This document shows positions 1 to 64,000 of a stretch of DNA of 64,000 nucleotides, in pieces; positions within the stretch are counted from its first letter, which is position 1; the number at the start of each line of letters is the position of its first letter. The DNA comes from an uncultured Clostridia bacterium (lineage in GTDB: Bacteria; Bacillota; Clostridia; Oscillospirales; Oscillospiraceae): the NCBI GenBank assembly GCA_945877365.1, contig CAMCRV010000001.1, positions 1 to 64,000 on the forward strand, given 5' to 3'. Under the pieces are notes generated by a model. That model did not search any database, was not told the origin of the DNA, and saw only the letters and a program-made list of their open reading frames with translations. The translations under genes and the position numbers were made by a program.

Positions 1-51
1 ATGAACACTAGAACCTGAATCTAGCGAGTCTACCAATTCCACCACTCGCCC
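1..51 (-). tRNA. tRNA-Leu(CAG), truncated by window start
   Basis: Identical to the 5' portion of the complete tRNA-Leu at 75-162; anticodon stem-loop CTAGA-TTCAGGT-TCTAG. Confidence 0.9.
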
Positions 52-74
52 ATATTATGTAAGAAAAAAGAGAC

Positions 75-162
75 TGGTGGGCGAGGCGGGACTTGAACCC
101 GCACGTCCGCAATGAACACTAGAACCTGAATCTAGCGAGTCTACCAATTCCACCACTCGCCC
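75..162 (-). tRNA. tRNA-Leu(CAG)
   Basis: Reverse complement GGGCGAGTGGTGGAATTGGTAGACTCGCTAGATTCAGGTTCTAG...GGTTCAAGTCCCGCCTCGCCCACCA; acceptor, T-arm and encoded CCA present. Confidence 0.95.
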
Positions 163-436
163 ATCTCTATTCTCTTAACCGGCTGAGCTTCCGCTCAACG
201 CTTGAACATAATAGCATGGGCTGCAAAATTTGTCAATACTTTTTTTCAAAAGAATAAACAGGAAGGCAGGCTGGAAACAGAAGCGCAGAGGTCAGCAGCA
301 TCCTGAAGCAAGCCGTTTCCCATATCTGTACGGAAAAGCTGATATTTCCGGTAATCGCACTGTATAAAGCCAATTACAGCCTTCTGGAACTGAAGCTGTT
401 TTGGAATCCGGGCTGCGCTTGTCGCAATGCGAATAA

Positions 437-461
437 AAAGCCCATCCGATGGATGGGCTTT
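437..461 (-). terminator. Rho-independent terminator of tRNA-Ser(GCT)
   Basis: AAAAGCCCATCCGATGGATGGGCTTTT directly 3' of the tRNA on the minus strand. Confidence 0.7.
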
Positions 462-553
462 TGGCGGAGTGAGAGGGATTTGAACCCTCGCGCGGCTTTT
501 GACCGCCTACTCCCTTAGCAGGGGAGCCCCTTCGGCCTCTTGGGTATCACTCC
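462..553 (-). tRNA. tRNA-Ser(GCT)
   Basis: Reverse complement GGAGTGATACCCAAGAGGCCGAAGGGGCTCCCCTGCTAAGGGAG...GGTTCAAATCCCTCTCACTCCGCCA; long variable arm. Confidence 0.95.
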
Positions 554-681
554 GAATAAAAACAATATTTGATTGCCAAAGTATTCTAGCATAGAGTGCA
601 TCTTTTGTCAAGCATCATTTCAGCGGTTTTCCCAAAACCCTTGACTTTGGAAAAATTCAATGGTATAGTTTAGAAAGATTT

Positions 682-770
682 GGAGAGATGTCCGAGTGGT
701 TTAAGGAGCCAGTCTTGAAAACTGGTGACAGGGCAACCTGCCGTGGGTTCGAATCCCACTCTCTCCGCCA
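682..770 (+). tRNA. tRNA-Ser(TGA)
   Basis: GGAGAGATGTCCGAGTGGTTTAAGGAGCCAGTCTTGAAAACTGG...GGTTCGAATCCCACTCTCTCCGCCA. Confidence 0.95.
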
Positions 771-800
771 GACCCCCATCCCAAGGATGGGGGTTTTTCT
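771..800 (+). terminator. Rho-independent terminator
   Basis: GACCCCCATCCCAAGGATGGGGGTTTTT immediately after tRNA-Ser. Confidence 0.75.
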
Positions 801-853
801 TCTCCCGATTCTTGTGATACAGTCACGAAGCATTTGAAAGGCGGCGGTAAGCT

Positions 854-1342
854 ATGGATAAGAAAACGGTTTCCCAGTCCAGAACGGAGCAGGTTCAGAT
901 TCTTACGCAGGGAAATCTGAACGGGTACAAGCGCCTGTTCGGCGGCAAGCTGATGGAATGGATTGATATTGTCGCAGCTGTGACTGCAAGAAGACACTGC
1001 GGAATGAATGTTACAACAGCTGCTATTGACTCTCTGGAATTTACGGATGCTGCCTATGCCAATGATACCATTGTCCTGGTGGGAACCGTTACCTATGTGG
1101 GCAGGACATCCATGGAAATCTGTGTAAAAACCTATATCGAGGCTTTAAATGGGGAGAGGAAACTCATCAACAGCGCCTATGTCATCATGGTCGCCCTGGA
1201 TGAAAATGAGCGCCCGGCTGAAGTTCCGGGGCTGATCTGCGAAACAGAAGAAGAAAAATGTCAGTTTCGTCAGGGCGAGGAACGCAATGCAGCCAGAAAA
1301 CGCCGCAGACAGACAGATCCCTGCAGGGATTGCAGGCAATAA
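854..1342 (+). CDS. acyl-CoA thioesterase (hotdog fold, YciA/YkhA-like)
   Basis: NLNGYKRLFGGKLMEWIDIVAAVTARRHCG... / GTVTYVGRTSMEICVKTYIE typical of acyl-CoA hydrolases. Confidence 0.85.
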   Translation: MDKKTVSQSRTEQVQILTQGNLNGYKRLFGGKLMEWIDIVAAVTARRHCGMNVTTAAIDSLEFTDAAYANDTIVLVGTVTYVGRTSMEICVKTYIEALNGERKLINSAYVIMVALDENERPAEVPGLICETEEEKCQFRQGEERNAARKRRRQTDPCRDCRQ

Positions 1343-1398
1343 CTCAGCACTTCCCTGCCCCGGATACCTTCTATGGGATGCTGCAAGTGCTGTACTTG

Positions 1399-1427
1399 TT
1401 GACAAATGTCTTTAGCTGGTATACAAT
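1399..1427 (+). promoter_or_regulatory. sigma-A-type promoter for metY-metA
   Basis: TTGACA - 17 bp - TACAAT, about 30 nt upstream of the metY start. Confidence 0.6.
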
Positions 1428-1458
1428 GGGTGCCAGAATTCTACAATGAGGTGAGACC

Positions 1459-2733
1459 ATGCATACAGAGACTTTATGTATTCAGGCCGGATATACCCCC
1501 GGAAACGGCGAACCCCGGCAAATCCCCATCTATCAGAGCACAACATTCAAGTACAGTACCTCTGAGGATATGGGAAAGCTGTTCGATCTGGAGGCAGAGG
1601 GATATTTTTATTCCCGTCTGGCCAATCCTACCTGCGATGCGGTTGCCGCAAAAATCTGCGCGCTGGAGGGCGGAACGGCTGCCATGCTCACCGGATCCGG
1701 CCAGTCTGCAACCTTTCTTTCTCTGTTTAATATTGCAGGCTGCGGCGACCATATTGTGGTCAGTTCCGCAATTTACGGCGGTACCTATAACCTGATCTCT
1801 GTAACCATGAAGCGGATGGGCCTGGAAGCCACCTTTGTAGATCCCGACTGCACGGAAGCGGAGCTGAATGCCGCATTCCGCTCCAACACCAAGGCCCTGT
1901 TCGGCGAGACCATTGCCAACCCTGCTCTTACGGTGCTGGACATTGAGAAGTTTGCCAAAGCCGCTCACGCACATGGTGTTCCGCTGATTGTGGACAATAC
2001 CTTTGCTACTCCTGTAAACTGCCGTCCCTTTGAATGGGGCGCGGATATCGTCATTCACTCCACCACCAAGTATATGGATGGCCATGCTTCCGCTATCGGC
2101 GGCGTGATTGTGGACGGGGGCAAGTTTGACTGGACAAAGTACCCCGATAAATTCCCTGGGCTGTGCACACCGGATGACAGCTACCATGGTGTTACCTATA
2201 CGGAACGGTTCGGAATCCAGGGCGCCTATATCAACAAATGTGTTGCACAGCTGATGCGTGACTTCGGCTGCGTTCAGTCCCCCCAGAGTGCTTATCTGCT
2301 GAATCTGGGTCTGGAAAGCCTTCCTCTTCGGATGAAGCAGCACTGCTCCAATGCGCTTACCATCGCCCGCTTCCTGAAGGGGCACGAAAAAGTTCGCTGG
2401 GTGAAATATTGCGGCCTTGAGGGTGACAAGCATTATGAGATTGCCCGGAAATACCTGCCCAACGGTTCCTGCGGCGTGGTTTCCTTCGGCCTGTACGGCG
2501 GTCGCAAGGCCGCGGAAGTCTTCATGAAGCATCTGAAGCTGGGCTCCATTGAGACCCATGTGGCAGATTCCAGAACCTGCTGCCTGCATCCTGCCTCCTC
2601 GACACATCGCCAGATGACCGATGCTGAACTGGACGCTGCGGGAATTGGCTCTGATCTGATCCGCCTCAGCTGCGGTCTGGAAAATGTGCAGGATCTTCTG
2701 GAGGACCTTGCCCAGGCATTGAATCACGCATAA
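1459..2733 (+). CDS. metY: O-acetylhomoserine aminocarboxypropyltransferase/cysteine synthase (PLP)
   Basis: [32 protein letters not shown]..., PLP-lysine region [25 protein letters not shown]-like C-terminus. Confidence 0.93.
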
Positions 2734-2747
2734 TTGGGGGGATTGTC

Positions 2748-3683
2748 TTGCCCATTCAGATACCCAATGATCTGCCGGCAGCAGGTGTGCTGCAGCAGGA
2801 AAATATTTTTGTAATGACCCAGAAACGGGCGGAATCTCAGGAGATCCGACCTCTGGAGATCGTTCTGCTGAATCTGATGCCCACAAAAATTGTCACAGAG
2901 ACACAGCTGAGCCGGGTTTTGGGGAACACACCACTTCAGGTTCATCTGGAGCTGATGATGGTTTCCTCTCACAAGCCCAAAAACACCCCTCAGGAACATT
3001 TGCTGAATTTTTACAAAACCTTCGATGAGCTTAAGGATCGGAAATTCGACGGCATGGTCATCACCGGCGCTCCGGTAGAGCTGATGGAGTTTGAGGAAGT
3101 GAACTACTGGGAAGAGCTATGCCGGATCATGGAATGGAGCAAAACCCATGTTCATTCCACCCTTCACATCTGCTGGGGCGCACAGGCTGCCCTGTATTAC
3201 CACTATGGGATTCAGAAGCGGCTGCTGCCGAAAAAACTCTTTGGCGTATTCTTGCACCATGCCGACTACAAGCGGGCAATCCTGCTGCGGGGCTTTGACG
3301 ATCAGTTTTGGGTTCCCCACTCCCGTCATACCACAGTAGACCGGGCGGATCTGGAAAAGATTCCCGGCATGAAGATTCTTGCATCTTCCGAAGAAGCTGG
3401 TGTTTACGCCATGATGACGGATAAAGGGCGGCAGATCTTCATTACAGGCCATTCGGAATACGACGGCGACACATTGGCCAGAGAGTACCTCAGGGACAAG
3501 AATGCCGGACTGCCCATTGAGCTCCCCAGGAACTATTATCCCGATGATGATGACACCCGGGAACCGCTGGTTCGCTGGAGAAGCCACGGGAACCTTCTGT
3601 TCAGCAACTGGCTGAACTATTTCGTATACCAGACAACGCCCTACGATATTATGTCGGTAGGCGAAGCCCGGACAGATGACTGA
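2748..3683 (+). CDS. metA: homoserine O-acetyl/succinyltransferase
   Basis: [23 protein letters not shown]..., [52 protein letters not shown]. Confidence 0.95.
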
Positions 3684-3773
3684 GAAAAACCCGCAGGAGC
3701 GGAGCGAGGATTCTTCTCATCCTGGCAGAAGCAGGATGTTGTTCCCGGGAGAGTATTATTCCAGGAGAAAACC

Positions 3774-4478
3774 ATGATAAAAGCAGTTTTATTTGATTTG
3801 GACGGAACCCTGCTCCCCATGGATCAGGATCTGTTTGTGAAGGCGTATATTTCCACAATGGCAGCGCATCTGCTGCCCCATGGATATGAGTCCAAAGCCC
3901 TGATTCAGGCGCTTTCTATGGGCACAGAGGCAATGTACGGCAATGACGGCTCGAAAACAAATGAGGAATGCTTCTGGGATGCATTCAATCAGGTGTTTCA
4001 ACAGGATTGCCGGAAGGATATGCCTGTGTTTGATGAATATTACCGCACGGGCTTTCAGATGGTGAAGGAGAAATGCGGCTTCGCACCGGAGGCATCTTCT
4101 GTACTTCAGGCAGTGAAGAAGAAGGGACTCCTGCCGGTTCTGGCTACCAATCCGCTGTTTCCGGCTATCGCAACCCACAGCCGGGTCCGCTGGGCAGGAC
4201 TGCAGCCGGAGGACTTTTTCCATATTACCACCTATGAAAATTCTCATTTCTGTAAGCCCACTGCTGCCTATTATCGGGAAATTCTGGATTATCTGAGTCT
4301 TTCTCCGGAATCGTGCCTGATGGTGGGCAATGATGCAGCCGAGGATCTGGCAGCGATGGAGGTGGGTATTTCCTGCTTTCTGCTGACCGACTGCCTGATC
4401 AACCGAAATGGACGGGATACCCATGATGTCCCTCAGGGAAGCTTTTCCCAGCTTATGGCCTTTATTGAAAATCTTTAA
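3774..4478 (+). CDS. HAD family hydrolase
   Basis: Motif I IKAVLFDLDGTLLP; motif IV CLMVGNDAAEDLAA. Confidence 0.85.
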   Translation: MIKAVLFDLDGTLLPMDQDLFVKAYISTMAAHLLPHGYESKALIQALSMGTEAMYGNDGSKTNEECFWDAFNQVFQQDCRKDMPVFDEYYRTGFQMVKEKCGFAPEASSVLQAVKKKGLLPVLATNPLFPAIATHSRVRWAGLQPEDFFHITTYENSHFCKPTAAYYREILDYLSLSPESCLMVGNDAAEDLAAMEVGISCFLLTDCLINRNGRDTHDVPQGSFSQLMAFIENL

Positions 4479-4508
4479 TGTACCATTCCGATTTTGGAGG
4501 ATAAAATC

Positions 4509-5519
4509 ATGAACAAGGTTTATATTCCCCATGGCTATACCGCAAGCCTGGATGCTTATGACACCCAGCGTGCCATTGCCTATATCAAGGAAACCTTCCA
4601 GCAGGAGTTTTCCAGGGCGCTGAATCTGAAGCGTGTTTCCGCTCCCCTGTTTGTTACGGAGAATTCCGGCCTGAATGATAATCTGAACGGCTATGAGCGT
4701 CCGGTATCCTTTGATATTCCTGCTGTGGGCGCGGATGCCCAGGTTGTACACTCTCTGGCAAAATGGAAGCGTCTGGCTCTGAAGCGGTACAATTTCACCA
4801 TCGGCAACGGGCTGTACACTGATATGAATGCAATCCGCCGGGATGAGGAGCTGGACAATGTCCACTCCATCTATGTGGACCAGTGGGACTGGGAGAAGGT
4901 CATTACCCGGGAAAACAGGAATTCCGAGTATCTGAAGCTCATTGTCTGTGCCATTGTCCGGGCTATCTGTGATACCAACGACAGGCTTCATGTCCGGTTC
5001 CCCCAGCTTCATACGCAGCTTCAGCGGGAGGTATCTTTTATCACTTCTCAGGCTCTGGAGGATATGTATCCGGAACTGGAAACCGGTTCCCAGCGGGAGA
5101 ATGCCTATGTAAAGGAACACAGAACGGCCTGCATCATGCAGATTGGCGGAAAACTTCGATCCGGCAAGCCCCATGACGGCCGTGCTCCGGACTATGATGA
5201 CTGGAACCTCAACTGCGACATCTTTTTCTGGGATGATGTGCTGGATCGGGCTTTGGAGATTTCCTCCATGGGTATTCGCGTGGATGCTGCGGCTCTGGAT
5301 CGTCAGCTGACGGAGTCCGGCTGTGACGACCGCAGGCAGCTCCCCTTCCACCAGATGCTCCTGAAGGATGAGCTTCCCCTGACCATTGGCGGCGGCATCG
5401 GACAGTCCCGTCTGGCTATGCTGATGATGGGATGCTGTCATATCGGTGAGGTGCAGTCCAGCGTATGGGACAGGCAGACAGTGGATGCGTGTGAAAAGGC
5501 GGGGGTTCGGCTTCTGTAA
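4509..5519 (+). CDS. asnA: aspartate--ammonia ligase
   Basis: VTENSGLNDNLNGYERPVSFD, VHSLAKWKRLAL, YTDMNAIRRDE, GGGIGQSRLAMLMM; RBS GGAGG upstream of ATG 4509. Confidence 0.95.
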   Translation: MNKVYIPHGYTASLDAYDTQRAIAYIKETFQQEFSRALNLKRVSAPLFVTENSGLNDNLNGYERPVSFDIPAVGADAQVVHSLAKWKRLALKRYNFTIGNGLYTDMNAIRRDEELDNVHSIYVDQWDWEKVITRENRNSEYLKLIVCAIVRAICDTNDRLHVRFPQLHTQLQREVSFITSQALEDMYPELETGSQRENAYVKEHRTACIMQIGGKLRSGKPHDGRAPDYDDWNLNCDIFFWDDVLDRALEISSMGIRVDAAALDRQLTESGCDDRRQLPFHQMLLKDELPLTIGGGIGQSRLAMLMMGCCHIGEVQSSVWDRQTVDACEKAGVRLL

Positions 5520-5623
5520 GCCAGTCCCCCACCGATGAAAATATTTTGAAATATGTAAAATTCAGGGTTGACAAATCCGGCTTCTTGATGTATCATATCC
5601 CAGTCGGCATGAGCAATCCGCAT

Positions 5624-5715
5624 GGAGAAGTCGCGTAGCTGGCCGAGCGCGCACGATTGGAAATCGTGTATACCCCAAAAGGGTATCGAGGGTTCAAATC
5701 CCTCCTTCTCCGCCA
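5624..5715 (+). tRNA. tRNA-Ser(GGA)
   Basis: GGAGAAGTCGCGTAGCTGGCCGAGCGCGCACGATTGGAAATCGTG...GGTTCAAATCCCTCCTTCTCCGCCA. Confidence 0.95.
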
Positions 5716-5716
5716 T

Positions 5717-5758
5717 AAAGCCACCGAAATTCCGTTGGAGTTTCGGTGGCTTTCTTTT
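5717..5758 (+). terminator. Rho-independent terminator
   Basis: AAAGCCACCGAAATTCCGTTGGAGTTTCGGTGGCTTTCTTTTT. Confidence 0.75.
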
Positions 5759-5795
5759 TCTCTTGATTTTTAAAAAGTCTTGGTATTGGCAGTGA

Positions 5796-6614
5796 TCAAA
5801 GGGAAAACTGTACCTGCTCTGGCTCCTCTTCCATGGATACAATGGGAAAACCGGCTGTCTCCGGGATTCCGTTTTTACCGATGCGATAATCGATTCCGGC
5901 CTTTGCCGCCTGTGATATCTGAAAACGCCGCGGGATTCTGTACAGCTTGCCATCCTTCATGAATCTGGCACCGGTCTGGTGAAAGCAAAACGGGATTTCC
6001 TTTTCTACGCATTGTCTTCGCAGATCCAGAATCCACTCATAGTGGCAGGGGCGTGCCTCCAGGCCGGATTCGCCGCTGGCAGATACTTCTTCTATACTGC
6101 TGTCAAGATATGGAGAAATATCTATCTGTTCCAATAGAGGGGCTGCAATAATGGAACGATGGCAGATGGGAAGCTCCCGGAAGATGGGGAGCCGAAAATC
6201 TGCCCGATCCTGATTCTCCACGGTACAGCCGATCATCACATTTTCATATCCGTCGCCCCAATCCGGCGGAAGGCATTTTTCCAGCCTGTCAATTCGTTTC
6301 GTGAAAAAGTAAAACAGGCAGTCGCTGCGGGAACGGATCATTTTCCAGCATTCCAACCGCCATGGATCTGCATCCTCCAGAAGAAAGTCTGAAGTAAAGC
6401 AGGTAAAAACAATTTTCCCGGAGGGAATTTTATAGCTGCCGTTCCGCTTTTTCTCAATGGGCAGATGGAATGACGCATTTTTTCTGCATTGTCGGCTGGC
6501 ATCCCCGATGCCAAACTTCTCGTCCTGCCGATAAACATAGCAGTATTTGCATCCCGGGCTGATTCTTGTGCACCCATGCCAGGGATTCCAGCTCGCATAA
6601 ACAGAATCTGACAT
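5796..6614 (-). CDS. DUF5131 (phage Gp37/Gp68-like) radical-SAM-like protein
   Basis: MSDSVYASWNPWHGCTRISPGCKYCYVYRQDEKFG...; GGAGG RBS upstream of ATG 6614; N-terminal part of the longer ORF discarded. Confidence 0.8.
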   Translation of the reverse strand: MSDSVYASWNPWHGCTRISPGCKYCYVYRQDEKFGIGDASRQCRKNASFHLPIEKKRNGSYKIPSGKIVFTCFTSDFLLEDADPWRLECWKMIRSRSDCLFYFFTKRIDRLEKCLPPDWGDGYENVMIGCTVENQDRADFRLPIFRELPICHRSIIAAPLLEQIDISPYLDSSIEEVSASGESGLEARPCHYEWILDLRRQCVEKEIPFCFHQTGARFMKDGKLYRIPRRFQISQAAKAGIDYRIGKNGIPETAGFPIVSMEEEPEQVQFSL

Positions 6615-6746
6615 ATGGAATTCCTCCGTAAAAACCCTTTTCTCTATTATACTCTGAATTCTGTCTCTGGCAAGAGAGAATGTCCTTCTTGACATTCTGC
6701 CAGGCCAGATTACAATAATAGGAAGATGATTGAGAGGAGATCTGCC

Positions 6747-8099
6747 ATGAATCAGGAATTGCAGATGGCAAGAAGGATCGCTGAACTGGTTGCCCAGCAT
6801 GGCGGACAAGCCTTTTTTGTGGGGGGCTATGTACGGGATTCCCTGCTGGGACGAAATACCACGGATATGGATATGGAGGTGCATGGGATTGCCCCGGCCT
6901 GCCTGGAACATATCCTGGATACCTTGGGGCAACGAATTGAAATCGGAAAGAGCTTTGGCATCTATAATCTGAAAGGATACAATTTGGACATTGCCATGCC
7001 CCGAAGGGAAAAAGCATGGGGTATGGGGCACCGGGATTTTTCTGTTGAGGTCGATCCCTTTATCGGAACAAAGTCAGCAGCCATGCGCCGGGATTTTACC
7101 ATAAACGCCCTGATGCAGGATATTTTATCCGGGCAGATTATCGACCATTTCGGCGGTCTGGAAGATTTATCCTCCGGAGTGATTCGCCATGTAAACGATA
7201 CTTCCTTTCCCGAAGATCCCCTCCGGGTGCTGAGGGCTGCACAATTTGCCGCAAGATTCGGCTTCTCGGTGGCACAGGAGACGGTTGCCCTGTGCCGCAG
7301 AATGCAGCTTGCGTTTCTCCCGGGGGAACGGATTGCCGGGGAACTGAAGAAAGCGATTACAAAGTCTGAATGTCCGTCGATTTTCTTTGAAATTCTCCGC
7401 AAAATGCAGCAGCTGGACATCTGGTTTCCGGAGGTGAAGTCCCTGATCGATGTTCCCCAGAATCCTGTTTATCATGCCGAAGGGGATGTGTGGAACCACA
7501 CGATGATGGTATTGGATCAGGCTGCATTGCTGCGAAAAAACGCAGAGAACCCCTACTGGTTTATGCTTGCCGCACTGACCCATGATTTTGGAAAGGCAAT
7601 TTGCACCGAGGAGAAAAACGGCGTTCTTCATTCCTATGATCATGAGCAGAAAGGAATCCCTCTGGCAGAAGCCTTTCTGCGCCGCTTTACCCGGGAGACC
7701 CGGCTGATAGGCTATGTAAAAAACATGGTGCTGCTGCATATGAAGCCGAACACGCTGGCGCATGCCAATTCCGCTGTCAAGGCTACAAATCGGCTTTTTG
7801 ACCAATCCGTTGACCCGGAGGGTCTGATCTGCCTGGCGCTGGCGGATGACAGGGGCAGGATCACATCCCAGCCTGCCCCCTCTACAGAGCCGTTTCTCCG
7901 GGAGAGACTGGTTATTTTTCGGGAATATATGTCGCGCCCCTATGTTGGTGGACGGGATTTGCTGGAAGCAGGCCTTAGCCCGGGCGCGGAATTATCCGAA
8001 ATTCTGGATTATGCCCACAAGCTGCGTCTTGCCGGTGTGGAAAAGCAGTCCGCTCTGCGGCAGTGTCTGTCTTACGCACAGACATTGGCCGGAAAGTGA
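6747..8099 (+). CDS. cca: CCA tRNA nucleotidyltransferase (poly(A) polymerase family, HD domain)
   Basis: FFVGGYVRDSLLGRNTTDMDMEV; RRDFTINAL; EDPLRVLRAAQFAARFGF; HD region ALTHDFGKA. Confidence 0.92.
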   Translation: MNQELQMARRIAELVAQHGGQAFFVGGYVRDSLLGRNTTDMDMEVHGIAPACLEHILDTLGQRIEIGKSFGIYNLKGYNLDIAMPRREKAWGMGHRDFSVEVDPFIGTKSAAMRRDFTINALMQDILSGQIIDHFGGLEDLSSGVIRHVNDTSFPEDPLRVLRAAQFAARFGFSVAQETVALCRRMQLAFLPGERIAGELKKAITKSECPSIFFEILRKMQQLDIWFPEVKSLIDVPQNPVYHAEGDVWNHTMMVLDQAALLRKNAENPYWFMLAALTHDFGKAICTEEKNGVLHSYDHEQKGIPLAEAFLRRFTRETRLIGYVKNMVLLHMKPNTLAHANSAVKATNRLFDQSVDPEGLICLALADDRGRITSQPAPSTEPFLRERLVIFREYMSRPYVGGRDLLEAGLSPGAELSEILDYAHKLRLAGVEKQSALRQCLSYAQTLAGK

Positions 8100-8140
8100 T
8101 GGTTGTTCCCCCGTATTATCATTTCCTATTCCCTGCTCTA

Positions 8141-8169
8141 TTGACATTTTTCCGGGAAAAAGGTATCAT
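8141..8169 (+). promoter_or_regulatory. sigma-A promoter with dyad in spacer
   Basis: TTGACA - 17 bp (TTTTTCCGGGAAAAAGG) - TATCAT. Confidence 0.7.
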
Positions 8170-8200
8170 ACTAATATCATTTGAACAGGAGGCGGATTCC

Positions 8201-9046
8201 GTGTATCCTCTGGTATTTCAAACGGATTTCGGCCTGGTGGATGGAGCAGTCAGTGCCATGTACGGCGTTGCCTACTGTGTTCATCCGGATCTGAAAATCC
8301 ATGACTTAACCCATGACATTACCCCCTATAACATCTGGGAGGCCAGCTACCGGCTGATTCAGACTCTGGAATACTGGCCGGAGAATACTGTGTTTGTGTC
8401 GGTTGTGGATCCCGGCGTTGGCTCTGACCGCAAGAGTGTTGTTGCCAGAACCAATACCGGCCGCTATATTGTAACGCCGGACAATGGCACCCTTACCCAT
8501 GTGCTGCGGATGGAAGGCATCTGCGAGGTTCGGGAAATTGATGAGCACATCAACCGCCTGCCCCGCTCCGGCGACAGTTATACCTTCCACGGCCGGGATG
8601 TGTATGCCTATACCGGCGCCCGGCTGGCCTCCGGAATCATCGATTTTGAGGGGGTGGGTCCCAAGCTGGATGTGAAAGACCTGAATATTCTGCCCATTGT
8701 GGAGCCTTATCTTGAGGGTAAGGCTGTCCATGGCACCATTGATATTCTGGATGTCCGCTTTGGTTCCCTCTGGACCAATATCCCCAGAGAGCTGTTTCTG
8801 CAAACCGGAATCCAGTATGGCGACCGGGTCAGCATCACCATTGAAAACGAGACCCGTACTGTCTACCGGAACATCATTCTGTTTGCCAGAAGCTTTGCCG
8901 ATGTCTATGTAGGAGAAGCCCTCGCCTATGTGAACAGTCTGGACTGTGTTGCCGTGGCTATCAATCAGGGCAGCTTTGCCAGAGCCTATAACATTGGCAC
9001 GGGAAATTCCTGGAGCATCTGCATCGAGCCATTCAAAGGCTTTTAA
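8201..9046 (+). CDS. SAM hydroxide adenosyltransferase (DUF62/S-adenosyl-L-methionine hydrolase family)
   Basis: FQTDFGLVDGAVSAMYGVA, VFVSVVDPGVGSDRKSVV, VTPDNGTLTHV, YTFHGRDVYAYTGARLASG; GTG start with AGGAGG RBS. Confidence 0.9.
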   Translation: MYPLVFQTDFGLVDGAVSAMYGVAYCVHPDLKIHDLTHDITPYNIWEASYRLIQTLEYWPENTVFVSVVDPGVGSDRKSVVARTNTGRYIVTPDNGTLTHVLRMEGICEVREIDEHINRLPRSGDSYTFHGRDVYAYTGARLASGIIDFEGVGPKLDVKDLNILPIVEPYLEGKAVHGTIDILDVRFGSLWTNIPRELFLQTGIQYGDRVSITIENETRTVYRNIILFARSFADVYVGEALAYVNSLDCVAVAINQGSFARAYNIGTGNSWSICIEPFKGF

Positions 9047-9099
9047 ACCCTGTTTCTTCGGGCGGACGCCCTGGAAAGAATAAAATGGAGGTAATCATC

Positions 9100-9648
9100 A
9101 TGAAAAAGTTTTCCGTGAAATCCATCGTTGCCATCGGCATCGGCGCAGCCCTGTTCTTTGTTCTGGGCCGTTTCGTTGCCATTCCCAGCCCCGTTCCCAA
9201 CACCAACATCTCCGTTCAGTACGGCCTCCTGGCCTTCCTGGCTGTGGTATATGGTCCTGTCGTCGGCGGACTGGTTGGTCTGATCGGTCATGCTCTCATT
9301 GACTTCAGCTATGGCTGGGGTATCTGGTGGAGCTGGGTTATTGCATCCGCAGTTTTCGGCGTTCTGGCAGGCTTTGCCACCAAAGCTCTGAAGCTGGAAG
9401 AGGGCGAGATCGGTAAGACTGGCCTGATCAAGTTTAACCTGATCCAGGTGGTCTCCCATCTGATCTGCTGGGGCGTTGTCGCACCCGTGCTGGATATCCT
9501 GATTTATAACGAGCCTCTGGACAAGCTGTTTGCTCAGGGCCTTGTTGCCGGTGTTTCCAATGCCGTTACCACCGCTATTGTGGGCTCTCTGCTGTGTGTT
9601 GCATACGCCGCTACCAAGGTAAAAGCCGGAAGCCTGACGAAGGAATAA
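9100..9648 (+). CDS. ECF transporter S component
   Basis: Multi-pass membrane protein, RFVAIPSPVPNTNISVQYGLLAFLAVVYGPVVGGLVGLIGHALIDF; followed by ECF ATPase and T genes. Confidence 0.88.
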   Translation: MKKFSVKSIVAIGIGAALFFVLGRFVAIPSPVPNTNISVQYGLLAFLAVVYGPVVGGLVGLIGHALIDFSYGWGIWWSWVIASAVFGVLAGFATKALKLEEGEIGKTGLIKFNLIQVVSHLICWGVVAPVLDILIYNEPLDKLFAQGLVAGVSNAVTTAIVGSLLCVAYAATKVKAGSLTKE

Positions 9649-9661
9649 TACCCAATTCTCT

Positions 9662-9694
9662 GCAAAGGCAGGCTCATAGCCTGCCTTTGTCTGT
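9662..9694 (+). terminator. Intercistronic hairpin (weak terminator/attenuator)
   Basis: CAAAGGCAGGCTCATAGCCTGCCTTTGTCTGTT between S-component and ATPase genes. Confidence 0.45.
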
Positions 9695-9707
9695 TAGGAG
9701 GTTTCCC

Positions 9708-11417
9708 GTGGAAAATGACATCGTGATTTCATTTGAGGATTTCGGCTTTCAGTACACAGCTCAGGCCGAGCCTACGCTCCATAATATCAATCTGACTATC
9801 CGCCGGGGAGAAAAGGTTTTGATTGCAGGTCCCTCCGGATGCGGAAAATCCACGCTGGCTCACTGCATCAACGGTCTGATTCCCAACTCCTACCCGGGAA
9901 AAGCCACCGGAAAACTGACCATCGGCGGCAAGGATGCCCTCAAGCTGGATCTGTTTGGTCTGTCAAAGATGGTAGGCACCGTATTGCAGGATTCTGATGG
10001 GCAATTTATTGGACTGACGGTTGCCGAGGATATTGCTTTTGCACTGGAAAATGACTGTATTCCCACGCAGGAGCTTCATGAGGAAGTAAAGCGCATTGCA
10101 AAACTGGTGGATGTGGAAGCCGTTCTGCACCACGCACCCCATGAGATTTCCGGCGGTCAGAAGCAGCGGGTTGGACTGGGCGGCGTAATGGTCAATGAAG
10201 TGGATATTTTGCTCTTTGATGAACCCCTGGCCAACCTGGATCCTGCCACCGGAAAGGCTGCTATTGCCCTGATTGACGATATCCAGAAGCGTACCGGATG
10301 CGCCGTTATCATCATAGAGCATCGTCTGGAGGATGTTCTCTACCGCCCGGTGGATCGGGTGGTTGTGATGGGAGACGGGCGTATCCTGTATGACGGAGAT
10401 CCTGACACCATGCTCTGCACAGACCTTTTACAGCGCAGCGGAATCCGGGAGCCGCTGTATGTGACGGCACTGAAATATGCCGGCGTTACCATCACCCGGG
10501 AAATGCGCCCGTCCTACCTCCCGGAACTGGTGCTTTCCGAGGAACAGAAACTGCAGGTGCGCAGTTGGTTCTCTGCCCAGCCACAGCCGGAAAACACAGT
10601 CTCTCAGGAGGTTCTGCTGGAGGCAAAAGATCTGGACTTTACCTATGAGGGCGGTCATCATGCCCTTCGCGGGATATCGGCATCCATTCATAGGGGTGAG
10701 ATGCTCAGCATTGTCGGCACCAACGGCGCCGGAAAATCCACCTTCTCCAAGGTGGTCTGCGGCTTTGAAAAGGCACAGAAGGGCAGTCTGACCATGGGAG
10801 GAATTGACCTGAACACCCTGAGCATCAAAGAACGAGCCGACCACATCGGCTATGTGATGCAAAATCCCAACCAGATGATTTCCAAAACTCAGATTTTTGA
10901 CGAGGTGGCGCTGGGACTGCGCAACCGTGGTGTCAGTGAGGAGGAAATCCGCCCAAGGGTGGAGGAAACTCTGAAAATCTGCGGTCTGTATCCCTTCCGG
11001 AACTGGCCGGTTTCCGCCCTGAGCTATGGACAGAAGAAACGCGTTACCATCGCATCCATTCTGGTGCTGCGGCCTGAGATCATCCTTCTGGACGAGCCCA
11101 CAGCCGGCCAGGATCTGAAGCACTATACGGAAATTATGGACTTTCTCTCCCAGCTGAACCGGCAGGGAGTTACTGTGGTTTTGATCACCCACGATATGCA
11201 TCTGATGCTGGAATATACACCCAGGGCAATCGTATTCAATGCCGGAAAGGTCATCGCCGATAAGTCCGCTGCTGAGGTTCTCAACAGTCCGGAGATTGTG
11301 GAGGCAGCCCATCTGAAGGAGACATCCCTTTACCACCTTTCCATGGCCTGCGGCATCGAAAGTGCAGAAGAATTCACCCGGCGGTTCATCGCCCGGGATC
11401 GGGAGGTACGGAAATGA
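9708..11417 (+). CDS. ECF transporter ATPase, two fused ABC ATPase domains
   Basis: Two Walker A motifs (GPSGCGKST, GTNGAGKST), two signatures (ISGGQKQRV, LSYGQKKRV); GTG start with TAGGAGG RBS. Confidence 0.9.
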   Translation: MENDIVISFEDFGFQYTAQAEPTLHNINLTIRRGEKVLIAGPSGCGKSTLAHCINGLIPNSYPGKATGKLTIGGKDALKLDLFGLSKMVGTVLQDSDGQFIGLTVAEDIAFALENDCIPTQELHEEVKRIAKLVDVEAVLHHAPHEISGGQKQRVGLGGVMVNEVDILLFDEPLANLDPATGKAAIALIDDIQKRTGCAVIIIEHRLEDVLYRPVDRVVVMGDGRILYDGDPDTMLCTDLLQRSGIREPLYVTALKYAGVTITREMRPSYLPELVLSEEQKLQVRSWFSAQPQPENTVSQEVLLEAKDLDFTYEGGHHALRGISASIHRGEMLSIVGTNGAGKSTFSKVVCGFEKAQKGSLTMGGIDLNTLSIKERADHIGYVMQNPNQMISKTQIFDEVALGLRNRGVSEEEIRPRVEETLKICGLYPFRNWPVSALSYGQKKRVTIASILVLRPEIILLDEPTAGQDLKHYTEIMDFLSQLNRQGVTVVLITHDMHLMLEYTPRAIVFNAGKVIADKSAAEVLNSPEIVEAAHLKETSLYHLSMACGIESAEEFTRRFIARDREVRK

Positions 11418-12241
11418 TCAATCTGTTTAATTACATTGACCGTCTCTCCCCTATTCACCGTCTTACCGGTGCCTCCAAGCTGGTCTGCCTTGTGGCATGG
11501 AGCATCGCCGCCATGACCAGCTTCTATACGCCGCTGCTGGTGGCGCTGACCATTGCATCCTTTGCCCTGTTCCGGCTGGCAAGACTTCGGGTCAAGGACA
11601 TTTCCTTTATGCTGGGAATGATGGTGGTTTATATCCTGATGAATAATCTGCTGATTTTTCTGTTCAGCCCGGGGCACGGCGCGCAGATTTACGGAACGCA
11701 AACCGTTCTGTTCAAAATCGCCGGCCCCTACACAGTCACGGCAGAGCAGCTCTTTTACCATCTGAATGTCATTTTGAAAAATGCCTGTACGGTTCCCATT
11801 GTGCTGCTGTTTGTATGCACCACCAATCCTTCCGAGTTCGCGGCATCCCTGAACCGGATTGGTGTCAGCTACCGCATCAGCTATGCGGTAGCTCTGGCTC
11901 TTCGGTACATTCCGGATATTCAGCGGGAGTATCACGACATCGCTCTGGCGCAGCAGGCCAGAGGTACGGAAATGAGCAGCAAGGCCAGTCTGGTTCACCG
12001 GCTGAAGGCTGCCAGCGCTATCCTGATCCCTCTGATTCTGTCCTCCATGGAACGAATTGAGACCATCTCCAATGCCATGGAGCTTCGGGGCTTCGGAAAG
12101 AAGGACAAGCGCAGCTGGTACTCTGCCCGTAAGTTCAGCGCTATGGACTTCCTGGCAATGGGGGTCTGTATTTTGTTGGTTCTGGTCTCGCTGGGCTTAA
12201 CCATGGCAAATGGAAGCCGCTACTACAACCCCTTTATCTAA
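11414..12241 (+). CDS. ECF transporter T component (EcfT)
   Basis: Overlaps ATPase stop by 4 bp; EcfT-like AQQARGTEM and ELRGFG motifs. Confidence 0.88.
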   Translation: MINLFNYIDRLSPIHRLTGASKLVCLVAWSIAAMTSFYTPLLVALTIASFALFRLARLRVKDISFMLGMMVVYILMNNLLIFLFSPGHGAQIYGTQTVLFKIAGPYTVTAEQLFYHLNVILKNACTVPIVLLFVCTTNPSEFAASLNRIGVSYRISYAVALALRYIPDIQREYHDIALAQQARGTEMSSKASLVHRLKAASAILIPLILSSMERIETISNAMELRGFGKKDKRSWYSARKFSAMDFLAMGVCILLVLVSLGLTMANGSRYYNPFI

Positions 12242-12252
12242 GGAGAACAAAC

Positions 12253-13089
12253 TTGAAGCGGTTTAACAAGGTTTATCTGGAGATATCCAATATCTGCAAC
12301 CTGAAGTGTGCTTTCTGCCCCGGGACAAAGCGGCAGCCCCACGCCATGACAGAAGAAGCGTTTTCTTTCCTGCTGGAGCGGATAAAGCCCTATACGGATT
12401 ATGTGTATTTTCACCTGATGGGGGAACCGCTGTGCCATCCCCTGCTGGAACGGTTTTTACAGCTGGCCAATCAAAATGGACTGCGGGTGATCCTGACCAC
12501 CAATGGAACGCTGCTGGGTAAAAGCCAGCAGATGCTTCTGGATGCTCCGGGACTTCATAAAATCAACATTTCGCTCCATGCCTTTGAAGCCAACGATCTG
12601 CGGGTTCCCTTCGCAGAATATCTGGATGGATGTCTGCAATTTGGACAGGCTGCTGCCGGAAAAAAACTGGTGGTTTACCGTCTGTGGAACCGGGGCGGCG
12701 CGGATGAGCGAAATCAGCAGATTCTGGCTTCGCTCCACCTTGCTTTCCCGGGGGATTGGGCTTCTGTCCGGCAGGGCTACAGGCTGGCAGACAGGGTTTA
12801 TCTGGAATTCGGAGACAAGTTTGAATGGCCGGACTTGTCTGCCGACGAGGGAGATGAGCGGGTCTTCTGCTACGGACTGCGGGATCAGATCGGTATTCTG
12901 TGTGATGGGACAGTCGTTCCCTGCTGCCTGGATCATGAGGGAGATCTGGCGCTGGGCAACCTGTTTCGGGAAGATTTGGAGCAGATTCTCAATTCCCCAC
13001 GGGCTGTTGCCATTTACAACGGCTTTCAACGCCGAAAGGCCCCGGAGGAGCTGTGCCGAAAATGCGGCTATGCAAGACGATTTCAATAA
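12253..13089 (+). CDS. radical SAM/SPASM domain protein
   Basis: ISNICNLKCAFCPG (CxxxCxxC); C-terminal CDGTVVPCCLDHEGDLALGNL and CRKCG; TTG start with AGGAG RBS. Confidence 0.85.
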   Translation: MKRFNKVYLEISNICNLKCAFCPGTKRQPHAMTEEAFSFLLERIKPYTDYVYFHLMGEPLCHPLLERFLQLANQNGLRVILTTNGTLLGKSQQMLLDAPGLHKINISLHAFEANDLRVPFAEYLDGCLQFGQAAAGKKLVVYRLWNRGGADERNQQILASLHLAFPGDWASVRQGYRLADRVYLEFGDKFEWPDLSADEGDERVFCYGLRDQIGILCDGTVVPCCLDHEGDLALGNLFREDLEQILNSPRAVAIYNGFQRRKAPEELCRKCGYARRFQ

Positions 13090-13107
13090 AGTGGTTTGGA
13101 GAATGCT

Positions 13108-13752
13108 ATGACACAAAAAACGATTCTGTTTGATTTGGATGGCACCTTGACGGATTCCGGCGAGGGAATTATGAATTGTGCTGCTCTGGCGCTGGAGCAT
13201 TTCCATATCCCGGTCCCCAGCCGGGAGGAAATGCGGGTTTTTGTAGGCCCTCCCCTGGCCAGTACATTCCGATCCTTTGGTATCCCTGAGGAAAAGATTC
13301 CCGAAGCGGTAAAGGTCTTTCGCAGCCGGTATACCCCTGTTGGTATCTTTGAAAACACCCCGTATCCCGGCATCCGCAATCTTCTGGAGACGCTGAATCG
13401 GCAGGGGCATAAACTGTTTGTGGCGACCTCCAAGCCGGAGGAGATGGCAATCACAGTTCTGCGCCACTTTGATCTGGAGAAGTTCTTCACCGGAATCTGC
13501 GGAGCCGCCATGGATGAAAGCAGAACCAACAAGGAAGAAGTCATTGCCTATCTGCTGGAAAAGAACGGGACTGCTGACAATATGCTGATGATTGGCGACA
13601 CCGTGTTTGATGTGCTGGGTGCAGCCTCCCACGGGATTCCGACTATTGGGGTCTCCTGGGGCTATGGCGACCCGGAGGAAATGCGTAAGGCCGGGGCAAA
13701 AGCAGTTGTGTCTAATATGGAAGAATTATTGAGCATTATTGAAAAAGAGTAA
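13108..13752 (+). CDS. HAD-superfamily phosphatase (phosphoglycolate phosphatase-like)
   Basis: ILFDLDGTLTDSGEGI; MLMIGDTVFDVLGA; GVSWGYG. Confidence 0.88.
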   Translation: MTQKTILFDLDGTLTDSGEGIMNCAALALEHFHIPVPSREEMRVFVGPPLASTFRSFGIPEEKIPEAVKVFRSRYTPVGIFENTPYPGIRNLLETLNRQGHKLFVATSKPEEMAITVLRHFDLEKFFTGICGAAMDESRTNKEEVIAYLLEKNGTADNMLMIGDTVFDVLGAASHGIPTIGVSWGYGDPEEMRKAGAKAVVSNMEELLSIIEKE

Positions 13753-13755
13753 AAG

Positions 13756-13802
13756 ATACCGCCAGACAGCAGATGACTGACCTGCTTCTGGCGGTATTTT
13801 TT
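13756..13802. terminator. Convergent (bidirectional) terminator
   Basis: GATACCGCCAGA...TCTGGCGGTATTTTTT between convergent genes. Confidence 0.7.
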
Positions 13803-13811
13803 CGCAACGAA

Positions 13812-15233
13812 TCAGATGGTTTCGATCTTAATTGTGTTGGTGTTGCCGGTGCGCCCATTGATGGGGCCGCCGGTGAGAACCACATTGTCCCCCGGGTTCA
13901 GACTCAGGGCGGTTCTGGCGCTCTGCTTTGCGAAATGGAACATCACATCCATGGAGCTGACCTGCTCGGCAAGAACCGGCGTAACGCCCCAGCTCATGCC
14001 CAACTTCCGCCAGACATTTTTGTCCGTGGTCATGCCAACAATATCCACCGGGCAGCGGAACCGGCTGACCATACGGGCTGTTTTCCCGGAAACAGAGCAC
14101 ACCACGATTCCCTTGGCGTCCACATCCATGGCCATGGAGCAGGTTGCGTGGGAGATGGCATCCATGGTATTGCGAATCCGGAACTCATACTGGTGAAAAC
14201 GCTTGCGATAGTTGATCTGCTGCTCGGTGTACTCACAAATCTGCGCCATGTTTTTTACAGATTCCACAGGATACCGGCCGGCAGCAGACTCCCCGGAGAG
14301 CATCACAGCGGAGGTTCCATCATAGACGGCATTTGCCACATCGGAGATCTCCGCACGGGTGGGACGGGGATTCTGAATCATGGATTCCAGCATTTCCGTT
14401 GCCGTGATGACACGGACGCCCAGAACACGGCATTTGCTGATCAGTTCCTTCTGTACAGAGGGAACCTCCACAAAGGGAATCTCCACGCCCAGATCGCCCC
14501 GGGCAATCATAATGCCTTCTGTATGGGCGCAGATTTCCTCCACATTGTCAACACCGGCGCGGTTTTCGATTTTCGCAATCACTCCAATGTTCTGACCGCC
14601 GTGTTCGTTCAAAAAATTGCGGATATCCAAGGCATCCTGAGCCGTGGACACAAATGAGGCGGCAACAAAATCTACGCCGTTTTCGATACCGAAAAGCAGA
14701 TCTGCCTTATCCTGTTCCGAAAGGTACGGGCCGGACATGACTTTGTTGGGAAAGGACATACTCTTCCGGTCGCTGAGGACACCGCCCACAACCGTCCGGC
14801 ATACTGCGTTGCAGCCCTCCAGCTTTTCTACCTCGAAAATCACCATGCCGTTATTCACCAGAATCCGGTCGCCAACAGACAGATCGTTGATCAGGCCCTT
14901 GTAATTTACAGAAACCCGGGTGGCATCTCCCGAAACCTCCTCCGTGGTAAAAGTGAAGATATCCCCGGTCTTTACCTCTACCTTTCCGGTTTCAAAGGTT
15001 TTGATTCGATATTCCGGGCCCTTGGTATCCAGCAGTATGGCAACAGGAAGATTCAGCTTTTCCCGAACCTTTTTCACAAGCTCCAGCTTTTTCTTCTGTT
15101 CCTCATGGGTGCCATGGGAGAAATTCAGGCGAGCTACATTCATGCCGGCCAGACACATCCGGGTCAGGGTTTCCTCATCCTGACAGGCGGGGCCAATGGT
15201 GCAGATAATTTTTGTTTTGCGCATTTGTATCAA
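13812..15233 (-). CDS. pyk: pyruvate kinase
   Basis: MRKTKIICTIGPACQDEETL..., GMNVARLNFSHG, IMIARGDLGVEIP, TATEMLESMIQNPRPTRAEISDVANAV. Confidence 0.97.
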   Translation of the reverse strand: MIQMRKTKIICTIGPACQDEETLTRMCLAGMNVARLNFSHGTHEEQKKKLELVKKVREKLNLPVAILLDTKGPEYRIKTFETGKVEVKTGDIFTFTTEEVSGDATRVSVNYKGLINDLSVGDRILVNNGMVIFEVEKLEGCNAVCRTVVGGVLSDRKSMSFPNKVMSGPYLSEQDKADLLFGIENGVDFVAASFVSTAQDALDIRNFLNEHGGQNIGVIAKIENRAGVDNVEEICAHTEGIMIARGDLGVEIPFVEVPSVQKELISKCRVLGVRVITATEMLESMIQNPRPTRAEISDVANAVYDGTSAVMLSGESAAGRYPVESVKNMAQICEYTEQQINYRKRFHQYEFRIRNTMDAISHATCSMAMDVDAKGIVVCSVSGKTARMVSRFRCPVDIVGMTTDKNVWRKLGMSWGVTPVLAEQVSSMDVMFHFAKQSARTALSLNPGDNVVLTGGPINGRTGNTNTIKIETI

Positions 15234-15287
15234 ATCCTCCTTTTCGGATATCTTACCATACCGATATCAGACCGTCAACTGAAACGG

Positions 15288-17093
15288 TTAAAAAAGAAAT
15301 CCTACATTGTATGTTTGCAGCCAGAACTCCAGCTGCAGGAAGAATGCCATGGTTTGGGGTTTTCCCATCAGCTGTCCATACCATGGCCAGCTGGATTCCT
15401 GACTCAAATATTTTTGCAGGGCATCCCGGCGCACCATGTGAAATAGTTTTGCATTTTTCTCTGCGAGCAAAGCATCCATTCGGCTGCTGATCAGGCGGCT
15501 GTATTCCGGGTCCCAGGTTTTGGGATAGGGACTTTTCTTTCGCATACGGATACGCTCCGGAAGTATACCATGGACGGCCTCCCGCAGTAATCCCTTTTCC
15601 CTGCCCTGATAGTCTTTATACTCCCATGGAATTCCGTACAGGTATTCGGCAATCCGGCGGTCGCAGAAGGGAACTCTCACCTCCAAACCGGAGTACATAC
15701 TCATTCTGTCCTTGCGATCCAGCAAAGTCTGCATGAACCAGCGGAAATTCAGATTCATCATTTCCTTCATGCGGCGCTCCAACGGATCAGTTCCCGGAAG
15801 GATATCACTGTTTTTGCAGGTGTCTGCATAGGCATCCTTCACCAGTGTGATCCCCTCTGATTGCAGCTCTGGCATCAGAAGGCGGCATCTGTCTGTGGTG
15901 TTTTGTGCCCAGGGGAATCCCTCCACTGCCCGAACCTCCGGATCCCGGTACCAGGGATATCCCCCGAATATTTCATCTGCACATTCCCCGGACAGGGCAA
16001 CCTTGCAGGTTTTTCGGATCTCCCGGCAGAAGGCCAGCAGGGAAAAATCCACATCTGCCATACCCGGCAGATCTCTGGCAACGGTGGCATCCTCCAGGGT
16101 ATCCACCAGATTCTCCGGAGTGAGCGTAGTTTGATGGTGGTTCGCGTGCAGAAAATCCACCATATTTTGTATATAGCTTTCATCGGAATTCGGTTGGAAT
16201 TTGGTAGGAGAGAAATACAGCTCATTGTTCTGGTAGCCAACAGAGAAGGTGTGAAGAGGCTCCTTCTGATGGGATGCACAGACTGCGCTGATAATGCTGG
16301 AATCCAGTCCGCCGGAGAGAAATGTACCGATAGGTACATCTGAAACCATCTGCCGGCGAATGGCATCTGTGACCAGATATCGAACCTGTTCCGCAGTTTC
16401 TGCAAAGGATTCTCTGTGTTCTCTGTCGGTCAAATGCCAGTAACGCTCCGGCATCCAGCGACCCTTTTCCCAAATCCCACACCAGCCCGGCTCCAATTCC
16501 TGTATACCATGGAATACACCGGAACCGGGAAGACGCCCCGGCCCCAGCATAACCAGCTGTCCGACACCTGAAGCATCCAGTTGCGCAGGTACCCCGTAGG
16601 CAAGAATGGTTTTGATTTCAGAGGCAAACAGCAATCCGTTCTGATACCTGCAGAAGAAAAGCGGCTTCACGCCCATGGTGTCCCGCGCAAGGAACAGACG
16701 CTGTGCAGCTTCTTCCCAGACGGCAAAGGCAAAAATACCATTCAGCTTATCCAGACAGCTTTTTCCCCACTGGGCATAGCTGTGGAGCAGTACCTCTGTA
16801 TCAGAATGGCTCCGAAAACGGTGTCCCAGATTTTGCAGATCGCGACGAAGCTCATCTGTGTTATAAAGCTCTCCATTGTAAACAAGAACATAGTGATCTC
16901 CTGCCCAGTTCAGCTCCATGGGCTGCCCCCCGCCCTGTAGATCCACAATAGCCAAGCGCCTGTGCAGCAGGCAGCAGTCGCCTTTCTGATAGATTCCCTC
17001 CCCATCCGGCCCACGGCGCTCCATGGTTTTCAGCATTTTTTTCCTGACTTCCTCACCAACCGGCAAATTCAGCACACCACAAATGGCACACAT
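15288..17093 (-). CDS. asnB: asparagine synthase (glutamine-hydrolysing)
   Basis: MCAICGVLN N-terminal Cys amidotransferase; FLSGGLDSSIISA; SGECADEIFGGYPWY. Confidence 0.96.
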   Translation of the reverse strand: MCAICGVLNLPVGEEVRKKMLKTMERRGPDGEGIYQKGDCCLLHRRLAIVDLQGGGQPMELNWAGDHYVLVYNGELYNTDELRRDLQNLGHRFRSHSDTEVLLHSYAQWGKSCLDKLNGIFAFAVWEEAAQRLFLARDTMGVKPLFFCRYQNGLLFASEIKTILAYGVPAQLDASGVGQLVMLGPGRLPGSGVFHGIQELEPGWCGIWEKGRWMPERYWHLTDREHRESFAETAEQVRYLVTDAIRRQMVSDVPIGTFLSGGLDSSIISAVCASHQKEPLHTFSVGYQNNELYFSPTKFQPNSDESYIQNMVDFLHANHHQTTLTPENLVDTLEDATVARDLPGMADVDFSLLAFCREIRKTCKVALSGECADEIFGGYPWYRDPEVRAVEGFPWAQNTTDRCRLLMPELQSEGITLVKDAYADTCKNSDILPGTDPLERRMKEMMNLNFRWFMQTLLDRKDRMSMYSGLEVRVPFCDRRIAEYLYGIPWEYKDYQGREKGLLREAVHGILPERIRMRKKSPYPKTWDPEYSRLISSRMDALLAEKNAKLFHMVRRDALQKYLSQESSWPWYGQLMGKPQTMAFFLQLEFWLQTYNVGFLF

Positions 17094-17191
17094 GAACCAT
17101 CCCTCCCCTTCTACTCCCCTATTCTATGCAAATTCCGGGATATTGTGAATGATTCCTGAAAAAAGAGGTAAACTAGCTTCGGTGATGTAGA

Positions 17192-17620
17192 ATGAAAACC
17201 AGTAAAGAGATCCTCTCCTCTGTATTGAAAACCACCCAGATGGGACAGGTGGGGATTCGCAGTGTACTGGATGCCAGTATGCGCCCGGGTCTGAGAAAGG
17301 CGCTGGAATCTCAGCTGCAGGAATATGATTCCATTGAAACGGAAGCCCACGCCATTGCCTTCCAGCGCGGCTGGGAGGTCAAGGAATTGGACCCTGGGGT
17401 TCGGTTCTTTTCAGATATGATGACACGGGTGAAGCTGAACCGCCGGAATACAGATTCCAAAATTGCGGACATGATGATTCAGGGCAACACCAAGGGAATG
17501 ATCAAGGGGCTGAAAAACATTCACCAGTTCCCGGATCAGGATGATCAGGTGAGCACCCTGTCCCAAAAGCTGCTGGACTGCGAAACGGCAAACATCCGAC
17601 AGATGCAGACATTCCTCTAG
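17192..17620 (+). CDS. conserved hypothetical, predicted helical (ferritin-like-sized) protein
   Basis: 142-aa ORF followed by terminator; no shadowing gene. Confidence 0.7.
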   Translation: MKTSKEILSSVLKTTQMGQVGIRSVLDASMRPGLRKALESQLQEYDSIETEAHAIAFQRGWEVKELDPGVRFFSDMMTRVKLNRRNTDSKIADMMIQGNTKGMIKGLKNIHQFPDQDDQVSTLSQKLLDCETANIRQMQTFL

Positions 17621-17648
17621 GGCGGCATTTCTGCCGCCCCTTTTTTCA
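17621..17648 (+). terminator. Rho-independent terminator
   Basis: GGGCGGCATTTCTGCCGCCCCTTTTTTC. Confidence 0.85.
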
Positions 17649-17698
17649 CCAGATTCCCGAAAGCTGCATAGACTGAAAAGAAGATCAGGAAAGGAGCG

Positions 17699-18085
17699 AT
17701 GTGCTTGTCAGCTACCGGCTATATTCAGGTTCGCGCATACGAGAGCAATGCTCAGATACCTATTGAGGATGTGGCTATCACCATAACTGCAACCGATGGA
17801 ACGGCCATTGCCATGCGAGTTACAGACCGAAACGGAAAAATACGCCCGATTCCCATTCCCGTTCCGGATAAATCAGAGAGTCTCTCCCCCAATCCGCCGG
17901 AAAGACCATATACCGTGGTGAATCTCTACGCCAGAAAAAATGGATATGAACAGATTGAATCCGAAAATCTTCAGGTATTTGCAGATACCACCACGAATCA
18001 GAACCTTCTGATGATTCCGCTGGCTGAATTTCCGGAGCAGTGGGGACGGACGGAAATCTTTAACACACCCCCTCAGAATCTCTAG
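17699..18085 (+). CDS. carboxypeptidase-regulatory/prealbumin-like domain protein, spore-cortex-lytic cluster
   Basis: GYIQVRAYESNAQIPIEDVAITITATDGTAIAMRVTDRNGKI; immediately upstream of PG-binding genes; AAGGAG RBS. Confidence 0.65.
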   Translation: MCLSATGYIQVRAYESNAQIPIEDVAITITATDGTAIAMRVTDRNGKIRPIPIPVPDKSESLSPNPPERPYTVVNLYARKNGYEQIESENLQVFADTTTNQNLLMIPLAEFPEQWGRTEIFNTPPQNL

Positions 18086-18093
18086 GAGGCGTT

Positions 18094-19320
18094 ATGGCAA
18101 CAGTAATTCCCTACATACCGCAGCAGATTACCGTCCATTTGGGTGCGCCGAACTCTGACGCTCCCAATGTGACTGTCAGTTTTCCGGACTATGTGAAAAA
18201 TGTTGCATCCAGTGAAATTTACCCAACCTGGGGAGAAAGTGCACTGCGGGCCAATATTCTGGCCATTGTATCCTTTGCGTTGAATCGGGTTTATACGGAG
18301 TATTATCGCAGCCGGGGATACGACTACGATATTACAAACTCCACGGCTTACGATCAGTTTTTTGTGAACGGAAGAAGCATTTTTGAAAATATATCCCAGC
18401 TGGTAGATGAGCTCTTCAATGACTATCTCCGGCGGCCCGGGTTCGTGGAGCCGCTGGCGGCAAAATTCTGCAACGGAACCACGGCAACCTGTGAGGGGCT
18501 CAGTCAGTGGGGCAGCGAGTACCTCTCCCAGCAGGGCTATAATTCCGTACAAATTCTGCGAAGCTATTATGGCGATGTGGAAATTGTGGAGAATGCCCCC
18601 ATCCGGGGAATTACCAGCTCCTATCCCGGCATTCCTCTTCGACGGGGGTTTTCGGGGCCAAGTGTAGTCACCATTCAGGTGGAATTAAACAGGATTTCTC
18701 AGAATTATCCGGCTATCCCCAAAATATCCTCCGTGGACGGGATCTTCGGCGCCCAAACCGAGGCCGCAGTTCGGAAATTTCAGGAGATCTTCAATCTGAC
18801 ACCTGACGGAATTGTGGGCAGCGCCACCTGGAATGCGCTTGTACGGATTTATGTTGCAGTCACTTCCCTGGCGGAGCTGCGAAGCCAGGGACAGCGGTTT
18901 TACGCCAGCTCCTGGGCACTGTCCAACCCCATTGAACAGGGCGACCGGGGCATCAAGGTGGAGCATCTGCAATATATGCTTTCGGTTCTGTCAGCCTATA
19001 TTCCGGAAATTCCGCCGTTGGCTATCGATGGGATTTTTGGCAATGACACCCGAAACGCTGTTCTGGCAGCCCAGCGCAGGTTTGGCCTGCCCCAGACAGG
19101 TATTGTGAACTTCGATACCTGGGAGGAGATCTATGACCAGTTCTCCGGAATCGAAACCACGGCTTGGCGTAATCCGGAGAATTTCCCGTACACTTCTGCC
19201 GTAATCAGTGGATCTGCTCCCAGAACCAGATATAATCGTTCCACAACCCTTACGCACTATCCGGGGGATGCCCTCAGCTCCGGAAATCAGGATCCCGTCA
19301 GTCAGGAGGTGATTCGATGA
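18094..19320 (+). CDS. SpoIID-like N-terminal domain fused to two peptidoglycan-binding domains
   Basis: ALRANILAIVSFALNRVYTEYYRSRGYDYDI...GLSQWGSEYLSQQGYNSVQILRSYYG; two PG_binding_1 repeats (VDGIFGAQTEAAVRKFQ; IDGIFGNDTRNAVLAAQ). Confidence 0.8.
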   Translation: MATVIPYIPQQITVHLGAPNSDAPNVTVSFPDYVKNVASSEIYPTWGESALRANILAIVSFALNRVYTEYYRSRGYDYDITNSTAYDQFFVNGRSIFENISQLVDELFNDYLRRPGFVEPLAAKFCNGTTATCEGLSQWGSEYLSQQGYNSVQILRSYYGDVEIVENAPIRGITSSYPGIPLRRGFSGPSVVTIQVELNRISQNYPAIPKISSVDGIFGAQTEAAVRKFQEIFNLTPDGIVGSATWNALVRIYVAVTSLAELRSQGQRFYASSWALSNPIEQGDRGIKVEHLQYMLSVLSAYIPEIPPLAIDGIFGNDTRNAVLAAQRRFGLPQTGIVNFDTWEEIYDQFSGIETTAWRNPENFPYTSAVISGSAPRTRYNRSTTLTHYPGDALSSGNQDPVSQEVIR

Positions 19321-19850
19321 GACCTGTGGAATCCTTTGTCGGTCAGCCAATCCGCAGCCTTCAAACCATGCTGCGGGTTATTGCTCAGCACGATCCGGCA
19401 CATCCGGACATCATTCCCGATGGCATCTACGGCCCGGAGACCGTGGCTGCGGTTTCTGCATTCCAGCAGCTTCATGCGCTGCCGGTTACCGGAATTACCG
19501 ATCAGAACACCTGGGAGGCAATCGTAGAAATCTACCATCCTGCGCATGTGAATATCGTTGCAGCCTATCCGCTGGAGATTGTGCTGAATCCCGGCCAGAT
19601 CATCCGCAAGGGCGAGCGAAACTGCCACCTTTACCTTGTGCAGGGAATGCTGACCACACTGGCGGAGATTTATCACAGCGTATCCCAGCCGACAATGTCC
19701 GGACTTCTGGATGAGGCTACCACAGAATCAATTGCGTCCTTTCAGCTGCTCTCCGGGCTGCCAATGACAGGACATCTGGATAAACACACATGGAAACACC
19801 TGGTGCTGCAGTATCCTCTGGCTGCAGGACTACAGTCTGTGCCGGACTAA
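19317..19850 (+). CDS. peptidoglycan-binding domain protein (two PG_binding_1 units)
   Basis: IPDGIYGPETVAAVSAFQQLHALPVTGITDQNTWEAI; SGLLDEATTESIASFQLLSGLPMTGHLDKHTW; overlaps preceding stop. Confidence 0.8.
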   Translation: MRPVESFVGQPIRSLQTMLRVIAQHDPAHPDIIPDGIYGPETVAAVSAFQQLHALPVTGITDQNTWEAIVEIYHPAHVNIVAAYPLEIVLNPGQIIRKGERNCHLYLVQGMLTTLAEIYHSVSQPTMSGLLDEATTESIASFQLLSGLPMTGHLDKHTWKHLVLQYPLAAGLQSVPD

Positions 19851-19907
19851 AGTCGGTGCATTGTGTGTATACTACAGTGAGTTCTAATACGCTCGGAGGA
19901 ATTGCCC

Positions 19908-20489
19908 ATGTTTTTTCAGAATTGGAAGCGGGAGATACGATCCATACCAAATCTGCTGAGCCTTTCCCGTCTGTTCCTGATTCCTGTGTATCTTCCGTTG
20001 TATTTATTCGGTACAACTCCTGCGGCACAGGCCCTTGCCAGAAATCTGTTTGCATTATCCTGCATCACGGATTTCCTGGATGGATGGATTGCCCGTCGGT
20101 ATCAGATGGTGACCAATCTGGGGAAGTTTCTGGATCCGCTGGCGGATAAGGCAACGCAGCTGGCTGTGACTGCCTGTCTGTCTATCCGCTATCCGGAGCT
20201 TTTCCCCGTTTTGCTGATGCTGGCGTTTAAGGAATTCTTCCAGGCCATGATGGGCTGGGTCTATTTCCGGCAGAATAAGGTTTTGCCGGGGGCGCTGTTG
20301 GCCGGGAAGGCCAGTACGGCGGTACTTTTTGTGTCCCTTGGGCTGCTGGTCTTCCTCCCCCGGATGGCTGATATCGTTGTGAAAGCTGTGGTTCCGGCCA
20401 ATCTCATTTTTCTGACAGGCAGTTTTCTGGAATATGCATTCGCATACCTTGGGAACCCTGGTAAGCTGATGAACCTGAAAAAGGAATAA
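19908..20489 (+). CDS. CDP-alcohol phosphatidyltransferase (PgsA-like paralogue)
   Basis: ITDFLDGWIARRYQMVTNLGKFLDPLADK matches CDP-alcohol signature DGx2ARx8Gx3Dx3D. Confidence 0.88.
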   Translation: MFFQNWKREIRSIPNLLSLSRLFLIPVYLPLYLFGTTPAAQALARNLFALSCITDFLDGWIARRYQMVTNLGKFLDPLADKATQLAVTACLSIRYPELFPVLLMLAFKEFFQAMMGWVYFRQNKVLPGALLAGKASTAVLFVSLGLLVFLPRMADIVVKAVVPANLIFLTGSFLEYAFAYLGNPGKLMNLKKE

Positions 20490-20630
20490 AATTACAGCGG
20501 TTCCATGCGGAACCGCTGTCCAATTCTCTGTTTATTACTTTCCCACAGACCCGGCGTGTCACAGGTACACCGTCGGCTTATCCGCAGATATTTCCGCGGC
20601 ATCGGCTTCCCTCACCGACTCTGTCTTTGT
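20485..20630 (-). ncRNA. candidate structured non-coding RNA (unassigned family)
   Basis: Minus-strand extended -10 TGGTATACT (20637-20645); GC-rich folded body with stems GACAGA/TCTGTG, GTCGG/CCGAC, CCGCGGA/TCTGCGG, GGTGT/ACACGCC; terminal hairpin ACAGCGGTTCCGCATGGAACCGCTGT followed by AATTTTATT. Confidence 0.5.
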
Positions 20631-20706
20631 ACTAACAGTATACCATAGATCCGGTGCAATTCATGAAGAATCTTTGAACGCACAGAAAAGAAAATATGTA
20701 TAAATC

Positions 20707-20732
20707 AAAAAGCTGCCGGCGGCAGCTTTTTG
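20707..20732. terminator. Rho-independent terminator
   Basis: AAAAAGCTGCCGGCGGCAGCTTTTT downstream of the 20741 minus-strand gene. Confidence 0.8.
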
Positions 20733-20740
20733 TGCATAAT

Positions 20741-21160
20741 TTAAGCCGGGTAGAGATTGCTGATCAACAGCAGAATCGGCAGCAGCAGTGTGAACAGGCT
20801 GACTGCCCAGGGATACAGCGCCTTACGGGAAGCAAACATCAGCACGAGGCAGGCAGCTGTGACACCAAGAGGCGTCATAACCGCAACCTGACGGCTAATC
20901 ATGTTGGCAAATGCGCCGCTGGACTGAAGATTCACACCCACCTGCTCCGGAAGATGATTCAGATTATAAACTGCCAGCTTCAGCGCCAGATACACCACCG
21001 GGATGGCAAGGAAGACCTTGCGCAGCCGGTACAGAAGCATCACAACATAGCCTACGATTTTCTTGAATTTCTCATATCCTGTTTCAGGAGCATTGACAGC
21101 TTCATCCAGCATCTTACGCTCCGCCTGCCATCTGGCAGAAATCTTTTTTCCTTTTACCAT
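20741..21160 (-). CDS. hypothetical membrane protein
   Basis: MVKGKKISARWQAERKML... with several hydrophobic segments; GGAGGTGGAG RBS upstream of ATG 21160. Confidence 0.65.
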   Translation of the reverse strand: MVKGKKISARWQAERKMLDEAVNAPETGYEKFKKIVGYVVMLLYRLRKVFLAIPVVYLALKLAVYNLNHLPEQVGVNLQSSGAFANMISRQVAVMTPLGVTAACLVLMFASRKALYPWAVSLFTLLLPILLLISNLYPA

Positions 21161-21313
21161 ACTCCACCTCCAGGAGTTTTGTTTTGAAGCGATTCTCATG
21201 GAAGAAACCCAGATGAAATCCTTTATAAAATCCGCCCGGATCAATTAATATCCGTTTTATTGGACGGATAGTGATGTATACTCAGGCCACATCAAACAAA
21301 GGAGGCACCCGTT

Positions 21314-21490
21314 ATGAAACGAAGAAATGCAAATCTAACCATCTATAGAAGCCACGAGAACCATGGTGTGCGTTACCCCAATGCTGCGGATGATCGCTAT
21401 TTCGCAGGAAAAGCACTGGACATCCTGACAGCTCTTGTTTCCGGCGCCGGATTTATGTGTGCGATGGTGTTTCTGATTGTGATCTGCTGA
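21314..21490 (+). CDS. small (58 aa) single-TM protein
   Basis: ATG at 21314 with GGAGG RBS at 21301-21305; MKRRNANLTIYRSHENHGVRYPNAADDRYFAGKALDILTALVSGAGFMCAMVFLIVIC*; below the ORF-track size cut-off. Confidence 0.6.
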   Translation: MKRRNANLTIYRSHENHGVRYPNAADDRYFAGKALDILTALVSGAGFMCAMVFLIVIC

Positions 21491-22261
21491 TCAGTCACGG
21501 TGATTATCGTGGTACAGAGCTGCCAGACCTTTCAGAAGAAGATCTCCATCGTAAATCATAGGGGTTCTGCAAAGAGGAACCACAAACTTGGCAATGCCGC
21601 CGGTGGCCACCACAGTAGCCTTCTGCCCCAGTTCCTCCTCCATGCGCTGGATCATCCCATCCAGCATACAGGCATTTCCCAGCATGATTCCGCTGCGCAT
21701 ACACTCGATGGTGTTCTTTCCGATGGCACGCTTCGGCTGATCCAGCTGGAGCCCCGGCAGCAGTGCAGTTCCACCGGTCAGGGCATCCATGGAAATCTTG
21801 ACACCGGGGCTGATACTGCCGCCGATGAAGGCGCCTGTTTCATCCAGCACAATCATCGTGGTAGCAGTACCCATATCTACAACGATCAAAGGAGGCTTAT
21901 GCTCCCGCAGGGCAGCTACACTGCCTACTACCAAATCCGCCCCGGTTTGAGCCGGGTTCTCAATTTTAATGTTCAGACCCGTTTTCAGGCCGGGGCCAAC
22001 CACAAGACAGTCCTTCCCGGTGAGTTTCCGCAGGGCGGTTTTCATGGAGTTCAAAACCTGGGGCACAACGGAGGCGATGATACTGCCCTCCAGCTTTTTT
22101 GGCTTAATGCCATTGACATCCAGAATGCTTTTGATATCGATACAGTATTCGTCCGATGTTTTTGTCGGGTCCGTACGGATTCTTGCGACAAAGCTGAGGC
22201 AATCCCCTTCCATGCCGCCGATCACGATGTTGGAATTGCCGACATCTACACAAAGAATCAT
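21491..22261 (-). CDS. coaX: type III pantothenate kinase
   Basis: MILCVDVGNSNIVIGG; QTGADLVVGSVAAL; PLIVVDMGTATTMIVLD; GGSISPGVKISMDAL. Confidence 0.96.
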   Translation of the reverse strand: MILCVDVGNSNIVIGGMEGDCLSFVARIRTDPTKTSDEYCIDIKSILDVNGIKPKKLEGSIIASVVPQVLNSMKTALRKLTGKDCLVVGPGLKTGLNIKIENPAQTGADLVVGSVAALREHKPPLIVVDMGTATTMIVLDETGAFIGGSISPGVKISMDALTGGTALLPGLQLDQPKRAIGKNTIECMRSGIMLGNACMLDGMIQRMEEELGQKATVVATGGIAKFVVPLCRTPMIYDGDLLLKGLAALYHDNHRD

Positions 22262-22755
22262 GGTCTTTCCTCCAAGTCCTCCTGCCGCAAAATACGGCAG
22301 GATACTATTTTACCGCTTTCCACTTCTATCAGACCGGCTGTCCTGCCGCCATAGCCGCAGCTGCCGGGGTTCAGGATCCACATCCCGTCAGGCTCCTGAC
22401 GGCAGTCCGGCTGGTGTGTGTGGCCGTAGAGCACAGCATCTGCCCGGCAGCTCCTGGCATCCTGAAGAAGCCTTGTAAGCGTGAGCTTAACATTGTGGCA
22501 ATGGCCGTGGGTCATATAGAGGTTTACCCCCAGAATGCGCTCCACCAGAATCTCCGGCTGCCCGGGAGGACACCGGTAGCGGTCGCAGTTTCCCGGAACC
22601 TGATACAGCCGTATCCCGGGAAACGCCTCCCGGAGTGCCGCCCCATCATCAAAATAGTCTCCCAAGTGAATGACCACATCCGGCACAATCTGCTCCAAAC
22701 AGGAGAACATAAACCGGAGGGAGGAATGGGAGTCTGAGAGCACTAGAATTTTCAT
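22258..22755 (-). CDS. metallophosphoesterase (YfcE/MJ0936-like)
   Basis: ILVLSDSHSSL; VIHLGDYFDD; VPGNCDR; YMTHGHCH; LYGHTHQP; LNPGSCG. Confidence 0.93.
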   Translation of the reverse strand: MKILVLSDSHSSLRFMFSCLEQIVPDVVIHLGDYFDDGAALREAFPGIRLYQVPGNCDRYRCPPGQPEILVERILGVNLYMTHGHCHNVKLTLTRLLQDARSCRADAVLYGHTHQPDCRQEPDGMWILNPGSCGYGGRTAGLIEVESGKIVSCRILRQEDLEERP

Positions 22756-22910
22756 AATTCACTTCCCTATAGTATTGCCTTTCGGTATTATACCATACAG
22801 GCGGCAGAATTTCTACTGCCGAAGTATTTTTTTCCAGATGTCGTGCACGATTCAGCCGGAATCCACATAGAATATTTCAGAATGCTTGTCGGGGACTGGA
22901 GGTATTGGAT

Positions 22911-23147
22911 ATGCAGCAACCCGGAAACCCTTCCCTGGATGTCAAGAAGGCAATGGCCATGGCCCAGTCGGAGCAGGCTCAGCAGCTGATCAAACTGCTG
23001 CAGCAAAAGGACCCGCAATCTTTGCGCAGCGCCATGGATCAGGCTGCGGCAGGGAACTATGCTCAGGCAGCAGCGGCGCTTTCATCGGTACTGAATGATC
23101 CAAAAGCCAAAGCGCTTTTACAGCAGCTGGGAGAGAAAAATGGATGA
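22911..23147 (+). CDS. conserved hypothetical (three-gene cassette, gene 1)
   Basis: MQQPGNPSLDVKKAMAMAQSEQAQQLIKLLQQKD...; GGAGGT RBS; overlaps next gene. Confidence 0.65.
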   Translation: MQQPGNPSLDVKKAMAMAQSEQAQQLIKLLQQKDPQSLRSAMDQAAAGNYAQAAAALSSVLNDPKAKALLQQLGEKNG

Positions 23148-23478
23148 TCTGGAAACAAAACTGGGGGAAATCCTCAGCAATCCCCAGATGATGCAGCAGA
23201 TTATGGGGTTGGCGCAAAGTCTGGGGCAGGCGTCCGGGAATACCGGTGCGAATGCCCCACCCTCCGTACCGGATCTTTCTGCAATGCAGGCAATTTCCGG
23301 GGTGCTTTCCCAGAGCAATATGGATGCCCAGCAGAGAAATCTGCTCAACGCATTGTCCCCTTATCTGAATCAGGAACGAATTCGAAAGCTGGAAAAAGCC
23401 ATGCGTGCCGCAAAGCTGGCAAAAATGACCTCCTCTTTTCTGGAGAACGGAGGCATCCAGCTCCTGACCGGGAGGTAG
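23140..23478 (+). CDS. conserved hypothetical (three-gene cassette, gene 2)
   Basis: MDDLETKLGEILSNPQMMQQIMGLAQSLGQ...; overlaps gene 1 stop. Confidence 0.65.
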   Translation: MDDLETKLGEILSNPQMMQQIMGLAQSLGQASGNTGANAPPSVPDLSAMQAISGVLSQSNMDAQQRNLLNALSPYLNQERIRKLEKAMRAAKLAKMTSSFLENGGIQLLTGR

Positions 23479-23481
23479 GTT

Positions 23482-23802
23482 ATGTATAACCGGTATATTC
23501 CCCAATCAGATGGCAGCTTTCGCAGAAGCGCTGTACCAGACAGGCAGAGCCGCCCACCTCAGCAGAGGAAAACTGGGAATTCCCCTTGCCCCCAGGAGAC
23601 CAAAAAAGACTCGGCTCCTCCGAAGATATCCCACGACACATCAGACCGCTGCAGTGCGGAAGGGTTTTTAAAGAATCTTCTGCCCCAAAATCTGGACACC
23701 GGTGATCTGATTGTGGTGTTGCTTCTGCTTTTGATGTCTGTGGATGACAAGGAAGACAAAAATATGCTGCTGCTGACGCTGGCCCTGTATTTCCTTCTTT
23801 GA
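23482..23802 (+). CDS. conserved hypothetical (three-gene cassette, gene 3), C-terminal hydrophobic segment
   Basis: MYNRYIPQSDGSFRRS...FLKNLLPQNLDTGDLIVVLLLLLMSVDDKEDKNMLLLTLALYFLL; 3 bp after gene 2 stop. Confidence 0.65.
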   Translation: MYNRYIPQSDGSFRRSAVPDRQSRPPQQRKTGNSPCPQETKKDSAPPKISHDTSDRCSAEGFLKNLLPQNLDTGDLIVVLLLLLMSVDDKEDKNMLLLTLALYFLL

Positions 23803-23837
23803 GAAAGGAGCTGTTCATCCGAACAGCTCCTGAAATG

Positions 23838-24845
23838 TTATCTGGCCACAAATCCAACCTTTTTATAAACCTTCCGGAGGGTTTTCTCCGCCTCATAGCT
23901 GGCACGCTGGGCGCCGTTGCGGTAGACGGTTTCCAGATAGGCCTTATCCTTCAGCAGGCGGGAAGCCTCCTCCCGGATGGGACGAAGATGCTCAATCACA
24001 GCATCCCCCACCACGGGCTTAAAGGCGCCGTAACCCTTTCCTGCGAAATCAGCCTCAATCTGCTGGTAGGTCAGCCCCGTCACAGCGGAATAAATGCTCA
24101 TGAGGTTGGCAACACCGGGCTTGTTCTCCGGGTCAAACCGAACGCAGTTTTCCGTATCAGAATCGGTGATGGCGCGCTTGAACTTGCGCTGAATATCCTC
24201 CGGCTTTTCCATCAGGAAGACACAGCCTTCGGGCACGGACTTGCTCATTTTGCTGTCCGGAGCATTGAGGCTCATAATTCTGGCACCGGTCTCCGGGATA
24301 TAGGGTTCCGGAATCTTGAACACATCGCCGTAGATACCATTGAAACGCTTGGCGATGTCTCTGGTCAGCTCACAGTGCTGCTTCTGGTCATGACCCACGG
24401 GGACGAGGTCTGGCTGGTAGAGCAGAATGTCAGCTGCCATCAGTGTGGGATAGGTGAACAGACCGCCGTTGACATTCTCCGTGTGCTTTGCGGCCTTGTC
24501 CTTAAACTGTGTCATCCGGCTCAGCTCACCAAACATGGTATAGCAATTCAGAACCCACCCAAGCTCCGCGTGCTGATGGACATGGCTCTGAATGAACAGT
24601 GTGTTCTTCTCAGGGTCCAGACCGCAGGCAATATACTGTGCCAGCTGCTCTAGAGTGCGGCGGCGCAAATCTGCCGGGGTCTGGCGGACGGTGATGGTGT
24701 GAAGGTCTGCCATAAAGTAGAAGCAGTCAAACTGCTCAGAACGGGCACCCCAGTTTTTAATGGCTCCCAGATAATTCCCCAGATGCAGGTCTCCGCTGGG
24801 CTGAATACCGGATAGCATTCTCTTTTTTACTGCATTTTCTTCCAT
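23838..24845 (-). CDS. trpS: tryptophan--tRNA ligase
   Basis: RMLSGIQPSGDLHLGNYLGAIKNW; NAPDSKMSKS. Confidence 0.97.
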   Translation of the reverse strand: MEENAVKKRMLSGIQPSGDLHLGNYLGAIKNWGARSEQFDCFYFMADLHTITVRQTPADLRRRTLEQLAQYIACGLDPEKNTLFIQSHVHQHAELGWVLNCYTMFGELSRMTQFKDKAAKHTENVNGGLFTYPTLMAADILLYQPDLVPVGHDQKQHCELTRDIAKRFNGIYGDVFKIPEPYIPETGARIMSLNAPDSKMSKSVPEGCVFLMEKPEDIQRKFKRAITDSDTENCVRFDPENKPGVANLMSIYSAVTGLTYQQIEADFAGKGYGAFKPVVGDAVIEHLRPIREEASRLLKDKAYLETVYRNGAQRASYEAEKTLRKVYKKVGFVAR

Positions 24846-24930
24846 AGTGCTGATTCTCCTTATATGCGGTTATTCCGCCGCCATATCCTGAGTATTCTAT
24901 CATACCGGCTGAGAAAAGGCAATGTTAAAA

Positions 24931-24959
24931 TTGACTTTTTCCCGATGCAGTGGTATATT
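24931..24959 (+). promoter_or_regulatory. sigma-A promoter of gltX
   Basis: TTGACT - 17 bp - TATATT. Confidence 0.65.
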
Positions 24960-24995
24960 GTACAATACAGAAAATATGAAAAAGAGGTATCTAGT

Positions 24996-26639
24996 ATGGA
25001 TTATCAGGCTCTTGCCGAACTTCTCTTTCCCGATGTAAATGACACTCCCGAAAGCCTTGAGGCGCGTTTTCCCCAGCGTGATCTCCCCGAAGGCGCTGTC
25101 GTGACCCGTATGGCTCCCTCCCCTACCGGCTTTGTTCACCTTGGCAATCTGGTTCAGGGTTTAACCTCTGAGAGAATGGCTCACCAGAGCGGCGGCGTTC
25201 TGTTCCTCCGGGTGGAGGACACCGATGCCAAACGGGAGGTTCCCGGTGCTGTGGAGGTTCTCATCGATACCCTGAAGCACTATGGAATCCGGTTTGACGA
25301 GGGCGCAACCATTGACGGCGACAATGGCATCTATGGGCCTTACCGTCAGCGTCAGCGGGCATCCATCTACCATGTCTATGCCAAGAAGCTGGTTTCCGAG
25401 GGGCAGGCATATCCCTGCTTCTGCACCGAGGAGGAGCTGACCGCCATGCGGGAAAAGCAGGAGGCTGCCAAGGAGACCACCGGATACTATGGGAAATATG
25501 CCCTGTGGCGTGACCGCAGCATGGAGGAAATTCAGGCGCAGCTGGATGCCGGCAATCCCTGGGTGCTTCGCTTCCGCAGCACAGGATCCATTGAAAACCA
25601 GTTCAAGTTTGACGATGTTGTTAAGGGCAAATTGACCATTACGGAAAACAATGTGGATCATGTTCTGCTGAAATCCGACGGAATTCCCACCTATCACTTT
25701 GCCCATGCCGTGGACGACCACCTGATGCGGACCACCCATGTGGTGCGGGGTGACGAATGGCTGCCCAGCCTCCCCTTCCATATTCAGCTTTTCAAGGCTC
25801 TGGGCTTCAAGCTGCCCAAGTATGTGCACATCGGCCCCCTGATGAAGATGGACGGCACCTCCAAGCGGAAGCTGTCCAAGCGGAAGGATCCGGAGCTGGC
25901 TCTGACCTTCTATAAGGCGGAAGGTTTCCCGGTTCAGGCGGTTTATGAATACCTGATGACGCTGCTGAACTCCAACTTTGAGGACTGGCGCAGGGCAAAT
26001 CCCACGGCTCCTGCCACGGACTTCAAGTTCAGCCCCAAGAAGCTGAATCCTGCCGGCAATCTTTTCGACTATGCCAAACTGACGGATGTCTCCAAGAATG
26101 TCATCGCCGCCATGGATGCTGCTCAGGTCTGCCAGCTGCTGACCCAGTGGGCGCTGGAATTTGACCCGGAATTTGGCCAGCTGCTGGCAGCTGATCCTGA
26201 CTACACCACCAGAATTCTGGCCATCGGCCGGGGCGGCAAAAAGCCCAGAAAGGATCTGGGTGTTTGGAAGGATGCCAAGCCGTATATGGGCTTCTTCTTC
26301 GATGCGTATCTGGAGGCACCTGTTTTTGACGAGAAATTCGACAGACAGGTGATCACCGATGCCCTGAAGCGGTTCCTGGAGGTCTTTGATATTCAGGATG
26401 ACGCTAACCAGTGGTTTGATAAGGTGAAGCAAATTACCACGGATATGGGATTCACCACAGATATGAAGGCCTATAAGGCAAATCCCGATGCTTACCCCGG
26501 CACCGTTGCCGACATTTCCACTTTCATCCGTCTGGCGGTTACCGGAAAAACCAATTCCCCGGATCTCTATTCCGTTATGCAGATTCTTGGCTATGACCGT
26601 ACCGTTGCCAGAATCCGGAATGTTTTGAATAATCTCTAA
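24996..26639 (+). CDS. gltX: glutamate--tRNA ligase
   Basis: RMAPSPTGFVHLGNL; KRKLSKRKDPEL; GAGG RBS before ATG 24996. Confidence 0.95.
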   Translation: MDYQALAELLFPDVNDTPESLEARFPQRDLPEGAVVTRMAPSPTGFVHLGNLVQGLTSERMAHQSGGVLFLRVEDTDAKREVPGAVEVLIDTLKHYGIRFDEGATIDGDNGIYGPYRQRQRASIYHVYAKKLVSEGQAYPCFCTEEELTAMREKQEAAKETTGYYGKYALWRDRSMEEIQAQLDAGNPWVLRFRSTGSIENQFKFDDVVKGKLTITENNVDHVLLKSDGIPTYHFAHAVDDHLMRTTHVVRGDEWLPSLPFHIQLFKALGFKLPKYVHIGPLMKMDGTSKRKLSKRKDPELALTFYKAEGFPVQAVYEYLMTLLNSNFEDWRRANPTAPATDFKFSPKKLNPAGNLFDYAKLTDVSKNVIAAMDAAQVCQLLTQWALEFDPEFGQLLAADPDYTTRILAIGRGGKKPRKDLGVWKDAKPYMGFFFDAYLEAPVFDEKFDRQVITDALKRFLEVFDIQDDANQWFDKVKQITTDMGFTTDMKAYKANPDAYPGTVADISTFIRLAVTGKTNSPDLYSVMQILGYDRTVARIRNVLNNL

Positions 26640-26644
26640 AATTG

Positions 26645-26681
26645 GGAACTCCCGGCACTTCGGTGCCGGGAGTACTTCTTT
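26645..26681 (+). terminator. Rho-independent terminator
   Basis: AACTCCCGGCACTTCGGTGCCGGGAGTACTTCTTT. Confidence 0.85.
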
Positions 26682-26740
26682 ACAGATTTTCCCATCTATG
26701 GTATACTGTTCTGGATAATGAGAAAAAGGAGAAATCCGCC

Positions 26741-29056
26741 ATGCTGGATTTTTACTCTGCCCCGGCCTTTGAAAAGGCGTTTACTTACACCGGAAATGAT
26801 TTGGGGGCCACCTGGAGCCCGGATGCAACCCAGTTTCGCCTGTGGGCGCCTACCGCATTTCATGCAGAAGTCTGCCTGTTCCGGAATGGAACCCCCCAGA
26901 ACGATCCCTTCTTTTTCAAAGTAGCTATGGAGCCGGATGTACAAGGCACATGGCTTGCGGAAATCCCGGGCAACCTGTCCGGCTGCTATTACACCTATCT
27001 GGTGGAGCGAGAGGGACAGTGGGTGGAGAGTGCGGATCCCTATGGCAAAGCATCCGGAATCAACGGATACAGGAGCATGGTCATCAATTTAGAAGATACC
27101 GACCCTGATGGGTGGGTATCCGATTCGGATCCCCATGCCTGTTCGCCCATAACGGATGCTGTTATCTCTGAGGTGCATATTCGGGATATTTCGGCACATG
27201 CTTCCTCCGGTATTCCGGAAAAAGGAAAATATGCAGGTCTGTGTCAGGAAAACACGGCAACAAAAACCGGGAAACCTACAGGCCTGTCACATTTGAAGCG
27301 CCTGGGTATCACCCATATTCAGCTGATGCCTGTTTTTGATTTTAGCAGCGTGGATGAAAACTTTCCGGATTCCTACAACTGGGGTTACGATCCGGCTCAA
27401 TTCTTTGTGCCGGAGGGCTCCTATGCTTCGGATGCGGGAAACGGTGCCGTCCGCATCCGGGAATTAAAAGAACTGATTCATCAGCTGCATCAAAACGGAC
27501 TGAGTGTTGTAATGGATGTGGTTTTCAACCATGTGCACAGATTGGATTCCTTTCCCTTTCATCGCATTGTACCCGGATATTTCAGCCGGATCTTTTCCGA
27601 TGGTTTTGTGTCCAACGGCTCCTGCTGCGGCAATGATACCGCATCGGAGCGAAGCATGGTGAGAAAGTATATCACAGATTGTGTTCTGTTTTGGGTCGAG
27701 GAATACCACATCGATGGCTTTCGGTTCGATCTGGCAGGACTGCTGGATACACAGACTCTGCAAGCTGTAATGGACACCGTACATCAAGCCCATCCCAATG
27801 TCCTGTTCTATGGAGAGGGCTGGAAAATGGACACCCATCCCACCAAATCCGATACCATTCTGGCTACGCAGGAAAACGCTGGGTTACTGCCTCAGTTTGC
27901 TTTCTTCAATGATACCATTCGGGACCAGCTCCGGGGCTCGGTATTCGACAACGGCCCCACAGGGTTTGCCACAGGCGGATATTTTCACAAGCCTACTTTG
28001 GAAGCCTGCTTCATGGGGGATCCCTATTGGGCCACTTCCCCTGCTCAGGTCATCAACTATGTATCCTGCCACGACAACCACACCCTGTATGATCGGATTT
28101 GCATCGCGGCTCCTCAGGCATCTGCTGAGGAACGGGCTGCCAGAAGCCGTCTGGCCGGTGCATTTGTACTGCTGTCTCAGGGAGTCCCCTTCTTTCTATG
28201 TGGAGAAGAAATGCTGCGCTCCAAGGCCATTCGGAAGGGGGAATATGACGGCAACAGCTATTGTTCCGGGGATTCGGTGAACGCCATCCGGTGGAGCTCT
28301 CTGTCAAAGCGAGAAAATCGGGAAACTCTTTCCTATTATCGGGGACTGATTGCATTCCGCAAGGCGCATCCCTGCCTTCGCTGCACCACGGCAGAGGAGG
28401 TCTACCGCACAGTTCATCCCCTACCCTGTGTTGGGGAACGATCTGTCCTGTTTTCCGTGTCAGATTCAGAGGAAGAGCTTATTATCGGCTTCAACGGAAA
28501 TTTGGATTCTATAACCATTGATCTTCCGGAGGGCGACTGGCAGATCAACATTCTGGGCAAGCGTGCCGGCACCAAATGCTTGGAAACTATTACCGGAGCA
28601 CTCGACCTTCCTCCCCTTTCTGCTGTTGCATTATCCCGAAAACGGGCGCAAAAGCTGGTGGAGGTGGTAGCTGCACTGATTTGGGAAAAGGACAAGTTTC
28701 TGATTTGTCAGCGGCCTGCCCACAAGGCAAGGGGACTTTTGTGGGAGTTCGTGGGTGGAAAGGTGGAAAAGGGAGAGACCTTCCCACAAGCGCTGATCCG
28801 GGAATGTCAGGAGGAGCTTGCCATTACCCTGGATGTGGGCGAGCAGTTTATGCAGGTTGTTCACCGGTATCCGGACATCCTGATTCGCCTGACTTTGTTT
28901 CACTGTACCATAGCACAGGGGATACCGAAGCTGCTGGAACACAATGACATGAGATGGATTCATCCCAGCGAGGTAGACAGCTTTGACTTCTGCCCGGCTG
29001 ATACCGATATTCTGGAGGAAATCAAAAGGAAATATGGCAGCCGTCCGCCGCTGTAA
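26741..29056 (+). CDS. type I pullulanase fused in frame to a C-terminal Nudix hydrolase domain
   Basis: GH13 motifs VVMDVVFNHV, GFRFDLAGL, LFYGEGW, YVSCHDNHT; C-terminal Nudix box GKVEKGETFPQALIRECQEEL; GGAGA RBS. Confidence 0.88.
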   Translation: MLDFYSAPAFEKAFTYTGNDLGATWSPDATQFRLWAPTAFHAEVCLFRNGTPQNDPFFFKVAMEPDVQGTWLAEIPGNLSGCYYTYLVEREGQWVESADPYGKASGINGYRSMVINLEDTDPDGWVSDSDPHACSPITDAVISEVHIRDISAHASSGIPEKGKYAGLCQENTATKTGKPTGLSHLKRLGITHIQLMPVFDFSSVDENFPDSYNWGYDPAQFFVPEGSYASDAGNGAVRIRELKELIHQLHQNGLSVVMDVVFNHVHRLDSFPFHRIVPGYFSRIFSDGFVSNGSCCGNDTASERSMVRKYITDCVLFWVEEYHIDGFRFDLAGLLDTQTLQAVMDTVHQAHPNVLFYGEGWKMDTHPTKSDTILATQENAGLLPQFAFFNDTIRDQLRGSVFDNGPTGFATGGYFHKPTLEACFMGDPYWATSPAQVINYVSCHDNHTLYDRICIAAPQASAEERAARSRLAGAFVLLSQGVPFFLCGEEMLRSKAIRKGEYDGNSYCSGDSVNAIRWSSLSKRENRETLSYYRGLIAFRKAHPCLRCTTAEEVYRTVHPLPCVGERSVLFSVSDSEEELIIGFNGNLDSITIDLPEGDWQINILGKRAGTKCLETITGALDLPPLSAVALSRKRAQKLVEVVAALIWEKDKFLICQRPAHKARGLLWEFVGGKVEKGETFPQALIRECQEELAITLDVGEQFMQVVHRYPDILIRLTLFHCTIAQGIPKLLEHNDMRWIHPSEVDSFDFCPADTDILEEIKRKYGSRPPL

Positions 29057-29101
29057 CCGGCAGGTATTCTGTCTATAACGCCATAAAAACCCTTCCTTTT
29101 A

Positions 29102-29130
29102 TTGACAACTGCCAGCAATTTCACTATAAT
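29102..29130 (+). promoter_or_regulatory. Consensus sigma-A promoter
   Basis: TTGACA - 17 bp - TATAAT (exact consensus hexamers). Confidence 0.85.
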
Positions 29131-29215
29131 AGAAGTGCAGGGAGGTCTGTGCTGCGACCTTTGAGATTGCCGCACCATCCCCTATCATCCCGTTCCTCGG
29201 GAAGGAGGTTTTTTC

Positions 29216-29827
29216 ATGGAAAAGAAAATTATTACCATCAGCCGTGAGTTTGGTTCCGGTGGACGGACACTGGGACGCCTGATTGCGGATAAGCTGAATA
29301 TCCCCTTCTATGACAAGGAGCTGGTTGATCAGGTTGCCGTAGAATCCGGCTTTGCCCCTAAATTTGTGGAAGAACACGGCGAACACTCCCCCAGCAGCAG
29401 CCTGTTTTCCTACGCCTTTGCACCGCAGGGCGTTCCCGGCATTATGAATGGCCTGTCTACAGCCGATTTTCTTTGGAATATTCAGTGCAATGTAATTTTG
29501 CAGCTGGCAGAAAAAGGCCCCTGTGTCATCGTTGGCAGAAATGCCGACTACATCCTGAAAGATCGTCCCGATGCCCTTCACATTTTTACCCATGCGGATG
29601 TGGCGTTCCGGGCAGAGCGAATTGTGTCCCGTTATGGCGAGTCCGAGAAGAGCCCGGAGGCAAGATTGCAGGAGAAGGACAAGCGCCGCCGGGTAAATTA
29701 CCAGCACTACACAGGCAGAACCTGGGGCCAGTCCCAGAACTACGACCTTTGCTTCAACACCGGTGTCCTTGGCATTGAACAGTGCGCTGATATTGTTGTG
29801 GGTATTGTGGAAAACTCCAGAAAATAA
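29216..29827 (+). CDS. cytidylate kinase-like family protein
   Basis: KKIITISREFGSGGRTLGRLIADKLNIPFYDKEL; P-loop-like start; AAGGAGG RBS. Confidence 0.88.
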   Translation: MEKKIITISREFGSGGRTLGRLIADKLNIPFYDKELVDQVAVESGFAPKFVEEHGEHSPSSSLFSYAFAPQGVPGIMNGLSTADFLWNIQCNVILQLAEKGPCVIVGRNADYILKDRPDALHIFTHADVAFRAERIVSRYGESEKSPEARLQEKDKRRRVNYQHYTGRTWGQSQNYDLCFNTGVLGIEQCADIVVGIVENSRK

Positions 29828-29830
29828 CGA

Positions 29831-29866
29831 ATTGCCCTGCACCGCAATGGTGCAGGGCAAATTTTA
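29831..29866. terminator. Convergent terminator
   Basis: TTGCCCTGCACCGCAATGGTGCAGGGCAAATTTTA. Confidence 0.8.
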
Positions 29867-31015
29867 TACCGTTGCAGGTTCCGGATCTCCGATATGGATG
29901 TTGACGCCGTTGACTTCCACATTTTCATCCGCGCAGATCAGAATGTACTTGACCCCGCCAATGATCCGGGTTTCCACCAGATCAGCCCGGGTAGGATCTA
30001 CCTTGATTACCACATCCGGGGTCTTTACCTCAAAGTGCTTGTTGTCGATGATGTTTTTGGGGTGAAGCTCTGCTTCAAAGCCAAAGGCTTCATCATAGTC
30101 CACGCTGAACTTTGCCATATGTTCATCGGAGACGCCGCAGGAGGCTAGAACCTCCTTGACATCCTCCTTGGTGATCATCAGGGGCTCCGGAACCTTGGAC
30201 TCCTTGTGCAGCTCAATCCGCTGAGACAGCTGATCGTGCACCGTCTGAACCACATCCAGACTGCACTCCTCACCCAGGCAGGTACTGAGAAGGGCTTCAA
30301 AGGACTTCTTCTGCTCTGCAGCAGGCTTGGGAACCGGGGTGTTGAACAGGGCCTCAATCAGCTGATCCTGTCCGGCCTTGATATCCCGGGTATAGAACAG
30401 TGCATTGTAAATATTGGTGGATCGGTTGTCAAAGGCCGGAAAAAGGAAACCCAGCGCCGGGGCAGAGACCAGATTCTGGATAGCCCCGTCGTGGAACAGC
30501 TTTTCTTCCGGGACATAGTGCAGGTTTGCCTTGGTCTGCTTGACCGGGCAGATGGCACACACAAGGTAGGTATAGTTCTCCTCGGAAGCATCCTTCTGCA
30601 AGGCATCATCCTTGCTCTTAAAGGGCACATCGTAGCTGTCACAGCCCAGCAGAATCACATAGCTGCCCTCCAGCTGGATGTTATCGATGATCTTCTGATA
30701 CAGCTCCTGCAGCTTTTCCTCGTCCTTCAGGCCGCTCTTGCGCAGCTCCATCAGCAGAGCGTGCTCCGGGGAGCTGGCTACCTGACTGGTTTTGAAGGTA
30801 ATATCAATGAGATTTTTGCCAATTCCACCGGAGAAAACCCGGCGCAGTAGGGCAAAATACTTGTCGGACTCGTTCTCCGGCATGATGCCGGTGGACTGCC
30901 GGAACTGGGTGATAATCTCTTTATTGTCATTGACATAGCAGCCATAAATGGCCGTAATATTGCTGCGATCCCGGCGCTGTCTGCGGCGCAGCTCGCCAAT
31001 TTCCTTTTCGTTCAT
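29864..31015 (-). CDS. DUF4317 domain-containing protein
   Basis: MNEKEIGELRRRQRRDRSNITAIYGCYVNDNKEIITQFRQS... Confidence 0.88.
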   Translation of the reverse strand: MNEKEIGELRRRQRRDRSNITAIYGCYVNDNKEIITQFRQSTGIMPENESDKYFALLRRVFSGGIGKNLIDITFKTSQVASSPEHALLMELRKSGLKDEEKLQELYQKIIDNIQLEGSYVILLGCDSYDVPFKSKDDALQKDASEENYTYLVCAICPVKQTKANLHYVPEEKLFHDGAIQNLVSAPALGFLFPAFDNRSTNIYNALFYTRDIKAGQDQLIEALFNTPVPKPAAEQKKSFEALLSTCLGEECSLDVVQTVHDQLSQRIELHKESKVPEPLMITKEDVKEVLASCGVSDEHMAKFSVDYDEAFGFEAELHPKNIIDNKHFEVKTPDVVIKVDPTRADLVETRIIGGVKYILICADENVEVNGVNIHIGDPEPATV

Positions 31016-31083
31016 GGTGATCCCTCGCTTATGAATAATAGTGCCGGGGTATTATAGCACAGTGCGGGTTAAAAATCCAGTAA

Positions 31084-31112
31084 AAAGTGTGGGAGGGGCG
31101 TTGCCCCTCCCA
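31084..31112 (-). terminator. Rho-independent terminator
   Basis: Minus strand ATGGGAGGGGCAACGCCCCTCCCACACTTTTTA. Confidence 0.75.
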
Positions 31113-31120
31113 TTTGCAGT

Positions 31121-32542
31121 TTATGGCCTGTCTGAAATTGCCCGGAATGGGATTTCCACCGGCGTGTAGGAATTGATGATAGCTTGTGCCTGATCCTCAG
31201 AAATAGGATCTGTGGGGGTCTCCCCATCGGCGCTGCGGAACCAGGGGCTTTCCGGGTCAGTGTCGGCATCAAAGATGACTGCATCGTCCACCACCAGAAC
31301 ACCGTTTACCAGACGGTAAAAGGTATCATAAGAAAGGGCAGCACCGCCGGAGCCTTGCTGATAGAGGATATTGTCGTTGCACAGACGGTAGGAACTTCGC
31401 TCCCAGCCGGTGAGAACAAGGCTGACACCCTCGTCGGTAAGGGTATACACATTATAAACAATGCTTCCGTCGGTGATGAGAAGCTCCTGATTTCCGTTTC
31501 CATCCAGATCCATCAGGGCATAGCCAAAATCCACGCCATACTCTGTCAGATTGGCGATCATGATGCTGATACCTGCATCACTGCACTGCTGCATATTCCA
31601 CTTCTCCGAGATTGCCCGGTCAAACACCGAAAGAATATCCTCGTAAGCCTGTGTGGTGGGGGTTGTTTCCTGGTAGCTGTTCTCCCCTATCGGACTGGGC
31701 AGCGGCGTAACATCCAGTTTTACCTTCGGATACTTTGACACAATGATATCCCCGGCTTCATCTTTGGAGATGGGCTGCACATTGGCATCGGAAGGGCCGG
31801 AGAAATACTGTCCATCCCGAAGGACAACTGCCTCCTGAATAGAGAAATCAAAGTCATTGACCAGAGTGTAAAATTGCCAATAGGTTGCCCCATCAACCGT
31901 TTCCTGCCGCTTGATCACATTCCCCTCACAGAGATTCAGGAACACATTTTCCGAAGCGCAGAAAAGGTGCCCCGCACCGTCATTGGGCAGGATGGTGAAC
32001 ACATCGTACACCTGTTCGCCATCGCTGATGATCAGCTCTTCAATGCCGTTTCCGTCCAAATCCCGGAGACAGAAGCCCAGCTTATCCCTGACATCCTCCT
32101 GAATAATCTGGGGGCTGATATCGGCATTATGGCACTGGGCAACATCCCAGTTATCCCGCAGTGCGGTGGCATACTTATTCAGAATCGTTCCATAGTAAGC
32201 ATTGGAGCCGCTCAAGGCGGTTTCCGAAGAATCTTGGGTCTGTGGTGCAGGCACTGCGGAGAAGGATGGTTCCGCAGAAGAAGGAGACATGGTCTGCCTG
32301 TTCTTCAGCATACCAATTCCCAAGCCGCCAAGTACACATACAGCAAGGCAGGCGGCAATGGCCGGGATAAGGCTGCGGCGGCTGTGCTTTACCGGTTCCG
32401 TAACATAGGTATTTCTGTTCGTTCGCTTTGTCGGCTGTGCCTGCTCCGGCATTTGCCGGAGGATCTCCTGAAGCATTCTGTCCTTTTGCATCTGGGAGGG
32501 ATTGATGGAGTCAAAAGCCTTCACAATGATCTTGCTTCTCAT
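31121..32542 (-). CDS. membrane-anchored anti-sigma-like protein with duplicated extracytoplasmic domain
   Basis: MRSKIIVKAFDSINPSQMQKDRMLQEIL (short cytosolic part), TM SLIPAIAACLAVCVLGGLGIGML, two homologous domains each with LxDLDGNGxxELxIxDG; ATGA overlap with the sigma gene. Confidence 0.75.
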   Translation of the reverse strand: MRSKIIVKAFDSINPSQMQKDRMLQEILRQMPEQAQPTKRTNRNTYVTEPVKHSRRSLIPAIAACLAVCVLGGLGIGMLKNRQTMSPSSAEPSFSAVPAPQTQDSSETALSGSNAYYGTILNKYATALRDNWDVAQCHNADISPQIIQEDVRDKLGFCLRDLDGNGIEELIISDGEQVYDVFTILPNDGAGHLFCASENVFLNLCEGNVIKRQETVDGATYWQFYTLVNDFDFSIQEAVVLRDGQYFSGPSDANVQPISKDEAGDIIVSKYPKVKLDVTPLPSPIGENSYQETTPTTQAYEDILSVFDRAISEKWNMQQCSDAGISIMIANLTEYGVDFGYALMDLDGNGNQELLITDGSIVYNVYTLTDEGVSLVLTGWERSSYRLCNDNILYQQGSGGAALSYDTFYRLVNGVLVVDDAVIFDADTDPESPWFRSADGETPTDPISEDQAQAIINSYTPVEIPFRAISDRP

Positions 32543-33024
32543 TCGTCCGCACCTCCTAACATGGCTTGCAGCTGTTTTCTTGCCCGGGCGAGTCTGCTGC
32601 GTACGGTTGCATCCGGGCATCCCAGAAACTGCGCAATTTCAGCGGTGGAATAGCCCTCATAATAGTACATATAGACTGCTGTCTTGTAGTCGTCGGAGAG
32701 GGACAGAATTGCCTCCATAACAGCACTGCTGCCATTTGTTTTTTGCGGAAGATCCGGGTAATCCTCGATGTTTTCGTTGGTTCTCCACCATTTTTTCAGG
32801 GTATCCTTGCAGAGATTGGATGCCGTTACAATCAGCCACGCCTTTTCATGGCGTTCGTCCGCAAATTTCTTTTGATTGGACAGCAGCCGAAGAAAGGTCT
32901 CCTGCACCATATCCTCTGTATCTGTCTGATTTTTCATAAAGGAATAGCACACCCGGTAAACCATATCCACATGGCGGTTATAGGTCTCTATAAAATTCTT
33001 TGTCCCTGTTTGGGTCAAGGGCAT
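32539..33024 (-). CDS. ECF-type RNA polymerase sigma factor (sigma-70 family)
   Basis: VYRVCYSFMKNQTDTEDMVQETFLRLL (sigma2); YYEGYSTAEIAQFLGCPDATVRSRLARARKQL (sigma4). Confidence 0.92.
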   Translation of the reverse strand: MPLTQTGTKNFIETYNRHVDMVYRVCYSFMKNQTDTEDMVQETFLRLLSNQKKFADERHEKAWLIVTASNLCKDTLKKWWRTNENIEDYPDLPQKTNGSSAVMEAILSLSDDYKTAVYMYYYEGYSTAEIAQFLGCPDATVRSRLARARKQLQAMLGGADE

Positions 33025-33085
33025 TGCTGTCGCCTCCTCTCACTTTAGAAACGATTGAGAAAGTCAAAATGTTGCAGAAAAGGAA

Positions 33086-33119
33086 AAAGCTCCTGAAAAG
33101 ATTTTCAGGAGCTTTGGAA
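33086..33119. terminator. Rho-independent terminator
   Basis: AAAAAGCTCCTGAAAAGATTTTCAGGAGCTTTG. Confidence 0.7.
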
Positions 33120-33121
33120 AG

Positions 33122-33667
33122 TCAATCCAGCAGGCATCTCCAATTCTGGACAAAGTATTCCCCGCCGGAATACACGGTTGTAATCACAATCACAGCAATG
33201 ACAATCCAGTTCAGTACCGGGATACCGGGAAGGGCCATCATGGCGCAAAGGCCCACCATGGTGCTGGCGGTCTTTACCTTTCCGCTCCACCCGGCGGCGA
33301 TCACATTCCCCTTCTGGACTGCCACCAGCCGCAGACCGGTAACAGCGAACTCCCGGGTCAGAACGATCATCAGCGCCCAGGCAGGAAAAACTTTCCACTC
33401 ACAGAACATGGCCATGGCAGCGATGGTCAGGAGTTTATCGGCCAGCGGATCCAGAAATTTCCCGAAATCCGTGGTCTGATTGTAGTGACGGGCTATGTAT
33501 CCATCCACAAAATCCGTCAGGCTGGCGATGATAAAAATCCCCAGGGAAATATACATCCACATTCCTGCCTGACCATGGCTCATGTACATGGCTGCCATAT
33601 ACATGGGAATCATGGCAACCCGAACCATTGTAATCTTGCTTGCAGTCGTCACGCTTCTTCCTCCCAA
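33122..33667 (-). CDS. pgsA: CDP-diacylglycerol--glycerol-3-phosphate 3-phosphatidyltransferase
   Basis: LTDFVDGYIARHYNQTTDFGKFLDPLADKLL; next to rimO. Confidence 0.92.
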   Translation of the reverse strand: MGGRSVTTASKITMVRVAMIPMYMAAMYMSHGQAGMWMYISLGIFIIASLTDFVDGYIARHYNQTTDFGKFLDPLADKLLTIAAMAMFCEWKVFPAWALMIVLTREFAVTGLRLVAVQKGNVIAAGWSGKVKTASTMVGLCAMMALPGIPVLNWIVIAVIVITTVYSGGEYFVQNWRCLLD

Positions 33668-34983
33668 ACATATCCGGAAAGATCGCCGTCCACACAGCCG
33701 TCAATCTTTACCACAACAAATTGCCCTTCCTGCAGGGGTTCTTCCGATGCAATCCAAACCTTACCATCGATTTCCGGAGAGTCGGCATAAGTACGGCCAA
33801 AGAACTGCTCCATTTCCTCATCGTAGCCGTCTACCAGAATTTCCATGGTTTTTCCCAGCATGGACGCGTTATAATCATCCATGATACCGGACTGAATCAT
33901 CTCGACAATCTCAGCCCGTTTCTGGGCAACCTCTGCGTCCGGATACTCCATCTGGGCGGCAGGGGTTCCCTCTTCCGGGGAAAAGGCAAAGGCACCGACC
34001 CGTTCCAGCCTCAGCTCCCGCAGGAACTGACAGAGCTCCTCGAACTCCTCCTCACCCTCGCCGGGAAGACCGGTAATGATGCTGGTGCGGATTACCAGTC
34101 CGGGAATCCGGCTGCGGAGCTTGGCGAACAGACTGCGCAGAAATTCTCCGTCTCCCCGACGGTTCATCAGCTTCAGAATCTTGCTGTTGCAGTGCTGAAT
34201 GGGAATGTCCAGATACTTGACAATTTTTGGCTCCTGCGCCATGACATCCATCAGCTCATCGTCAATTTCATCCGGATAGACATAGTGCACACGGATCCAT
34301 TTCAGCTCTTCGATCTTACACAGCTGCCGCAGAAGCTCCGGCAGCAGACGCTTGTGCCCCGGCAGATCCGTTCCGTAACGGCTGGTATCCTGCGCCACAA
34401 CAATCAGCTCTTTTACACCGCTTGCAGCCAGCATCCGAGCCTCATACAGAACATCGTCCAGCTGGCGGCTCCGGAACCTTCCCCGAAGATAGGGAATAAT
34501 GCAGTAGGAACAGCGGTTATCGCACCCTTCCGCAATTTTAATATAGGCATAGTGCTCCGGTGTGGTGACGATACGGCCGGTTTCCTGTTCGGGGGCATCA
34601 ATGGAACCAAAATCAGAAATCGACTCCTGTGCCAGCAGCTTTTCAATGGCAGGAACGATTTCCGTATAGCTTCCGGTGCCCAGAATCCCGTCTACCTCCG
34701 GCATTTCCTTCAGAATTTCCTCCTGATACCGCTGAGCCAGACACCCGGTTACCAGAATTTTGCCAACCTGCCCCTCCGCCTTCAGTGCGGCAGTCTGCAA
34801 AATGTAGTCAATAGCTTCAGCCTTGGCGGAGTCGATAAAACCACAGGTGTTGATAACCACCACATCGCTGCCGAGGATATCCGCCTTTACGGTATGCCCG
34901 GCCTCCTGCACGCGGTACATCATCCGCTCACAGTCCACCTGATTCTTGGCACAGCCAAGAGAGATAAATCCAATATTTGCCAT
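33649..34983 (-). CDS. rimO: ribosomal protein S12 methylthiotransferase
   Basis: MANIGFISLGCAKNQVDCERM; EGCDNRCSYCIIPYLRGRFRSR; TRAM tail. Confidence 0.95.
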   Translation of the reverse strand: MANIGFISLGCAKNQVDCERMMYRVQEAGHTVKADILGSDVVVINTCGFIDSAKAEAIDYILQTAALKAEGQVGKILVTGCLAQRYQEEILKEMPEVDGILGTGSYTEIVPAIEKLLAQESISDFGSIDAPEQETGRIVTTPEHYAYIKIAEGCDNRCSYCIIPYLRGRFRSRQLDDVLYEARMLAASGVKELIVVAQDTSRYGTDLPGHKRLLPELLRQLCKIEELKWIRVHYVYPDEIDDELMDVMAQEPKIVKYLDIPIQHCNSKILKLMNRRGDGEFLRSLFAKLRSRIPGLVIRTSIITGLPGEGEEEFEELCQFLRELRLERVGAFAFSPEEGTPAAQMEYPDAEVAQKRAEIVEMIQSGIMDDYNASMLGKTMEILVDGYDEEMEQFFGRTYADSPEIDGKVWIASEEPLQEGQFVVVKIDGCVDGDLSGYVWEEEA

Positions 34984-34984
34984 A

Positions 34985-35611
34985 CTATTCCTCCGGGAAT
35001 TCATCCGTATCAAAGGACAGACTGTTCAGTGCCTCCCGGATACGGCTGTAATGGTGACCGCGGCGCAGCAGAGAATCCACTGCCCGCTTCACCTGCTTTT
35101 CATCTGAATCTGCATCCAATCGGGAGCGGAGAAAGGCCTGAATCCAGTCGATCTGGTCAGGATAGTCTGCCAGAACATCCTCCCAAAGCTCCTTGGGAAT
35201 CCGTTTCTCATAGAGCGCCTGCTTCGTCCGTTCCGGGCCGTATCCTTTTGCGATGCAGCTGTGTACAACCTGTTCAGCCGTACTTCTGTCATCCACAAGA
35301 TGGAGCTCCTCCATCCAGGCAACGGCATCTCTGGCCTGCTGCGGATCTTCTCCTTTGCGGACAAGCCGCTGCTCCAAATCCTTCCTGGAAACACTGGAAG
35401 CAGAGACAATCCGGACAGCCCGCATTTTTGCTGACATCTCCCCGGCTGCGGTTTGGAGTCTGCCCCACTCCTCATCAGACAGCTCCATACCGGGATAGAG
35501 GGCGAAGTCCTCCACGGTCTGGCGGTAAAGTCCCAATCTGCTGCCGTCTGAGAGCTGTATCCAGTATCGTCCTGCCCGGTCGGGAGCGGTTTTCAGAGAA
35601 TCAATCCTCAT
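34985..35611 (-). CDS. recX: regulatory protein RecX
   Basis: RecX-type triple-helix repeats ([59 protein letters not shown]); directly downstream of recA. Confidence 0.88.
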
Positions 35612-36707
35612 CGTTAAAATCGTCGGCACTGACGGCTACAGCGCGTTCAGCAGCCTTTGCAGGAGCCTTGGCAGCGCTGCCGTTCAGCTTCCAGAGATTC
35701 TCCCGAACCTGAGCTTCCACCTTCTCGGCAATATCCGGATGGCTGATCAGGTATTCCTTCACGGAGTTGGCGCCCTGACCAATCCGCTCATCACCCATGC
35801 TGAACCAGCTTCCGCTCTTCTGGACGATATCCATCTGAACCGCAAGATCCACCAGCTCGCCCCACTTGGAAATGCCCTGTCCGTACATGATTTCAAACAC
35901 AGCCTCACGGAACGGAGGCGCCACCTTGTTTTTGACCACCTTTACCCGTGTCTTGTTGCCGATGACATTGCCGCCTTCCTTGATGGACTCCACGCGGCGG
36001 ACATCCAGACGAACAGAGGCATAGAACTTCAGCGCATTACCACCGGTAGTGGTTTCTGGATTTCCATACATAACGCCAATCTTCATACGCAGCTGGTTGA
36101 TGAAGATAACGACACAGTTGGTTTTGGCAATGTTGCCGGCCAGCTTCCGAAGAGCCTGAGACATAAGCCGCGCCTGAAGACCCACGAAAGTATCGCCCAT
36201 TTCGCCCTCAATTTCCTGCTTGGGCACAAGGGCTGCCACAGAGTCCACAACAACAGCATCAATGGCGCCGCTGCGAACCAGGGCATCCGTGATCTCCAGA
36301 GCCTGCTCGCCGGTGTCCGGCTGGGAGACCAGAAGATTGTCGGTATCCACACCCAGTGCTGCCGCATAAACAGGATCCAGCGCATGCTCTGCATCCACGA
36401 AAGCAACCTCGCCGCCCCGCTTTTGGGCTTCTGCCAGAATGTGCAGAGCCAAAGTGGTCTTGCCGGAGGATTCGGGACCATAAATCTCAATAATTCTTCC
36501 CTTGGGGACGCCGCCAATGCCCAGTGCGGCATCCAGCGCCAGAGAGCCCGTGGGGATTGCTTCCACATTCATCTCCGGGCGGTCGCCAAGGCGCATGACA
36601 GTACCCTTGCCGAAATTCTTGTCAATCTGTGCAAGGACTGTATCCAGTGCTTTTTTCTTATCGGATGCGGGAGTAGGGGCTTCATAGGAGGTCTTTTTTG
36701 TTGCCAT
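35601..36707 (-). CDS. recA: recombinase RecA
   Basis: [77 protein letters not shown]. Confidence 0.98.
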
Positions 36708-36708
36708 T

Positions 36709-37584
36709 TCAATCTTCCTTCCTGCCGTACTGTGCCAGTACGGCTCTTTCTCTGTCATTATAGTCTCTGACCCGTTCCAGAACAGCGTAATCATTGTCCT
36801 CCAGAATCCGGCAGACAGCATCACCCTGCCCCATGCCGAATTCAAAGCAAAGGAATCCGCCCGGTTTCAAGGCCCGGGAAAAGTTTTTTGCAATGGAACG
36901 GTAAAAATCCAGCCCATCCTCCCCGCCATACAGAGCCATATGTGGCTCATAATTGCGAACACTGATGGGAAGCGCTTCCATCTCCTCAGCAGTGATATAG
37001 GGTGGATTGGAAACAATCAGGTCAAATTTTCCAAGAAACGCCGGAGCAGGCTCCAGGGCATTCACCTGAACGCAGCGAACCCGGGCACTGAGCTTAGTTT
37101 GCATCATATTTCGTTTTGCCACGGTCAGGGCTTCCGGCGAAAGATCTGCCAGAGTCACTCTGGCATCCTTGACACGGCTGGCAATCGCCAGGCCGATGCA
37201 GCCGCTTCCGCAGCATAAATCCAGAACTCTGGGATCCTGATTGAGAAACAGCGCCTGCTGAATGGCAAGAGAAGTGACTGCACAGGTGTCATCTCTTGGA
37301 ATCAGAACATCGGGTGACACTGTCAGATTCAGTCCGTAAAAATCCCATTCGCCCAGAACATAAGCCAGCGGCTCCCCCTGCTTCAGCCGACGCAGTCCGG
37401 CATCAACTGCCCGGCATACCTCCTCCGTAGCATAAAGATCCCGGTCGGCAAGGAACAGATCCGGATTCTTGCCGGAAACATGACAGATGAGGCTCCTGGC
37501 CATGAAACCGGCCATATCCGGCTCCTCGGTTTCCAGCAGTGCCCGTCTGGCGTCCAGATAGAGCGCGCCATATTGCTTTACCAA
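36709..37584 (-). CDS. prmC: peptide chain release factor N(5)-glutamine methyltransferase
   Basis: [29 protein letters not shown]. Confidence 0.93.
36724..36744 (-). repeat. Perfect 9-bp inverted repeat (hairpin) upstream of the recA start
   Basis: GCCGTACTG-TGC-CAGTACGGC in the 3' end of prmC. Confidence 0.8.
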
Positions 37585-38579
37585 CGGTCGGAACCCTCCT
37601 TCTGGGGAAGAACTGCCTTCACTGCTTCTATACCAACCTCAATCATGGAATCATCCGGTTCGTTTGTGGTAAAGTGCTGCATCCACATCCCCGGTGCAGC
37701 CAGAGCACGGGTAAAGGAGTTGTCATTGCGGCCCACCCAGCGATTGATCTCATAGGTAACACCCACCACCAGCGGCAGCAGCAAAAGCTTGAAGGCAATC
37801 ATAATCAGGCGGTACGGGAAACTGCCGCGCATGGCTTCCAGCGACGGAACTGCTTTCAGCAAAGCAGAGGATGCCACGGAAAACACAAGAATCGAAATCA
37901 CCATGACCACCAGCAGAAAGCTGGTGCCGCATCTGGGATGCAGACGGGTCTGTGCGCGGACATTTTCCACCGTAAGAGGCAGGCCGGCTTCATAGCAGCG
38001 GATAGTTTTGTGCTCAGCACCATGGTAGGCAAATACCCGCTTCATGTCCTCCATTCTGGAAACCAGCAGCATATAGCCCATAAAAATAACCATGCGCACG
38101 ACGCCTTCCAGCAGATTCAATCCCAGAGTGTCCGTGATCCAGCGGTCAAAAGCGCTGCTTACCACCATGGGCAGCAGGAAAAACAGAGCTACCGACAAAC
38201 CAATGCCCAGTGCCACCGACAGGCCGATAAACAGCTTTTGGAATTTCTCGTTATTCAGGTGCTTTTCCAGCCACAAATCCAGCTTGCCGGGTTCCTCCTG
38301 GTATTCCTCCGGAGCAAGCTCCGCAGAACGCATCAGAGCCTTGACACCCACAACCTGTGCATCAAAAAAGTTAAACACACCGCGGAAAAAGGGCCATGTC
38401 TTGAAGGAGCCGGGAGGATTGCGTTTTCTGTCACTGACCTCAATGGAAAGGCCGTCCTTTCCCCGGATCACCACGGCATCCTTCTCGGGGCCGCGCATCA
38501 TAATACCCTCAATCAGGGCCTGTCCGCCGATCATAGTCTTGAATTTTTCACAGCACTGCTGATTTTCCTTACTCTGCAT
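37578..38579 (-). CDS. DUF1385 domain-containing membrane protein
   Basis: MIGGQALIEGIMMRGPEKDAVVIR; YHGAEHKTIRCYEAG; HPRCGTSFLL. Confidence 0.92.
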   Translation of the reverse strand: MQSKENQQCCEKFKTMIGGQALIEGIMMRGPEKDAVVIRGKDGLSIEVSDRKRNPPGSFKTWPFFRGVFNFFDAQVVGVKALMRSAELAPEEYQEEPGKLDLWLEKHLNNEKFQKLFIGLSVALGIGLSVALFFLLPMVVSSAFDRWITDTLGLNLLEGVVRMVIFMGYMLLVSRMEDMKRVFAYHGAEHKTIRCYEAGLPLTVENVRAQTRLHPRCGTSFLLVVMVISILVFSVASSALLKAVPSLEAMRGSFPYRLIMIAFKLLLLPLVVGVTYEINRWVGRNDNSFTRALAAPGMWMQHFTTNEPDDSMIEVGIEAVKAVLPQKEGSDRW

Positions 38580-38591
38580 AGTATCCTCGCT

Positions 38592-40016
38592 TCATTGGGA
38601 AACAGGCAGGCGAACCGTAACCAGAGTGCCGCCTCCCGGTGCATTCTCCAAAGTCAAAGTACCGCCGTGCATCTCTACGATCTCATCACAGACCGCCAGA
38701 CCAATGCCGGTACCACGGGCCTTGGAACTTCCCTTGTAGAATTTTTTCTTAACCAGAGGAATTTCATCCTCGGGTATACCGGGACCGTAGTCCCGAATGC
38801 GGACAATTACCCAATCGCCATCACAGGAGATGGAGGCTTCAATGCGTTTTCCCTCTCCGCCGTGCTTGGCGGCATTGTCCAGAATATTCAGAAACACCTG
38901 ACGCAGCCGCTGGGGATCGCAGGATATTTCCGGGATATCCTCGTCGTTTTCCTCATAGATCAGCTGAATGCCGTCCTGAGACAGCCGGCTGCCGTACATA
39001 AACACAGTGTCCTCAAATTCACTTCGCAGATCTGTCGGTTCTACGGTAAGCGTCATTCTGCCATCCTGCATCCGGGTGAAATCCAGAAGATCCATAACCA
39101 TCTCAGTCAGCCGTTTAGCCTCGCTGGAGATGATTTTGAGTCCCTGCCGGGTATCGGAATCCATGTTTTCGTCCGCCATCAGCGTTTCACTCCAGCCGTT
39201 GATGACGGTCAGCGGTGTGCGAAGTTCATGGGACAGCTGGGAAATAAATTCCGCCTGCATTTTTTCATTCTGACTGATTTTTGCAGACATCTCATTGATG
39301 GTCTCTGCCAGCTCCCCGATTTCGTCGTGATAACGGGTCTGAATCTGCGTTCCATAGCTGCCGCCGGAAATGCGTTTGGCCTTCTCGGTAATTTCTGCCA
39401 CGGGAACCAGAATGGAGCGAATATAGTATCCGCTGCTGAGCAGCACCACGGCAAGCACCACTGCAAACACAAGAAAGCACACCAGCGCGATCAACGCAAT
39501 CTGCAAATCCAGAAGATGCGTGGAGGAGATAAACCGCAGAACGCCGATTACTTCGCCATTGCTGTATATCATGGGGGTAGACATGGCGAGAACTCTCTCC
39601 CCTGTCTGGGGATCTTTTCCCAGGTATGGCTCCACACACCGTGTGCTCATGGCTTTCTGAATCTCCGGCGTGGATGGGGAGTCACCTGCCCATTGGCCAT
39701 AGGAGCTGGCGACCAGCACACCATTCTTATTGATAAACTGGAGCTCTATTTTGTCCTTATCTTCAAAGGTCTTGGCATAGGTGATGCAGGAACGGTAAAA
39801 TTCATTATATCCCTGACCAACATAGTCTGCAAAAAAATCTGTTGTGGTGCTGGCACGGTTATTGAGATCGGCCTCCATATTGGAGTAGTAACTGGTGGCG
39901 AAGGTTGCCGTCACTGCCAGAACGCAGACCAGACCCAGAATGAAGACCACGCCCACTGTATTCAGCAGCCATCGCTTTTTTAATCCGCCAAGATTAACCT
40001 TCTTTGTTATCTCCAT
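38592..40016 (-). CDS. HAMP-domain sensor histidine kinase
   Basis: FISQLSHELRTPLTVINGWSETLM; NILDNAAKHGGEG; DYGPGIPEDEI; GTGIGLAVCDEIVEMHGG. Confidence 0.95.
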   Translation of the reverse strand: MEITKKVNLGGLKKRWLLNTVGVVFILGLVCVLAVTATFATSYYSNMEADLNNRASTTTDFFADYVGQGYNEFYRSCITYAKTFEDKDKIELQFINKNGVLVASSYGQWAGDSPSTPEIQKAMSTRCVEPYLGKDPQTGERVLAMSTPMIYSNGEVIGVLRFISSTHLLDLQIALIALVCFLVFAVVLAVVLLSSGYYIRSILVPVAEITEKAKRISGGSYGTQIQTRYHDEIGELAETINEMSAKISQNEKMQAEFISQLSHELRTPLTVINGWSETLMADENMDSDTRQGLKIISSEAKRLTEMVMDLLDFTRMQDGRMTLTVEPTDLRSEFEDTVFMYGSRLSQDGIQLIYEENDEDIPEISCDPQRLRQVFLNILDNAAKHGGEGKRIEASISCDGDWVIVRIRDYGPGIPEDEIPLVKKKFYKGSSKARGTGIGLAVCDEIVEMHGGTLTLENAPGGGTLVTVRLPVSQ

Positions 40017-40021
40017 GGGGA

Positions 40022-40711
40022 TTATGCGCCCCACTTATAGCCCAGACCCCACACGGTTGTGATGTAGGTGGGATTGGCGGTATCATCCTCTATCTTGATA
40101 CGCAGACGGCGAATATTGACATCTACAATCTTTAATTCCCCTTCATAGTCCCTGCCCCACACGGCAGCCATGATATCCTCCCGGGACAGCGCACGCCCCG
40201 GATTCTGCATAAACAGCTTGAGAATTGCATACTCCACCTGGGTCAGACGGATCCGGTTTCCGGCTTTTTCCAGAGTGTGATTTCTGGTGTTCATTACGAA
40301 GGGTCCCTGAGTAAGCAGCTCAGAGCTGGCGGAGGTATCTCCGCCGATGCGCCGGTAAAGCGCATCAATTCGGGCGGTGAGCTCCGCAGGAGAGAAAGGC
40401 TTGGTAACATAGTCATCCGCACCGGTCATCAGGCCTGTGACCTTGTCCATTTCCTGTGTCCTGGCGGTGAGCATGATGATGCCCATCTGCTTATTGGTGG
40501 CACGGATTCTGCGGCATACTTCAAAACCGTCAAAATCTCCCGGAACCATGATATCCAGAATGGCAACGCCGACATCGGGGTTGGCAGCAATGGCATCCAA
40601 TGCCTCCTGTCCGTTTCCTGCCTCAATGACATCATAGCCGGCGCGCTTCAGGTTAATCACCACAAAGCTCCGGATATTCAGTTCGTCTTCCATAATCAAA
40701 ACTTTTTTCAT
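40022..40711 (-). CDS. OmpR/PhoB-family response regulator
   Basis: KVLIMEDELNIRSFVVINLK; VAILDIMVPG; winged-helix VNIRRLRIKIEDDTANPTYITTVWGLGYKW. Confidence 0.95.
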   Translation of the reverse strand: MKKVLIMEDELNIRSFVVINLKRAGYDVIEAGNGQEALDAIAANPDVGVAILDIMVPGDFDGFEVCRRIRATNKQMGIIMLTARTQEMDKVTGLMTGADDYVTKPFSPAELTARIDALYRRIGGDTSASSELLTQGPFVMNTRNHTLEKAGNRIRLTQVEYAILKLFMQNPGRALSREDIMAAVWGRDYEGELKIVDVNIRRLRIKIEDDTANPTYITTVWGLGYKWGA

Positions 40712-40722
40712 ATTTCCACCTC

Positions 40723-42051
40723 TTAATTAGCCCATTCTCTGTAAAGTAAATGGAAGTTGTCCAGAAGCGTTTCCTGTGTTATTGTACTTCCCTCCGATTC
40801 AATCCTGGCTGCATAGATAACGCTTTCCTCTTTATGCAGGGGGAATCGACCGTCTTCACAGGACTGGTTCTCCCTGTCGCTGCCGGTAAGCGCATAAATT
40901 GTGTACAGCGTCGAAGCCGCCTGGAAATCCTCATCCCAAAGGAAAAATGCGTAATTCTTACCGACCTGATAGACCGAAAGGCGTTCGGCAATATCGTCCG
41001 GGATATCCAGATACCACCCCCCTGCAAAATTGTGGAAGGTGTAACATTTGTTGATCATCGAGCCATCCAGATCTACGGTATACCATTGAATCAGATATTG
41101 ATCTTCCGTAGTCCAGGAATTGGAAATCGGCTTCAAAGGGATTAGTCTGGGAAGCTCAAGAATGCCATCCCTATCTGCATCATCCGGATAAACGAAATAA
41201 TTGTTCAAAGTCGGAATACCGTTTCTGGCTCCTGCATCCAGAGGCACACTGACCAGCTTTCCGTCGTCCAGTGCCAGAATATCCGTAAACAGCAGGGTGT
41301 CATCTACTGCGCTGGAAATGAAAACCGCCGGGATACCGGAAGGCAGGCTGCCTGTTGTAAGTCTGTTAACCTGCTGGATGGGATTGGAAAGCCGGACTTC
41401 TACGGTGCGAACCATGGTTTTTGCCTGGTAGCGATAAAGTGTTGCGATGGCATTATCTTCATCGGATTCTCCGCGCTGAAGAATCAGCAGTTCCATCTGA
41501 TCGCTGCTGCCAAGGTCACAGGACAGGAATCTGGAATAACCTGTAGTCATCAGCAATTCTGCCCGTCCGGCGGCAAAGGAATACACACTTACCGTCTTTA
41601 AAAGCTGATCGCTGACCCGATACCCTACCACCAGTTCACATCCGGGTTTACCGTCAATCTCCACATACTCCACCATATCAAAGGTGGAACCACTGCCGGA
41701 GATAATCTCGGAAATCTGTACGGTTCCGGAGGAATCCTCCCGGAAGATCAGGATCTGCAGCGGCTTTTCAGCGGATCCTTTGGCAAAAACCAGATATTCA
41801 TTGGTACCATCGCCGTTCAGGTCGGCAATCTGCAGCGTCTGCTGGTTTTCACCGCTGATGGGAGCCGAGTACTCCAACCCCGCCATGGCAATATCGATAG
41901 AGGCTTGCAGCGACTGGAATTCTTTGGAGCGCTTCGGAATACTGTACAGCTCGTCCACAGTCCGAACGGCGCAGCCGCCTAAGAGCAGTGCCGAAAGCAA
42001 AACCAGAACGGACACAATATGACCTTTTTTCACGGCATCCACTCCTTTCAA
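40723..42051 (-). CDS. lipoprotein with integrin/FG-GAP-like repeats
   Basis: Signal peptide and lipobox LLGGC; QIADLNGDGTNEYLVFAK; 11 bp upstream of the response regulator. Confidence 0.75.
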   Translation of the reverse strand: MKGVDAVKKGHIVSVLVLLSALLLGGCAVRTVDELYSIPKRSKEFQSLQASIDIAMAGLEYSAPISGENQQTLQIADLNGDGTNEYLVFAKGSAEKPLQILIFREDSSGTVQISEIISGSGSTFDMVEYVEIDGKPGCELVVGYRVSDQLLKTVSVYSFAAGRAELLMTTGYSRFLSCDLGSSDQMELLILQRGESDEDNAIATLYRYQAKTMVRTVEVRLSNPIQQVNRLTTGSLPSGIPAVFISSAVDDTLLFTDILALDDGKLVSVPLDAGARNGIPTLNNYFVYPDDADRDGILELPRLIPLKPISNSWTTEDQYLIQWYTVDLDGSMINKCYTFHNFAGGWYLDIPDDIAERLSVYQVGKNYAFFLWDEDFQAASTLYTIYALTGSDRENQSCEDGRFPLHKEESVIYAARIESEGSTITQETLLDNFHLLYREWAN

Positions 42052-42087
42052 ACTGGTATTATAGCATATCCTGTCATAAAAGGAAAG

Positions 42088-45000
42088 CTATTTCAAAACA
42101 ACATTTGCCTCGCCCAACACATTTTTCAGTTCGCAAAGCATGGATTCCATCAGAACGCAGCGGGTTCCTCTGCGCTGCTTGGTATCTGAAAAATAGAGAA
42201 CCACATTGCTCTGCCCCGGGAACATATTGAGAATTGCCTTGATTTTGGGATACAGCCGATCCTCCTGGGTTGGCAGACGAAGATACAGCGTACCGGACAG
42301 GCAGGAGGGTTTCCTGTCCATCGGAATCTCCTGTGGTTTTTCAAAGTCCGAAATGGGACGGGCGCGGTTAATCACGATCTGGGGCTCCTTATCGTCCCGG
42401 AGAGAGAGCCGCCCGGTGACAACAACAGGAGCATTCTCGTAAATATAGCTGCCACATTGGCTCAAAACATTGGAAAACGCCAGCATTTCAATGGATGCAG
42501 TATCATCCTCCATGACAACATAGGCCATCATAGCGTTATTCCGGGTGGTTTTCATCTTCAGGCTCTGAACAATGCCGGCCACCGACACAACCTGATCATC
42601 CTGAAAGCGATTTCCCTCCTCCATCAATGCGCCGATGGGGAGCACATGGGTGTTTTTCAGAAACTTCCGGTAATCGTCCATGGGATGACCGGAAAGATAG
42701 ATGCCCGTTGTGGCCTTTTCCATGGCCATCAGCTCCTGACGGCTCAGCTCCGGAAGGGGCTTGATGGGAAACTTTGCAGCGGTATCTTCATCATCCAGCA
42801 TGGAAAACAGCCCCATCTGGCCAATCAGATTCTTCTTGCGGGATGATGAGATGCTGTCCATAATCTGCTCATAGGAGCCGAGAAGCTCGCTTCTGTGATA
42901 ACCAAAGCAATCCATGGCGCCGCACTTGATCAGATTCTCCACAGCACGCTTGTTCAGCTCCCCCTCTCCCATGCGCTCAACGAAATCCTCCAGAGATTTA
43001 AAGGAGCCGCCCTCGGTGCGTTTGCGAACCATGGTGCGGATCAGCCCCCGCCCCACATTCCGCACCGCCCCAAGACCGAATCGGATCGCATTTCCCTCAA
43101 CTGTAAAGGGATCATCGGAATGGTTGATATCCGGGGGCAGAACAGGTATTTCCATCTCCCTGCACTCGGCAATATAACCGGAGATTTTCGTGGCGGAATC
43201 CAGAACCGAGGTCATCAGAGCAGCCATATACTGCCGGGGATAATGGCACTTCAGGTAGGCTGTCTGGTATGCAACGACAGCATAGCAGACGGCGTGTGCC
43301 TTGTTGAAAGCATAGTTGGCAAAATCAACGATCTCGTCGTAAATCGACTGTGCGACGGATTCCGGGACACCGTGGGAAATTGCACCGGAGATATTTTGCT
43401 CCGGATCGCCATAGACAAAGACCTTGCGCTCAGACTCAATGACCTTCATCTTTTTCTTGGAAATGGCCCGGCGGATATTATCTGCCTGTCCCATGGTATA
43501 GCCGCCCAGGGAACGGAAAATTTCAATGACCTGTTCCTGATAAACGATGCAACCATAGGTAACCTTCAGAATCGGCTCCAGAAGGGGCGTCTTATAGGTC
43601 ACTTTTCTGGAATCCAGTTTATTGGCGATAAAGCGCGGAATGGAATCCATAGGGCCGGGTCTGTACAGCGCAACAATAGCTGTAATATCCTCAATGGAGC
43701 TGGCTTTCATGTTGACGCACACATTGGTCATACCTGTGGACTCCAGCTGAAAAACACCCTGCGTTTTTCCCTCAGCCAGCATGGCAAAAGTCTCAGCGTC
43801 ATCGTCATCGATTGCGGCGATGCTGAATTCCGGCCGGATCTTTCGGATTTCCCGCTGGGCGTCATCAATCACCGTCAGGTTCCGCAGCCCGAGAAAGTCC
43901 ATCTTCAAAAGGCCCAGCTCTTCAATGGTGGTCATGGTATACTGGGTCACGATGGTATCGTCATTTCGGGAAAGCGGCAGGTAGGTGCTCACCGGATCTG
44001 CCGTGATAACCACACCGGCCGCATGGGTAGATGTGTTCCGGGGCATACCTTCCAGACTTCTGGCTGTATCAATGAGCTTTTTAACCCGATCATCCCCCTC
44101 ATACAGCTCCTTCAGCTGAGGGGACATCTGAAGCGCCTCTTCCAGGGTTATGTGGGGTGTGGCAGGCACCAGCTTTGCCACCACATCGGTTTCCGGATAG
44201 CTGAAGTTCAGCGCACGACCCACATCCCGGATGGCGCCCCGGGCAGCCATGGTTCCAAAGGTGACAATCTGGGCAACATGGTCTGAGCCATATTTCCGCA
44301 TGACATAATCGATAACCTCCTGCCGCCGTTCCTGACAGAAATCTGTATCGAAGTCCGGCATACTGACCCGCTCAGGATTCAAAAAACGCTCAAAAATCAG
44401 CGAATACTTCATGGGGTCAATTTCCGTGATGTGCAGACAGTACGCGGCGATAGAAGCCGCACCGGAACCACGGCCGGGTCCCACAGGGATTCCCTGCTCT
44501 TTGGCATAGCGGATAAAGTCCCAGACGATCAGATAGTAGTTTACATAGCCCATACGGCTGATAACATCAATCTCATATTCCAGACGATCCCAATAGCTTT
44601 GGGGTGCATCAGGATAGCGCTGATGAAAGCCATCGACACAGAGCTCCCGGAAGTATTCCTCATTGGTAAATCCCTCCGGAACCGGAAACGAGGGCAAATG
44701 ATACTCGTGAAAAGTAAACTCCAAATTGCAGCGCTGGGCAATCTTTCCGGTATTGGCCAGTGCGTCGTCACAGCCGGGGAAAAGCTCCCTCAGCTCCTCT
44801 TCACTTTTCAAATAGAATTCATCGGAAGGAAAACGCATCCGGTTTGCGTCTTCTATGGTTTTACCAGTCTGGACGCACAGCAGAACATCCTGCATGGCGG
44901 CATCCTCTTTGCGCAGATAATGGGCATCATTGGTAATGACCATGGGAATGCCCAATTCCCGGGAGAGCCGCTGAATCCCCTGATTGACAGGGCGCTGTTC

Positions 45001-45540
45001 CGGAATCCCGTGATCCTGAAGTTCCAGGTAGAAGTGATCTTCCCCGAATATGGCGGACATTTTCTGCGCATAGTCTCTTGCGCCGCTGTAATCTTCCATC
45101 ATGAGCGCCTGTGCAACACCGCCGGCCAGGCAGGCAGAAAGCGCTATCAGACCCTCGTGATATTTCTCCAGAAGCGCAAGATCCACTCTGGGCTTGCCAT
45201 AAAAGCCCTGGATAAAGGCCTCAGAGACCATCAGGCACAGGTTTTCATAGCCTTTGCGGTTTTCACACAGCAGAACAAGATGATATGGATCATTGTCGAT
45301 GCCATGGACACGATCTTCCATTTTTCTCCGGGCTACATAAACCTCGCAGCCAATGATGGGCTTGATCCCGGCAGCCTTGGCAGCCTTATAAAAATCGATA
45401 CAGCCATACATGACGCCATGGTCTGTAATGGCAATGGCCTCCTGCCCCAGTTCCTTCACCCGATCCATAATGGAATCGATTCGGCAGGCGCCGTCCAAAA
45501 GGCTGTATTCAGTATGAACATGAAGGTGAGCGAAACTCAT
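42088..45540 (-). CDS. dnaE: DNA polymerase III subunit alpha
   Basis: MSFAHLHVHTEYSLLDGACRI (PHP); PDFDTDFCQERRQEVIDYV; GVFQLES; FNKAHAVCYAVVAYQTAYLK. Confidence 0.98.
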   Translation of the reverse strand: MSFAHLHVHTEYSLLDGACRIDSIMDRVKELGQEAIAITDHGVMYGCIDFYKAAKAAGIKPIIGCEVYVARRKMEDRVHGIDNDPYHLVLLCENRKGYENLCLMVSEAFIQGFYGKPRVDLALLEKYHEGLIALSACLAGGVAQALMMEDYSGARDYAQKMSAIFGEDHFYLELQDHGIPEQRPVNQGIQRLSRELGIPMVITNDAHYLRKEDAAMQDVLLCVQTGKTIEDANRMRFPSDEFYLKSEEELRELFPGCDDALANTGKIAQRCNLEFTFHEYHLPSFPVPEGFTNEEYFRELCVDGFHQRYPDAPQSYWDRLEYEIDVISRMGYVNYYLIVWDFIRYAKEQGIPVGPGRGSGAASIAAYCLHITEIDPMKYSLIFERFLNPERVSMPDFDTDFCQERRQEVIDYVMRKYGSDHVAQIVTFGTMAARGAIRDVGRALNFSYPETDVVAKLVPATPHITLEEALQMSPQLKELYEGDDRVKKLIDTARSLEGMPRNTSTHAAGVVITADPVSTYLPLSRNDDTIVTQYTMTTIEELGLLKMDFLGLRNLTVIDDAQREIRKIRPEFSIAAIDDDDAETFAMLAEGKTQGVFQLESTGMTNVCVNMKASSIEDITAIVALYRPGPMDSIPRFIANKLDSRKVTYKTPLLEPILKVTYGCIVYQEQVIEIFRSLGGYTMGQADNIRRAISKKKMKVIESERKVFVYGDPEQNISGAISHGVPESVAQSIYDEIVDFANYAFNKAHAVCYAVVAYQTAYLKCHYPRQYMAALMTSVLDSATKISGYIAECREMEIPVLPPDINHSDDPFTVEGNAIRFGLGAVRNVGRGLIRTMVRKRTEGGSFKSLEDFVERMGEGELNKRAVENLIKCGAMDCFGYHRSELLGSYEQIMDSISSSRKKNLIGQMGLFSMLDDEDTAAKFPIKPLPELSRQELMAMEKATTGIYLSGHPMDDYRKFLKNTHVLPIGALMEEGNRFQDDQVVSVAGIVQSLKMKTTRNNAMMAYVVMEDDTASIEMLAFSNVLSQCGSYIYENAPVVVTGRLSLRDDKEPQIVINRARPISDFEKPQEIPMDRKPSCLSGTLYLRLPTQEDRLYPKIKAILNMFPGQSNVVLYFSDTKQRRGTRCVLMESMLCELKNVLGEANVVLK

Positions 45541-46445
45541 ACGGTGACCTCCCGGGACAGTTGAACCAGCTTTTTCAACCGATGATTCATGGCTGGCTTG
45601 GTAATGGGCGGATCCATCATGGCTGCCAACTCAGCCAGCGCAGCCTCTGGATTCTCCTCTCTTGCCGCTGCTGCCTGCTGAAGCTTTGCCGGCAGGGTTT
45701 CCAGAATCCCCTGCTTCTTTAAAACCCGGATGGCTGCAAGCTGCTCCTGCGCAGCATCCACCACCTTTGACAGGTTTGCATCGTCGCAGTTGCAGCGGCG
45801 GTTGACCTTGTTGTTCAGTTCCTTTTCCAAACGGGTTTCCATGATTCCCATGGCAGCGACCGGAGCCCCCAGAAAGGTCAGGAAATCGGAAATCATCTCA
45901 CTGTTTTTTAAATACAGCACCTGCCCTCCACCCCGGACGGCATTTTTCGGAGAAAAACCCAGTACCTCATGGACAATGAGGTTGCACTCCCGGGCGACAC
46001 TCTGGTGGGTAGTTGTCAGCTCCATGTGATAGGCTTTCGCCGGGTCTGTAACACTGCCACCTGCCAGGAAAGCCCCCCGAAGAAATGCAGCTTTGCAGCA
46101 ATCCTCTTCAACAACAGGCAGATTGATGTGCAGCGCCAGAGTATCCTGGGGCGAAAAGCCAAAAGCGGACATGATATGGGCAATCTTATCCGGCTGCATG
46201 ATTTGAAACACCAGCTTACCGGGAGATTCCATACTCGGGAAGGAATCAAAGGTCAGATCAAATGCTTTTTTAAACAGTTTGGGGATAATATAGGCAAATT
46301 CTCTGCTTTCCGTAATAATCTTAATGCAATCGGCGGAAAAATGATTGCAAAACAGCAAAATTCCGAAGCACTCTGCCAGTGCACAGCAATGCTTGCCGGG
46401 AACGGCATGGCAAGCCTCTGCCTTTGCGGAGGCGGAAAACGACAT
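45537..46445 (-). CDS. whiA: sporulation/division regulator WhiA
   Basis: AFLRGAFLAGGSVTDPAKAYHMEL; NRRCNCDDANLSKVVDAAQEQL; C-terminal HTH ITKPAMNHRLKKLVQL. Confidence 0.93.
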   Translation of the reverse strand: MSFSASAKAEACHAVPGKHCCALAECFGILLFCNHFSADCIKIITESREFAYIIPKLFKKAFDLTFDSFPSMESPGKLVFQIMQPDKIAHIMSAFGFSPQDTLALHINLPVVEEDCCKAAFLRGAFLAGGSVTDPAKAYHMELTTTHQSVARECNLIVHEVLGFSPKNAVRGGGQVLYLKNSEMISDFLTFLGAPVAAMGIMETRLEKELNNKVNRRCNCDDANLSKVVDAAQEQLAAIRVLKKQGILETLPAKLQQAAAAREENPEAALAELAAMMDPPITKPAMNHRLKKLVQLSREVTV

Positions 46446-46475
46446 TACCAAAGGAATCTCCCCTCTCTTTCTGTA

Positions 46476-47387
46476 TTACCAGATTCTGATCTCCGGTTCC
46501 AGAAGTATTCCGGTGGAATTGTGCACAGTTTCAGAAACCCGATCCAGAAGCGCCTTCACATCTGCCGCGGTGGCACCGCCGAGATTTACGGCAAACCCAG
46601 CGTGCTTTTCGGAAATGGCCGCACCGCCAATCCGATACCCCTTTAGTCCGGCCTGATCGATAAGTGCAGCAGCATACCCACCCGATGGGCGTTTGAATGC
46701 CGATCCGGCAGAAGGCAGATCCAGTGGCTGGGATGCCATGCGACGCTGCTGGAAGTCCTTCATTTTTCTGCGAATCTCATCACTGCTGCCGGGGATCAAT
46801 CCAAAGACAGCGCTGACAACCACGGCGTTTTGCCCCTCCAGACAGCTGTGGCGATAGGAGAAGTCCATCTGATCCCGGGAAAGGGTTTTGACCTCCCCGG
46901 AATAGTCCATAACCTGAACACTTTCACAGATGTCGGAAATCTCCCCACCGTATGCGCCGGCATTCATATAAACGCCGCCGCCGACGGTGCCGGGAATGCC
47001 GTGTGCAAACTCCATTCCGGCCAATCCCAGATTGGCTGCAAAGACGGCTGCGCGGGACATGGTGACGCCTGCCATCACTTGAATATGGGTTTCATCTGTC
47101 TGCCTCATGCCGTCCAGGCAGTCCTTCAGGCAGATAACAAGACCCTGGACACCTTCGTCCGGTGCCAGAACATTGGTTCCTGCGCCAAGAATAGCAAATT
47201 TCCAGTCCAATAAAGCGGACTTTTTTAAAAGTGCGGACAACTCATTCGCATTTTGGGGAAATGCCATCACCTCAGCCCCTCCGCCGATCCGAAAGGATGT
47301 GTGTCTGGCGAGTAATTCATCAAACCTAAGCTCAATTTCAGGAAAAAAAGCGGAAATATTCCGCTGAAAAACAGATAATTCCGACAT
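46476..47387 (-). CDS. murB: UDP-N-acetylmuramate dehydrogenase
   Basis: ARHTSFRIGGGAEVMAFP; GIPGTVGGGVYMNAGAYGGEI; PSAGSAFKRPSGGYAAALIDQAGLKG. Confidence 0.97.
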   Translation of the reverse strand: MSELSVFQRNISAFFPEIELRFDELLARHTSFRIGGGAEVMAFPQNANELSALLKKSALLDWKFAILGAGTNVLAPDEGVQGLVICLKDCLDGMRQTDETHIQVMAGVTMSRAAVFAANLGLAGMEFAHGIPGTVGGGVYMNAGAYGGEISDICESVQVMDYSGEVKTLSRDQMDFSYRHSCLEGQNAVVVSAVFGLIPGSSDEIRRKMKDFQQRRMASQPLDLPSAGSAFKRPSGGYAAALIDQAGLKGYRIGGAAISEKHAGFAVNLGGATAADVKALLDRVSETVHNSTGILLEPEIRIW

Positions 47388-47471
47388 AAACGCCTCCGGG
47401 TGTATGATTGGTTACAGTATATCATATTCTGCTGAGGTTTGCAATTATCATTGCGTGATTTTTCTCCACGG

Positions 47472-47503
47472 AAAAGTCCCCTCCGCCAGCTTCGGCAGAG
47501 GGG
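47472..47503 (-). terminator. Rho-independent terminator of the LCP gene
   Basis: Minus strand GTCCCCTCTGCCGAAGCTGGCGGAGGGGACTTTTCC. Confidence 0.75.
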
Positions 47504-47511
47504 ACGGAAGG

Positions 47512-48690
47512 TTATTCAGTTGCCTCCACCATACCGATGGATTCTCTCAGCATTTCGCCGTTCTTCTTGAGGTTGGCATCCAGAACCCAGTCAGGCACGG
47601 CTTCCGAGCCCTGATTGGTGCTCCAGTAGGTTCCTTCAAAGGGAATGGACTGCGATACAATATTCAGTCCCTTCAGCATGGGGATGAGCTCAAAGGCATA
47701 ATTGGTCATCTCCTGCGTTGTCATATCCGTTACGATCATGGGCATCACCGTGCGGAAGAGATCGTTGACCTCCAGAAGGCTCATTTCCTTACATTTCTTC
47801 AGGATTTCTGTAATGACATGTCTCTGACGGGCTGTGCGGTCAAAGTCGCCATGTCCCACCTTTCTCATGCGGGCATACATCAAAGCCTGATAGCCGTTCA
47901 GATGGTTGAGACCGGGCTTGATATCCACATTGGCGCCGGTGCCGTCAATCCACATCTGCTCACATTCCTCCTGGTTCAGCTCTGCATCGATGCCGCCAAC
48001 CAGATCAACGATATCCATGAAGGAGTAGAAGCCGATTTCCACGGTATGGTCAACATGGACACCGAAGTTCTGCTCAATGGCCAGCGCCAGCATCTCCATA
48101 CTTCCGCTGACTTCCCCGGTCCAGTGGCTGCCCAGATGGTAGATATTGTTAATCCGGTTGAAGCCCTGGGTGTGGCCTGCATAGGCAGGAATGACCACGC
48201 GCAGATCCCGCATAAAGGAGGTCATGGTCAGCGTCTTGGTCTCCCGATTGATGGAGCAGAGAATCATGCTGTCTGCCAGACGGTATTCCTCATTTTCCCG
48301 GGCAGCCTGTCCGACAACCATAATATTTGTGATATTCTGATCCGAATGGATTTCAGGCCATGTATCCTCCGGAGAAGTGGTTTCCGTTTCCTCCACAGGC
48401 GCTGTCATAGGCTGTGTGGGCAGAGTACCCAGCATATTGGCTTCATCCTCGGCTGACATACTGGGGGTTGTAACCTGTCCGGGTTTACTGACAAGCCCAA
48501 GCATATTGGTAACATACCAGTAACCAACACCGATTATGGTAACCAGAAGCAGAGCAATCACAATTAAGATGATGGGAAGAACACCCATTTTTTTCTTTTT
48601 CTTCTGCACAGGCTCCTGATAATCACGGCGAGGCGCCTGGCGGCTGCCCCGTGGGGACTCCTGTCTCAAATATTTTCCACCCTTAGCCAT
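47512..48690 (-). CDS. LytR-CpsA-Psr (LCP) family glycopolymer transferase
   Basis: N-terminal TM; ADSMILCSINRETKTLTMTSFMRDLRVVIP; MYARMRKVGHGDFDRTARQRHVI. Confidence 0.93.
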   Translation of the reverse strand: MAKGGKYLRQESPRGSRQAPRRDYQEPVQKKKKKMGVLPIILIVIALLLVTIIGVGYWYVTNMLGLVSKPGQVTTPSMSAEDEANMLGTLPTQPMTAPVEETETTSPEDTWPEIHSDQNITNIMVVGQAARENEEYRLADSMILCSINRETKTLTMTSFMRDLRVVIPAYAGHTQGFNRINNIYHLGSHWTGEVSGSMEMLALAIEQNFGVHVDHTVEIGFYSFMDIVDLVGGIDAELNQEECEQMWIDGTGANVDIKPGLNHLNGYQALMYARMRKVGHGDFDRTARQRHVITEILKKCKEMSLLEVNDLFRTVMPMIVTDMTTQEMTNYAFELIPMLKGLNIVSQSIPFEGTYWSTNQGSEAVPDWVLDANLKKNGEMLRESIGMVEATE

Positions 48691-48870
48691 ACGCTACCTC
48701 CTGGGTTTTTATTTAAGCTCACATAACTATATCATAAAGAACATAAGAATACAAGATATTATTTTATCTGCAAAAAGTTGCCATTTGAAAAGTTTATTTG
48801 CGTTTGATTGGGGTAATTCTTATATTCCGGGAGATACTATCACCGAAACCAGTTTATTTGGAGGTATCAA

Positions 48871-49173
48871 ATGAAAAAGCTGTATTTATCTGTGACGATG
48901 CTTCTGCTTACCGCGGTGGTTTTGACCGGCTGCGGTTGCAGAAATGTGGCTCCGGCTGCCACGACTCAGCCCACCACCATGCCCACCATTGCAACCACGC
49001 AGGAGACCACGGCGCCCACTACAATGCCGGCACCGGAAACCACTCAGGCAACCGTCCCGACGATTGAGGACGGCAACGGCCCAATCTCCACCGATTCCAC
49101 GGAATCTATGGAGCGTTCCGGATCAAATGGCCAGGGTACCGGCAACGGGATTACAGGAAGCGTCACAGGCTGA
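48871..49173 (+). CDS. Thr-rich putative lipoprotein
   Basis: MKKLYLSVTMLLLTAVVLTGCGC lipobox; Thr/Pro-rich tail; GGAGG RBS. Confidence 0.65.
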   Translation: MKKLYLSVTMLLLTAVVLTGCGCRNVAPAATTQPTTMPTIATTQETTAPTTMPAPETTQATVPTIEDGNGPISTDSTESMERSGSNGQGTGNGITGSVTG

Positions 49174-49177
49174 AGCA

Positions 49178-49200
49178 GCGCAGGGGCTTTTCCCTGCGCT
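49178..49200. terminator. Hairpin between convergent genes
   Basis: GCGCAGGGGCTTTTCCCTGCGC. Confidence 0.55.
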
Positions 49201-49208
49201 ACATAATT

Positions 49209-49457
49209 CTACTTCTGAACAAATTCCTGCCAGCGAAAGCCAAAGCTGCCGTCTTCCCTTTGAATACAGGGGATGCCTATTGCGCCGTTTCTTTTGATTT
49301 CGTCAAACGCAGGATCCTCCCGCAGCTTGAGAAAGTCCTTCAAATTTTGCAGACTGTCTGCAAAATCCAGATAGACATATTCAACCCCCAGCTTATCAAA
49401 AGCCTTGCGGCACTGGACGCAGTCCTTGCAGAGCATACTTCCGTAAACCTTTAACAT
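49209..49457 (-). CDS. glutaredoxin-like protein
   Basis: MLKVYGSMLCKDCVQCRKAFDKLGVEYVYLDFADSLQNLKDFLKLRE...GIPCIQREDG. Confidence 0.82.
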   Translation of the reverse strand: MLKVYGSMLCKDCVQCRKAFDKLGVEYVYLDFADSLQNLKDFLKLREDPAFDEIKRNGAIGIPCIQREDGSFGFRWQEFVQK

Positions 49458-49468
49458 AATCGTTTCTC

Positions 49469-50341
49469 CTACAGTATTGCAATATAACGCAAAATATTTT
49501 TCAGAATCCGGGTTTGGGCATCCATGGCGGCTTTCAGATAGTCCTGAGATGCATCTTCCTGCTGCCATGCACAGCAGATCGAAGCCCCCACGCAAACCGC
49601 ACAGCCATGGCCGAATTTGTCAAAGGCAAAAGAACAGTTTTTCGCATTGCCGCCGGGATAGTCCAACCCCTCCACCAGCAGAAACTGGGATGGATACTTC
49701 CCCCGAAGGGTCTGCAGGCTCTGGGGTGCAGTAGCCGCCGCGACACAGCCCACCAGAGAATATCCGCTCTTTCCAATCAGGCTTACCCCCTGACGGTTGG
49801 CATAGTCCGCCGCGGCAAGATGGACAAGCCGTGTTCCCGCAATAAGATCCTGAAGCTCAGGTGCCGATTTATTGGCAGTTCTTGCCAGAACAAAAACACT
49901 CTTTTTACTGTTCTTGCACCATGGAAGGAACGGCCGGATGGCATCACTTCCCAGATAGCCAGAGATGACCAGACCATCACAGGGAAATTCGGACGGATTG
50001 CTCAGGAGCGTGTTGGCTGCGATCTGAGCCACAGTGGGAGAGAAAATCTCCGGAGCATCCAGAAGCACATAAAGCCCGGCTTCTTTGGCGGCCTGCAGGG
50101 TCTGCTGAAGCTGAGAAATTCCTTCCGTACCCATCAAAGCAAAGGCAGCAAAGCCGATGCGCACACCGGGAAGAATTCCCTTCATGCAGCCGATCAGCTC
50201 CCGGGAAAACAGGCCATAGGCCTCTGCGTCAGAACGCCCTTCCCGAAGCTGGGGCGGAATCTGATCCGGCGAAAGGGTAAGATCCAAAATAATGGGATTC
50301 TTTCGTTTTCGGATTTTATCCTGTAACACATCAACAGACAT
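49469..50341 (-). CDS. OMP decarboxylase (PyrF type 2)-like protein, probable non-canonical or inactive homologue
   Basis: Long collinear resemblance to PyrF type 2 (VRIGFAAFALMGTEGISQLQQTLQAAKEAGLYVLLDAPEIF; DGLVISGYLGSDAIRPFL; VFVLARTANKSAPELQDL) but DAKRxD is replaced by DAPEIF. Confidence 0.7.
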   Translation of the reverse strand: MSVDVLQDKIRKRKNPIILDLTLSPDQIPPQLREGRSDAEAYGLFSRELIGCMKGILPGVRIGFAAFALMGTEGISQLQQTLQAAKEAGLYVLLDAPEIFSPTVAQIAANTLLSNPSEFPCDGLVISGYLGSDAIRPFLPWCKNSKKSVFVLARTANKSAPELQDLIAGTRLVHLAAADYANRQGVSLIGKSGYSLVGCVAAATAPQSLQTLRGKYPSQFLLVEGLDYPGGNAKNCSFAFDKFGHGCAVCVGASICCAWQQEDASQDYLKAAMDAQTRILKNILRYIAIL

Positions 50342-50455
50342 TTCGCTCCCTCCTTTTTGTCATTATAGCATATTTTTTTACCAATGCAACGACAAAAAGC
50401 TGACAGATTTAATTTTTTCGTGCTGGGCATACTAGCATTGGAAGGAGGGAATCCA

Positions 50456-50641
50456 ATGAATGCAAAAGGATGGGCACTCACGGCGGGAATTGGTGCCGCT
50501 GCCGGTGCCGTGGCAGTTCTGATGATGCCTCGGACAAACCCTACCAGAAGACTTGCAGCGAAGGCCGCAAACAAAATGGAGGATGTGGCCTGGAAGGTTT
50601 CTGACACCATTTCCAGCAAAATGGATCAGATGGATTTCTAA
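50456..50641 (+). CDS. small membrane-associated protein
   Basis: MNAKGWALTAGIGAAAGAVAVLMMPRTNPTRRLAAKAANKMEDVAWKVSDTISSKMDQMDF; GGAGGG RBS. Confidence 0.6.
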   Translation: MNAKGWALTAGIGAAAGAVAVLMMPRTNPTRRLAAKAANKMEDVAWKVSDTISSKMDQMDF

Positions 50642-50802
50642 GGAAGCACTGATTAAATCGTCGAGAGCCTACAGCGAGAGATTTTGCTTCCTGAGAAAGT
50701 TTGGAAAAGCGAGGAATACTGCATGTATTTCCGGTTTTCCAAACTGCACGGAGGGAGTAAAAGATCCGCTGCTAAGCCGAAGACGATTTATTCAGCGCTT
50801 CC
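50642..50802. repeat. MITE-like element / nested inverted repeat with 21-bp terminal arms
   Basis: GGAAGCACTGATTAAATCGTC vs reverse complement of the right end GGAAGCGCTGAATAAATCGTC (19/21); inner perfect 11-bp arms AGTTTGGAAAA/TTTTCCAAACT. Confidence 0.65.
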
Positions 50803-50813
50803 CTGAGCAAAAG

Positions 50814-50834
50814 CCGGGAGGCAAAGCCTCCCGG
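50814..50834 (-). terminator. Rho-independent terminator of clpE-like gene
   Basis: CCGGGAGGC-AAA-GCCTCCCGG followed on the minus strand by CTTTTG. Confidence 0.75.
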
Positions 50835-50845
50835 TCGATTTGTTC

Positions 50846-53143
50846 TTACTGAATATCCAGAACAACCTTGTCTTCGGATGTGCGGATATGAATGGAAGAA
50901 ATGGGGTTTTCAAAGCTGTCGATAATTGCCTCCGAAATGGGATCCTCCAGCTCCTTCTGGATGGTGCGCCGGAGGTTCCGGGCACCATAGGTGAGAGAAT
51001 ACGCCTTCTTGACCAACAGCTGGCGAAGATCTTCCCCCCATGTCAGACTCAGGCCCCGGGCGTTGAGACTGTCTCTCAGCTCAGCAAGCATGATGTCCGC
51101 AATCCCCAGGAAGTTTTCTTCCGTCAGATGATGGAAGGTGATGATCTCATCCACACGGTTAATGAACTCCGGACGCAGGAATTCGCCGAGTGCCTTCATG
51201 GTCTTTTCCTTGACCATATCGGTCTGCGTGCGGCCAAAGCCCAGCCCGCCGACACGGCCTTCCGACCCGGCATTGGAGGTCATAACAATCACGGTGTTTT
51301 CAAAATTGACCACCCTGCCCTGAGCATCCGTAATGCGGCCGTCATCCAGAACCTGCAGCAGTACATTCAGCACATCCGGGTGTGCCTTCTCAATCTCATC
51401 AAACAGAACGACGCTGTAGGGGCGGCGGCGGATTTTTTCCGTCAGCTGCCCTGCCTCATCATAGCCCACATAGCCCGGAGGGGAGCCGATGAGCTTGGAG
51501 ACCGTATGCTTTTCCATATACTCCGACATATCCAGACGGATCAGGTTATCCACACTGTCAAACAGGTCATTGGCCAGCTGCTTGACCAGCTCTGTTTTTC
51601 CCACACCGGTGGGGCCGACAAAAATGAAGGAAACCGGCTTTTTCTTGGGGCTGATGCCCACCCGATTCCGACGGATAGCCCGGGCCACCGCATCCACAGC
51701 CTCATCCTGACCCACAATGTGAGTTTTCAGGCGGTCAGACAGCCCCTTGATCTGCTGATACTCCTGTGCCTTGATCTTGGAAGCCGGAATCTTTGTCCAA
51801 AGCTCAATGATTCTGGCAAGATTCTCCATGGTGACAGCGGGAGCAGGCAGCTTTTCCAGCTCCTCAATCTTCCCGGCCAGCTGCATCAGCTTGCTGCGCA
51901 GAATTGCCAGCCGCTCATAGTTCTGGTTCTCCGTATCCTCGTTGAGCATACGAAGCTCCAGCTCATAGTCATCCCGTTCCTTCTTCAGCTCTGCCAACTG
52001 GGATATCTCCTTACAGTGCAGATTCACATCCGAGCAGGCCTCATCCAGCAGGTCGATGGCCTTATCCGGCAGGAAACGATCGGTGATATAGCGCTCCGAC
52101 AGCACCACACACTGATGGGCAATCTCCGGAGAAATAGAGACGCCGTGGAACTGGGAATACGCCTTGGCAAGTCCCTGCACGATCTGGCTTGCCTCTGCAA
52201 TGGTAGGCTCCGCAACGGTAACCGGCTGAAAGCGGCGTTCCAGGGCGGCATCCTTTTCGATATATTTCCGGTATTCTGCAAAGGTTGTGGCGCCGATGAC
52301 CTGTATTTCTCCTCGGGAAAGGGCGGGTTTCAGGATATTTGCCGCATTCATGCTGCCCTCTGCGTCACCGGCACCCACCAGATTATGAACCTCATCAATC
52401 ACCAGAATGATATTGCCGCACTCCTTGATCTCACCGATCAGGCTCTTCATGCGGCTCTCAAACTGACCACGGAACTGGGTACCAGCCACCAAAGCCGTCA
52501 GATCCAGCAGAAAAACCTCTTTGTCCCGGAGCTTGTAGGGAACATCTCCGGCGGCGATTCTCTGGGCAAGACCCTCCGCAATGGCAGTTTTGCCAACGCC
52601 CGGCTCGCCGATCAGACAGGGGTTGTTTTTCTGGCGGCGGTTGAGAATCTGGATGACCCGCTGGGTCTCCACATCCCGACCAATGACAGCATCCAGCTTC
52701 CCTTCTTTGGCTCTGCCGGTGAGATCCATGCAGTAGCTGTCCAGAAACTTGTGTTTCTTGTTCTTCTTTTTCTTGTCTTTTCCCGGCTTTTCCTCTTCCG
52801 TCTGTTCTCTGCCGGGCACGGGAGGCATGGGCATATTGTTGGAGGAACCGCCAAACAGCTGGTTCAGCAGCGGAAAAGTTGCCGTCTGGCTGTCCATATC
52901 ATCGTCGTCAGAATCCTCTCCGGGGGTAATCTGGCCAAACATGCTGCTCATTTCATCACTGATGAGATCCAGATCATCCTCGGAAATCCCCATCTGTTTG
53001 ACTGCTTCGTCAATCTGGGGAATTCCCAGACTCCGGGCGCACTTCAGGCAGTAGCCCTCGTTCATGGTTACACCGTTTTCCATTTTGGTCAGAAATACCA
53101 CAGCAATATTCTTTTTGCACTTGGTGCACATTTTCGGTTGCAT
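50846..53143 (-). CDS. ATP-dependent Clp protease ATP-binding subunit with N-terminal zinc finger (ClpE/ClpC-like)
   Basis: [43 protein letters not shown]1 [21 protein letters not shown]2 [15 protein letters not shown]. Confidence 0.93.
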
Positions 53144-53237
53144 GACTCGTCACTCCTCTACTCAGGAAGTATTCCTTTGGGCTGAAGTATAGCACAAAGG
53201 AAGCAAAAATGAGAAAACAAATTGTAAACGGTATGAC

Positions 53238-54017
53238 TTACCGCGTCCAGTCGCTGCTGCACTCAAAGGATTCAACGCCGTCATCATACCACAGATGGGT
53301 CATATAGAGTCCCCCGGCAGGCACGGTGGGGCCGGCGGCTGTTCGGTTACCGGATTCCAAAATTCTCCCGATCTGCTCCGGGAGAATCTTCCCCTCCGCA
53401 GCATATACCACAGTTCCTGCCATGGCTCGGGCCATATTATACAGGAAACCGTTGGCGCATACCTTCAGCCGGATAATCTCCCCCATTCGCTCCACGCGGA
53501 AATAATACACCGTGCGGACGGTGGATTTCACATCCGTCCCCACGCTTCTCACTGCGGCAAAGTCATGGGTGCCCACAAACTGATCTGCGGCAGCCTGCAT
53601 AATCTTTTCGTCCAGATGTCTGGGGTAAAACCAGGCGCGGTTCACATAGAAGGGATCCTTCAGTCTGGAATTATAGATCTGGTAAGTATATTCCTTGCGA
53701 ACACAGGAGCCGATGGCATTGAACCTGTCATGGACTTCAAAGGCCTTCGTCACCACAATATCGCAGGGAAGATGGGTATTCAGAGCATAGGGCAGACGCT
53801 CGGCCGGAATGGTGGACTCGGTGCGGAAATTCGCCACATAGACCCGGGCGTGGACCCCGGCATCGGTGCGGCCGCAGCCGGTCATGTGCACAGGATGCCC
53901 CACCACCATCTGCGCTGCTTTTTCCAAAGTCTGGGCAACCGTTGACAGATTTTTCTGAACCTGCCACCCGTGATAATCCGTACCCAGATAGGTTAAAATC
54001 AAGGCGATATTACGCAT
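53238..54017 (-). CDS. truA: tRNA pseudouridine(38-40) synthase
   Basis: LTYLGTDYHGWQVQ; MTGCGRTDAGVHARVYVANFRT; GFLYNMARAMAGTV. Confidence 0.96.
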   Translation of the reverse strand: MRNIALILTYLGTDYHGWQVQKNLSTVAQTLEKAAQMVVGHPVHMTGCGRTDAGVHARVYVANFRTESTIPAERLPYALNTHLPCDIVVTKAFEVHDRFNAIGSCVRKEYTYQIYNSRLKDPFYVNRAWFYPRHLDEKIMQAAADQFVGTHDFAAVRSVGTDVKSTVRTVYYFRVERMGEIIRLKVCANGFLYNMARAMAGTVVYAAEGKILPEQIGRILESGNRTAAGPTVPAGGLYMTHLWYDDGVESFECSSDWTR

Positions 54018-54024
54018 AGATACC

Positions 54025-54831
54025 TCACATTCCGAAACTGCCGAGAGCCAGAACTGCAGCGACCAACGCAGCCATCAGGGCAAAGGTAACCAGATCACCC
54101 CGATGAAAATGCAGCAGCTTCATCTTTGTTCTGCCCTCTCCGCCCTGATAGCAGCGGCACTCCATGGCAGTGGCCAGCTCATCCGCGCGGCGGAAGGCAC
54201 TGATAAACAGGGGTACCAGAATGGGAATCAGGGCTCTGGCCCGATCCATCAGGCTGCCGTTTTCAAAATCCGCCCCCCTCGCCTTCTGAGCAGACATAAT
54301 TTTGTCCGTTTCCTCAATCAGAGTGGGAATAAACCGAAGGGCAATACACATCATCATGGAAAGCTCATGCACCGGCATATGCAGTCTCTTCAGTGGGCTC
54401 ATCAGAGATTCCAGTCCATCGGTCAGAGAAATGGGAGAAGTGGTGTAAGTCAGCAGAAAGGTGCCGCTGACCAGCATCAGAATCCGCACAACCATAAACG
54501 CAGCCCGCTGTACACCGCCGGAGGTGATTACAATTCCCAGAACCTGAAACAGGATCTTCCCTTCCCGGTTGAAAAACAGGTTCAGAATGCCGGTAAATAC
54601 CAGGATCATGGCAAGGGGCTTCATTCCCCGGACAATGGCCTTCCCGGGAATTTGAGAAACCCGAATGGCTGTCAACAGCAGAAGCAGCAGAAGGCCATAG
54701 CCAATCCAGCTTCTTGCGCAGAACAGCGCAATGATATAGGCCAGCAATGCCAGCAGCTTCGTTCTGGGATCCAGCCTGTGAACAGGTGAATTGCCGGGGA
54801 AATACTGCCCCAGCGTGATATCCTTAAGCAT
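54025..54831 (-). CDS. ecfT: energy-coupling factor transporter transmembrane protein
   Basis: GNSPVHRLDPRTKLLALLAYI; SAQKARGADFENGSL; AMECRCYQGGEGRTKM. Confidence 0.94.
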   Translation of the reverse strand: MLKDITLGQYFPGNSPVHRLDPRTKLLALLAYIIALFCARSWIGYGLLLLLLLTAIRVSQIPGKAIVRGMKPLAMILVFTGILNLFFNREGKILFQVLGIVITSGGVQRAAFMVVRILMLVSGTFLLTYTTSPISLTDGLESLMSPLKRLHMPVHELSMMMCIALRFIPTLIEETDKIMSAQKARGADFENGSLMDRARALIPILVPLFISAFRRADELATAMECRCYQGGEGRTKMKLLHFHRGDLVTFALMAALVAAVLALGSFGM

Positions 54832-55684
54832 GGACAGCCTCCTTCCGGTTCTTTAGCGCACTGACGGCCTGCTCGATGGTATACACCCCGGGGACATCCA
54901 GACCCATCTGCCGCAGATGCAGAAAAACCTGAGTAACCTGTGGAATATTTAAGCCCATGTTCACAAGCTCATCCGTATGGGCAAAGATTTCATCCGGCGT
55001 TCCGTCCATGGCGAGCCGGGAGCCGCTTAAAACCAAAAGCCGGTCTGTCAGGCGCGCCACATCCTCCATGGAATGACTTACCATCATGATCGTAGCGTTT
55101 TTGGACTTTCGGTAGGCCGCGATGTTGGAGAGGATCTCCCTGCGTCCGGAAGGATCCAGCCCGGCAGTTGGCTCATCCAGAATCAGGATTTCCGGCTCCA
55201 TGGCTATCACACCGGCAATGGCTACCCGTCGCTTCTGACCGCCGGAGAGGTCAAACGGAGACGCCTGAAGCTGTGCATCCGTAATGCCCACAAAGCCGGC
55301 AGCCTCCCGTACCCGGCGATCCACTTCCCCGGCGGGAAGTCCCATATTTTTGGGGCCAAAGGCAATATCCCGGTAGACGGTTTCCTCGAACAGCTGGTAT
55401 TCCGGGTACTGAAATACCAGACCTACCCGAAACCGCGCCTGCCGCGTCAGCTTTTTGTCCGACCAGATATCCTGTCCATCCAGAATCACACTGCCGGAGG
55501 TGGGCTTCAGCAGTCCGTTGAGCTGCTGCATCAGGGTGGATTTTCCGGAGCCGGTGTGTCCGATAATTCCAATAAATTCCCCACGATTTACAGAAAAGGA
55601 AACATCCTCCAGAGCGGTGTGCTCAAAAGGCGTTCCTGCACTGTATACATATTTCAGATTCTTCACGGAAAGAATCGGTTCCAT
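54824..55684 (-). CDS. ecfA2: energy-coupling factor transporter ATPase
   Basis: GHTGSGKSTLMQQLNGLLKPTSG; LSGGQKRRVAIAGVIAMEPEILILDEPTAGLDP. Confidence 0.94.
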   Translation of the reverse strand: MEPILSVKNLKYVYSAGTPFEHTALEDVSFSVNRGEFIGIIGHTGSGKSTLMQQLNGLLKPTSGSVILDGQDIWSDKKLTRQARFRVGLVFQYPEYQLFEETVYRDIAFGPKNMGLPAGEVDRRVREAAGFVGITDAQLQASPFDLSGGQKRRVAIAGVIAMEPEILILDEPTAGLDPSGRREILSNIAAYRKSKNATIMMVSHSMEDVARLTDRLLVLSGSRLAMDGTPDEIFAHTDELVNMGLNIPQVTQVFLHLRQMGLDVPGVYTIEQAVSALKNRKEAVHA

Positions 55685-55702
55685 CTCTCTTCCTCCTACG
55701 GA

Positions 55703-56563
55703 TCAGGTTGCAGTTCCGCCCCCGACCGCATCAAAAATTGCCCGGGCACAGTCTTCACAGGACAGCTTGTCCAGAGGCAGGTGAAAGCCGCATTGGTTCA
55801 ATTTCCAACACAGCTCTACCGTCTCAGGGGCTTCCAAACCAATGCCGTGCAGCATTTCCACCTGAGAAAAAACCACCTCAGGTGTTCCGTCAGCCGCAAT
55901 TTTTCCTTTGTGCAGCACCACAACACGGCCGCATCTGGCGGCCTCATCCATGTGATGGGTGATCAGAACCACAGTAATCCCCTTTTCCCGGTTAAGGGCG
56001 AGAATCGTGTCCATCACTTCCTGCCGTCCTCGGGGATCCAGCATGGCGGTGGGCTCGTCCAGAACGATACATCTGGGTTCCATGGCAATGACCCCGGCAA
56101 TGGCCACCCGCTGCTTCTGTCCGCCGGACAGAAGGTGGGGTGCATGGTTTCGATATTCATACATTCCAACCTGTTTCAGTGCCCTGTCCACACGCTGCCG
56201 GATCTCCGGACTGGCAATTCCCAGATTTTCGGGGCCAAAGGCCACATCCTCTTCCACTACATTGGCCACAATCTGGTTGTCCGGATTCTGAAATACCATG
56301 CCCACATTTCTCCGGACGGACATAATCCGCTCCTCCAGCGAGGTGTCAATTCCGCAGACATATACTTTACCGCCGGTAGGCAGCAAAATGGAGTTAAAAT
56401 GCTTGGCAAGCGTGGATTTTCCACAGCCGTTTGTGCCAAGAATGGCAACAAAGCTGCCTTCCTCCACCATCAGATTCAAATCCTCAAATACGGCAATGCC
56501 GGGCGTGTCGTCCACGCCCGGATAGCTGTATGCCAGATGTTGTGCTGAAATGATCTCTTTCAA
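55703..56563 (-). CDS. ecfA1: energy-coupling factor transporter ATPase
   Basis: GTNGCGKSTLAKHFNSILLPTGG; LSGGQKQRVAIAGVIAMEPRCIVLDEPTAMLDP; TTG start with GGAGG RBS. Confidence 0.92.
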   Translation of the reverse strand: MKEIISAQHLAYSYPGVDDTPGIAVFEDLNLMVEEGSFVAILGTNGCGKSTLAKHFNSILLPTGGKVYVCGIDTSLEERIMSVRRNVGMVFQNPDNQIVANVVEEDVAFGPENLGIASPEIRQRVDRALKQVGMYEYRNHAPHLLSGGQKQRVAIAGVIAMEPRCIVLDEPTAMLDPRGRQEVMDTILALNREKGITVVLITHHMDEAARCGRVVVLHKGKIAADGTPEVVFSQVEMLHGIGLEAPETVELCWKLNQCGFHLPLDKLSCEDCARAIFDAVGGGTAT

Positions 56564-56576
56564 ATAGATTCCTCCA

Positions 56577-57449
56577 TCAGGGTGTCCATCTTCCCGTGGC
56601 GCCGCAGGGTAAAACCAGGCCGGATGCCGTAACCGGCAAACCCAGTTCACCCGCTGCTGTTTTGCCGCCGAATTTCTTTCCGTATACCACATCCGCGGCA
56701 TAGGAAACCGCAGAGGGAGCCAGGCCTGTGGTATAGGAGTTGATGATCACAAACAGCGGATCATCGCTCAGCAGCTTTACCGTTTCCTGCAGGAAGGGAT
56801 AAAAGCTGGTTTCCATCTTCCAGATTTCACCACTGGGCCCCCGACCATAGCTGGGAGGATCCATGATGATGCCGTCATAGCGGCGTCCCCGGCGGATCTC
56901 CCGCTGGATGAACTTACCGCAATCATCGACGATCCAGTGGATAGGTCTGTCAGCCAGACCGGAGACCTGCGCATTTTCCTTGGCCCACTGAACCATTCCC
57001 TTGGAGGCATCCACATGATACACCTCTGCACCGCCGGCAGCAGCTGCCAGCGTAGCGCCCCCGGAATAGGCGAAGAGATTCAGCACTCTTACGGGGCGGT
57101 GGGATGCAGCGTCAGAGACCTTTTCCCGAATAAAATCCCAGTTGGCTGCCTGCTCCGGAAACACGCCGGTGTGCTTGAAGTTCATAGGCTTCACATGAAA
57201 GGTCAGATAATCCTTGTAGTGAATCTGCCACCGATCCGGCAGGTCATGGTCGGACCAGCGACCGCCGCCTGTATTTGAGCGGATATACCTGGCATCAAAG
57301 TGCTTCCACTGCGGTGCATTGCGGGGGGTATTCCAGATAACCTGGGGATCCGGGCGCACCAGAATATACTTTCCCCATCGCTCCAGACGCTCACCGTCAG
57401 AAGTATCTAAAACTTCGTATTCTTTCCATTCGTTGGAGATCCAAAGCAT
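56577..57449 (-). CDS. class I SAM-dependent rRNA methyltransferase (RlmI-like, COG1092 type)
   Basis: RVLNLFAYSGGATLAAAAGGAEVYHVDASKGMVQWAKENA; YDGIIMDPPSYGRGP; start chosen at ATG 57449. Confidence 0.88.
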   Translation of the reverse strand: MLWISNEWKEYEVLDTSDGERLERWGKYILVRPDPQVIWNTPRNAPQWKHFDARYIRSNTGGGRWSDHDLPDRWQIHYKDYLTFHVKPMNFKHTGVFPEQAANWDFIREKVSDAASHRPVRVLNLFAYSGGATLAAAAGGAEVYHVDASKGMVQWAKENAQVSGLADRPIHWIVDDCGKFIQREIRRGRRYDGIIMDPPSYGRGPSGEIWKMETSFYPFLQETVKLLSDDPLFVIINSYTTGLAPSAVSYAADVVYGKKFGGKTAAGELGLPVTASGLVLPCGATGRWTP

Positions 57450-57480
57450 GGAAATACCTCCTTCTCTCTCTTTCTTGGAA

Positions 57481-60237
57481 TTACCAAAGGATACTGTCTG
57501 CATCGGGATACCATATGCCGCCTTCGCCGGGAACAATGATCCCATCCAAACCATCCCCGGGAATGGTTTCTTCCGGAACGGCAACCGTGTATTCACTGTG
57601 AATGGGACAAGTCTTATACGGCAGGTTTCCGGACAGGCCGCCGTAAAAGCCCGTCCAGCCGGCATCCTCACCGTTTTCATCCACAAGATAAACATAGCCA
57701 TCATCCGTAAAAGCATCCAGAAGGCCAAACTGACTTGCCCGCTTCAGTTCTTCCACTTCTTCAGGGGTCATTTTTACCAGGGAGTAGTATCCAACGGCGG
57801 CATCCGGAAACAGGCTGCAGTATTCCCCTGCAACACCGCCGCCCTCCAGACAGTAGGGAACCAGAACATGCTTGTCACAGTATTGTGTGGGAGCATCCTC
57901 CGGGTAGCACAGCACTGTGTTGACCCGTCCCATCTGCCGTGCATCCGCATAACAGGCCTCGGTGGCCAGAAGTCCGGAGTCCAGACAGATATCCACACTC
58001 CGCATGGCATTGGCGTTGTACAATCCCTGAGATGGCAGTCCCTGATGGATGGGCTGCATCACCTTGCGCCACAGGGTTGCCGCAGGGTTGGCCGTGGTAT
58101 TGGTCAGATGGATCTCCTCCGGGAGGTTATATCCGCACCAGACTGCCGCAGTGTAGTGGCTGGTGTAGCCGCAGAACCAGCGATCCCGGTTGGAGGAGGT
58201 GGTGCCGGTCTTGCCGGCAATGATCTGGCCATTGAAGATAGCGGCGCCGCCGGTGCCGTTATTGGCGGCGTTATACAGGCAATAGTTGATATAATTTACC
58301 GTCTTGTCGCTGAGCACCTTTCTGGATTCCTGAACATTATCCAGAATCAGCTCGCCGGCGCTGTTATACACCTTGGTGTACAGACGGGGCTCCCGGTACA
58401 CGCCGTTGTTGGCAAAGGTGGCGTATGCGGCGCTCATCTCCTGAACGGTGGAGCCGACAGTCAATGCGCCCAGCGCCAGAGGAGAACGGTCAATATCGGA
58501 AAGGCTTTTGCCGTTTTCCAGCTCATAGGATTCCGTCAGGTGGCTCTGACCCAGATTGTACTTGGCGAAGCTGAAGGCATATTCATGCCCAATCAGATCC
58601 AGCGTCCGGACGGACATGGTATTGACGGAATAAACAATTCCATTAAAAACAGTTCTGCCGGCCTGATACTTCCGGTTATCGTTCTTGGGCCATGCCGTAC
58701 CATCCTGATAAATTACCGGCAGATCCTTCAGCACCGTAGCCGGGCTGACACCCCCCAGCTCAAAGGCGGGGGCATACACGGAAACAGGCTTCTGAGAGGA
58801 ACCAGTCTGGAGCTTTGCCTGCGTTGCCTTGTTGTAGGCGTAGAAGGTATCCTTCTCGCCCACACCGCCGGACAACGCCACCACATCACCGGTTCTGTTG
58901 TCAATGACCACGATGGCAGACTGAAGCTGCTGCTGGCTTCTGGTATCCGGAATCTGAGACAGATCGGTATACACGGCATCCACGGCCTGCTGAACCCGCA
59001 TATCCAGCGGCGTATAGATATGGTAGCCGCCCTTCTGAATACGCTCCAGGTAGATATCCCGGCGGATATCATCCAGGCTGTCCCACTCGTAGCCATCCTT
59101 TTCGGCCAATGCAGAAGCCACATCCACAAGAACCGCATCCACATACCAGGAGTACACATGGCGGGACGCATCCGTTTTCACACTTGTCAGGGTACCGCAC
59201 TCCGGGCAATAGTAGACACCGTCCTGGGTGTTAAAGGTGCTGACTGTCCCCTGATAGCCGCAGCGTGTATTTTCACACACTGCCCACTTATCCTCGGGGG
59301 CAATTCCGGACTTGAACACCATTTCCTGAGCAACCGCCTCGTCGTACTCCTCCTGAGTCAGATACCCCTGATTCAGCATCTCGCTGAGAACATTCATCTG
59401 CCGGTAGCGGTTTCTCTGGGCACCGTCACGCTCCTCACCCTTGTACATATACACGCTCTGGGAATAGGGATTAAACAGAGACGGGTTGTTGGTAATGCTG
59501 ATCAGACTTGCGCACTCTGCAATGGTAAGGCTTTGAAGCTCTTTTCCGAAATACTCCGCTGCGGCACTTTTCACACCGTAGCAGCCCCGACCCAGATAAA
59601 TCCGGTTCAGGTATTCCTCCATGATCTTGTCCTTGTCGTACTCCCGCTCAAAAACCTGTGCCCGGAAAATCTCCATCACCTTTCTCTGAACGGTGACGCT
59701 CTTCTGCTCAGAGACATTTTTAATCAGCTGCTGGGTAATGGTGGAGCCGCCGAACTGGGAATCGCCGCCGAAGAACATATTCAGACAGGCCTTCACCGTA
59801 GTGATCCAGTCAACGCCCTGATGCTCGTAAAACCGCTTATCCTCAATGGCAACCGTAGCATCGATCAATGCCTGGGGAATTTCCGACAGGGTTGCCACCT
59901 GCCGGTCTGTGGTGGTATAGATCTGCTGGAGCTGCTGAATATTTCCGGCACCATCCACATAATACATAAAGGAGGTCTCGTCCATGCCATAGTCATCAAT
60001 GGACCAGTTGGATGCCTCTGTCAGAATATCCTGCTGCAGGTAATCCCCGAGAATGCCCGCAAAGACCACGCCGCAGACGATCAGGATCATCAGCACGGTG
60101 GCAGCGGCTCCCAGAGCAATTTTGACAGCGGAGAGGGCCACAGAGCCCAGTGTATACAAGAGCTTGATTGACCAGTGAGGATTCCAGTCCTGACGGGGCT
60201 TCTTCGCTCTGCGTCTTTTCTTGCGTTCTTGTTCCAT
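57481..60237 (-). CDS. class A penicillin-binding protein (transglycosylase/transpeptidase)
   Basis: TG motifs EDKRFYEHQGVDWITTVKA, GGSTITQQLIKN; TP motifs SSQKPVSVYAP, SVN, GKTGTTSSNRDRWFCGYT. Confidence 0.95.
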   Translation of the reverse strand: MEQERKKRRRAKKPRQDWNPHWSIKLLYTLGSVALSAVKIALGAAATVLMILIVCGVVFAGILGDYLQQDILTEASNWSIDDYGMDETSFMYYVDGAGNIQQLQQIYTTTDRQVATLSEIPQALIDATVAIEDKRFYEHQGVDWITTVKACLNMFFGGDSQFGGSTITQQLIKNVSEQKSVTVQRKVMEIFRAQVFEREYDKDKIMEEYLNRIYLGRGCYGVKSAAAEYFGKELQSLTIAECASLISITNNPSLFNPYSQSVYMYKGEERDGAQRNRYRQMNVLSEMLNQGYLTQEEYDEAVAQEMVFKSGIAPEDKWAVCENTRCGYQGTVSTFNTQDGVYYCPECGTLTSVKTDASRHVYSWYVDAVLVDVASALAEKDGYEWDSLDDIRRDIYLERIQKGGYHIYTPLDMRVQQAVDAVYTDLSQIPDTRSQQQLQSAIVVIDNRTGDVVALSGGVGEKDTFYAYNKATQAKLQTGSSQKPVSVYAPAFELGGVSPATVLKDLPVIYQDGTAWPKNDNRKYQAGRTVFNGIVYSVNTMSVRTLDLIGHEYAFSFAKYNLGQSHLTESYELENGKSLSDIDRSPLALGALTVGSTVQEMSAAYATFANNGVYREPRLYTKVYNSAGELILDNVQESRKVLSDKTVNYINYCLYNAANNGTGGAAIFNGQIIAGKTGTTSSNRDRWFCGYTSHYTAAVWCGYNLPEEIHLTNTTANPAATLWRKVMQPIHQGLPSQGLYNANAMRSVDICLDSGLLATEACYADARQMGRVNTVLCYPEDAPTQYCDKHVLVPYCLEGGGVAGEYCSLFPDAAVGYYSLVKMTPEEVEELKRASQFGLLDAFTDDGYVYLVDENGEDAGWTGFYGGLSGNLPYKTCPIHSEYTVAVPEETIPGDGLDGIIVPGEGGIWYPDADSILW

Positions 60238-60420
60238 AGGAAATAACCTCCAACGCCCCCAGGGGGGCAGCCAATGGGTATATTAAAACTGCCAACGGTA
60301 ATTTTGGCACAACTTTATTCATATCACTATAGCATATTCTTCTCAAAAACGAAAGTACTTATTTGTTAATAAAAATGAAATTTCCAGGGGAAACTAGAGC
60401 ACGGAAGGAGGACGATGTCC

Positions 60421-60642
60421 ATGACAAAGCATTTGATCTGTCCGCTGCTGGCTCTGGCCTGGACTCTGGGATGCTATAAAGGGTATCTCGCCCTATTCAG
60501 GGACAGCGCCCCGGAACCGTGTCAGATCTACCCCTGTCCTGTGGAAAATCTGCCGGAAACGGATCAGCTGGAACTGTCCGAGGGGATTCAGATCCGGACA
60601 CAGGAGGCACTTGACCAGATTTTGGAGGATTTTCTTTCCTAA
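60421..60642 (+). CDS. small secreted/membrane-anchored protein, possible BofC C-terminal-like
   Basis: MTKHLICPLLALAWTLGCYKGYLALFRDSAPEPCQIYPCPVENLPETDQLELSEGIQIRTQEALDQILEDFLS; GGAGG RBS. Confidence 0.55.
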   Translation: MTKHLICPLLALAWTLGCYKGYLALFRDSAPEPCQIYPCPVENLPETDQLELSEGIQIRTQEALDQILEDFLS

Positions 60643-60738
60643 AAAATCGAATCTGTTTCTGTATAAAATTACTAATTGATTTTCCTTCCTTCAGGCTGTA
60701 GAATAGCAATGTAAAAAATCCTCTGAAGGGAGACGCCT

Positions 60739-61017
60739 GTGGAAGATCAATTTGGTTCCGACTTTATCACCATCTCCGATGAGGATGGCACGGAATATGA
60801 GCTGGAGGTGCTCAGTACGCTGGAGTACAACGGAAGCACATATCTGGCTGTTGTCCCTGCCGGAGACAGTTTAGAGCAGCTGCAGCTTGAGGTAAGCATT
60901 CTCAAATCCGTGGAGGAAGATGGCGAGCTTCTGCTTTGCGCCATCGAAGACGAAGCGGAATTGCAGTCTGTCTACGACCTTATCATGGATGCACTTTACG
61001 AAGAAGAAGAGGAGTAA
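60739..61017 (+). CDS. DUF1292 domain-containing protein
   Basis: MEDQFGSDFITISDEDGTEYELEVLSTLEYNGSTYLAVVPA...; GTG start. Confidence 0.88.
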   Translation: MEDQFGSDFITISDEDGTEYELEVLSTLEYNGSTYLAVVPAGDSLEQLQLEVSILKSVEEDGELLLCAIEDEAELQSVYDLIMDALYEEEEE

Positions 61018-61029
61018 TCCTGTTTTCTT

Positions 61030-61256
61030 CCTGCTTGGTGCGTAGCGTGTCTTTTTGGACCCACATTTTTTTATCGGGAAGTTAGACTTCACAGCTGGTT
61101 TGCAGACCTCCCGTCCGCGCTCTGACGACGGATGGATGTTGGGAGCAGAAAAGGCTGCGAGCGGCAACCCACCTGCCATTTCGTGCAGGTCATAATCAGA
61201 TGCGTTACGGCCGAAGCGGGGTGTCTGGGGAGATTTTCTCCCCAGACTTTTTTATT
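61030..61256 (+). ncRNA. ssrS: 6S RNA (SsrS-like)
   Basis: TTTTTGGACCCACATTT...CAGCTGGTTTGCAGACCTCCCG...GCAGAAAAGGCTGCGAGCGGCAACCCACCTGCCATTTCGTGCAGGTCATAATCAG, parallel to the order of elements in E. coli 6S; ends in terminator GTCTGGGGAGATTTTCTCCCCAGACTTTTTT; exact ends uncertain. Confidence 0.7.
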
Positions 61257-61348
61257 TTCCCCATCCTATCCGTGAAAACAACAGGCGAAGGGATTTTATA
61301 ATAAAATGTAAATTTTCCCGATTTTTTCGGAAACACGCTGTTTCCCCC

Positions 61349-61377
61349 TTGAAACAGCCGGAATAATCGTTTATAAT
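61349..61377 (+). promoter_or_regulatory. sigma-A promoter of the foldase gene
   Basis: TTGAAA - 17 bp - TATAAT. Confidence 0.7.
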
Positions 61378-61438
61378 AGCCAAGTCTGCGCCGAAGTGCC
61401 AGATTTACCACTAGGATAAAATGAGAGGATTTGATCAC

Positions 61439-63067
61439 ATGAGTGCATCCAGCAAGAAAAAGCAGCGCAGCCAGGCTGACGCTTCCAAAATGACCGAACG
61501 GCAGCTGGCCGAGCAGAAGGAAGCCAGGCAGATCAGACTGTACACCATTCTTTTTGTTATTGCTCTGGCGGTTATGGTAGTGACCGCTGTTTCTGTCGGC
61601 GTTACCAAAACCATTTCTGCCTCCGGTGTCCGTGAGAAGAACACGGTTGCCATGTCCATTGGCGGAAATAATCTGAGCAATGCAGAGCTGAACTACTACT
61701 ATATGGACACTGTCAACAATTTCTATTCTCAGAGCGGCGCCTATGCATCCATCTTTGGTTTGGATGTCAGCAAGCCTCTGGATCAGCAGATTGCAGACCA
61801 GGCAACCGGTGATACCTGGGCAGACTACTTCCTGAATTCCGCCAAGGATGCAGCCGTATCCACCTATGCCCTCTGCGATGCTGCAGCACAGGAAGGCTAT
61901 ACGCTGTCCGAAGCCGATCAGGTCACTGTGGAGAATACTGTACAGCAGCAGACTCTTTATGCCAAGATCTCCGGCTACCCCAGCACTGAGAAGTACCTCA
62001 AGGCCATCTACGGAAATGGCGCCACCGAAGAAGGCTATCGCAGCTATGTGGAAAAGTCCGTTCTGGCCGATTCCTTCTACAACGCGCACAGCGAAAGCCT
62101 GACCTACACCGATGCAGATCTGCGTGCAGCTGAAAAGGACAATTACAACGCATACTCTTCTTTCACCTTCCACAGCTATTATCTGCCCGTAAACAGCTTC
62201 CTCACCGGCGGAACCACCGATGCTGACGGAAAGACCACCTACAGCGACGAGGAGCAGACGAGCGCCGAGAAGGCTGCTCTGGCTGCTGCAAAGTCTCTGA
62301 CAGACAGCAGCATCACCAGCCCCGAGGCTCTGGATGCGGCCATTGCCGCTCTGGAAATCAACAAGGATACCACTGCTGCAAGCACCCTGAACACGGATCT
62401 TCGCTACAGCTCCGTCAATGTCAACTATCAGGAGTGGGTTTCCGACGCCTCCCGCAAGACCGGCGACAAGGCTTACTTTGCTTCCACCGGAACTGCAGAC
62501 GACGGCAGTGAGGAAATCTATGGCTATTATGTAGTTTATTATCTGGGCACCAACGACAACACCTTTGCCCTGCGGAATGTCCGTCACATCCTGGCAAAGT
62601 TTGAAGGCGGCACCGCCAATGAGACCGGTGCTACGGTTTATTCTGACGAGGAAAAGGCCGCTGCAAAGGCAGAGGCTGAGGAGCTTCTGAACCAGTGGAA
62701 GAGCGGAGAAGCTACCGAAGATTCCTTCGCCCAGCTGGCAGCCGAGAAGACCGACGACACCGCTTCTGCCGAGAACGGCGGACTGTACGAGGATGTTTAC
62801 CCCGGTCAGATGGTTTCCGCCTTTGAGAGCTGGTGCTATGATTCCGCACGCAAGAGCGGCGATACCGGCATCGTGGAAACCGAGTACGGCTACCATGTCA
62901 TGTACTTCGTTGGCGACAGCGACCTCACCTACCGGGATTACCAGATCACCACACAGCTCCGTCAGGAGGACATGACCAGCTGGTACAGCGATCTGCTGGC
63001 TTCCAACACCGCTACCGATGGGGATACCAGCTATATCCGGAAGGATATCATTCTCAGTGCAAACTAA
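61439..63067 (+). CDS. membrane-anchored PpiC-type peptidylprolyl isomerase (PrsA/SurA-like foldase)
   Basis: N-terminal TM LYTILFVIALAVMVVTAVSVGV; SurA_N-like region; parvulin NVRHILAKFEGG...EDSFAQLAAEKTDDTASAENGGLYEDVYPGQMVSAFESW. Confidence 0.88.
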   Translation: MSASSKKKQRSQADASKMTERQLAEQKEARQIRLYTILFVIALAVMVVTAVSVGVTKTISASGVREKNTVAMSIGGNNLSNAELNYYYMDTVNNFYSQSGAYASIFGLDVSKPLDQQIADQATGDTWADYFLNSAKDAAVSTYALCDAAAQEGYTLSEADQVTVENTVQQQTLYAKISGYPSTEKYLKAIYGNGATEEGYRSYVEKSVLADSFYNAHSESLTYTDADLRAAEKDNYNAYSSFTFHSYYLPVNSFLTGGTTDADGKTTYSDEEQTSAEKAALAAAKSLTDSSITSPEALDAAIAALEINKDTTAASTLNTDLRYSSVNVNYQEWVSDASRKTGDKAYFASTGTADDGSEEIYGYYVVYYLGTNDNTFALRNVRHILAKFEGGTANETGATVYSDEEKAAAKAEAEELLNQWKSGEATEDSFAQLAAEKTDDTASAENGGLYEDVYPGQMVSAFESWCYDSARKSGDTGIVETEYGYHVMYFVGDSDLTYRDYQITTQLRQEDMTSWYSDLLASNTATDGDTSYIRKDIILSAN

Positions 63068-63082
63068 TCTGTAGAATAAAAG

Positions 63083-63120
63083 ACACCTCCTGTGGAAATG
63101 CTTTCCACAGGAGGTGTTTT
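63083..63120 (+). terminator. Rho-independent terminator
   Basis: CACCTCCTGTGGAAATGCTTTCCACAGGAGGTGTTTT. Confidence 0.85.
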
Positions 63121-63127
63121 GCAGGAT

Positions 63128-63478
63128 ATGGAGAAATGTAAACTGCTTTTCGCCGGTGCCAGTGCCGGAATTGTCACCGGTCTGTTTGGTGCAGGCGGCG
63201 GGATGGTGTTGGTGCCTATGCTCCGGGCATCAGGGCAGCTTCCGGATGATGTGCTGTTCCCTTCTTCCCTGTCCGTGATTGTCCCAATCTGTCTGGTTTC
63301 CCTGATGACTCAGGGATTGGGCTCCGGGCAGAACTGGTTATTCCCCCTGCCCTTCTTTCTGGGCGGATGTCTGGGGGGCATCCTTGCCGGAAAATACGGT
63401 GACAGAATTCCCTCCCTCTGGCTGCACAAAGGGTTGGGTCTGCTGATCCTCTGGGGAGGAATCCGTTTTTTATGGTAA
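63128..63478 (+). CDS. TSUP (TauE/SafE) family transporter, N-terminal half
   Basis: CKLLFAGASAGIVTGLFGAGGGMVLVPMLRASGQLPD...LGGCLGGILAGKYGDRI. Confidence 0.82.
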   Translation: MEKCKLLFAGASAGIVTGLFGAGGGMVLVPMLRASGQLPDDVLFPSSLSVIVPICLVSLMTQGLGSGQNWLFPLPFFLGGCLGGILAGKYGDRIPSLWLHKGLGLLILWGGIRFLW

Positions 63479-63843
63479 ACAGTTTTCCTGTTTCTGCTGC
63501 CATTGGCGCCGCCCTGGGATTTCTGTCCGGATTGGGCGTAGGAGGCGGCAGCCTTCTGATTTTGTGGTTGACACTTGTGCTGGGTCTGGAACAAAGTCAG
63601 GCCCGAAGCATCAACCTGCTTTTCTTCTTTTTCTGCGCCATTCCGGCCTGCCTGATCCGCAGCAGAAAGACACAGATTCCATGGCGTACTCTGTTTCCGG
63701 CAATTACAGCTGGATGTCTCTTTGCCTGGGGCATCAGCCTGATTTCATCCGGGTGGGATATAGCCCTTCTGAAAAAGGGCTTTGGTGTTCTGCTGCTGTT
63801 TGCTGGTCTGCGCGAGCTGTTTTACAAGCCGAAGCAGAAATGA
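63472..63843 (+). CDS. TSUP (TauE/SafE) family transporter, C-terminal half
   Basis: AAIGAALGFLSGLGVGGGSLLILWLTLVLGLEQSQARSINLLFF; overlaps the preceding gene by 7 bp. Confidence 0.82.
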   Translation: MVNSFPVSAAIGAALGFLSGLGVGGGSLLILWLTLVLGLEQSQARSINLLFFFFCAIPACLIRSRKTQIPWRTLFPAITAGCLFAWGISLISSGWDIALLKKGFGVLLLFAGLRELFYKPKQK

Positions 63844-64000
63844 TCAGGGATTGGCCTTCCGGAATGCCAGATACCCCTCCAGAATCAGAGAAGCAGCCAC
63901 AGCATCCACGGTGTTTTTCCGTTTCTGTCCATGGTAATTGTGCTGGGAGAGGATGTTGTGGGCTTCCACGGTGGTTCTCCGCTCATCCCACATGGCAACA
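63844..64000 (-). CDS. ruvX: Holliday junction resolvase RuvX (YqgF), C-terminal part, cut by window end
   Basis: Minus-strand translation ...VAMWDERRTTVEAHNILSQHNYHGQKRKNTVDAVAASLILEGYLAFRKANP*. Confidence 0.88.
   Translation of the reverse strand, partial: VAMWDERRTTVEAHNILSQHNYHGQKRKNTVDAVAASLILEGYLAFRKANP

Follow-up and report, generated by a model that had tools for sequence, protein, structure and literature searches.

A degenerate type-2 PyrF-like protein maintained in Faecousia and related Oscillospiraceae

Why is a protein that has the full-length fold of a type-2 OMP decarboxylase (OMPDC, PyrF), with most of the catalytic residues replaced, kept in an intact frame? The question is raised by a gene in the window, the 64,000-nucleotide stretch of DNA from an uncultured Clostridia bacterium that was analysed here. 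A sequence-only reading had placed a PyrF-like open reading frame at 49469-50341 and regarded it as a maintained pseudoenzyme or a repurposed fold. The open reading frame is indeed present, on the minus strand (the earlier reading gave no strand). It encodes 290 amino acids, starts with ATG and is undamaged. The locus shows the following elements:

50456..50641, plus strand: small YtxH-like divergent gene; no Pfam match, named by resemblance
50349..50356, minus strand: good ribosome-binding site AAAGGAGG of the PyrF-like gene, 7 bases 5' of the ATG (sequence reading)
49472-50341, minus strand: PyrF-like coding sequence; stop codon at 49469-49471
49469..50341, minus strand: degenerate type-2 PyrF-like protein, 290 aa, stop included (profile search, alignment, AlphaFold model, Foldseek)
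50015..50059, minus strand: segment DAPEIFSPTVAQIAA, residues 95-109, replacing the canonical DxKRxDIG catalytic segment (alignment)
49835..49873, minus strand: loop residues 157-169 (N...E.QDL..G), with peak conservation within the family; model confidence low at 165-170
49640..49672, minus strand: replaced phosphate-binding region, residues 224-234, E-G-L-D-Y-P-G-G-N-A-K versus PGYGAQGG...; holds residues newly conserved in Faecousia
49209..49457, minus strand: glutaredoxin-like protein, 82 aa, with CxxC, 11 bases downstream of the PyrF-like gene

The YtxH-like gene is a conserved upstream marker common to the window locus and the pyrC-pyrF2 loci of intact relatives. At the other end, the ribosome site of the glutaredoxin-like gene overlaps the PyrF-like stop, and the glutaredoxin-like gene is likely a co-transcribed neighbour of the PyrF-like gene in part of the genus. 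A strong terminator-like hairpin of 10 pairs (window 50813-50835) lies between the ytxH-like and ClpC-like genes. An antisense open reading frame of 270 aa (49514-50326, plus strand) was taken as spurious; most genes here have long antisense open reading frames.

That the protein is collinear with type-2 PyrF, as first proposed, is borne out over its full length. The TIGR02127 (type-2 PyrF) profile matches residues 5-265 with 109 bits, which does not reach the cut-off of 110.6, and Pfam OMPdecase gives 24 bits, below its cut-off of 27. Three other degenerate members score 65-94 bits with TIGR02127. When an E-value chosen as a stand-in for the TIGR02127 bit cut-off was used on one alignment of the family, 7 of its 49 rows passed and the window protein failed. 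Identity to the intact type-2 PyrF proteins of the order is 30-39%; among solved structures, the nearest in sequence is the type-2 OMPDC 3r89. The AlphaFold model, based on a 49-row alignment, is a confident TIM barrel (pLDDT 91.8, pTM 0.90). A Foldseek search, which might have pointed to a different fold, returned the same type-2 PyrF fold with 3r89 as the top match (TM 0.87). The weakest stretch of the model, residues 165-170, falls inside the most conserved loop of the family.

The catalytic site is a different matter. Characterised OMPDCs have the signature D, K, D, K, D, H, P, R, and the catalytic lysine is present in all five characterised enzymes behind it (PMC3584854). Seven of the eight published positions are alignable with intact type-2 proteins as the reference, and the window protein keeps one of these seven, Asp95. 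Unlike type-2 PyrF, it carries Thr22 for the beta-1 aspartate, Arg61 for the beta-2 catalytic lysine, Glu224 for the beta-7 proline and Ala253 for the beta-8 arginine. At the position of DxKxxD, within the segment that had been quoted in the sequence-only reading, it reads DAPEIF: the first aspartate is retained as Asp95, the catalytic lysine is Pro97 and the second aspartate is Phe100. The phosphate-binding GAQGG (PGYGAQGG) is replaced by the segment EGLDYPGGNAK. The reported loss of the catalytic lysine and the second aspartate, as well as the degenerate appearance of the C-terminal phosphate-binding region, are thus both real. The catalytic lysine and the phosphate site are missing in all Faecousia-type orthologues, the lysine in all 54 non-redundant proteins from Faecousia (Oscillospiraceae). 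Because the same losses recur across all of these orthologues, the changed site is neither chance nor a sequencing error, and a frame-shift as the cause was likewise ruled out.

A check for another intact pyrF had been suggested, and one was found. The same assembly encodes an intact type-1 PyrF with the motif DLKLHD on another contig, in the order pyrK-pyrD-pyrF-pyrE, and a PyrB above the cut-off. Type-1 PyrF scored more than 200 bits in most of the 61 genus genomes searched.

The PyrF-like gene occurs in 27 of 36 other sampled members of the genus, many of them incomplete drafts, with 40-55% identity to the window protein. One carrier (G010) has it broken across two frames; in the others it is a single open frame. 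A further 80 loci came from named genomes. Three of the nine members in which it is absent are at least 90% complete (G015, G021 and G035). Of these, G021, at 99% completeness, carries the type-1 operon. G035, at 98%, lacks both forms of pyrF and also PyrB, PyrD and PyrE over the cut-off. Not every genus member carries the gene, and it is dispensable somewhere. Nevertheless, the proposal that it is maintained and not decaying agrees with the open frames here and in nearly all orthologues and with the dN/dS ratios, which indicate purifying selection. Among close pairs these were 0.04-0.18 for the degenerate proteins (47 measurable pairs, which overlap and are not independent), 0.01-0.10 for proteins with a lysine-to-methionine change (see below) and 0.03-0.28 for intact ones. 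Compared with the type-1 PyrF of these genomes, the protein changes far more quickly (42-64% versus 85-96% identity), and its median identity is 0.50 versus 0.68 for the adjoining MurB. We consider it highly probable that the protein is not an OMP decarboxylase and that it is maintained by selection. With its retained fold, the loss of essential catalytic residues throughout the family (54 non-redundant orthologues), purifying selection and an active enzyme encoded elsewhere, it resembles pseudoenzymes in general, which act as regulators or scaffolds, and the original suggestion of a pseudoenzyme or repurposed fold has held up.

Several positions at the mouth of the barrel are near-invariant among the 54 non-redundant Faecousia proteins: lysines have become Arg61 (0.98) and Arg154 (1.00), a proline Asp224 (0.98), a glycine Asp227 (0.93) and the catalytic lysine Pro97 (0.89), and Asn232 (0.96) and Lys234 (0.93) are new. 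The window protein deviates from the genus at position 224, where it has glutamate, not aspartate. These newly conserved residues look as a changed binding site would, which argues against a mere relic. It might be thought that a different active site was built at the barrel mouth, giving the Faecousia proteins a new reaction on some small substrate, phosphorylated or not. Changes of reaction are common among TIM barrels; Arg61, Arg154, Asp224, Asp227, Asn232 and Lys234 are not conserved in intact PyrF, and in the model these polar residues lie at or near the C-terminal ends of the barrel strands. We nevertheless consider such a new enzyme unlikely. The window protein itself departs from the pattern at position 224, and the locus gives no operon context for a reaction. 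Moreover, 3-keto-gulonate-phosphate decarboxylase and hexulose-phosphate synthase, the sister enzymes in the OMPDC suprafamily, use DxKxxD, a motif that is gone in the window protein.

A survey of 201 genomes of the family found a pyrF2-type gene in 104 and a type-1 PyrF over the cut-off in 93. Eighty pyrF2 loci from these genomes were read and fell into three forms. Fifty-seven are intact (DxKRxD), and type-1 PyrF occurs in none of these 57 genomes. In eight, a change of the catalytic lysine to methionine (e.g. DSMRGD) is the sole difference from the intact site, again without type-1 PyrF in any of the eight genomes. The remaining 15 are more degenerate, and 13 of these 15 genomes have type-1 PyrF. 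The intact and type-1 genomes tested have PyrB, PyrE and class-1 PyrD, with the exception of G075 (intact pyrF2, 80% complete), in which PyrB was not over the cut-off. In the Lys-to-Met genomes and in two genomes of another group, g115, PyrB and PyrE are absent over the cut-off and there is no class-1 PyrD of the usual score. These absences rest on draft genomes; since six of the eight Lys-to-Met genomes are 95-100% complete, it is unlikely that several pathway genes are all missing by chance. Most simply, the Lys-to-Met genomes would belong to pyrimidine auxotrophs that kept only pyrF2. A search of the order with a degenerate nucleotide pattern encoding DxMRGD gave matches at chance level and was discarded.

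The Lys-to-Met forms also bear on the idea that the protein continues to decarboxylate OMP through an atypical catalytic site. They keep all other site residues, and four of them (L113, L121, L123 and L124) reach 208-233 bits on NCBI's TIGR02127 PyrF equivalog, whose cut-off is 110.6. Even so, continued decarboxylation is hardly credible, and this reading was rejected. The catalytic lysine found in all five characterised OMPDCs (PMC3584854) is gone, and in the genome of the window type-1 PyrF is available for the step. Lacking PyrB, PyrD and PyrE, the Lys-to-Met genomes should make no OMP. A practical consequence is an annotation trap: these forms exceed the equivalog cut-off by about 100 bits, and genomes without OMP decarboxylase or the pathway would be scored as pyrF-positive.

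The frequent company of type-1 PyrF (13 of the 15 more degenerate loci and most Faecousia genomes) might suggest that the degenerate protein is a regulatory partner of that enzyme, in a heteromer or as a decoy. The association is strong in counts but comprises few independent events; for a sign test of the two traits, degeneration and type-1 presence, no more than 2-4 independent pairs were available, too few for significance. Because the dead protein is kept in genomes without any other PyrF (the eight Lys-to-Met genomes and g115), partnership with type-1 PyrF was not the original reason for its retention. It was rejected as the original role, and as an explanation of the family we regard it as very improbable.

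The loci themselves indicate where the gene came from. In intact loci the order is a divergent ytxH-like gene, pyrC, pyrF2, pyrK, pyrD and a histidine-phosphatase/GNAT gene; pyrC is present in 49 of 52, pyrK in 33 of 57 and pyrD in 44 of 57. Lys-to-Met loci read divergent ytxH-like gene, pyrF2 and, after a gap of a few bases, histidine-phosphatase/GNAT. Among Lys-to-Met or degenerate loci having enough flank none has pyrC, pyrK or pyrD. The divergent ytxH-like gene is found at six of eight Lys-to-Met loci and at 58 of 65 degenerate Faecousia loci. Downstream, Faecousia loci possess a glutaredoxin-like or ferredoxin-like gene, a LytR-type gene and murB. The shared layout, with the divergent ytxH-like gene kept and pyrC, pyrK and pyrD gone, suggests that the degenerate gene is, most simply, a direct descendant of the pyrF2 of the operon, still at its old place. 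The window gene would therefore share its ancestral locus with type-2 PyrF, although the locus, unlike those of intact type-2 PyrF, is without pathway genes. The sequence-only reading had stated that the gene keeps its neighbours; this is true within the genus but not in comparison with intact relatives, whose operon partners are missing here. Among the loci compared, no single partner gene accompanies it in every lineage.

A histidine-phosphatase gene immediately follows pyrF2 in 8 of 10 Lys-to-Met loci and is present at 4 of 69 Faecousia loci. The histidine-phosphatase/acetyltransferase fusion occurs at Lys-to-Met and several degenerate loci and also after pyrD in many intact loci. Its start lies a few bases from the PyrF-like stop or overlaps it at L113, L127, L134, L141 and L146. 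Such tight spacing at the Lys-to-Met loci could mean that the gene is only a weakly selected relic, with no function of its own, that persists because it spaces the operon or couples translation to the next gene. Its rapid evolution compared with type-1 PyrF and its loss from some genomes would fit. We find this improbable, however, given that dN/dS lies within the range of intact PyrF, that 27 of the 36 sampled genus members keep the gene in spite of many incomplete drafts, that it outlasted the coupled phosphatase gene in most Faecousia, and that it has newly conserved residues.

In a quick maximum-likelihood tree of 98 proteins, one branch with a support of 66 has all intact proteins on one side. 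The degenerate and Lys-to-Met proteins fall into a clade with full support, to which the intact genes of g40 and g57 also belong, and six changes among the intact, Lys-to-Met and degenerate states are needed in all. The simplest reading, with moderate support, would be that the lysine was lost once and that degeneration came later, several times. In a poorly resolved tree of type-1 PyrF, rows from genomes with a dead pyrF2 are scattered among type-1-only genera, and these genomes may have gained type-1 PyrF once or several times. The pathway may have been lost and then regained, or a second operon may have come first, with later loss of the pathway in some members.

Taken together, we think it probable, if well short of certain, that the protein descends vertically from a type-2 OMP decarboxylase, no longer decarboxylates and is retained for another role. 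Its gene occupies the place of the pyrF2 in the pyrC-pyrF2-pyrK-pyrD operon of intact relatives. In one clade of Oscillospiraceae the catalytic lysine changed to methionine, most simply once. Where the pyrimidine pathway is lacking in this clade, pyrC, pyrK and pyrD are missing beside pyrF2, whose nucleotide site is otherwise unaltered. The nucleotide site has been replaced as well in Faecousia and in several other genera, almost all of which have a separate type-1 PyrF.

The retained protein, probably a dimer as PyrF is, would work without decarboxylation, and we see about an even chance that it is a ligand-binding regulator or scaffold, which would be its most likely mode of action. The ligand of the Lys-to-Met forms is probably still a UMP- or OMP-like nucleotide. 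The comparable laboratory mutant, K72A of the M. thermautotrophicus OMPDC (PDB 2zz2), lacks the equivalent lysine and, according to its entry title, has 6-cyano-UMP bound; a site without that lysine can still hold a UMP analogue. Since the Lys-to-Met forms keep the other site residues, the ancestral dead form presumably bound nucleotide without turnover. K72A is a single designed change and not a natural family, and the window protein has lost much more. In Faecousia the pocket appears to have been rebuilt around Arg61, Asp95, Arg154, Asn157, Asp224, Asp227, Asn232 and Lys234, so that ligand or partner probably changed; we think that this form has another binding target or a protein partner.

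More speculatively, and with odds that we would put clearly against it, the proteins may constitute a new family in gut Oscillospiraceae derived from OMP decarboxylase: first a nucleotide-binding sensor in pyrimidine auxotrophs, which had lost the catalytic lysine and kept the site, then re-tooled, perhaps repeatedly, for a different ligand where OMP is made via another enzyme, as an OMP-binding dead protein would compete with the living one. A literature search of open-licence papers found none describing a pseudoenzyme derived from OMP decarboxylase or the PyrF-like family reported here. Unlike pseudoenzymes in general, this family still includes an intermediate stage that keeps its binding residues and occurs in genomes lacking the pathway. 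How a pseudoenzyme arises can be followed in coexisting steps, from the operon enzyme through the lone Lys-to-Met form without a pathway to the rebuilt form beside a second pyrF. The question can be tested, as there is a published type strain of Faecousia (PMC12056005) and a degenerate form is available in an isolate. The latter is Pseudoflavonifractor sp. MSJ-30 (locus L104, NZ_JAHLPU010000071.1), whose degenerate protein has 288 aa.
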